33,304 bases of DNA. It comes from Veillonella sp. VA142 (GTDB lineage: Bacteria; Bacillota; Negativicutes; Veillonellales; Veillonellaceae). This document shows positions 1 through 33,304 of this stretch, piece by piece. The stretch lies in NCBI RefSeq assembly GCF_003992135.1, contig NZ_RQVN01000018.1, positions 1 through 33,304 of the forward strand. The letters are read 5' to 3'. Within the stretch, counting starts at the first letter, position 1, and every line of letters begins with the position of its first letter. The notes beneath the pieces are model-generated. The model ran no database searches and was not told the origin of the DNA. It saw nothing but the letters and a program-made list of their open reading frames with translations. A program made the translations under genes and the position numbers.

Positions 1-3000
1 CCACCGAAGTCTACGTCACCTTTAGTGCCAGTAGCTCCTGCTTTTACTGTGATAACTGTATTATCACCATTTTTAATGACTAGATCATTTGTACCATTAC
101 CAGAGATACCTTTCATGCCTGTTAACGTATCTGCTAATTTCACTACTAAGCCATTTGCATTTGTAGTTGAATCTTTTTCTACGCGGATATTGGTACCTTC
201 AGGCGTTGCTGTAGTTGTAGTTCCTGGAGTAGCTGTTCCTGTAGCAGTCGCTGGTGCTGTTACTGGTGTGAAGTTAACTCCACCTTTTACAGTTAATGTA
301 GTACCTAATGCACGTGTTATAGCTTGCGTATCATCGCCTGTGAAAGTAATTGGATTTGTTTTTAAGCTTTCTAAGTCAGATGCATTAGCTTTTTGACTTA
401 ATGCAGTATTGATAGTTGTAATATCTGTTTTCGTAGCTAAGCCACTAATTTTGAACTCTTTACCAGTAGCTTCTGCGCCTGTACCATCTTCTTGTTTTAC
501 AGTCACAACACCATCATTACCAACAGCATATGTATCTGCTTTTACATGAAGTTCAGAAGCCTTATCTACTTTGCCTGCTAAAGCTGTTACATCTGCTTTT
601 TTAGCTAATTCAGTATGTAATTGACCACCGTTGATAGCATCTGTAGAACCAGCTGCAATGTTGCCATCTGCAATATTGCTTAGTTTAGTTGTCGTTGTGG
701 TAGAACCAGTTGGGTTCACTAAACGAGCTTGTACTGCTGTTACTTCCATAGCATCAGCAGCTTTTGTACCATCAGCACCTACTTTGTCAGCTAAGTACCA
801 TTTACCGTCTTTGGCTTTGACAACACGTTTACCGCTTTCATCTGTGTACACTACGGTACCAGCTTCGCCATTACGTAATGCGTTCACTTTAGATGTTAAG
901 TCTTTACCATTTAAACCATCTTGACCTGTTGGTCCTTGTGCACCCATACCAGCATCAGCGCCTGTACCAGGTTTGCCATCACGGCCATCTACACCATTAG
1001 CACCTACCGTTTTAGCGATCTCAGTAACTTTGTCTAATTTTGTTTTCGCATCTTCAGACAAGCCAATAATAACTTTACCATTATCTCCCGCTACAATGTT
1101 TAAACCAGATTTAGCAGATTCTGCAGTAGCTGTTGTGCCATCTCCTTGAACAAAGTCTAGGCCTGTTGTTACTGCTACTGATTTTGCTGTTCCACCATTG
1201 GCTTTGTAGCCTAAGTTAGAAACTTCTCCTACTTTAGTATTTACATAAGATTTGTCCGTTTTATCCGCCAAGGCATTGTTAATGTTAGTAATATCGCCTT
1301 TGGTCGCTGCATTGTCGATAGCACTGCGAGTTGCTTCATCTAAACCGATATTCACAATACCGCCATCTTCTGTAGAAATAGCAATACCCGTTTTTGTAGT
1401 GGCTGTATTGGTTGTCGCTGCACCAGTACCAGTGGCACCTACTGTACCTGTACCAGATTTGAAGGTCAAGCCAGTTGTCACCGCCACGGTTTTACCAGTT
1501 TCTGTACCTGCCTTGTATCCTAATTTCGTCGGTATACCAGTGATCGTTACATTTTCACCAGTTTTTTCGGTGCCAACTCCATCAGCCATTGTTAATGTGA
1601 TAGTACCGCTAGTAGCATCAAACGATCCCGATTTGACATGTCGTTCCGCTGTCTTATCTAGTTTATCTGCTAGATCAGACGCATTTGCTTTCGCCGCCAA
1701 ATCACTAGCATTCGCTTTTTTGCCCAACTCAGTATTAATCGCTGTAAGCTCTGATTTATCAGCTTTTTCAGCTAATTTACTATGTAATTGGCCACCAGTC
1801 ACAGCATCTGTAGAGTTAGCTGTAATATTGCCATCTGCTAATCCAGTCAGTTTAGAGCCATTTACACTAATACTTCCTTTATCAGTAGAAGACGTACCTT
1901 TATTTACGGTAATTTTAGCATAATCACCATTTGAGATAGTAAGTGCATCTGTACCATTACCAACTAAACCTTCTGTTGTTAAAGAGGCCCCAACATTGCT
2001 TGAACGATCACCATTAGTAGCATTCTTGTATGTAGTTACACTCTTAACTGAAATTGCATCTTTTAAACCAACCAATAAACGGCCGTTGGAATTTACATGA
2101 GTCCCGATATTCTCAGAATAGAATCGTGCATTACCTTGTGACCATTTTTCATTTGTTGTGCCATTGACACCTGCCCCTGTAATATTCACTTGTTTGCTAG
2201 CAGATGTCGGTGTAAACACGCCTTCTGTGCTATTAGATCCACCTGCATCGGCTTTGAAAGTCGTCACAGGAATATTGCCAATCGCCGTATTCACAACACC
2301 AGCTGTCACTAATTTATTCGCATCGTTACCTGAGCCAGTGATAGAACCCGCCAAGTTAGGTGTAATCGTAACCGCACCGTTAGTAGTCGTCACGCTTAAT
2401 GCATTAGTATTGCCACTTGATGCAGATTGAATACCCGTAGCATTGATAGTCACCACGCCACTAGAATTATCTAAGGTTACATTATTACCCGCTTTCAACT
2501 TAATTTTATGGCTCGTTGTATCTGGTGTCACATCAGTGGCTGTTGTACCATTTTCAACTTGCAAGCCCCAAGCGGCTGCTTTCAACTGTTTTACATTAAC
2601 TGCATCGTTATCGTTAACACCGCCGGCAACATTTAAAATACGACGATATTTACCAGATTGACCAACGGATACAACGCCAAAGCCTGGATCATCGTTTACT
2701 TCACCGCTGAAAGCAGCTGTTGTCTTTGTAGCTGTATCAGCAGAGTTTACTCTAGAATTTAATCCCAATGCCACGGAGTATTTAGCACCCGTTACCTTAG
2801 CGCCAGCACCAATTGCCACAGAGGATTCAGAATCCTTAATATCAGACGCATTCGTTGTGTCACGCACTACTTTTGCATTACCACCGATAGCGATGGCATA
2901 ATTACTTTCTACATACGAACTATTACCAACAGCAACACCTTCTGTAGCGCCTTTATATACCGTCGTGGTGGTAGGGCCCCCTGCTGGTGGATTCGTAATA

Positions 3001-6000
3001 TTTTCTGTTACGGTATATCCAGTACTTGCATCACGACCTAAGGCTACAGATGATCCGCCATAGGCTCTCGCAATGGTACCGATAGCTACCGCATCATCAC
3101 CTACCGCTTCTACTTTTTTACTAGCCGCACCGTTTGAACCAATAGCTATGCTATTAGACCCTGTTGCTCGGACTTCGTTACCTATACCTACAGAACGTTG
3201 CCCACTCACAGTGACATTAGTGCCGATACCCGTAGATAGTTGCGCTGAAGTAATGACATCACGACCAATCGCTGTTGCCCAATTACCACTTGCTTGTGCA
3301 TAGGAACCAATCGCCACAGAAGCAGCGCCTGTGGCACCTTCACCATTATAGTTAGCACTTACATCAGTAACGCCATTCACCGTACGATTGGCTGTTTCTG
3401 TGGAATTTGTTTTATAGTATCTAACAGCTGCTTTTAACTGTTTTACATTGACAGCATCGTTATCGTTAACACCGCCTGCTACGTTTAAGATACGACGTTT
3501 TACAGAACTATTATTACCAACGGAAACCACACCATTACCTGTATCATTATTCGTATCTCCACTGAAAGCGGCTATCGTATTCGCTTTTGTATCGTTATAT
3601 TCAACAGCAGAGTTTAAACCCAAAGCTACAGAATATTTCGAACCTGTAACACTAGCATTAGAGCCTAATGCCACCGCTCCTGTTGATAGCGCTGCCTTAT
3701 TATCAGCATCTTTTCCTTCTAGTACTTTTGCACCAAGCCCAATGGCCACCGCATTAGTAGCTGTAGTAACCTTTGTAGTTGCCCCCAATGCAACAGAGCC
3801 AGTTCCATCTATTTCTGTATCACGACCGATGGCAACACCATCATTTACCATCGTGCCTGCATTCGTAACATTACCCGTTGTAGGGTCCACTGTTTTCACA
3901 ACGCCCACACGTGCATTCGGACCAAAAGCTAAGGAGTGCGCACCACTAACTCTTGCATTCGTGCCGAGTGCTAACGCATTCCAATAATATGCTTTGGCCT
4001 CCTTACCGATCGCCACGCCAGCATTACCATTACTACCTTCACTCCAAGCTTGTGCACTATCACCGATGGCCACACCGTGGTCCACGTTTGCATAAGCATT
4101 AGGACCCAGGGCTACCGATTTTTGACCATTTGCGTAGGCATACACACCTAGTGCTAACGCATTAGTGCCTGTAGCTGTATCATTATCGAAGTTGGATTTA
4201 ATTTTAACGACTTTATTATTTATCTTTGTGCCTAATGGATCGTTGATATCTGGGTAATCTTTTGCAGATTTATTCGACGCCCCTGCGATGGAAAGGAAAT
4301 GAGCCGATTTATCTGTCCAGTCACGTAATTGTGCCACAGTAACCGCATCGGTATCTAACGCACCTGGTGCTACGTTGACGATACGACGAAGACCACGGCG
4401 ACCGGTAGACTTACCATCAGCACCTTTCTCATCCCAGCCACCAACGGATACATAACCAGCCGTTACGGCATTTAATTTCGCTAACTCTGTACCCAATGTG
4501 GATCCTTGTGGCAAGTATGGATCAATAGATAAACCATGTACATTAGTAGCAGATGCACTGTCACTAAAGTTAGATTGACGAGTATTCGGATTCCCCCAAT
4601 AATGAGTAGTAGAACGGTAACCTAAGGCAACAGAGTTTTCAAAATCTGCACTAGCCAAACGTCCCAATGCTGTAGAAGACGCCTTTGTAACTCTCGCAGA
4701 ATCACCAATCGCTACAGAACTACTTGCTTCCTTTGAGATAGTAGCTCGTGTACCAAAGGCAATACTGTTCGGTGTATCTTGTGCTATGTTAGCGTTGAAA
4801 CCGACTGCCATAGAGTTCAAGGAGTTATCACCAACGGATGCACTACTACCAAGTGCTACGGAGTTACCCGCATCTGTACCAATAGTAACATTCGAGCCTA
4901 ATCCTGTAGCATTCATGGAACCATAACCAACAGAAGCACGTACCCCTACACCCACAGAGGACACACTTCGTATATCTGCCCCATAGCCCATACCGATACT
5001 ATTATCACCCATAATGCGGCTACCAGGACCCATACCAATAGCCCCTGCACCAAATACAGTAGACTGTGTACCAATAGCAACTGAGTTTTCTTTCCGTACT
5101 TGTGCCCCTACGCCGACAGCAATGGAATTGGCAGATTTATCGCTTACATAGGATAAAGAACCAATACCGATACCGCTTAAGGAATCTACGACAGAACCAG
5201 AACCTTGAGCAATAGAAGACGTACCTTTTGCAGATGCATAGTAACCAATCGCAATAGCATTGTCACCACTCTTTTGGGATTTTTGTACTAGCTGTGTATC
5301 CCCATTGCTATCTTTCGTAGTCAAATACACACCCGCTTGTTTTTCAACTGTTAATGGTGTTGTCGTATTAGCTTCAACCCTTTTTACCAGTGTATTAATC
5401 GTACTACCCACTGTATCCTTGCCCTGATGCCCTACTTGGCCCGCATCTACAAGAGTCATATTATTAACATCTGTCAATGTAATGGCATCAACGTTAGCTT
5501 TCGCCTTATCCATCTTCTCTTTTTCAGCTGCAAGAGTTGCGGCTGAAGCGTTGGTATTGGCAACAACTCCATAATAGGAACTAACAGCATTTTGGTAATC
5601 AGCCAATGCCTTTAGTTGTGCTTCTGAATAGTTTCCAAGTGTACTACGTACGGCTTGGCGTAACGGATTCGTTGCATTATGTCCATCTGCTGCGGCGATA
5701 TTATCTATAATATTAGCATTGGCATACGTTTTAAAACCAAAGGCTAAAGAACCTCTACCTACTGCTTTTGCGCTATAGCCGTAAGACATAGCACCTACTT
5801 CTGTAGACTCATTATGGTTACCTACTGCCAAAGATTGATTTGCAAAGGAACGGCTTTCTTCACCAATGGCTACTGCGCCCCTTGCTTTATCTGCTGTATA
5901 GGCGCGAAGACCCATGGCTGTAGAACCTTCGCCTAAGGCATAGGCTAAGGTACCCATCGCTGTAGCACCATCCTGCGCAGCAATAGAACGGGAACCAATG

Positions 6001-6752
6001 GCGATAGAACCAATGCCTCCAGAATAGGTAGGACTGAAAATACGATTTCCCGACTCATCACTCTGATTATATCCTGTTGCAAATTTGTTCCAGTCTACAA
6101 TTTGATGGGTCCCTTTATCATCATTTTCAGATGAATACCATCTGGCATTTCTAAATAATTTTTTTGCTGCATCATTCTTACCATTCGGATCACCATATAA
6201 TTCCTTAATGGTATCAAGGGGTATAATATCTCTATACTTTGTAGAAATATCGTCATTACCGATGGCAATCGAGGACGCTCCTGCTGCATATACGTCATTA
6301 CCAATAGCCGTTGCCTGTTCTGCCGCCAAAGCATTACTACCTACCGCCGTACCTTGTCCACCAAATACATGAGCCGCATTACCTACAGCAGTGAACTTTC
6401 TCGGAGACTCTGCTGTGATGCCATGCGCCACAGCTCCTGCCCCAATAATAACAGAATCTTTTGCATTACGGTTTAAATCACCATTAAGGTCTCCATTCTT
6501 AATCGGAGCCAATACTACAGAATTACGTGGCAAATGAATACTGCCACTGTTATTATAATAGCTACTAGCCCCTGTAGCACCCGTAGTCAAATCAGTTTCC
6601 ACATAAATAATCGCCTGTGCTGGTGGCGCAAAGAATCCAATTCCACCAGTGATCAAGAAGGCAATAACTGCCCCCTTGCTGTACATACCTTTATCTTTCA
6701 GCACGCGTTTTAGAAACCGCTCACATTCCTTAAACTCGAAACTTTTACCCAT
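1..6752 (-). CDS. Trimeric autotransporter adhesin TAA1 (YadA-like), 3' end outside the window
   Basis: Surface adhesin expected to trimerise and cross the outer membrane. The frame reads open from the ATG at 6752 to the window edge (about 2250 residues), so the C-terminal anchor is not visible. The start has AGAAAGGA eight bases upstream. An extended signal peptide (MGKSFEFKECERFLKR... to about residue 47, ending PPAQA) is followed by a long head of YadA-type repeats (SxAIGxxA, SVALGxxA) to about residue 1380. Neck motifs with the core NDNDAVNVKQLKAA or a variant lie near residues 800, 1095 and 1380. A short charged helical insert (AAEKEKMDKAKANVDAI) lies near residue 410. After residue 1400 comes stalk sequence with a collagen-like Gly-X-Y patch (GRDGKPGTGADAG, GAQGPTGQDGLNGKD) near residue 1930. 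That patch and the following NALRNGEAGTVVYT block recur twice in TAA2. The family assignment is firm; the ligand is unknown. Confidence 0.93.
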   Translation of the reverse strand, partial: MGKSFEFKECERFLKRVLKDKGMYSKGAVIAFLITGGIGFFAPPAQAIIYVETDLTTGATGASSYYNNSGSIHLPRNSVVLAPIKNGDLNGDLNRNAKDSVIIGAGAVAHGITAESPRKFTAVGNAAHVFGGQGTAVGSNALAAEQATAIGNDVYAAGASSIAIGNDDISTKYRDIIPLDTIKELYGDPNGKNDAAKKLFRNARWYSSENDDKGTHQIVDWNKFATGYNQSDESGNRIFSPTYSGGIGSIAIGSRSIAAQDGATAMGTLAYALGEGSTAMGLRAYTADKARGAVAIGEESRSFANQSLAVGNHNESTEVGAMSYGYSAKAVGRGSLAFGFKTYANANIIDNIAAADGHNATNPLRQAVRSTLGNYSEAQLKALADYQNAVSSYYGVVANTNASAATLAAEKEKMDKAKANVDAITLTDVNNMTLVDAGQVGHQGKDTVGSTINTLVKRVEANTTTPLTVEKQAGVYLTTKDSNGDTQLVQKSQKSGDNAIAIGYYASAKGTSSIAQGSGSVVDSLSGIGIGSLSYVSDKSANSIAVGVGAQVRKENSVAIGTQSTVFGAGAIGMGPGSRIMGDNSIGMGYGADIRSVSSVGVGVRASVGYGSMNATGLGSNVTIGTDAGNSVALGSSASVGDNSLNSMAVGFNANIAQDTPNSIAFGTRATISKEASSSVAIGDSARVTKASSTALGRLASADFENSVALGYRSTTHYWGNPNTRQSNFSDSASATNVHGLSIDPYLPQGSTLGTELAKLNAVTAGYVSVGGWDEKGADGKSTGRRGLRRIVNVAPGALDTDAVTVAQLRDWTDKSAHFLSIAGASNKSAKDYPDINDPLGTKINNKVVKIKSNFDNDTATGTNALALGVYAYANGQKSVALGPNAYANVDHGVAIGDSAQAWSEGSNGNAGVAIGKEAKAYYWNALALGTNARVSGAHSLAFGPNARVGVVKTVDPTTGNVTNAGTMVNDGVAIGRDTEIDGTGSVALGATTKVTTATNAVAIGLGAKVLEGKDADNKAALSTGAVALGSNASVTGSKYSVALGLNSAVEYNDTKANTIAAFSGDTNNDTGNGVVSVGNNSSVKRRILNVAGGVNDNDAVNVKQLKAAVRYYKTNSTETANRTVNGVTDVSANYNGEGATGAASVAIGSYAQASGNWATAIGRDVITSAQLSTGIGTNVTVSGQRSVGIGNEVRATGSNSIAIGSNGAASKKVEAVGDDAVAIGTIARAYGGSSVALGRDASTGYTVTENITNPPAGGPTTTTVYKGATEGVAVGNSSYVESNYAIAIGGNAKVVRDTTNASDIKDSESSVAIGAGAKVTGAKYSVALGLNSRVNSADTATKTTAAFSGEVNDDPGFGVVSVGQSGKYRRILNVAGGVNDNDAVNVKQLKAAAWGLQVENGTTATDVTPDTTSHKIKLKAGNNVTLDNSSGVVTINATGIQSASSGNTNALSVTTTNGAVTITPNLAGSITGSGNDANKLVTAGVVNTAIGNIPVTTFKADAGGSNSTEGVFTPTSASKQVNITGAGVNGTTNEKWSQGNARFYSENIGTHVNSNGRLLVGLKDAISVKSVTTYKNATNGDRSSNVGASLTTEGLVGNGTDALTISNGDYAKITVNKGTSSTDKGSISVNGSKLTGLADGNITANSTDAVTGGQLHSKLAEKADKSELTAINTELGKKANASDLAAKANASDLADKLDKTAERHVKSGSFDATSGTITLTMADGVGTEKTGENVTITGIPTKLGYKAGTETGKTVAVTTGLTFKSGTGTVGATGTGAATTNTATTKTGIAISTEDGGIVNIGLDEATRSAIDNAATKGDITNINNALADKTDKSYVNTKVGEVSNLGYKANGGTAKSVAVTTGLDFVQGDGTTATAESAKSGLNIVAGDNGKVIIGLSEDAKTKLDKVTEIAKTVGANGVDGRDGKPGTGADAGMGAQGPTGQDGLNGKDLTSKVNALRNGEAGTVVYTDESGKRVVKAKDGKWYLADKVGADGTKAADAMEVTAVQARLVNPTGSTTTTTKLSNIADGNIAAGSTDAINGGQLHTELAKKADVTALAGKVDKASELHVKADTYAVGNDGVVTVKQEDGTGAEATGKEFKISGLATKTDITTINTALSQKANASDLESLKTNPITFTGDDTQAITRALGTTLTVKGGVNFTPVTAPATATGTATPGTTTTATPEGTNIRVEKDSTTNANGLVVKLADTLTGMKGISGNGTNDLVIKNGDNTVITVKAGATGTKGDVDFG

Positions 6753-7153
6753 AAAACGTATCCTTTCTGCTTTTACCAGCAATCCATTCCTCACTACCAT
6801 AATATCGCCTCAGCGTATTCACAGTACCGCTGTTATATATGGTGTAACAATACCTACAATATGTATGCACATAGATATGGATATATACCTTCACAATTAC
6901 ATAGATCTGAAATCATATGTATATGCTATACTTGCGTACTACATATGTGTGTGAATTCATAGTGCACCAACCATTTAACTCACGGCATAGTTATACTATA
7001 TATTTTGTATAAATATTTGCACATCTATCACGCTTGATGAACTATCCTCATTCTATGTCATTTTTACTCTTGAAATAAATATACAAAAAGAGTAATATTC
7101 TCAAACTACTAAACTTGAAAATAATATGTACATATCTTTATGTATACGCATTC
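6753..7153 (-). other. Long 5' leader of TAA1
   Basis: About 400 bases of AT-rich sequence lie between the predicted TAA1 transcription start and its ATG. I see no convincing gene on either strand. An open frame on the plus strand here runs into the TAA1 coding region and is antisense chance sequence. The only clear element is the ribosome binding site just upstream of 6752. A leader this long could carry post-transcriptional control, but no known riboswitch was recognised. Confidence 0.5.
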
Positions 7154-7160
7154 ACTATAT

Positions 7161-7189
7161 ATTATACTAGTTTACTAGCCTTTATACAA
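7161..7189 (-). promoter_or_regulatory. Promoter of TAA1
   Basis: On the minus strand the -35 TTGTAT (7184-7189) and a consensus -10 TATAAT (7161-7166) are separated by exactly 17 bases. The TAA2 promoter has the same -35, the same spacing and a near-identical -10. The -35 lies 38 bases downstream of a G10 tract. Confidence 0.8.
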
Positions 7190-7227
7190 CGTATAAAACC
7201 TACATTTTTTGATAAATAAACGCATTA

Positions 7228-7237
7228 CCCCCCCCCC
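7228..7237 (-). repeat. G10 homopolymer tract upstream of the TAA1 promoter
   Basis: Ten consecutive C on the given strand (G on the coding strand) lie 38 bases upstream of the TAA1 -35. The flanking 20 bases at 7238-7257 match 18 of 20 bases beside the equivalent tract of TAA2 (17580-17599). Homopolymer tracts of this length slip during replication. This position, upstream of the -35, suits promoter-strength phase variation rather than a coding switch. Confidence 0.85.
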
Positions 7238-7428
7238 ATTTTACACGAATTGAATATAAATTGTTTTGTAGTGTTATTTACTATTTAGTTTTAATCAATT
7301 AATTTTACATAAACCGCTTTATTACGGCAAAGAACTACAGTGATACTTAGCATAGTTTGCTACTTTCTTATCGTCTGAATAAAACAATTACAGTAGCATT
7401 TCAGAACAAATTATGCTATACTTAACTT

Positions 7429-7540
7429 ACAAATAAGAAGAGCCATCAACGTGTGCAGGCGTTAGGCTCATCTCGAAAACATAGAAATGGATTTGCCTAA
7501 CGTGTAGAGGGAGGGAACCTCTTATCGTTAGGCTTTTTCA
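7429..7540 (+). ncRNA. Cassette A: predicted antitoxin-like small RNA
   Basis: An extended -10 (TATGCTATACT, -10 at 7417-7422, weak -35) precedes a sequence with a 5' stem-loop (GAGCC...GGCTC, containing TAACG/CGTTA). It ends in an intrinsic terminator at 7495-7533 (GCCTAACG...CGTTAGGC) followed by TTTTTC. The RNA is convergent with the hydrophobic peptide gene at 7545-7622 and ends just short of that gene's stop codon. Cassettes B, C and D share the layout. The antitoxin role is inferred from that layout. The RNA ends are estimates. Confidence 0.6.
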
Positions 7541-7544
7541 TTAA

Positions 7545-7622
7545 TTAGTTAAACCAATCAATGAGTCGTACTATTAATTTTAGAATTAAAATCAAGATAT
7601 CGATTTTTCTAAACTTTTTCAT
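7545..7622 (-). CDS. Cassette A: 25-aa hydrophobic peptide, type I toxin-like
   Basis: A short membrane peptide (begins MKKFRKIDILIL, ends RLIDWFN) has a charged N-terminus, a single hydrophobic helix and a conserved LID near the C-terminus. It has a very strong Shine-Dalgarno (GGGAGGAGGTGG). That site can pair with CUCUUCCC immediately upstream (8 bp, loop UAAU), which would hide it from ribosomes. Both the SD and the masking hairpin are conserved in cassettes B, C and D, whereas the peptide here is the most divergent of the four. The length and layout resemble holin-like or Fst-like type I toxins. Function is inferred. Confidence 0.62.
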   Translation of the reverse strand: MKKFRKIDILILILKLIVRLIDWFN

Positions 7623-7687
7623 AGTACCACCTCCTCCCATTAGGGAAGAGATAAGCCTAACAGCACGTTAATAGCTCTTGCATTTTT

Positions 7688-7716
7688 ATTATAGCATAAT
7701 CTATTCGTACTGTTTA
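7688..7716 (-). promoter_or_regulatory. Cassette A: promoter of the peptide mRNA
   Basis: Minus-strand -10 TATAAT (7688-7693) and TAAACA (7711-7716) are separated by 17 bases. Cassettes B and D have the same hexamers and spacing. The 5' leader carries a stem-loop (UAAC/GUUA) whose 3' arm GUUAGGCUUAUCUC nearly repeats the 5' region of the convergent RNA. Confidence 0.65.
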
Positions 7717-7743
7717 TATAAACTTACTATCATGTCGAACAAC

Positions 7744-7769
7744 AAACTAAGCAAAGTGCAAGTTTGCAA
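7744..7769 (+). repeat. Conserved block upstream of the peptide promoter (cassette A)
   Basis: The motif AAACTAAGCAAAG(T/C)GCAAG followed by TTTGCAA has a GCAAA...TTTGC inverted core. It starts 33-34 bases upstream of the toxin -35 in cassettes A, B (18471-18496) and D (20475-20500). It may be an operator or a boundary of the repeated unit. Confidence 0.6.
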
Positions 7770-7790
7770 ACGATACCGTCACAAGTGCCC

Positions 7791-7955
7791 TTCCCCTTGA
7801 GGAACGCCGTTGTACGTAGCACATCTTGTGGCGCTCCTAACTACCTAACTCACACAAACACAAAAGCCCGTAACATGTTCCTGAACAAACCTACCGTAGG
7901 ATCAGTTTGAGAAGGAATATGTTACGGGCTTATTTATACTAATTTAGACATCGCC
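7791..7955. repeat. Hairpin repeat R1, downstream of pta
   Basis: This is the basic form of a repeat found six times in the window. A first imperfect hairpin (GGAACGCC...GGCGCTCC, 7801-7837) is followed by a long one at 7864-7931 with 19-base arms starting AAGCCCGTAACATG, then a degenerate right end (ATCGCCACAAG). On the minus strand the long hairpin is followed by TTTTGTG and probably serves as the terminator of pta. The arm sequence differs from the other copies, but both arms change together. Confidence 0.7.
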
Positions 7956-7985
7956 ACAAGATTGCATAGGGCAATAAGAGACGAC

Positions 7986-8984
7986 TTATTTCGCCTCTAC
8001 TGCTGCAATCGCACAAAGGTCAACGATATCGCTTACGGAGCAACCACGGCTAAGGTCATGGATTGGTTTTGCCAAACCTTGGATGATTGGTCCAATAGCA
8101 GTAGCCCCAGCAAAACGTTGTACTAATTTGTAACCAATGTTCGCAGCTTGTAAGTCAGGGAAAATCAAGATGTTAGCTTTACCAGCTACTTGGGATCCTG
8201 GAGCTTTACGTTCTGCTACGGATGGAACGATGGACGCATCTAATTGCAATTCCCCATCGAATGCGAAATCTACGTTACGGCCTTTCAAGTCTTCTACAGC
8301 TGCTACCACTTTATCAACTTCTGGAGAAGAAGCAGATCCTTTTGTGGAGAAGGACAAGAAGGATACGCGAGGTTCTTTCATACCTGCTACGGAACGAGCT
8401 TTACCAACACTGGACTCAGCGATATCAGCCAATTGTTCAGATGTTGGGTTAGGGATAACGCCGCAATCGGAGAAAATCAACAATCCGTCATCGCCGTATT
8501 CTTTTTTATCAGTGATCACAAGCATAGAGCTGGACACAGTTTTCAAACCAGCTTGTGTACCTACCACTTGGATAGCTGCACGAAGTACGTTTGCTGTAGG
8601 GCTTGCAGAACCTGCAACCATGCCGTCAGCCAAACCTAAACGCACTAACATAGCACCGAAGAACAATGCATCGCCAGTCATAGTAGCGTGTGCTTTTTCA
8701 GGTGTCATGCCTTTTTTCGCGCGCAATTCTACAAATGTATCTACCATTTTGTTTAATTCGCCGAATGTAGCTGGGTTGATGATTTCAGCACCTTCCAAAG
8801 ATACACCAGCTGCTGTAGCTGCCGCTTGAATTTTATCTTCTGCACCAACCAATACAGGTACGCAGAAACCTTCTTTCAAAATCGCAGCTGCCGCTTCAAT
8901 CACACGGCTATCTTCGAATTCTGGCAATACAATTTTTTTACCCAAGCCTTTTGCTTGCTCTTTTAAACTTTGAATTAAATCCAT
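7986..8984 (-). CDS. pta: Phosphate acetyltransferase
   Basis: Converts acetyl-CoA and phosphate to acetyl phosphate, the first step of acetate formation with ATP gain through acetate kinase, in the cytoplasm. The 332-residue product fits the single-domain PTA_PTB family over its whole length (start MDLIQSLKEQAKG, then KIVLPEFEDSRVIEAA, and GDALFFGAMLVRLGLADGMV mid-protein). The frame extends upstream to 9056, but AAAAGGAGG lies at the right distance only from the ATG at 8984, and the upstream part overlaps the promoter. Acetate kinase is not adjacent. It is a single-gene unit between a good promoter and the R1 hairpin. Confidence 0.95.
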   Translation of the reverse strand: MDLIQSLKEQAKGLGKKIVLPEFEDSRVIEAAAAILKEGFCVPVLVGAEDKIQAAATAAGVSLEGAEIINPATFGELNKMVDTFVELRAKKGMTPEKAHATMTGDALFFGAMLVRLGLADGMVAGSASPTANVLRAAIQVVGTQAGLKTVSSSMLVITDKKEYGDDGLLIFSDCGVIPNPTSEQLADIAESSVGKARSVAGMKEPRVSFLSFSTKGSASSPEVDKVVAAVEDLKGRNVDFAFDGELQLDASIVPSVAERKAPGSQVAGKANILIFPDLQAANIGYKLVQRFAGATAIGPIIQGLAKPIHDLSRGCSVSDIVDLCAIAAVEAK

Positions 8985-9027
8985 GGTATGTCCTCCTTTT
9001 AAGACCCATTTCGATATATCTACGCTT

Positions 9028-9056
9028 ATTATACTATAACTAATTTTGATGTTCAA
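9028..9056 (-). promoter_or_regulatory. Promoter of pta
   Basis: TTGAAC (9051-9056) and TATAAT (9028-9033) are spaced 17 bases apart on the minus strand, placing the start about 40 bases upstream of the pta ATG. Confidence 0.8.
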
Positions 9057-9118
9057 ACCGCTTCATATAGTTATGGTGAAAGTATAGTATCTACTTCATT
9101 CATAGTTACCCTTACTAC

Positions 9119-9131
9119 TGAAAGCGTTTCA
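9119..9131. promoter_or_regulatory. cre-like palindrome upstream of pta
   Basis: TGAAAGCGTTTCA is a perfect 13-base palindrome around GCG, close to catabolite-responsive elements bound by CcpA, although one base shorter than the usual 14. It lies about 65 bases upstream of the pta -35. In Bacillus, pta is activated through a cre upstream of its promoter (established), so the position is suggestive only. Confidence 0.4.
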
Positions 9132-9161
9132 AGTATCCATATATATGAATAACTCTATCTA

Positions 9162-9947
9162 TCAATACTGCTTCGGTATAAACCCAAAGTGCTGCAATGC
9201 TTTATAAATCCCATCGTCATGGCAGGATGCTGTGACGTAGTCAGCTTTTTCTTTCAATGCATCACGGCCGTTTCCCATGGCAATATTCAGCCAATCTGGT
9301 CGGAACATGGACAGATCGTTATAGCCATCGCCAAAGACGATGACGTCTTGATAGGATGCGCCAAAACCATCAATCATTTTACGAATGCCATAAGCCTTAT
9401 CCATCGGTTCAAACAGCACGCAGCCCTCTCCATAGCGGATGAGGTCCTTCGTCATGTGTACGATACCACGGCGTTGTTCCTCTTCTTCTGTGATGAATGC
9501 ATAGACCTTGTAAAAATGCTCAATATCTTCCGGCACTATTTCTGGCACTACCTGTGTCTTCATCATATCCCATTGCACATCCCAGTTTAGGACACTTTCA
9601 TAAGGGGTAATGCGAACAAAGTCATTTTTATGGGTCACACCCCAAGGCACATGATGGCTCGTCAAGTACTTGAGGTATTGCACGCACCGTTCCCGATCCA
9701 TCCCCTGCATCCATTGCACTTCGTAGTTTTCTGTAATGCTATAGCCTCCATCAGCCACAAAGTTCGGTGTATTCGCCATTTTAGCAAAGCGCATAGCATC
9801 TACCTGCAAGCGACCGGTGGCAAGCCCCACATGATGCCCTTTGTCCTGCAAATAATCCAAAGAATATTGGGTACTTTCAGGAATCACCCCATCTGGCCAG
9901 ACCGCTAGGGTATTGTCGATATCAAAGAAAAAATATTTCTTGTCCAT
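9162..9947 (-). CDS. HAD-superfamily hydrolase (Cof-like sugar or nucleotide phosphatase)
   Basis: A 261-residue cytoplasmic phosphatase-type protein. The HAD motif I is FFDIDNT (Asp9 nucleophile, Asp11 acid/base). Motif II appears as GLATGR near residue 42, and motif IV is GDGYNDLSMF near residue 207. The C2 cap and length fit the Cof/YwpJ class, which generally dephosphorylates sugar phosphates or flavin and PLP-type substrates; the substrate cannot be told from sequence. The start has GAGGAGGAC upstream and follows the DUF1653-like gene by 10 bases, so the two are probably co-translated. Confidence 0.9.
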   Translation of the reverse strand: MDKKYFFFDIDNTLAVWPDGVIPESTQYSLDYLQDKGHHVGLATGRLQVDAMRFAKMANTPNFVADGGYSITENYEVQWMQGMDRERCVQYLKYLTSHHVPWGVTHKNDFVRITPYESVLNWDVQWDMMKTQVVPEIVPEDIEHFYKVYAFITEEEEQRRGIVHMTKDLIRYGEGCVLFEPMDKAYGIRKMIDGFGASYQDVIVFGDGYNDLSMFRPDWLNIAMGNGRDALKEKADYVTASCHDDGIYKALQHFGFIPKQY

Positions 9948-9957
9948 CTAGTCCTCC

Positions 9958-10212
9958 TCAGCGTAAATACTGTTTCTCATCCCAACCGTTCACCAACTGA
10001 AAGCGGTCCTTCTGCTCTACATCCGGATATTTCTCATGGTCCACCTCGCTAGCAAACATCACTAAAGGACGCACGAAAGTTTTCCGCTCTCCATAGAGTT
10101 GTTGGTATACCACATGAGGCTCATCCGTCTCAGAATGGATGGCAATATCGATGACATAGTATAACATGCCTTTAAAATGACGATATAAACCGCCTACTAC
10201 AATCTCTTGCAT
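9958..10212 (-). CDS. DUF1653-like small protein
   Basis: A small soluble protein of 84 residues with the pattern VGGLYRHFKGMLYYVIDIA, H-S-E-T near residue 25, then VVYQQLYG and FVRPLVMF. These are hallmarks of the DUF1653 family, whose role is unknown. Three in-frame ATGs are possible (10236, 10218, 10212). I chose 10212 because AGAAAGGA sits eight bases upstream; the 10218 ATG would be only two bases from it. It is followed closely by the HAD gene. Confidence 0.8.
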   Translation of the reverse strand: MQEIVVGGLYRHFKGMLYYVIDIAIHSETDEPHVVYQQLYGERKTFVRPLVMFASEVDHEKYPDVEQKDRFQLVNGWDEKQYLR

Positions 10213-10236
10213 AGTCATCGTCCTTTCTGGCAACAA

Positions 10237-11010
10237 TTATTTGCCTAGTTGTTTCGTTGTTTCTGTAACAGAGTACCACACGAGTTCATTCATGTAATAA
10301 CGAAGCTCTTCACTCTTTACATATTTCGCATTACTGTCAGCTGCGCTTACAATAGCTGTGGCAATATCTTCGCCTGTTAACGTATTGCCTTTCGCTTGAA
10401 TAGCTTCTTGTATATTGTCCAAGATATCATGGCGCAAATCTTTCAATACATACCACGCATAGCTGCCTTTTTCCTCTTTGTCATTACTAGCTAACGCAGC
10501 TGCTTCTTTATTGCGGTTGGGACGATCTAACTGATTATCACCATGCCAATTGTGAATGCGTTTAAAGAATCGCAAGCGCTTTGTAAGCTTTGTGTCCAAA
10601 ATAGATAACACTTGGGCACCATCATAAACAGTCGCTTTGTCTTGTCCAGGTTTCTGCAAAGCTGTCAATAATTCGTCCATCGTAATGCCATGAACTGGTT
10701 TTGCCGTCATGGCAGATACAGACTGATTAGAACTTACCCAGCCTTTTTCTTTTATAGACTGATTTAGTTCTTCTAACGTCATCCCTTGGATGGAAGCTTT
10801 CATAGCCGCATATGTGGTTTGTTCTCCATCAATGGTACGCACTAAGCCATCAATGGCTTTTTCTGTTTCTGGCATAATTCCTAATATATGGTAGTCCTTC
10901 GCCACTTCTGTTACCTCGGATGGATGTTGACGAGCGAAAATGTCCTCGCTCATAGCAAAACTTGCGCCTACTGTTAACAATAATACTGTTGATACTACTA
11001 AACGTTTCAA
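10237..11010 (-). CDS. Secreted protein of unknown function, paralogue 2
   Basis: 257 residues starting at a TTG codon (AGGAGATACAATT upstream; no better ATG). A Sec signal peptide MKRLVVSTVLLLTVGASFA is followed by a mature helical protein without membrane segments, probably periplasmic. The C-terminal half resembles the neighbour at 11170: FFKRIHNWHGDNQ near residue 150 and EELRYYMNELVWYSVTETTK near the end, versus FFKRAHNWNGDNK and EELRFYINELVWYTAKQTAK. No catalytic motif was recognised. The tandem paralogy directly downstream of TAA2 suggests an envelope role, but that is inference. Confidence 0.8.
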   Translation of the reverse strand: MKRLVVSTVLLLTVGASFAMSEDIFARQHPSEVTEVAKDYHILGIMPETEKAIDGLVRTIDGEQTTYAAMKASIQGMTLEELNQSIKEKGWVSSNQSVSAMTAKPVHGITMDELLTALQKPGQDKATVYDGAQVLSILDTKLTKRLRFFKRIHNWHGDNQLDRPNRNKEAAALASNDKEEKGSYAWYVLKDLRHDILDNIQEAIQAKGNTLTGEDIATAIVSAADSNAKYVKSEELRYYMNELVWYSVTETTKQLGK

Positions 11011-11086
11011 AATTGTATCTCCTATATAACTTACTGAATCATATTCTACTCAATCTATCTTTTATTATATCATACCTTATAGATTT

Positions 11087-11131
11087 AAAGGAGCCACAAC
11101 ATTCCCTAAGAGGTTTGTTATGGCTCCTTTT
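11087..11131 (-). terminator. Intrinsic terminator after the first secreted paralogue
   Basis: 15-base arms AAAGGAGCCACAACA / TGTTATGGCTCCTTT enclose a 14-base loop. Read on the minus strand, the stem ends in CTCCTTTAAATC with a short T run. It lies between the two paralogues, so the second may need its own or read-through transcription. Confidence 0.65.
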
Positions 11132-11169
11132 CTATCGAGCATGTACGACATACTCTGCACTAGTTCATC

Positions 11170-11865
11170 CTATTTTAAGACATGATCTAGTTGTTTGTTA
11201 GTTTCTTTTGCTGTTTGTTTTGCTGTATACCAAACAAGTTCATTGATGTAGAAACGAAGTTCTTCTTGATCCACAGCGAACGCTTGTTTAGCTGCTGCTT
11301 GTGACAACGCATTCACAATGTCTTCACCAGTTGTTGCTACACCTTTTTGGTCAAGCACGGCTTTCACATTGTCCAATGCGTCTTGACGTACACCACGCAA
11401 TACATTCCAGCCATAGCTGTTGCTATATCCATTCACCGCTTCTGTTCCATGTTCGTTATGTTTGTTCAAGAACACTTGATAGTTCGCAGTGTGTTCGTAT
11501 TTGTTGTCCCCATTCCAATTATGAGCACGTTTAAAGAACTCCACGCGATTAGTCAAGTTGCGATCTAACACGCGCAAGAACTCATGATTCACATCATGTT
11601 CTGCATAGCGATGTTGACGATCTGTCAAGCGCTCACCACGATCATGACGAGCTACTAAATCTGCCTGCACCGCATGGGCGCGATCTAATGTCATACCTAA
11701 TTCTTGTAATGCAGATGCCGTTTCTGGTGTCACTGCTTCTACTTCATATCCCACCGCTGGTGTTACGATATTGTCTGGATTCTTTTGATCGAACAACACA
11801 TCTCCCATGGCAAAACTAGATGTTGTGGCAGCTAATAATACTGCCGTTACTACTAATTTTTTCAT
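11170..11865 (-). CDS. Secreted protein of unknown function, paralogue 1
   Basis: 231 residues with signal peptide MKKLVVTAVLLAATTSSFA, followed by a His/Asn/Gln-rich, mostly helical mature protein. The conserved blocks FFKRAHNWNGDN (near residue 115), GEDIVNALSQAA and EELRFYINELVWYTAKQTAK are shared with the gene at 10237. There is no transmembrane segment after the signal and no recognised family. The start has AGGAG and lies about 70 bases downstream of a promoter at 11938-11966. Confidence 0.82.
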   Translation of the reverse strand: MKKLVVTAVLLAATTSSFAMGDVLFDQKNPDNIVTPAVGYEVEAVTPETASALQELGMTLDRAHAVQADLVARHDRGERLTDRQHRYAEHDVNHEFLRVLDRNLTNRVEFFKRAHNWNGDNKYEHTANYQVFLNKHNEHGTEAVNGYSNSYGWNVLRGVRQDALDNVKAVLDQKGVATTGEDIVNALSQAAAKQAFAVDQEELRFYINELVWYTAKQTAKETNKQLDHVLK

Positions 11866-11937
11866 GCCTATATCTCCTATACATATTCTATTTACTAAAT
11901 TATCTCATCTAGATATAGTATCTAATCTTTCTCACAC

Positions 11938-11966
11938 ATTGTACTATATTGTTTTTATTTTGTATA
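11938..11966 (-). promoter_or_regulatory. Promoter of the secreted paralogue pair
   Basis: TATACA (11961-11966), a 17-base spacer and TACAAT (11938-11943) on the minus strand. Confidence 0.55.
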
Positions 11967-11977
11967 CCATAGACCCT

Positions 11978-11997
11978 GTGAAAGCCGGAGCTTTCAC
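11978..11997 (-). terminator. Short hairpin after TAA2
   Basis: GTGAAAGC / GCTTTCAC with a four-base loop, 29 bases after the TAA2 stop codon. The minus-strand sequence after the stem is AGGGTC, not a T run, so it is at best a weak terminator and read-through into the secreted pair is possible. Confidence 0.35.
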
Positions 11998-12025
11998 AAA
12001 ATCTATTCGTATTGGTTAGTAAAAA

Positions 12026-15000
12026 TTAACCTTTTTTTACATATTTAAGTACTTCTGCCAATTGCGCTTTCAACTCATTAATTTCGTCTTTTTGCAATTG
12101 ATTTTGTGCTTCTAATGTGGATACTTTATCTTGTAATGTATAGGAAGAGCTAATAGGACCTTGACGATACGCATCTTTCACTGCTGTTTCATCAGCACGA
12201 GATCCGAACTTCCAGCTAACGCCCGCATTCGCCATCAATTCATCATGATTGCTGCCGATAGATGCGCCTGCATGGAATAATAGAGACTCGTTTTTATAGT
12301 GTGCAATACCTAATGCCAATGCAGTTTGACCTTTGTAAGTACCTACGCTAGCCATCAATGTAGTTGGTTCCAATGGATCGTATTGTAAGTGACGCAATCC
12401 AGCCATCGCAGCAGATTGAGCACCTAAACGATTAACACGACTCTCCACATTAGTTGCGTAATTTACAATTCCTTTCAACTGTGCCACATTCACTGCATCA
12501 GTATCATTTTGACCTGCGGCTACATTAGTAATCTTCGTATTATCAGCATCAATACCATCTTTACCGATTGTCACTGTTGCTTTTGTGCCATCAGCTTTTT
12601 TGTTTTCTACAGTTAATCCATCGCCATTGATTGTTAATGTAGTGCCAGCTCCATCTGCTGTTGCTGCATTTGTAATAGACGTAATACCAGTCAATGTAGG
12701 CTGTAACGCTACGTTCAATGTATCTGCATTGGTAGCATCTTTTTTCACAGTGATATTGTTATCGCCATGGATTTTTAATGTGTCACCCAATTTACGTTTA
12801 ACTGTATCATTTGCTGTATCGCCTTCAAACGTAAGACCTTTTTCAAGAATCGCATTCGCAGTGTTATGTAAATCTGTTACGTTTACTGCAGAGTTATTAA
12901 CTGTAGTGCCTTCTTTAGCCTCTTTTAATTTAGCTAAGTAATCTGCATCTTTAGCAGGTTCACCTAACGCAGATGCCACATTATCCAATGTCATTGGAGC
13001 ACCCGCATTCAATTTTGTATGAATTTTACCTGCAGGAACTTCTGCCCCATTTTTATCTACAAATTTACCATCTGTTGTTTTGAACACTTGGTTGCCATCT
13101 TTGTCTACAAAAATGGTTGGATTAGTTACACGTTCGTTGAATAATTGGCTACCGTTAACAGCATCTTTGGATTTTTCGGATACAGTACCATCTGCAATGT
13201 TAGATAGTTTATTTTGTGCACCTGTAGTTGTTCCATCTGGAGATACTAGGCTTGTCACAACCTCTTTAGTAGGAACCGCAGTTGCTCCTTGTTTTTTCTC
13301 TCCATTAGGCTCTACTTCATCAGCTTTGTAGTAATTGCCATCGTTTGCTTTCACTAAGCGATCACCGGCAGCATTTGTGAATACTACTGTACCAGCTTCG
13401 CCGTTACGAAGTGCATTCACCTTAGATGTTAAATCTTTACCATTCAAACCATCTTTACCAGTCGGTCCTTGTGCACCTGCAGAACCAGCTACGGCTGCAC
13501 CATCTTGACCTGCACCTGCTTTGCCATCACGTCCGTCAGAACCTGTGTTACCAATGTTAGCTGCATTATCTAATGTTTTACGTGCTGTTTCCTCTAAACC
13601 AATTGTAATCGTACCGTTTTTATCAGTTTCTACAACCACACCTGTTTTAGGTCTTAATCCATCAGTATCTTTGCTAGGGCTATCTTGACCTGCTGGTAAA
13701 TCAGTTGGTGCTATTGTACCAGTACCGGCTTTGAAAGTAATTACTTTATTTTTCGGCACTACTGTAGTGCCCGTTCCAGTACCATCATCAACATGTAAAT
13801 CCCAGGCGTGATCATCTACATATTTTTTAGTAGCTACATCTGAATTGTCTGTTGGTTCTGCCACGTTTGTGATTTTTTTACCACCCGCATCGATACCATC
13901 TTTACCGATTTTCACTGTTGCTTTCGTACCATCAGCTTGTTTGTTTTCTACAGTTAATGCATTGCCATCGATTGTTAATGTAGTGCTTGCTACTTTCCCT
14001 GCATCAGGTTGTGCTGGATCTACTGGAGCTGCATTTGTAATAGATGTAATATTTTTTAAATCTTTTACTAAACCAATTTCTAGTTTACCATCAACATTTT
14101 TAGTACGGATGTTGTTGGCTGCTGTTGCTACAGTATCTGCTACTGTACCTTCACCTACGATGTCGAGTTGCTCGCCTAATTTTTTGGCGATTACATCTCC
14201 TAGGTTACCTTTGAATTTCAAGCCTTTTTCAACAATCGCATTCGCAGTGTTATGTAAATCTGTTACGTTAGTAGCTGCATTTTTAACTGGACTATTATCT
14301 TTAGCCGCTTCTTTTAATTTTTCTAATGTATCTGCACCCGCTACTGGCGTCACTACAGAAGAAATATTATTTAATACAGTTGTACCATTTGTTACAGTAC
14401 CATCTGGGCTTACTAGACGTGCTTCTGGTGTCACTGCTACAGGAGCTGTACCACCATTTTCAGCTTCAGTTTTTACATTGCCATCTGGTTTTACTTCATC
14501 AGCTTTGTAGTAATTGCCATCGTTAGCTTTCACTACACGGTCGCCGGCCGCATTTGTGTACACTACCGTACCAGCTTCGCCGTTACGAAGGGCATTCACC
14601 TTAGATGTTAAGTCTTTACCATTTAAGCCATCTTTACCAGTTGGGCCTTGTGCACCTGCAGAACCAGCTACGGTTGCACCATCTTTACCAGCACCTGCTT
14701 GACCATCACGTCCGTCAGAAGCCGTATTACCAATGTTTACTGCATGGTCTAGTGTTGTACGATCTGCTTTTTCTAAGCCAAGTGTGATGTTGCCTTCGTC
14801 ATCTTTTGCAATAACAATGCCTTTTTTAGGTTTATCTGCAGCATCGCTTATGTCTGCACTAGCTTTTAATGTAATCGCTTTATCTTTTGCTGTTACAGCT
14901 TCCGCTGGATTATCGCCATTTTGAACTTTTAAGCCCCATTTTTGAGCATCTACATATTCTTTATTGGCTGCATCTTTGTCAGCTTCCGGTGTTGCCACGT

Positions 15001-17227
15001 TAGTGATTTTTTTATTACCCGCATCAATACCATCTTTGCCGATTGTCACTGTTGTTGTGTCAGCACCTTTTTTGTTCACTACGGATAGCTTATCGCCATC
15101 GATAGTTAATTTCGTACCATCTCCATCTGCTGTTGTTGCATTTGTAATCGACGTAATACCAGTCAACGCTGGGTTCACATTATATTTGTAAGGGCTAGCT
15201 ACTGTGCCATCGCCTTCAACAGTTGTGTTCGTACCAGCTGCAAAGTTTGGTTTTACTGCAGAAATAGTATATGTTTTCTTACCTGTTGTTTTATCTTCGT
15301 CGGAAGTAACGGTAACGCCATCACCTTGTACGACTTCTGTGCCTAATCCAGTAATCACTTTTTTACCAGCATCTGTAATGTTGGATAAGTTTTTATCTGC
15401 CAATGGACTTGTTGCATTAGTGATTGCTGTATTAACTGCGCCTGCTGTCGCAAGTTTGTTTGCATCGCCAGCATCTGTAATATTAGCAGCCACTACAGGT
15501 GTTACTGTAATGTCGCCATTATTGTTAGTAACAGTTAATGTGTTCGCATCACCAGAAGTAACAGATTTCACTGGGTTTAAACCAGAAATTGTAGCCTCTT
15601 CTCCTGTTATGTCGTTACCGTCAGCATCTACATATTTTAATGTAACAGTTCCATTATTCACAGTATACGCTTGTGGTTTAATATGACGTTCTGCTGTTTT
15701 ATCTAACTTACCTTCAACTTTTTCATTCGTTGCATGTAACTGTTTACCTGTCACAGCATCAGTAGAACTATTTGTTAATGCAGCATCTGCTAAGTTAGTC
15801 ACCTTAGCACCACCTACATTCACGCCGGCCGCATTGATCGTTACTGCAGTACCAGCACCAGTGAAAGTTAATCCAGTATCACCAGTAATAGACGTAATAC
15901 CTGTTAACGCCGGATTCACGTTGTATTTGTAAGGTTTATCTTTTGTACCATCACCATCAACAGTTGTATTCGTACCATTTGCAAAATGCAGTTTTGCTGC
16001 AGAGATGGTGTATGTTTTCTTACCTGTTGTTGCATCTTCAGCGGAAGTAACAGTAACGCCATCACCTTGTACCACTGCTGTGCCTAATCCAGTAATTACT
16101 TTTTTACCAGCATCTGTAATGTTGGATAAGTTTTTATCTGCCAATGGCTCTATTGCATTATTGATAGCTGTATTGACTACGCCTGCTGTCGTAAGTTTAT
16201 TTGCATTGCCAGCATCTGTAACATTAGTAGCCACTACTGGTGTTACTGTAATATCGCCATTATTATTAGCAACAGTTAATGTGTTCGCATCACCAGAAGT
16301 AACAGATTTCACTGGATTTAAACCAGAAATTGTGGCTTCTTCTCCTGTTTCTGTGCCATCAGCATCTACATACTTTAATGTAACAGTTCCATTATTCACA
16401 GTATACGCTTCTGGTTTAATATGACGTTCTTTTGTTTTATCTAATTTAGCTTCTATTTTTTTATTAGTAGCATCTAACTGCTTACCTGTTACAGCATCAG
16501 TAGAATCTTCTGATACATCACCTTCTTCTAGGTTAGTGATTTTTTTACCGCCTACATCAACGCCATTATCAGTGATCGCAACGGTTGTTGCGCCACCATT
16601 CAATGTCAATGTATCACCAGTGATAGATGTAATACCTGTTAAGGCTGGGTTTACATTATATTTGTAAGGGCTGTTTTCTGTGCCATCGCCCTCAACAGTC
16701 GTATTCGTTCCATTTTCAAATTTAGACGGAGCCGCTCCACCGCCACCGCCGGCAGCATTTTTAAGTTCCTCTTTTAAAGAGTCACTTAATTTTAATTTAT
16801 ACTTACGGGTAACACCGTTTTCAGTACCTTTTTCAGGATTTTCACTGTTACCTGTATCAACAACAATATCGTCACTATCCTCTACAAGAGTATCATTAGC
16901 TTTTACGATGAAATTATTAAACGTAGCTTTTACGTTTCCGGGAGCATCATCTGCTGTAAAAGTATTCGTTGTAACACTTACATTATTACCTGCTTCCACA
17001 TGATAATAAGGAATATTTAGTGCAACCGCATTTGGATCAAAGGGCACTTCCGTATATGTTGGAGGATTAAAGTCAGGTGGTAAATTAGGGTCCGGCCCTT
17101 CAGATTCCCCTCCACTAGCCATCACCCATGGCGCACTAGGAGAAAATGACGTCGCTACTGTCGCTGCTGTTACAGCCAACAATGCAACAGCGTATTTTTT
17201 ACGTTTTATTGAAATTTTATCTTTCAT
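12026..17227 (-). CDS. Trimeric autotransporter adhesin TAA2 (YadA-like), complete
   Basis: 1733-residue surface adhesin. The signal segment (MKDKISIKRKKYAVALLAV...) is followed by a Pro/acidic N-terminus (PDPNLPPDFNPP). The passenger is stalk-like with few YadA head repeats. A unit containing YKYNVNPALTGITSI, RHIKPxAYTVNNGTVTLKY and NLSNITDAGKKVITGLG recurs with a period of about 246 residues near 190-690. Two imperfect collagen-like patches (GRDGQAGAGKDGA, GAQGPTGKDGLNGKD) lie near 830-870 and 1225-1265. A neck (NVAAGQNDTDAVNVAQLKG) precedes the YadA anchor (VNRLGAQSAAMAGLRHLQY to GVSWKFGSR, about 1600-1677). Unusually, about 56 residues follow the last barrel strand, ending in a coiled coil (DKVSTLEAQNQLQKDEINEL...KYVKKG). 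The promoter has a G10 tract as in TAA1. Confidence 0.95.
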   Translation of the reverse strand: MKDKISIKRKKYAVALLAVTAATVATSFSPSAPWVMASGGESEGPDPNLPPDFNPPTYTEVPFDPNAVALNIPYYHVEAGNNVSVTTNTFTADDAPGNVKATFNNFIVKANDTLVEDSDDIVVDTGNSENPEKGTENGVTRKYKLKLSDSLKEELKNAAGGGGGAAPSKFENGTNTTVEGDGTENSPYKYNVNPALTGITSITGDTLTLNGGATTVAITDNGVDVGGKKITNLEEGDVSEDSTDAVTGKQLDATNKKIEAKLDKTKERHIKPEAYTVNNGTVTLKYVDADGTETGEEATISGLNPVKSVTSGDANTLTVANNNGDITVTPVVATNVTDAGNANKLTTAGVVNTAINNAIEPLADKNLSNITDAGKKVITGLGTAVVQGDGVTVTSAEDATTGKKTYTISAAKLHFANGTNTTVDGDGTKDKPYKYNVNPALTGITSITGDTGLTFTGAGTAVTINAAGVNVGGAKVTNLADAALTNSSTDAVTGKQLHATNEKVEGKLDKTAERHIKPQAYTVNNGTVTLKYVDADGNDITGEEATISGLNPVKSVTSGDANTLTVTNNNGDITVTPVVAANITDAGDANKLATAGAVNTAITNATSPLADKNLSNITDAGKKVITGLGTEVVQGDGVTVTSDEDKTTGKKTYTISAVKPNFAAGTNTTVEGDGTVASPYKYNVNPALTGITSITNATTADGDGTKLTIDGDKLSVVNKKGADTTTVTIGKDGIDAGNKKITNVATPEADKDAANKEYVDAQKWGLKVQNGDNPAEAVTAKDKAITLKASADISDAADKPKKGIVIAKDDEGNITLGLEKADRTTLDHAVNIGNTASDGRDGQAGAGKDGATVAGSAGAQGPTGKDGLNGKDLTSKVNALRNGEAGTVVYTNAAGDRVVKANDGNYYKADEVKPDGNVKTEAENGGTAPVAVTPEARLVSPDGTVTNGTTVLNNISSVVTPVAGADTLEKLKEAAKDNSPVKNAATNVTDLHNTANAIVEKGLKFKGNLGDVIAKKLGEQLDIVGEGTVADTVATAANNIRTKNVDGKLEIGLVKDLKNITSITNAAPVDPAQPDAGKVASTTLTIDGNALTVENKQADGTKATVKIGKDGIDAGGKKITNVAEPTDNSDVATKKYVDDHAWDLHVDDGTGTGTTVVPKNKVITFKAGTGTIAPTDLPAGQDSPSKDTDGLRPKTGVVVETDKNGTITIGLEETARKTLDNAANIGNTGSDGRDGKAGAGQDGAAVAGSAGAQGPTGKDGLNGKDLTSKVNALRNGEAGTVVFTNAAGDRLVKANDGNYYKADEVEPNGEKKQGATAVPTKEVVTSLVSPDGTTTGAQNKLSNIADGTVSEKSKDAVNGSQLFNERVTNPTIFVDKDGNQVFKTTDGKFVDKNGAEVPAGKIHTKLNAGAPMTLDNVASALGEPAKDADYLAKLKEAKEGTTVNNSAVNVTDLHNTANAILEKGLTFEGDTANDTVKRKLGDTLKIHGDNNITVKKDATNADTLNVALQPTLTGITSITNAATADGAGTTLTINGDGLTVENKKADGTKATVTIGKDGIDADNTKITNVAAGQNDTDAVNVAQLKGIVNYATNVESRVNRLGAQSAAMAGLRHLQYDPLEPTTLMASVGTYKGQTALALGIAHYKNESLLFHAGASIGSNHDELMANAGVSWKFGSRADETAVKDAYRQGPISSSYTLQDKVSTLEAQNQLQKDEINELKAQLAEVLKYVKKG

Positions 17228-17497
17228 ACATTCTATTCCTTTCTACTTACCTTATACACTAACATTACTATATATTCCATGTAATAATATCAATAAATTT
17301 GTAAATATTCATTAGATTCTATCGGTAAATACATTAAAGTGTATTTAGGTTTAAGGTCCATATTATAAGCAACAAGACCATCTGTGGTTCCATACTTATA
17401 AAAGTAATATAACACCAACATGACATGTATCATTTATAATAACACATGCCTATTTTAATTTAATTGTATTAAATTATATTTAAAATTTTCAATCCTT
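17228..17497 (-). other. 5' leader of TAA2
   Basis: About 270 bases between the predicted transcription start and the ATG. The sequence is AT-rich; a ribosome binding site (GAAAGGA) precedes the start. A 43-codon open frame at 17290-17421 lacks a ribosome binding site and is not called as a gene. Confidence 0.45.
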
Positions 17498-17504
17498 TAT
17501 TATC

Positions 17505-17533
17505 ATCATACTATATATTTTGAATATATACAA
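17505..17533 (-). promoter_or_regulatory. Promoter of TAA2
   Basis: TTGTAT (17528-17533), a 17-base spacer and TATGAT (17505-17510) on the minus strand. The -35 and spacing are identical to those of TAA1, and a G10 tract lies 36 bases upstream of the -35. Confidence 0.75.
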
Positions 17534-17569
17534 TAAAAATGTTGATAAAATTACTTATTTTATCCTCTT

Positions 17570-17579
17570 CCCCCCCCCC
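17570..17579 (-). repeat. G10 homopolymer tract upstream of the TAA2 promoter
   Basis: Ten consecutive C on the given strand (G on the coding strand). The adjacent 20 bases (17580-17599) match 18 of 20 bases at the TAA1 tract. The position 36 bases before the -35 repeats the TAA1 geometry, pointing to a shared slippage-controlled promoter. Confidence 0.85.
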
Positions 17580-17750
17580 ATTTTAAACGAAATGAATATT
17601 TAATACTATTTTTGCCAATTCTATAGTCTATTTTATGAAAAATCTTATACTTCATTACCTATACAAATAATCACAACTATTATAAACTTAAAAATTTATA
17701 CCATTTCTTAAACGTGATACTCATCAATAGGGTATCCCCATATCTGATCT

Positions 17751-18086
17751 TCCCACCCTCCTGAGAAACACCATTACGAGTAGTAGCCTTCGTGGCGTTC
17801 CTTACTATCTAAATCACAGAAGTGCAAGAAGAGCACGGCGTGCCCCGAACAAACTAAGACTAAGTCACGTTCACTTGTATCATAATTGCATCCACTGTAA
17901 AAAGAGCACGGCATGTTCCTGAAGAAACATTATGAAATACCGTTTCTGAAGGAATGTGCCGTGCTCTTCATTTGCTATATATCATTAATTGAACGTGACA
18001 ATCATCAACAGGAGAGCACCGTGCTCTTCCCTTTGCCCTATGTATTCAAGAACACCACAAGGCTACATAGCGTCACAAGTGACGAC
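17751..18086. repeat. Composite hairpin repeat R2 (hairpin nested in a hairpin)
   Basis: The ends are related as inverted repeats (GTAGCCTTCGTGGCGTTC near 17783 and AACACCACAAGGCTAC near 18051). Inside, outer arms AAGAGCACGG / CCGTGCTCTT (17829-18028) and a perfect 10-base pair GTCACGTTCA / TGAACGTGAC (17864-17873, 17990-17999) enclose a complete second hairpin at 17902-17968 (arms AAGAGCACGGCATGTTCCT / AGGAATGTGCCGTGCTCTT). The arm differences become G-U pairs only when plus-strand RNA folds. No transposase is present. Confidence 0.75.
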
Positions 18087-18143
18087 TCATAGCGGAACAA
18101 GTACCGATTGTATTAGATCTACAACTTGTGCTATAATTAAGTC

Positions 18144-18262
18144 AACAAAAGAAGAGCCATTAACGTGTAGCCGGCGTTAGGCTCATCTCTAGAAATTGCA
18201 AATAAGAAATGGCCTAACGTGTATAAGTACTGGTAATACTTATTGTTACGTTAGGCTTTTTC
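18144..18262 (+). ncRNA. Cassette B: predicted antitoxin-like small RNA
   Basis: The promoter is TTGTAT (18108-18113), an 18-base spacer and TATAAT (18132-18137). The 5' hairpin is GAGCC...GGCTC (18153-18184). The terminator at 18212-18256 is very strong (GCCTAACG, ATAAGTA, loop, TACTTAT, CGTTAGGC) and followed by TTTTTC. The RNA stops six bases before the stop codon of the convergent peptide gene. The antitoxin function is inferred from the layout. Confidence 0.65.
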
Positions 18263-18267
18263 ATTGT

Positions 18268-18345
18268 CTACTTAAGTAGATCAATGAGCTGAATTGCCAA
18301 ACTAGCAATAGAAATAATCAAAGAGATTTTTTCATATTTAGTCAT
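18268..18345 (-). CDS. Cassette B: 25-aa hydrophobic peptide, type I toxin-like
   Basis: The peptide begins MTKYEKISLIISIASLA and ends IQLIDLLK, with a charged start followed by one hydrophobic helix. The pattern resembles short holin-like type I toxins of Firmicutes (MxxxExIxLMISxxxL; established family, my comparison from memory). The Shine-Dalgarno GGGAGGAGGTGG is perfect for 16S pairing and can be masked by CUCUUCC just upstream (7 bp, loop UAUUAU). It differs from the cassette D peptide at only two positions. Confidence 0.7.
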   Translation of the reverse strand: MTKYEKISLIISIASLAIQLIDLLK

Positions 18346-18413
18346 AGCAACCACCTCCTCCCATAATAGGAAGAGACGAGCCTAACAACACGTCAATAGC
18401 TCTTACATTTTTT

Positions 18414-18442
18414 ATTATAGCACAATCTATTCGCACTGTTTA
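18414..18442 (-). promoter_or_regulatory. Cassette B: promoter of the peptide mRNA
   Basis: TAAACA (18437-18442), a 17-base spacer and an extended -10 TGCTATAAT (TATAAT at 18414-18419) on the minus strand. The conserved GCAAA...TTTGC block lies upstream at 18471-18496, as in cassettes A and D. Confidence 0.7.
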
Positions 18443-18504
18443 TATAAACTTAAGCCCCTTAGCGATCAGAAAACTAAGCAAAGCGCAAGTTTGCAAATGA
18501 CACT

Positions 18505-18695
18505 ATCCCTTGAGGAATGACATTACGAGTAGTGGCGTTTGTGGCATTCCTGTACTACCTAAATCACACAAACGCAAGAAGAGCACGACATGTTCCGGAG
18601 CAAACCTAACCACTGTATCAGTTTGCGTAGGAATATGTCGTGCTCTTCCCTTTGCCTTATGTAGTCACGAACGCCACAAGGCTACATAGCAAAAC
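18505..18695. repeat. Hairpin repeat R3 (basic form)
   Basis: Left end with a GGAATGACATTACGAGTAG... hairpin, central long hairpin 18579-18647 (arms AAGAGCACGACATGTTCC / GGAATATGTCGTGCTCTT), right end ACGAACGCCACAAGGCTAC. It lacks the nested insertion seen in R2 and R6. It lies between cassette B and the type III toxin gene, whose transcript it could terminate. Confidence 0.75.
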
Positions 18696-18734
18696 AAAAA
18701 ACAATTGCATTACCTCTATAACCTATGCTATAAG

Positions 18735-19217
18735 TTACTTATTTAATAACAAAAGCCGTTCAATTTCCAATACATTAGGGAAAATTAATCGTATCCCCTT
18801 TCTTTGTAAAGCTAAAACTTTACGAGCTTTCTTTTGTAATTCTCTTTCAAATCGACCGTCAACTCTGACAGGTTTTTTATAAATTCCATCTACGTATTCA
18901 TTTTTAATGTATAGGATACTAACTGGACACATATTCTGAATTAGAAAAGCCTTCTCATACCCAAGAACTTCTCCAAATAAAATAGTGTCACATTTTCCAT
19001 ATTTATCAATCTTCGTATTATATATTTTCTGAAATTTATCTACTTGCGATGAAAAAGGTATCATCCAATATAATTTAGTTGCTGTATCTAAAAAAGCATA
19101 AAAGCATGGTCTATCATGTGGCTGACCATCTATAGTTTCTTTATTTTTCATTAAGTGTGGATCTGGAAAATCTATAAAGTATTGATCTTTTATATAATAA
19201 AAGTGACCTGTATTCAT
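18735..19217 (-). CDS. cptN: Type III toxin-antitoxin endoribonuclease, CptN/ToxN-like
   Basis: A 160-residue cytoplasmic protein matching the CptN branch of the ToxN/AbiQ family, which cuts RNA and is held inactive by repeats of its own antitoxin RNA. Visible family features are GHFYYIKDQYF at the start, RPCFYAF near residue 40, then YWMIPFSSQVDKF at 50-62, which occupies the place of the ToxN active-site LTSPK segment. KYGKCDTILFGEV and EKAFLIQNMCPVS follow. The ATG at 19217 has AGGGAGGAT. Upstream on the same strand are a terminator, two pseudoknot RNA repeats and a strong promoter, exactly the type III order. Residue roles are inferred from alignment by eye. Confidence 0.85.
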   Translation of the reverse strand: MNTGHFYYIKDQYFIDFPDPHLMKNKETIDGQPHDRPCFYAFLDTATKLYWMIPFSSQVDKFQKIYNTKIDKYGKCDTILFGEVLGYEKAFLIQNMCPVSILYIKNEYVDGIYKKPVRVDGRFERELQKKARKVLALQRKGIRLIFPNVLEIERLLLLNK

Positions 19218-19229
19218 AAAATCCTCCCT

Positions 19230-19261
19230 AAAAAATAGACCCCATTCTTTTGAATGGAGTC
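19230..19261 (-). terminator. Terminator between antitoxin RNA and type III toxin gene
   Basis: Minus-strand hairpin GACUCCAUUC - AAAA - GAAUGGGGUC (10 bp with one U-G) followed by UAUUUUUU, ending 12 bases before the toxin ATG. In type III systems such a leaky terminator sets the excess of antitoxin RNA over toxin mRNA (established). Confidence 0.85.
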
Positions 19262-19380
19262 TAACTATTTGAGCTCGAACACTTATTGAGTCGCATATCG
19301 AGTAGCGACAACCATTTGAACTTAATCTTATTTTAGTTGCTTATTAAGTAACAACAAATATTAGAGATACTAGTATCTCT
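19262..19380 (-). ncRNA. Type III antitoxin RNA with two pseudoknot repeats
   Basis: Minus-strand RNA from about 19380. Two repeats occur, 43 bases (19317-19359) and 47 bases (19270-19316), plus a partial third running into the terminator. Each can form an H-type pseudoknot: stem 1 GUUGU/GCAAC in repeat 1 and GUCGC/GCGAC in repeat 2; loop-to-tail pairing CUUAA/UUAAG in repeat 1 and CUCGA/UCGAG in repeat 2. The pairs change together while the spacing around stem 1 (UA before, UAA or UAU after) is kept, which is strong support for structure. The RNA begins within a perfect 26-base palindrome (19359-19384). Confidence 0.85.
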
Positions 19381-19386
19381 AATACT

Positions 19387-19415
19387 AGTATACGCATTCA
19401 AAAAGATAACGTCAA
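19387..19415 (-). promoter_or_regulatory. Promoter of the type III antitoxin RNA
   Basis: TTGACG (19410-19415), a 17-base spacer and TATACT (19387-19392): the strongest promoter match in the island. Confidence 0.85.
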
Positions 19416-19433
19416 TAATAAAATCTATATCCT

Positions 19434-19703
19434 TCCCCTGAGGAACGCCGTTACGAGTAGTAGCCTTTGTGGCGTTCCTTACTACCTACATCACACAAAC
19501 GCAAGAAGAGCACGGTGTGCCCCAAACAAACTAATACTAAGTCACGTTCACTTGTATCATAATTACATCCACTGTAAAAAGAGCACGGCATGTTCCTGAA
19601 GAAACATTATGAAATACCGTTTCTGAAGGAATGTGCCGTGCTCTTCCCTTTGCCCTATGTAGTTACGAACGCCACAAGGCTACATAGCGAAACAAGTGAC
19701 GAC
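19434..19703. repeat. Hairpin repeat R4 (composite with internal deletion)
   Basis: Left end GGAACGCCGTTACGAG...GGCGTTCC, outer arm AAGAGCACGGTG, GTCACGTTCA, then the inner hairpin AAGAGCACGGCATG... Compared with R2 and R6, about 57 bases after the inner hairpin, including TGAACGTGAC and the outer right arm, are missing. The break lies between two GTGCTCTTC copies. The right end is GAACGCCACAAGGCTAC. Confidence 0.75.
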
Positions 19704-19759
19704 ACATAGCGAAACAAATGACGATTGTATTTGATAGCAAACTATGCTATACTTGGAGT

Positions 19760-19877
19760 ATCAAAAAGAGAGCCATTAACGTGTCGTTGGCGTTAGGCTC
19801 ATCTCGAAACAACAAAATGTGATGATGCCTAACGTGTATAAGTACTGGTTATACTTATCTTTACGTTAGGCATTTTC
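19760..19877 (+). ncRNA. Cassette C: predicted antitoxin-like small RNA
   Basis: TTGTAT (19725-19730), a 17-base spacer and TATACT (19748-19753) precede a GAGCC...GGCTC 5' hairpin. The terminator is 19827-19871 (GCCTAACG...CGTTAGGC, then ATTTTC). It ends just before the stop codon of the convergent peptide gene. Confidence 0.62.
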
Positions 19878-19882
19878 ATTGT

Positions 19883-19972
19883 CTATTTAAATAGATCTTT
19901 AAACAGGTCAATGATACTTACTATTACAGAAATTAGATAAAGCAATAAAGTATACTTTTCATACTTTCTCAT
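19883..19972 (-). CDS. Cassette C: 29-aa hydrophobic peptide, type I toxin-like
   Basis: The peptide begins MRKYEKYTLLLYLISVIV and ends IIDLFKDLFK. It keeps the K-Y-E-K start and the I-D-L near the C-terminus of cassettes B and D, with a four-residue extension (DLFK) that repeats its own LFK ending. The Shine-Dalgarno AGGAGGAGGTG can be masked by CUCUUCCU upstream (8 bp, loop AAUAU). It is divergent in sequence from B and D but identical in architecture. Confidence 0.66.
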   Translation of the reverse strand: MRKYEKYTLLLYLISVIVSIIDLFKDLFK

Positions 19973-20037
19973 AGTATCACCTCCTCCTATATTAGGAAGA
20001 GACGAGCCTAACTCACGTTAGTGACTCTCTTACAATC

Positions 20038-20066
20038 ATTATATATCAAAATATATAATATGTGAA
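20038..20066 (-). promoter_or_regulatory. Cassette C: promoter of the peptide mRNA
   Basis: TTCACA (20061-20066), a 17-base spacer and TATAAT (20038-20043). Unlike A, B and D, the sequence upstream lacks the GCAAA...TTTGC block. Confidence 0.6.
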
Positions 20067-20091
20067 ATAATAACATTACGAATACTATTTT

Positions 20092-20130
20092 GGAGAACGC
20101 CATTACGAATTGTAGCGTTTGTAATATTCC
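20092..20130. repeat. Degenerate remnant of the hairpin repeat left end
   Basis: GGAGAACGCCATTACGAATTGTAGCGTTTG resembles the left end of R1-R6 but the pairing arm has decayed (GTAATATTCC). It overlaps the -35 of the cassette D small RNA promoter. Confidence 0.5.
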
Positions 20131-20154
20131 TACAACCTGTGATATAATTAAGAC

Positions 20155-20267
20155 AACAAAAGAAGAGCCATCAACGTGCAGCTAGCGTTAGGCTCATCTC
20201 GAAAAACGTTAAATGAGAATTAGCCTAACGTGTTAAGGTATGCTAGACCCTATACGTTAGGCTTTTT
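20155..20267 (+). ncRNA. Cassette D: predicted antitoxin-like small RNA
   Basis: TTGTAA (20119-20124), an 18-base spacer and TATAAT (20143-20148) precede a GAGCC...GGCTC 5' hairpin. The terminator is at 20223-20262 (GCCTAACG...CGTTAGGC, then TTTTTC). It is convergent with the peptide gene that ends at 20274. Confidence 0.65.
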
Positions 20268-20273
20268 CATTGT

Positions 20274-20351
20274 CTACTTAAGTAGATCAATGAGCTGAAT
20301 TGCTAAACTAGCAACAGAAATCATCAAAGAGATTTTTTCATACTTAGTCAT
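20274..20351 (-). CDS. Cassette D: 25-aa hydrophobic peptide, type I toxin-like
   Basis: Almost identical to the cassette B peptide: it begins MTKYEKISLMISVASLA, so Met10 and Val13 replace two Ile, and it ends IQLIDLLK. The Shine-Dalgarno and the CUCUUCC masking hairpin (loop UAGUAU) are conserved. Confidence 0.7.
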   Translation of the reverse strand: MTKYEKISLMISVASLAIQLIDLLK

Positions 20352-20418
20352 AGCAACCACCTCCTCCCATACTAGGAAGAGATGAGCCTAACAACACGTC
20401 AATGGCTCTTACATTTTT

Positions 20419-20447
20419 ATTATAGCATAATTTATTCGCACTGTTTA
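20419..20447 (-). promoter_or_regulatory. Cassette D: promoter of the peptide mRNA
   Basis: TAAACA (20442-20447), a 17-base spacer and TATAAT (20419-20424). The conserved block AAACTAAGCAAAGCGCAAG plus TTTGCAA lies at 20475-20500. Confidence 0.68.
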
Positions 20448-20521
20448 TATAAACTTTATGCCTCTATACTCAGCAAACTAAGCAAAGCGCAAGTTTGCAA
20501 CTGATACCGCCGCAAACACAA

Positions 20522-20591
20522 AAAGACCGCAATATACTCTTAAACAAACTTACCATAGGGTTAGTTTAAGAAGAATTATGTTGCGGTCTTT
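20522..20591. repeat. Hairpin repeat R5 (hairpin only)
   Basis: Arms AAAGACCGCAATATA... and ...ATTATGTTGCGGTCTTT with a loop starting AACAAAC. The arm sequence is unlike the other copies, but the internal ACAAAC/GTTT pair and dimensions are kept. It abuts R6 directly. Confidence 0.68.
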
Positions 20592-20592
20592 C

Positions 20593-20923
20593 CTTCCCCT
20601 GAGGAACACCGTTACGAGTAGTAGCCTTTGTGGCGTTCCTTACTACCTAAATCACACAAATGCAAGAAGAGCACGGTGTGCCCCGAACAATCTAAGACTA
20701 AATCACGTTCACTTGTATCATAATTGCATCCACTGTAAAAAGAGCACGGCATGTTCCTGAAGAAACATTATGAAATACCGTTTCTGAAGGAATGTGCCGT
20801 GCTCTTCATTTGCTATATATCATTAATTGAACGTGACAATCATCAACAGGAGAGCACCGTGCTCTTCCCTTTGCCCTATGTAGTTACGAACGCCACAAGG
20901 CTACATAGCGAAACAAGTGACGA
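20593..20923. repeat. Composite hairpin repeat R6, downstream of ilvC
   Basis: A nearly identical copy of R2: left end GTAGCCTTTGTGGCGTTC, outer arms AAGAGCACGGTG / CACCGTGCTCTT, GTCACGTTCA / TGAACGTGAC, inner hairpin and right end GAACGCCACAAGGCTAC. It ends one base before the ilvC stop codon. On the minus strand the inner hairpin is followed by TTTTTAC and probably terminates ilvC. Confidence 0.78.
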
Positions 20924-20924
20924 C

Positions 20925-21947
<1,023 letters not shown>

Positions 21948-21975
21948 CTACTTTGTAATACATAATGATGTTTAT

Positions 21976-22004
21976 AATTTACTAGATTTTCTAGTGAAAT
22001 TCAA
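21976..22004 (-). promoter_or_regulatory. ilvC promoter with palindromic operator-like site in the spacer
   Basis: TTGAAT (21999-22004), a 17-base spacer and TAAATT (21976-21981) on the minus strand. The perfect palindrome ACTAGATTTTCTAGT (21981-21995) lies almost entirely in the spacer, where a bound repressor would block RNA polymerase. A small AAGCC-GAAA-GGCTT hairpin lies just upstream (22013-22026). The regulator is unknown. Confidence 0.5.
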
Positions 22005-22097
22005 CTTATTTTAAGCCTTTCGGCTTACGGATTTACCATACTTACTATGATAATTTAGTATAAATAAAAATATCTTTGTACACCCTACAAAAACATT

Positions 22098-22907
22098 TTA
22101 TGAAAGTACCTGCAACCAAGGTCGATCTTGGACCCAAGTTACTTTCACAGATACACCATAGAGTGCTGATAATATCTCATCGGTAATAACCTCATATTTC
22201 GGCCCCGATTGAAAGATTTTGCCTTCTTTTAATAGTGCCACATGGGTCACTGTGGGAAGGATTTCCTCGATTTGGTGCGTCACGTAGATAAACGGACACG
22301 GACTGTCCTGCGCTCTTCGTTGATTGAGATGACGGAGCAATTGCTCCCGGCTCGGCACGTCCAGTCCATTGCATGGTTCGTCTAGGATGAGCAAATCGGG
22401 ACTCGTCATCAGTGCTCGACCAATGAGGGCTCGTCGTTGTTCTCCCGTGGACAATACTCCAAAGTGACGATGTTGTAATTGTTGCAATCCCATACTTGCT
22501 AGGACCGCATCACAGTGCTGTTCTTCTTCCTCTGTCACATCATGGTATATACCAATCGTTCCATGGGCCCCAGAGAGCAAAATCTGGCGCACCGTTTCGT
22601 CTCGCATCGTTCGTTCAAATTGCCCTAAGGTAGAACTGACGAATCCGATGCGATTTTTTACGTCTTTCCATACGCATTGTCCAAAGGTATGCCCTAGGAC
22701 ACGGACCTCACCACGGGTGACGCAAGTATATGCCATAATCATGCCTAGTAAGGTAGACTTACCTGCCCCATTAAGACCCAATAGTGCCCAATTTTCCCCT
22801 GTGTTCACATGCCAATCTACACCTTGTAAAATTGCATCTCCATTGCGGACAAAGGTAACGCCTTCGTAATGTAATAACTCACCTTGTTTTGGTTCTGCTA
22901 TGTTCAT
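22098..22907 (-). CDS. ABC transporter ATP-binding protein, YlmA/ModF-like
   Basis: A single ABC ATPase domain of 269 residues: Walker A GLNGAGKS (44-51), signature LSTGEQRR, Walker B LLILDEPCNGLD, H-loop VTHQIEEILP. It resembles the COG1119 (ModF/YlmA) group by eye. No permease or binding protein is adjacent, so its transport role is open. The frame extends to 22940 inside ilvN, but the ATG at 22907 overlaps the ilvN stop as TAATG, which implies translational coupling. It is the last gene of the ilvD operon; its link to branched-chain amino acids is not obvious. Confidence 0.88.
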   Translation of the reverse strand: MNIAEPKQGELLHYEGVTFVRNGDAILQGVDWHVNTGENWALLGLNGAGKSTLLGMIMAYTCVTRGEVRVLGHTFGQCVWKDVKNRIGFVSSTLGQFERTMRDETVRQILLSGAHGTIGIYHDVTEEEEQHCDAVLASMGLQQLQHRHFGVLSTGEQRRALIGRALMTSPDLLILDEPCNGLDVPSREQLLRHLNQRRAQDSPCPFIYVTHQIEEILPTVTHVALLKEGKIFQSGPKYEVITDEILSALYGVSVKVTWVQDRPWLQVLS

Positions 22908-23401
22908 TACATTTTTTCTCCACGGCTCATAGCAGTGCAACCTGTTTTCGCAATTTCCAAAATACCATATTCTTTCATAATTTCTATGAAAGCATCCAAC
23001 TTCTGCGTTTCTCCTGTAATTTCTATCACGATGGAGCTCGGTCCTACATCGAGTACATTGCCACGGTATACATCCGCTAATTGGATGATTTGTGGTCGTA
23101 CCGACACGTCCGCTTTTACTTTAATAAGCATCAATTCACGACGCACCACTTGTTCTGGAGAGAATACTTTGACTTTTATAGCATCTACTAGTTTATAGAT
23201 TTGTTTTTGGATTTGGTCCAATTGCACTTCGTCTGTTTCTACAGTCAATGTAATCCGTGCTTGATCCTTTGGAATGGAAATGCCCGATGTCATTTGGGTC
23301 ACGGAGTAGCCACGACGATTGAACAAGGAAAGGATTCTTGCCCCGATGCCTGGTTTGTTTTTTGTAATCACTAACACTTGGTGTTGTTGTCCTTTACTCA
23401 T
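22907..23401 (-). CDS. ilvN: Acetolactate synthase small (regulatory) subunit
   Basis: 164-residue regulatory subunit that activates IlvB and gives valine feedback inhibition. The N-terminal ACT domain begins HQVLVITKNKPGIGARILSLF; the C-terminal domain contains EITGETQKLDAFIEIMKEYG. The start overlaps the end of ilvB by eight bases (ATGAGTAA), and its stop overlaps the ABC ATPase start. Confidence 0.95.
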   Translation of the reverse strand: MSKGQQHQVLVITKNKPGIGARILSLFNRRGYSVTQMTSGISIPKDQARITLTVETDEVQLDQIQKQIYKLVDAIKVKVFSPEQVVRRELMLIKVKADVSVRPQIIQLADVYRGNVLDVGPSSIVIEITGETQKLDAFIEIMKEYGILEIAKTGCTAMSRGEKM

Positions 23402-25115
23402 TGTCAGGGCCTCCTTTCAATCCCATCATATCTTTGGCTGTGCAACCGGCTGGAATCATTGGGAACACATTTTCTTCTCGTTCTACCATACAGTTAATCA
23501 CCACTGGCTCGTCAGATAGGATCAGGTCTCGCAATTGGCTACGCAACTCTTCGATGGTGGATAATGTCACCCCTTGTACACCATAGGCTTTTGCCAAGGT
23601 TTCAAAGTCTGGGTTCACTTCTAAGTCTACGAAGGAATAGCGACGTTGATTAAACAACTCTTGCCATTGACGAACCATGCCCAAGAAACCATTGTTGATG
23701 ATCACGACTTTCACAGGGATATTGTAAGCTTTCAACAAGAGTAATTCTTGGCTGTTCATTTGCAAGCCTCCATCACCTGTGATGAGTACTACTTTTTTAT
23801 CTGGTTGTGCCACTTGTGCACCAATGGCTGCTGGCAAGCCAAAGCCCATCGTACCAGCACCACCGGATGTGATGATCGTATTCGGCTTTGAGAAAGTAAT
23901 AAATTGAGACGTCCACATCTGGTGTTGTCCTACGTCTGTGACCACGATGGCATTGCCCTTCAAGATATTGTCAATTTCATAGATTACCTTTTGTGGTAAT
24001 AGAGAATCTCCCTCATGAGGATGCACTCGAATTGGATATTCTTCACGCCATTCACGGATGCGTTCCAACCAACTTTCATGCGTTTGTGGAGTCAATTCAT
24101 GATTCATTTCATTCAATACATGTTTCAAATCCCCAACGATTGGCACATTGATAAGTTTATTTTTACCAATTTCAGCTGGGTCAATATCTACGTGGATGAT
24201 CGTAGCATCTTTGCAGAACTCCTTCGGAACCCCTGCGATTCGATCGTCGAAACGAATCCCTAATGCTAACACTACATCTGCTTCATTCACAGCATAGTTG
24301 GCATATACTGTACCATGCATGCCTAACATACCTAGGGATAATTGGTGTTCTCCTGGAAAGGACCCTAAGCCCAATAACGTATTCACTACTGGAACTTGGC
24401 ATGTAATCGCCAATTTGTAAAGTTCTTCTGTAGCATTCGATAATAGTACCCCATGACCTGCTATGATAAGAGGTCGTTTCGCACCTTTCAATAGATCGAT
24501 AGCTTTCTTGATTTGTTTTGGATGTCCGATGTAATTCGGATCATAGCCTTCAATAGAAATTGGTTCATTAAAAATAGCTTCAAATTCTTCATAGGAAATG
24601 ACATCTAATTGCGCATCTCGTGTGATGTCTACCAGCACAGGACCTGGTCGACCGGTAGTCGCTAAGTAGTACGCTTCTTTCACAGTTCGAATCATGTCTC
24701 GGATATCTTTCACCAAGTAGTTATTTTTCGTCACCGGCATGGTAATGCCCACGATATCCGATTCTTGGAACGCATCTTTTCCCAGCAAGTGGCTGCACAC
24801 CTGACCTGTAATGGCCAAGAGAGGAATGGAATCCATATGAGCCGTCATAATGCCTGTCACAAGGTTCGTCGCCCCTGGGCCAGACGTAGCTAAACAGACC
24901 CCACATTTACCAGACGCACGAGCATAGCCGTCCGCTTCATGGGCTGCCCCTTGTTCATGACGTGCTAAGTAATGGTTAATACCCTCGAAATCATAAATTT
25001 CATTGTATATAGGAATTACGGCGCCGCCGGGATAGCCAAATATATCTGTCACTCCCAAGCGCTTCAATGTTTCTAGGAGTATGCGGGCTCCTCGAATCAT
25101 CTTCTGTTCACTCAT
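23394..25115 (-). CDS. ilvB: Acetolactate synthase large (catalytic) subunit
   Basis: Thiamine-diphosphate enzyme condensing pyruvate with pyruvate or 2-oxobutyrate, the committed step. 573 residues, the standard length. The catalytic Glu54 lies in ARHEQGAAHEADGYARA, TSGPGATN follows, and the TPP-binding motif is GDGGLQMNSQEL...NNGFLGM in the C-terminal third. It lies 32 bases downstream of ilvA. Confidence 0.97.
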   Translation of the reverse strand: MSEQKMIRGARILLETLKRLGVTDIFGYPGGAVIPIYNEIYDFEGINHYLARHEQGAAHEADGYARASGKCGVCLATSGPGATNLVTGIMTAHMDSIPLLAITGQVCSHLLGKDAFQESDIVGITMPVTKNNYLVKDIRDMIRTVKEAYYLATTGRPGPVLVDITRDAQLDVISYEEFEAIFNEPISIEGYDPNYIGHPKQIKKAIDLLKGAKRPLIIAGHGVLLSNATEELYKLAITCQVPVVNTLLGLGSFPGEHQLSLGMLGMHGTVYANYAVNEADVVLALGIRFDDRIAGVPKEFCKDATIIHVDIDPAEIGKNKLINVPIVGDLKHVLNEMNHELTPQTHESWLERIREWREEYPIRVHPHEGDSLLPQKVIYEIDNILKGNAIVVTDVGQHQMWTSQFITFSKPNTIITSGGAGTMGFGLPAAIGAQVAQPDKKVVLITGDGGLQMNSQELLLLKAYNIPVKVVIINNGFLGMVRQWQELFNQRRYSFVDLEVNPDFETLAKAYGVQGVTLSTIEELRSQLRDLILSDEPVVINCMVEREENVFPMIPAGCTAKDMMGLKGGPDNE

Positions 25116-25147
25116 AGTTTATCCTCTTTCTATATCCATTCTATTCA

Positions 25148-26374
25148 TTAGTCATGTTCATTAAATTCATTAGAACTGATACGGTGAATCGTATATCCAC
25201 GGTCCGCCATGGCAGCCGTAATTTTCTTGATATGATCTTCTCCGTTCGTTTCTACGGTCACCACCAACTCCACTTCATGGAATCGGTCCAAGTTTTTAAA
25301 CTGATTATGTTCTAATTTGATGACATTCGCATTTTGTTCTGCCAAGATTTCAGACACCGCCACTAATTGGCCTGGTTTATCTGATAAATTCACAGCAAAT
25401 GTGAAAATACGGCCCCGTACAACTAAGCCTTTCGTAATCATAGACGCAATGGTTAATACGTCGATGTTGCCACCGCTCAAAATGCTGACCACAGTTTTGC
25501 CTCGCACCCGTAGCTTTTTCAAGCCTGCCACTGAAAGTAACCCTGCATTTTCACCGATGATTTTATGTTTTTCCGCCAATAACAGGAAAGCTTCCATCAG
25601 TTCATAGTCGGATACGGTGACGATTTCATCCACATAGGTTTGAATATATTCCAAATTCTTTGTGCCGATTAATTTCACAGCCGCTCCATCTGCAATGGTG
25701 CTCACCGATGGTAATACTATTGGTTTTCCCTCTTCTACAGCTGCTCTTGCACTGGCTGCACCCTCTGGTTCTACACCGATGATCTTCACTTGTGGATTTT
25801 TTAACTTTGCTGCTGCTGCCACACCAGAGATCAATCCGCCACCACCAATTGGTACTAAGATAATATCTGCATTTGGCAATTCTTCTAAAATTTCTAAGGC
25901 TATCGTTCCTTGCCCTTCGATGACATCTTCATCATCGAAAGGATGGACGAACACATAACCGTGCTTTTCTTGTAGTTCACAAGCCTTTTCATAAGCTTCG
26001 TCATAGACTTCGCCAGCGAGCACTACTTCTGCACCGTATTGGCGCGTCGCCTCTACTTTAATGAGCGGTGTGTGACGTGGCATGACGATGACTGCTTTAA
26101 TTCCTAAACGTTGAGCTGCTAGCGCCACACCTTGCGCATGATTGCCGGCAGAGGCAGCAATAACGCCACACGCCTTTTCTGCTTCTGTTAATTTGGAAAT
26201 TTTATTGTACGCACCCCGCAATTTGAAAGACCCTGTACGCTGTAAATTTTCCGGTTTAATATATACATCATTGCCTGTTTCTTGGGAGTACACAGAGCTA
26301 TGAATTAATTTTGTTTTCACGGCGATGGTAGCGAGTCGCTCTCTAGCCTCCATGAAATCATATAATTTATGCAT
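25148..26374 (-). CDS. ilvA: Threonine ammonia-lyase (threonine dehydratase)
   Basis: PLP enzyme giving 2-oxobutyrate for isoleucine synthesis. 408 residues: PLP lysine in TGSFKLRGAYNK near residue 51, ASAGNHAQGVA, the phosphate-binding GGGGLISG, and one C-terminal ACT domain (about 325-402, VNLSDKPGQLVAVSEIL). One ACT domain rather than the two regulatory domains of E. coli IlvA marks the medium-length type. Its place between ilvD and ilvB argues for the biosynthetic role over a catabolic (TdcB) one. Confidence 0.93.
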   Translation of the reverse strand: MHKLYDFMEARERLATIAVKTKLIHSSVYSQETGNDVYIKPENLQRTGSFKLRGAYNKISKLTEAEKACGVIAASAGNHAQGVALAAQRLGIKAVIVMPRHTPLIKVEATRQYGAEVVLAGEVYDEAYEKACELQEKHGYVFVHPFDDEDVIEGQGTIALEILEELPNADIILVPIGGGGLISGVAAAAKLKNPQVKIIGVEPEGAASARAAVEEGKPIVLPSVSTIADGAAVKLIGTKNLEYIQTYVDEIVTVSDYELMEAFLLLAEKHKIIGENAGLLSVAGLKKLRVRGKTVVSILSGGNIDVLTIASMITKGLVVRGRIFTFAVNLSDKPGQLVAVSEILAEQNANVIKLEHNQFKNLDRFHEVELVVTVETNGEDHIKKITAAMADRGYTIHRISSNEFNEHD

Positions 26375-26457
26375 ATAAACGTCCTTTCCTAAGTATGTAT
26401 TCTATCTACGAACCTGTACTTCCCTCATAGATATGTCTATCCTGACTACATTCCCTC

Positions 26458-28128
26458 TTATGCTTCGTCTAGGATTTCGATAGCACCTTGTGCCGCAGAG
26501 GATACATGCATAGCATATTTTTTCAAGTATCCTGTCACATCTGATTTATACGGTGTTAAGTTTGCTTTTCTTCGTTCAATTTCTTCCTCTGAAAGTTTCA
26601 CATTCAAGGAACGATTTGGAATATCGATTTCGATGATATCTCCATCTTCTACGATGGCGATAGTGCCACCAGATGCTGCTTCTGGAGATACGTGACCAAT
26701 GGAGGCGCCACGTGTAGCACCAGAGAAACGACCATCTGTAATCAAGGCTACGTCTTTACCAAGACCCATACCTGTGATTGTCGCTGTTGGTGTCAACATT
26801 TCACGCATACCTGGACCACCTTTTGGACCTTCGTAGCGAATGATGACTACATCACCTTTCACAATTTTGTGACCCATGATCGCTTCTACCGCTTCTTCTT
26901 CGCTGTTGAATACTTTCGCTGGACCAGAGTGAACCAGCATTTCTGGATCTACAGCGCCTTCTTTCACAACGGAACCATCTGGAGCCAAGTTACCTTTCAA
27001 TACAGCGATACCACCTGTAGTATACACTGGATCGCTCCAAGGATGGATCACATCTTCGTCTAGGACTTTCACAGTTTTTGCAATCGTACCTTGGTCCACC
27101 AAGCTCACAGATTTTGCACTTTCATGCAAGTGACCTTGTTCTTGTAAACGGTGCATCACCGCATACACACCGCCTGCGGCATGTAAATCTTCGATGAAAT
27201 ATTTACCAGATGGAGACAATTTCGCCAATTGTGGGGTCTCTCCTGCAATGCGGTTGAAATCATCCAATGTTAAAGACACGCCCGCTTCATGAGCGATAGC
27301 TGGTAAATGTAATGCTGTGTTGGAAGAACCGCCCAATGCCATATCAACTGCTACCGCATTTTCAAAGGCTTCTTTCGTCAATACATCTTTTGGACGTAAG
27401 CCTTCTTGTAAGACCTCCATTACTTGCATACCCGCACGTTTTGCTAGACGCAAACGCTCGGAGTAAACCGCTGGGATGGTCCCATTACCTGGTAATGCCA
27501 TACCCAATGCTTCTGTTAAGCAGTTCATGGTGTTCGCTGTGTACATACCAGAGCAAGATCCGCAAGTTGGGCATGCTACGTTTTCAATATGTTCTAATTC
27601 TTCTTCGGAAATTAATCCTGCTTCAAATTTACCAACTGCTTCAAACACGTCGGATAAACCAATTTTTTTACCATTGTGCACGCCTGCTAACATAGCGCCA
27701 CCAGAAACGAACACAGATGGTAAGTTTAAACGAGCAGCGGCAATCAACATACCTGGCACGACTTTATCGCAGTTAGGAATGAATACCATTGCATCGAATG
27801 GTGTGGCCATCGCAGAAGCTTCGATGGAGTCAGCAATGATATTGCGTGTTACCAAGGAATATTTCATACCGATGTGGTTCATAGCCAATCCGTCACAAAT
27901 ACCGATGGTATTAAATTCCATAGGAATACCGCCAGCCTCGCGGATGCCATCTTTCACAGACTGTACAAGATTTTTTAAATGCACATGACCTGGAATAATT
28001 TCATTGAAAGAATTGGCAATCCCGATGATTGGTTTTCCAATTTCCTCGTTGATAAATCCTAATGCTTTTAATAATGAACGATGTGGAGCTCTTGTAGCCC
28101 CTTTTGCTACTCTATCACTGCGTACCAT
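26458..28128 (-). CDS. ilvD: Dihydroxy-acid dehydratase
   Basis: Iron-sulfur enzyme dehydrating dihydroxy acids to 2-oxo acids, the third common step. 556 residues. Cluster cysteines are Cys120 in NCDK and Cys192 in CPTCGSCSGM. The segment PGHVHL near residue 49 has no cysteine, as in the E. coli oxygen-labile 4Fe-4S type (comparison from memory). First structural gene of the operon, with AGAAAGGATC before the ATG and an attenuator upstream. Confidence 0.96.
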   Translation of the reverse strand: MVRSDRVAKGATRAPHRSLLKALGFINEEIGKPIIGIANSFNEIIPGHVHLKNLVQSVKDGIREAGGIPMEFNTIGICDGLAMNHIGMKYSLVTRNIIADSIEASAMATPFDAMVFIPNCDKVVPGMLIAAARLNLPSVFVSGGAMLAGVHNGKKIGLSDVFEAVGKFEAGLISEEELEHIENVACPTCGSCSGMYTANTMNCLTEALGMALPGNGTIPAVYSERLRLAKRAGMQVMEVLQEGLRPKDVLTKEAFENAVAVDMALGGSSNTALHLPAIAHEAGVSLTLDDFNRIAGETPQLAKLSPSGKYFIEDLHAAGGVYAVMHRLQEQGHLHESAKSVSLVDQGTIAKTVKVLDEDVIHPWSDPVYTTGGIAVLKGNLAPDGSVVKEGAVDPEMLVHSGPAKVFNSEEEAVEAIMGHKIVKGDVVIIRYEGPKGGPGMREMLTPTATITGMGLGKDVALITDGRFSGATRGASIGHVSPEAASGGTIAIVEDGDIIEIDIPNRSLNVKLSEEEIERRKANLTPYKSDVTGYLKKYAMHVSSAAQGAIEILDEA

Positions 28129-28327
28129 ATGATGATCCTTTCTACGTATGTAAATATTTTTATAACACTTGTTATGGTTACCTATTGTTGTCTATGTACT
28201 ATGTCTATTCACCCGTTAAATCAATGAGATTTTTATGAGATATATCTATTTGATTTTCCTTTGGAGTTTATTATGTTCCTTGTAGATCTAAACCCATATC
28301 TGTTACTGTGACATACTAGTTAGACAT

Positions 28328-28359
28328 AAAAAAGGGCGACCCCTGAGGAATCGCCTTTT
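28328..28359 (-). terminator. ilv operon attenuator (terminator with alternative pairing)
   Basis: On the minus strand AAAAGGCGA (28351-28359), an 11-base loop, UCGCCC and six U form an intrinsic terminator about 200 bases before ilvD. Its 5' arm can instead pair with GAGGUCGCCUUUU (28454-28466), inside the leader peptide gene. That pairing is longer (nine continuous pairs UCGCCUUUU/AAAAGGCGA plus GAGG/CCUC) and would prevent termination. A further pair AUUGUUAG/CUAACAAU within the leader gene could act as the protector stem. Confidence 0.78.
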
Positions 28360-28430
28360 AGTATATATGTATGCACGTTAATCAAATAGACTACAACAAC
28401 CTAGATTCCTTATGCTATACACAAAGAAAC

Positions 28431-28538
28431 CTAAGATGGTAGCTCTACCGAAGAAAAGGCGACCTCTATGGAATTGTTAGTTCTAATGACGTTCACTACT
28501 AAGAACAGGACGAGCACGAGAATTGCTAACAATGCCAT
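28431..28538 (-). CDS. ilv leader peptide (attenuator peptide)
   Basis: A 35-codon gene with AAAGGAGA seven bases before its ATG. It begins MALLAILVLVLFLVVNVIRT; 13 of the first 18 residues are Leu, Ile or Val, the end products of the downstream pathway. The antiterminator lies in codons 25-29, just beyond the control codons, so a ribosome stalled for lack of charged tRNA would leave it free to pair. This is the arrangement of ilvL/ivbL leaders in Proteobacteria (established); its use here is inferred. Confidence 0.8.
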   Translation of the reverse strand: MALLAILVLVLFLVVNVIRTNNSIEVAFSSVELPS

Positions 28539-28752
28539 GATAATCTCCTTTCTGTACAATATGCGTACAAATCGTAACTATAAGTGTAATACTTTAAAAA
28601 TAAAATAACTGTCTACTATTGTAACACCTTTGTCCACTGTGTGCAAGTACATATCTATATTTTTTTACTCTTTCAGATGTGTTATTTTTCACAATCTGTT
28701 ATACTATAAGTGTTACTTCCCCTATACTGGTAACAGAGAGGGGGTGAGATTT

Positions 28753-28848
28753 GTGAAATTAATACTCCTTACTCTTTTTATCTCGATTACGGCAAATGTC
28801 CTCGCTTACTACATTTGTAAATGGCTAGATCGAGTATTTAAGAAGTAA
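28753..28848 (+). CDS. 31-aa membrane peptide of a par/Fst-like type I toxin-antitoxin locus
   Basis: A GTG start with GAGAGGGGGTGAG upstream. The product (M)KLILLTLFISITANVLAYY, then ICKWLDRVFKK, is one transmembrane helix followed by a charged tail, as in Fst/Ldr toxins. Two direct repeats flank a bidirectional terminator: GGTGAG(A/C)TTTGTGAAAT at 28743-28759 and 28917-28933 (16 of 17 identical), and TTACTCTTTTT at 28769-28779 and 28939-28949. A convergent RNA would therefore be complementary to the ribosome binding site, start codon and early codons, as in the pAD1 par locus. Confidence 0.78.
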   Translation: MKLILLTLFISITANVLAYYICKWLDRVFKK

Positions 28849-28880
28849 CTAGCCTAGCCTTGTCAGCTATATAGACAAAT

Positions 28881-28916
28881 AAAAACACCCAGGTCTAGCC
28901 ACCTGGGTGTTTTTTT
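28881..28916. terminator. Bidirectional terminator of the par-like locus
   Basis: AAAAACACCCAGGT / ACCTGGGTGTTTTTTT with a six-base loop: 14-bp arms with A and T runs on both sides, so it works for both converging RNAs. Confidence 0.88.
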
Positions 28917-28954
28917 GGTGAGCTTTGTGAAATCACCATTACTCTTTTTCGCTT
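28881..28954 (-). ncRNA. Predicted antitoxin RNA (RNA II-like) of the par-like locus
   Basis: A possible promoter TTTTAT (28984-28989), a 17-base spacer and TACAAT (28961-28966) would start a ~75-base RNA. It contains the complements of both direct repeats and ends at the shared terminator. The size fits RNA II of par. The -35 is weak; the repeats and terminator are the main evidence. Confidence 0.65.
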
Positions 28955-28986
28955 GTCTAAATTGTATCATAAATTGTAAAAAAATA

Positions 28987-29016
28987 AAACCCCACGGTTG
29001 GCAGACCGTGGGGTTT
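28987..29016 (-). terminator. Terminator of the GltD-like gene
   Basis: AAACCCCACGGT / ACCGTGGGGTTT with a six-base loop; on the minus strand it is followed by TATTTTTTTAC. Confidence 0.85.
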
Positions 29017-29089
29017 CTTTTGCTTGTAAATGGAAATCATCAACTTTATTCCAAATCCATTATATCACAGGTTAATAAAAATTTAAATC

Positions 29090-30424
29090 TTATTCCCCTA
29101 AAAAGCGTTTTGCCTCGCAGTAGTTTACGATACCTTCTACTACTTTTTTAGCTTCACGCATAGCCAATACTACCGTAGCTGGTTTATGCACTACGTCACC
29201 ACCTGCAAATACACCTTTACGGCTTGTCATACCATATGGCATATCCTGTGTTACTACATAACCAGACTCATTCACTTCGATGCCATTACCAGGACCTACC
29301 AAACGAGCATTCGGTTTATGACCGATAGCCACAATAATTTTATCAGCTGGTAATGTAAAATCTTCATCAGTGCTTTTCACGGATCCATCTTCTTGTAATT
29401 CTTGTCGTGTCAATGTTAAGCCTTCCACGATATCTGAACCAGTTACTTCTTTTGGAGCAGCTAAGAACTCAAATTGAATACCTTCCTCTTTTGCCTCTTC
29501 AAATTCAGATGGGTTCGCTGGCATTTGCTCTTGTCCACGGCGGTAGGTAATGGTGACACTTTCAGCCCCAAGGCGAACACAAGTACGAGCCGCATCCATC
29601 GCTACATTACCAGCACCGATGATAACAACTTTATCACCTTTGTATACTGGAATCAATTCTTCTTCAGCTCTACCATTTTGTACTAATTGTACAGATGTCA
29701 ATAATGCCATCGCCTGTAACATACCTGCTTTATCATCGCCAGGCAAGGAAATTTCCGCCGGCACATGGGTGCCCGTAGCAATGAAAATCGCATCGTATCC
29801 TTCTTCAAACAAAGAATCTAAGTTGCGATCTGGACCTATTGTTACATTACACTCAAAGGTAACCCCTAACGTTTGTAATCGTTTTACTTCACGGCGCACA
29901 ATTCGTTTCCCCAACCGGAACTCTGGAATACCAAATAATAAAATACCACCCGGTTCATCTTGGCGCTCAAACACTGTCACCGCATAGCCTAATTTTGCCA
30001 TATCTCCAGCTACAGTCAATCCTGCAGGGCCGGATCCAATCACAGCAATTTTACCTTGATCTTTACGATTTGGTTTCACCTTACGAAGGTTATTGTCGCT
30101 TTCAAAATCGGCTGCAAAACGTTCTAATTTACCAATATTAATGGGTTTGTTCGCACGATTTAAAATACATGCGCCTTCACATTGTTTTTCACGAGCACAC
30201 ACACGGCCACACACAGCTGGCAAACTACTACGCTCTGCAATAATATCGTTGGCCAATCCAAAATTACCATGTGCAATGGCTTGGATAAAACGAGGAATTT
30301 CATTTTCAATAGGACAACCTGTACGGCACAACGGTTTCGCACAGTTCAAACAACGCTTCGCCTCTATAAAAGCCTCTTCCATCGTATAATCTTTATCAAA
30401 TTCTATCTCATGTCTTAACTCCAT
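29090..30424 (-). CDS. GltD-like NADPH-dependent flavoprotein (glutamate synthase small-chain family)
   Basis: 444-residue FAD and iron-sulfur oxidoreductase. Cysteines 25/28/33/37 (CLNCAKPLCRTGCP) and 72/76/82/86 (CGRVCAREKQCEGAC) fit two 4Fe-4S clusters. FAD site GSGPAG at 130-135; pyridine nucleotide site GAGNVAMDAART near 270. The C-terminus has VFAGGDVV. It fits the stand-alone group in anaerobes annotated as homotetrameric NADPH glutamate synthase; NfnB is the main alternative. Neither gltB nor nfnA is adjacent, so the partner and reaction remain open. The start at 30424 has GGGAGG; the frame opens at 30454 without a site. Confidence 0.88.
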   Translation of the reverse strand: MELRHEIEFDKDYTMEEAFIEAKRCLNCAKPLCRTGCPIENEIPRFIQAIAHGNFGLANDIIAERSSLPAVCGRVCAREKQCEGACILNRANKPINIGKLERFAADFESDNNLRKVKPNRKDQGKIAVIGSGPAGLTVAGDMAKLGYAVTVFERQDEPGGILLFGIPEFRLGKRIVRREVKRLQTLGVTFECNVTIGPDRNLDSLFEEGYDAIFIATGTHVPAEISLPGDDKAGMLQAMALLTSVQLVQNGRAEEELIPVYKGDKVVIIGAGNVAMDAARTCVRLGAESVTITYRRGQEQMPANPSEFEEAKEEGIQFEFLAAPKEVTGSDIVEGLTLTRQELQEDGSVKSTDEDFTLPADKIIVAIGHKPNARLVGPGNGIEVNESGYVVTQDMPYGMTSRKGVFAGGDVVHKPATVVLAMREAKKVVEGIVNYCEAKRFLGE

Positions 30425-30512
30425 AAAGACCTCCCTGCACCACTCTGGTAACACACTTTCCCTTTACATACTCTATTTAAAGGTTCTTACTTATTTCGAT
30501 ATAATACATATT

Positions 30513-30518
30513 AGTATA
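30513..30518 (-). promoter_or_regulatory. Extended -10 of a probable GltD-like gene promoter
   Basis: TATGGTATACT on the minus strand (TATACT at 30513-30518) has the TG of an extended -10 and no good -35. A second copy of TATGGTATACT lies upstream near 30622-30632. The remaining 300-base gap to metQ shows nothing else besides the metQ terminator. Confidence 0.4.
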
Positions 30519-30681
30519 CCATAGACTAGCTATTTCTACTGTAACAATGGCTACACCCTTGCTATAACTATCACTATAGCTATTCCTTTTCTTAGTGAAA
30601 GTACTAAAAGATATATCCTATAGTATACCATATGTGCGCACAGTGTGTAACTATGTATTTATATATATTATGCAACGATAC

Positions 30682-30713
30682 AAAAAAGAGGTCCACCACA
30701 TAGGTAGACCTCT
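30682..30713 (-). terminator. Terminator of metQ
   Basis: AGAGGTC / GACCTCT stem; minus-strand read-out ends in six T, right after the metQ stop codon. Confidence 0.82.
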
Positions 30714-30726
30714 GTATGAGTCATAA

Positions 30727-31542
30727 TTAGTTTGCAGATGTAATAGTTCCTTTGAAAGTTTCTGCAATAAATTGTTTAATTGCTTCGGACTGATAAATCT
30801 CTGCAATTTTTTTGTATGTTTCATTATCTTTATCTTGTTCACGAGTTGCCAAGATCATTACAGCCAATGGTTCATCTTTTGGTTCTAAGTATAATCCTTT
30901 TTCACCTACGTTGATGCCTGCGCTTTGTACGTAGTTCATCGGAATCGTCGCCAATGTCACATCGTCTAAGCTACGAGGTAATTGTGCTGCCTCTAGCTCT
31001 TGGATTTTTAGGTTCTTAGGATTTTCCACAATATCTGCCACTGTGGCTTTGAAACCAACACCTTCTTTCAATTTAATAAGGCCTGCTCGTTGTAATAAGG
31101 CTAAAGCACGTCCACCATTCGTTGGATCATTTGGAATCGCTACCGTGTCACCATCTTTCACATCGATAGGAGATTTTACAGAATTACTGTAGATACCCAT
31201 TGGCATTAAAATAGTTTTACCAATTGGCACGAGTTTAGAATTGTTTTGCTTGTTAAAGTTCTCCAAAAACGGTACATGTTGGTACGCATTTAATTGGATA
31301 TCTCCATCTGCTAAGGCCTTATCTGGTGTGATGTAGTCAGAAAATTCCACCACTTTCAACTGGATACCTTGTTTTTGTGCTTCCTTCGCCACAGCCTCCG
31401 CCACTTGTGCATGAGGACCTGCCGTAGCACCAATTTTAATTTCCTTCGGTGTGTCCTGCGTCGTTGTAGATGTACCACAGCCCGCAATGCCCAACGCCAA
31501 AATACCCACTAATAAGGGCGTAAATAGTGATTTTAATTTCAT
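30727..31542 (-). CDS. metQ: MetQ/NlpA-family methionine-binding lipoprotein
   Basis: Substrate-binding lipoprotein of a D/L-methionine ABC importer, 271 residues. Signal peptide with lipobox LGIAGC (Cys22), then EIKIGATAGPHAQVAEAV, YITPDKALADGDIQLNAYQH and AIPNDPTNGGRALALLQ, hallmark blocks of the family. The ATPase (metN) and permease (metI) are not beside it, which makes it an orphan binding protein here. Divergent from the PepSY gene. Start ATG with AAAGGAC. Confidence 0.92.
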   Translation of the reverse strand: MKLKSLFTPLLVGILALGIAGCGTSTTTQDTPKEIKIGATAGPHAQVAEAVAKEAQKQGIQLKVVEFSDYITPDKALADGDIQLNAYQHVPFLENFNKQNNSKLVPIGKTILMPMGIYSNSVKSPIDVKDGDTVAIPNDPTNGGRALALLQRAGLIKLKEGVGFKATVADIVENPKNLKIQELEAAQLPRSLDDVTLATIPMNYVQSAGINVGEKGLYLEPKDEPLAVMILATREQDKDNETYKKIAEIYQSEAIKQFIAETFKGTITSAN

Positions 31543-31593
31543 AGTTCTGTCCTTTCATAACTACAGATAGTAGTAACAAAAAATTATATTTCA

Positions 31594-31611
31594 ATTCTGA
31601 GTATACAGAAT
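31594..31611. promoter_or_regulatory. Inverted repeat over the metQ -10
   Basis: ATTCTG-AGTATA-CAGAAT, 6-base arms around 6 bases; on the minus strand the centre is TATACT, a likely -10 for metQ. A protein bound here would repress metQ. No S-box or other known methionine riboswitch was recognised in the leader. Confidence 0.4.
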
Positions 31612-31774
31612 ATCATAAGAATCTCCTCTTGCCCAATATAAATTTTATCACACTATTAATAGTTAAAAACTATAATTTATACATATTAAAACTTTTTTTC
31701 ATAGTCACAAATAATTGAATTTCTAAAATATTTAAGTTATTATAATCATGTTTTTATATGAAAGGAGTAACTAT

Positions 31775-33118
31775 ATGTCAACTTTTTACAAATGGCATAA
31801 GAGAATATCTATCTTTTCTATTATATTTTTTCTTATGTTTTGCATTACCGGTTTATTATTATTATTTAGAAATGAATTAAATGCTTGGTCTTTAGGACAA
31901 CCCTCTCATAGTACATCTACTATGACAATGCGTCCATCCTCATCCTCTATATTTGATGCAGCAGATGCGGGTGCTGCATTGGTAAAACAACAATATCCAT
32001 CCAAAGATATTTTGAATATTTCTCCAACCATGAATGGATCTAACCTATTACGCTATAGAATTATTGATTCATCAGCCACATCTGCTCCACCTGCACGAAT
32101 GGGTATGGGAGGAGACTATACCTTATATAACCCAAGTTCTAATACACTTGTTGAATCTCATCATGTCACTCCTGCGCATCCATGGGTACGAAGTGCACTA
32201 CACACAATTCATGAATTACATACTCGATTAGCCTTAGGAAAATTTGGTATTTATCTTGTAACTATTCTATCTATGATATGTTTCTTATCCATCCTTAGTG
32301 GTATTTTTTTATACGGCCCTTTCAGCTCCGCCTATAAACGAAGTACACTAAAATCAAATCGATTACAAATCAGCGCTCTGCATCGTGAATTTTCTATGAT
32401 TGCTTCTGTTTGGGGAATTGTACTATCTCTAACTGGTGTGTGGATTGGTGGTTTTTTTATTGCTAATGATTATTACACAAAAAATGTAGCCTCTATAGCA
32501 ACACAAGAATTAGCTAATCATACATCCGAAATTTTATCTCCTTCTGTAGCAATTCAACGAATCCTATCAACCTATCCTAATCGTCAACTTATTTCTATGG
32601 ATTATCCATCAAAATTTAACAATTATCATTATGCCTTTTATTTAGGTAGCCAAAATGATGAGGATCCTGCCATGTTTTTAGGTCAGCCTGTATATGCCAA
32701 TTTATATAGTGATTCAACTCTCGATCAGTATACAACAAGAGAAATTCCTTGGTATTTCACCGGAATGAAAACTATGATAAACTTACATATTCATAATCAT
32801 AATTCCATGGCATTAAAAATATTATGGGCCATCTGGGATACTATTATCATCATTGGTATGTTATTAGGCATTATCCTAACGATTATGAAACGATATCATA
32901 TCCCTATGAAAACTACATCTATAAAATCCACCTTATCTCCTACTCATATTTGGAGAATTCCTGCTATATCTAGTGTATTAATTGCTTGTGGTTTAATCAT
33001 TCCAATGTGGCCTAATTCTATGACAGAAACAATTGGTGCTATCTGCTTATTGATTCCTTTAGTACTCTTTATATACTCTTTATATCAGCACTATACTCGA
33101 ATCAAAGAAACTCTATAA
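31775..33118 (+). CDS. PepSY-domain transmembrane protein (PiuB-like)
   Basis: 447-residue integral membrane protein. The first helix lies at about 11-33 (ISIFSIIFFLMFCITGLLLL), a periplasmic loop with a PepSY-like region follows, then helices near 168-190 (YLVTILSMICFLSILSGIFL), 215-238 (SVWGIVLSLTGVWIGGFFI), 365-385 (IIIIGMLLGIILTI), 403-420 and 425-440. Conserved histidines occur in YKWHKR, LHREFS and LHIHNHNS. PepSY_TM proteins are often linked to iron or flavin-based redox at the membrane; the role here is not shown. The start at 31775 has AAAGGAG; the frame opens at 31748 without a site. Confidence 0.83.
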   Translation: MSTFYKWHKRISIFSIIFFLMFCITGLLLLFRNELNAWSLGQPSHSTSTMTMRPSSSSIFDAADAGAALVKQQYPSKDILNISPTMNGSNLLRYRIIDSSATSAPPARMGMGGDYTLYNPSSNTLVESHHVTPAHPWVRSALHTIHELHTRLALGKFGIYLVTILSMICFLSILSGIFLYGPFSSAYKRSTLKSNRLQISALHREFSMIASVWGIVLSLTGVWIGGFFIANDYYTKNVASIATQELANHTSEILSPSVAIQRILSTYPNRQLISMDYPSKFNNYHYAFYLGSQNDEDPAMFLGQPVYANLYSDSTLDQYTTREIPWYFTGMKTMINLHIHNHNSMALKILWAIWDTIIIIGMLLGIILTIMKRYHIPMKTTSIKSTLSPTHIWRIPAISSVLIACGLIIPMWPNSMTETIGAICLLIPLVLFIYSLYQHYTRIKETL

Positions 33119-33156
33119 TATATCTATAGTAATCTTTCTCATAGCCTTATGAAAAG

Positions 33157-33208
33157 AAAGGGGCTGTAACAAAATGTACTTTTTTACATTTTCGTTACGG
33201 TCCCTTTT
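33157..33208 (+). terminator. Terminator of the PepSY gene
   Basis: Long imperfect hairpin: AAAGGGGCTGTAAC plus AAAATGTA pairs with TACATTTT, C, GTTACGGTCCCTTT, followed by TTGC. Confidence 0.75.
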
Positions 33209-33216
33209 GCATGCAG

Positions 33217-33269
33217 AAACTACCAAGCTTCTTGAGATAATACTATCACAAGATATCTTGGTAGTTTTT
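33217..33269. terminator. Second hairpin at the right edge, possibly for a gene beyond the window
   Basis: AAACTACCAAG / CTTGGTAGTTT arms followed by TT on the plus strand and preceded by AA, so it could serve either direction. Confidence 0.6.
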
Positions 33270-33304
33270 CCGTTTTTAGGCGCACTTAAATAAGCCTATG
33301 TAAA

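Follow-up and report, generated by a model that had tools for sequence, protein, structure and literature searches.

A probable par-like type I toxin-antitoxin locus of Veillonella and the antitoxin-like units adjoining it at the ilvD-gltD site

In the window, that is, the whole stretch of 33,304 nucleotides from Veillonella sp. VA142 that was analysed, a small locus with a short reading frame is flanked by an ilvD-like and a gltD-like gene (Pfam). The initial annotation described it as a par/Fst-like type I toxin-antitoxin locus: a 31-codon membrane peptide, two pairs of direct repeats on either side of a 14-bp bidirectional terminator, and a possible convergent promoter. Does the locus share the design of pAD1 par beyond chance, and what is the second antitoxin-like unit (28987-29067), which adjoins it on the right and to which the stem at 28987-29016 belongs? 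The initial annotation had not recognised that stem as part of another such unit. The peptide, both repeat pairs and the terminator were all found in their places, and the first repeat (DRa, 28743-28759) does span both the ribosome binding site and the GTG start. The convergent promoter is borne out as a sequence motif only, an extended -10 on the minus strand. The features of the locus (record L001, which starts at window position 27253) and of its neighbour are as follows.

28697-28705, plus strand: extended -10 of the toxin mRNA (TGTTATACT), a motif found in the window
28711-28914, plus strand: RNA I-like toxin mRNA of about 205 nt, predicted from its promoter and terminator
28712-28718, plus strand: 5' arm GTTACTT, complement of the stop-codon region 28843-28849 (AAGTAAC), from the minimum free energy fold and family covariation
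28743-28759, plus strand: first block of DRa, covering Shine-Dalgarno and start codon, from repeat comparison
28753-28848, plus strand: reading frame of the toxin-like peptide MKLILLTLFISITANVLAYYICKWLDRVFKK, 31 codons, GTG start, stop codon included
28769-28779, plus strand: second block of DRa (TTACTCTTTTT), codons 6-9, from repeat comparison
28881-28914, both strands: bidirectional terminator with a perfect 14-bp stem and the 6-nt loop CTAGCC, from a stem search
28881-28955, minus strand: RNA II-like antitoxin A1 of about 75 nt, predicted from its promoter and terminator
28917-28933, plus strand: first block of DRb, from repeat comparison
28939-28949, plus strand: second block of DRb, from repeat comparison
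28961-28969, minus strand: extended -10 of antitoxin A1 (TGATACAAT), a motif found in the window
28987-29016, both strands: terminator of A2, 12-bp stem, loop TGGCAG, which may also end gltD transcripts
28987-29052, minus strand: predicted orphan antitoxin A2 RNA, about 66 nt
29021-29050, plus strand: orphan direct repeat of A2, resembling the T2 (L013) start region by alignment and duplex energy
29059-29067, minus strand: extended -10 of A2 (TGATATAAT), a motif found in the window

DRa and DRb are identical at 16 of 17 positions in the first block and at 11 of 11 in the second, and the stretch GGGGGTG forms the ribosome-binding site ahead of the GTG at 28753. The predicted toxin mRNA folds at -59.6 kcal/mol (z -3.7 against shuffles) with its Shine-Dalgarno paired, and in this fold the 5' GUUACUU pairs with AAGUAAC at the stop codon. 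Promoter-like sites are not in excess in the window alone (4, against 3.7 in shuffles), and an Rfam scan of the window gave no match at gathering scores. The locus is placed beyond chance by the seven loci of the genome and by the tests of cognate against swapped repeats in 126 and 245 loci, which are given below. On the ilvD side a Leu/Val/Ile-rich leader peptide (MALLAILVLVLFLVVNV...; 28431-28559, minus strand) and then a terminator (28335-28355, minus strand) precede the ilvD-like gene; by their arrangement they look like a classical ilv attenuator.

The locus is very probably a type I toxin-antitoxin system that works like pAD1 par, with transcription, toxicity, antitoxin action and the order of binding all inferred. 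An mRNA of about 205 nt would encode the 31-residue membrane peptide, and a convergent antisense RNA of about 75 nt would end at the same bidirectional terminator. The antisense RNA would first contact the mRNA at the terminator loops, and DRb-DRa pairing over the ribosome-binding site and the first codons would then block translation. Until that pairing the mRNA would be held inactive by its fold, with the 5' end on the stop region and the Shine-Dalgarno paired. The anatomy, the cognate complementarity, the covariation and, as motifs, the promoters were observed directly; there are no transcript or toxicity data, and any function of A2 is inferred. The likeness to par geometry noted from the window alone can be upheld to this extent: the design features that can be read from DNA are present, and both the repeats and the pairing of 5' end and stop region covary across the family.

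A peptide search of the window genome (a 65-contig draft, completeness 99.84%) found seven loci of the same layout, the window locus included, each with a reading frame, a 12-14-bp terminator and its own direct repeat. Predicted duplexes of start region and antitoxin average -33.1 kcal/mol in the seven cognate pairs (weakest -24.1; -36.4 for window A1 with its own toxin) and -15.9 kcal/mol in the 42 non-cognate pairs of the genome. The exception among the latter is the L003 start region with the window antitoxin (-29.8 kcal/mol). Since each locus has its own repeat, the paralogues appear to be largely insulated from one another. L002 and L003 also have a common stem, AAAAAGCACAG...CTGTGCTTTTT, upstream of the toxin promoter, which resembles the terminator of L002's own unit.

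The search for homologous repeat-terminator-repeat loci that had been proposed as a check thus found many, these seven among them. The relatives share the peptide core YYICKWLD. With a seven-row profile every one of the six genus genomes gave a match, as did 112 of 300 genomes sampled from the class; the latter fall in 30 of 97 genera. A 78-row profile matched 20 of 398 genomes across the phylum, 6 of the 20 from the same class, and some of these matches are weak or false. The best 80 matches with named relatives include Veillonella, Selenomonas, Phascolarctobacterium, Gemella, Faecalibacillus, Lachnospiraceae and Erysipelotrichaceae, and relatives also occur in Clostridia. Viral contigs contain 47 loci. 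Plasmids yielded 294 records at E <= 1, mostly weak enterococcal matches; all four plasmid regions that were checked have the repeat-terminator-repeat order. Enterococcus faecium plasmid and viral-contig versions (L288 on CP142861.1, L284, L285) have the core AEVAAHYICKWLD, and no gene is annotated beneath the CP142861.1 match in the collection's table. At L115 (G281:C3) and L148 (G490:C23) three to four toxin loci stand in tandem, and L115 has, in addition, extra antitoxin-like units that lack a toxin.

The match between repeats is specific to the locus in most relatives. The cognate repeat score exceeded the 99th percentile of swapped pairs in 99 of 126 loci, a set that goes back to 158 matches (150 distinct, 129 of them with a plausible ribosome site and 126 with a terminator). 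In a wider set of 245 loci (293 distinct matches, minus 43 without a ribosome site and 5 without a terminator or cut off) it did so in 193: 23/24 from the genus, 68/99 from the class, 59/66 from named genomes, 26/32 from viral contigs, 13/19 from the phylum, 4/4 from plasmids and 0/1 from the Fst-model search. Near-identical orthologues were present in the swapped controls and raised their upper tail. One of the 19 phylum rows, L153, is an antiporter and a false positive.

Homologues that keep the peptide and lose the repeats had been named as a case that would refute the par reading, and at first sight a minority of relatives meets it. When 236 loci were scored with wider flanks at the 99th percentile, 167 had the repeat downstream only, 15 upstream only, 4 on both sides and 50 on neither. 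The 15 therefore do not lack a repeat but have it upstream instead. The 50 count against the par reading; 39 of them score 24-29 downstream against a threshold of 29. Twelve of the upstream-repeat loci come from family f14, two from a Selenomonadaceae bin and one from a Lachnospiraceae bin. At L145, L052, L139, L190 and L081 the antitoxin is predicted to form a gene of its own, which lies back-to-back with the toxin and has a terminator and a promoter motif to itself. Judging from these sequences the arrangement is a layout variant without a shared terminator, found in a minority of relatives. At the tandem loci L118, L120 and L226 the upstream repeat may be a neighbour's.

Promoter motifs and mRNA folding were followed across 237 loci (identical peptides, long reading frames and short flanks dropped), 188 with a strong repeat. 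The antitoxin extended -10 lies on the predicted stretch and strand in 76% of the 187 that have enough flank; shuffles gave 8% and the opposite strand 7%. The toxin extended -10 is present in 72% of the 188 loci and 7% of shuffles; opposite strands are at background. The 5' arm matches its own stop region with a mean cognate rank of 0.79, and 70/237 loci exceed the swapped 95th percentile. The controls gave 0.52 (13/237) for the 5' arm against a stretch of the reading frame and 0.58 (25/237) for the stretch before the Shine-Dalgarno against the stop region. By this covariation and the predicted fold, the pairing of 5' arm and stop region is the putative counterpart of the 5' upstream helix of par. 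An H-type pseudoknot of loop cytosines and Shine-Dalgarno was also considered and is not claimed, because the 5' arm against the Shine-Dalgarno gave no signal (mean rank 0.514); a local stem before the Shine-Dalgarno reached 0.621 (11/237).

The ilvD-gltD site was compared in six species of the genus with one genome each (G000-G005, G000 being the window genome). All six have a family toxin there; the site of G004 is split over two contigs, and the toxin of G003 is a different one. G000 and G001 have the same repeats. In G004 GTGAAA is changed to ATGGAA in both repeats, and in G002 and G005 both repeats are replaced. Between G000 and G002, DRa differs at 14/36 positions and DRb at 16/38 (30/74 in total), compared with 9/181 elsewhere (leader, rest of the reading frame, up to the terminator; Fisher p 1.4e-11, with the 5' end of the antitoxin, 5/22 differing, left out). 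G005 and G002 are distinguished by one T/C difference that is mirrored in both repeats. Unmirrored changes also occur (2/36 in DRa and 3/38 in DRb between G000 and G004; 3 and 2 between G002 and G005). Divergence of DRa is accompanied by change in DRb and in the first residues of the toxin. In the sequences compared, both repeats change together while most of the locus stays constant.

The site also contains more antitoxin-like units than toxins. From the toxin onwards the orders are T1a-A1a-A2 in G000, T1a-A1a in G001, T1b-A1b-A2-A1a in G002, T2-A2-A1b in G003, T1a'-A1a'-A2 in G004 and T1b'-A1b'-A2-A1b in G005, i.e. one toxin and up to two extra units per site, with seven extra units in five of the six species. 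Six of the seven fit the toxin of a sister species far better than the adjacent one. Window A2 is predicted to pair with T2 of the sister species G003 at -32.0 kcal/mol and with its neighbour T1a at -14.0. The other A2 units give -40.1 (G004), -33.1 (G005) and -45.4 (G002) with T2, and -16.2, -21.9 and -14.6 with their own neighbours. The third unit of G002 reaches -35.1 with T1a and -22.6 with neighbouring T1b, and the orphan of G003 -38.6 with T1b of G002 and -12.5 with neighbouring T2. The third unit of G005 pairs at -35.6 with T1b, yet at -29.1 with its neighbour. The shuffled background for these duplexes has a mean of -14.4, a first percentile of -24.4 and a minimum of -28.2 kcal/mol. 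In the A1 kinds the terminator loops follow the pairing: the G002 orphan shares CTAGCC with T1a of G000 and of G001 (CTCGCC in G004), and the G003 orphan shares CTGACC with T1b of G002.

Compared by duplex energy with all 28 toxins found across the six genomes, every A2 pairs best with T2 of G003. The alignment score of window A2 is not striking: T2 ranks first of 245 start regions, barely, with 26 (next 25, 25 and 24). The assignment therefore rests on the duplexes and on the 90% identity over some 90 nt between window A2 and the A2 beside T2 in G003. With the seven toxins of its own genome window A2 reaches only -14.0 to -19.4 kcal/mol, and it looks like an antitoxin without a cognate among them; since the genome is a 65-contig draft, a cognate in an assembly gap is not excluded. 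G004 and G005 each encode, away from the site, a T2-like toxin with which their A2 gives -28.0 and -28.2, respectively. These values lie near the best shuffled one, so that on duplex energies a weak trans role is not excluded there. L028, a locus without a downstream repeat, was tried as a target of the site's antitoxins in trans and rejected (-22.9 and -22.6).

A1-like DNA was found in the six genus genomes and, outside them, as one 19-nt match (28 genomes of the family searched). A2-like DNA occurs at the ilvD-gltD site of five genus genomes and weakly beside another toxin of G001. Outside the genus it was found in G162, beside a T2-like toxin (85% over 57 nt). The G162 contig (L351, G162:C2) has identical 1335-bp ends and is for this reason probably a circle of 4550 bp. 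It encodes a MobA/MobL relaxase, a 492-residue protein without a Pfam match and the T2-like toxin locus, and judging from these genes is probably a small mobilisable plasmid. Window A2 pairs weakly with its toxin (-23.6 kcal/mol; -43.0 for that toxin's own antitoxin). No plasmid DNA resembling either the A1-A2 stretch or the G162 plasmid was matched.

Solo units are not confined to this site. A unit in G178 (L041) is 94.5% identical over 91 nt to the unit of a G128 toxin and gives -45.1 kcal/mol with that toxin, compared with -18.4 and -25.8 with the two other G178 toxins examined; its nearest toxin-like frame, some 700 nt on, has no usual start codon after the ribosome site. L034 and L115 have an extra copy of their own antitoxin. 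Three further candidates were rejected: at L136 and L176 the repeats do not favour the proposed toxin, and the unit at L155 is that locus's own.

A2 is most simply a remnant of an earlier toxin at the site. The toxin cassette would have been replaced and the displaced antitoxins retained downstream, which fits the order leader, toxin, own antitoxin, older antitoxins. We propose, with slightly less than even confidence, that ilvD-gltD is a type I toxin-exchange site: cassettes would replace the toxin behind a conserved promoter and leader, displaced antitoxins would be stacked immunities (the immunity is inferred), such toxins would also travel on small plasmids, and specificity would drift as in allelic recognition. 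It remains quite possible, though we lean against it, that recombination left A2 and the other extra units behind without any function, with A2 at most a gltD terminator. Any toxin swap would be expected to leave such units, and only six species were compared. The -10 of A2 begins 22 bp after the gltD stop codon, on gltD's strand, and from this position its stem may simply end gltD transcripts. The A2 loops do not follow the toxin (TGGCAG in the window, TAGCCG in T2), and the alignment lead of 26 over 25 is slight. Against mere leftovers stands, besides the better fit of six units to sister toxins, that TGNTATAAT is retained in all seven, 40-49 nt away from the stem. The mismatches in the stems of the G002 A2 and the G003 orphan are A-C on the plus strand and G-U on the antitoxin strand, and both stems therefore still pair in the antitoxin RNA. 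Whether selection has retained the orphans is open. The kept promoter motif and pairing stems speak for it; the youth of the units, the sample of six species and the possible role of the A2 stem in ending gltD transcripts speak against it. The best-ranked open-access literature yielded no account of orphan type I antitoxins stacked behind a toxin that had been exchanged, with subscription papers mostly outside the scope.

The par reading of the window locus also depends on its peptide, which was said to differ from Fst. It does, in that neither Fst model (NF033608, PF13955) matches the window peptide at the curated cut-off, and a search of the single peptide against Pfam and NCBIfam gave nothing useful. 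The traits of the Fst/Ldr superfamily, a transmembrane helix (best 15-residue hydropathy 2.37), a conserved W and a charged C-terminus, are present. Among 78 relatives W is conserved in 74 and K in all 78, and of the 74 that have KW, 33 carry no net charge after it. The helix motif P/D/S/TxxxG is not met by the window peptide (SITAN, without the glycine) and is complete in 23/78 relatives; in Fst of pAD1, Pro and Gly of PxxxG are essential, according to PMC7472228.

NF033608 matches 9/78 relatives at E <= 1 (best 1.1e-4) and PF13955 one, at 0.096. Single members score 9.9-21.7 bits with NF033608, below its cut-off of 26. One CKWLD-type peptide that is not among the 78, L295 (G109:C2), passes with 29.2 bits; it has a longer helix and a 17-nt exact repeat downstream. 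Because of this peptide the CKWLD clade touches the Fst family at the level of sequence models, and L295 appears to link the CKWLD-type and P-type Fst clades. A profile-profile comparison with P-type Fst peptides was in register and not significant (probability 3.9%, E 0.011). Other Pfam families, e.g. phage holin (13/78, best 0.002), match the peptides as weakly as Ldr/Fst or better. With five peptides, PHROGs gave only weak matches to phrog_738, a family of unknown function; the best, 2.9e-5, came from a viral relative. Four weak matches to solved structures (best E 0.33) were taken as chance.

The initial annotation also expected that a par design in a diderm Negativicute would widen the family. 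This holds for the peptide clade; the kind as such is not wholly new there, since NF033608 already passes its cut-off in 6/150 class genomes, five through P-type peptides and one (G109) through L295. It has no match in the window genome. P-type peptides of the Fst model (e.g. APLIVG...YWLNH) are found in Negativicutes at L290, L291, L304, L294, L297 and L308-L312. G093 and G067 each have several of them; most start with TTG, and not all reach the NF033608 cut-off. Downstream repeat scores at P-type loci are 26-35, without a swapped control. Type I systems of the Fst kind are thus not new to Negativicutes; the peptide clade, the repeat diversity and the extra antitoxin units are. No paper on type I or Fst systems in Veillonella or Negativicutes was found among the best-ranked open-access literature, and most subscription literature was outside the scope.

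The peptide might be no toxin at all but a small membrane protein that regulates, for instance, a transporter or the envelope and is itself translationally tuned by a cis antisense RNA. Toxicity data are lacking, the window peptide is without the glycine of the Fst motif, and within the par family only the founder has a verified function, plasmid stabilisation, according to PMC7472228. Seven mostly insulated paralogues, plasmid copies (one beside a relaxase gene) and viral contigs nevertheless have the look of addiction modules, and we consider a non-toxic peptide unlikely. More doubtful still is that the locus belongs not with Fst/par but with the C. difficile type I systems (NF047374), which have convergent genes, a 3' overlap and long complementarity. 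That model does match more relatives at E <= 1 than the Fst model (32/78, best 6.1e-5, compared with 9/78), but its best score is 24.6 bits against a cut-off of 60 and it does not match the window peptide, whereas one relative passes the Fst cut-off and repeats over the start site are a par feature. An ordinary terminator, a spurious reading frame and an accidental repeat brought together by chance can practically be ruled out, for although the repeats are short and promoter-like sites in the window are no commoner than in shuffles, the locus recurs in 245 loci, most with locus-specific repeats, and the tests of cognate against swapped repeats refute it.

With the par-like reading preferred, the family amounts to a par-type clade, largely below current model cut-offs, that is spread over diderm and monoderm Bacillota, and to many naturally matched and mismatched RNA pairs, seven of them in the window genome, that could reveal rules of antisense specificity. 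If ilvD-gltD does exchange toxins, each species would carry one toxin and a standing RNA immunity to the toxins of its sisters. Immunity to incoming addiction modules is one proposed role of chromosomal toxin-antitoxin systems (PMC12548467). One toxin placed before antidotes to other species' toxins makes such an anti-addiction role testable by reporter fusions.

Among known systems the closest is pAD1 par (fst/RNA I/RNA II) with its chromosomal homologues. Convergent genes, a shared bidirectional terminator, DRa/DRb over the translation start, a Shine-Dalgarno paired in the mRNA, a 5' end in a helix and a membrane peptide of about 30 residues are common to both. The W at the helix end is found in the window clade as in most of the par family, whereas Fst of pAD1 has V. 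The window clade differs in its core YYICKWLD, in SxxxN/S/G instead of PxxxG, in several paralogues with differing repeats, in the extra antitoxin units adjoining and, in a minority, in an upstream antitoxin with its own terminator. A sequence that would fit a YUNR U-turn, CUAG, stands in the window terminator loop and is by eye absent in several paralogues; not every par homologue has such a motif (PMC7472228). The NF033608 P-type loci (e.g. L290, L294) come from the same bacterial class and have short, mostly TTG-started peptides and downstream repeats, but form a mostly separate peptide clade.

The C. difficile type I systems (CD2517.1-RCd8, NF047374) likewise combine a short membrane peptide with a convergent antisense RNA. 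Their toxins have 50-53 residues and a lysine-rich tail, and their convergent transcripts a long complementary overlap, as described in PMC6563280. The longer peptide, the tail and the long transcript overlap set them apart from the window locus.

For A2 the nearest parallel is solo OrzP of E. coli (zor/orz), according to its authors the first known widespread solo type I antitoxin (PMC11264685). Like A2, it is an RNA gene for a type I antitoxin, retained in the absence of the toxin. In the case of OrzP the toxin is simply absent, whereas at the ilvD-gltD site a different family toxin is in place, and the orphans fit the toxins that sister species carry there. Polymorphic toxin systems (CDI, Rhs) contain orphan immunity genes, with a new toxin in front and the old antidotes kept behind. 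Their antidotes are proteins of contact-dependent competition, whereas the orphan units of the ilvD-gltD site would be RNAs of an intracellular system.
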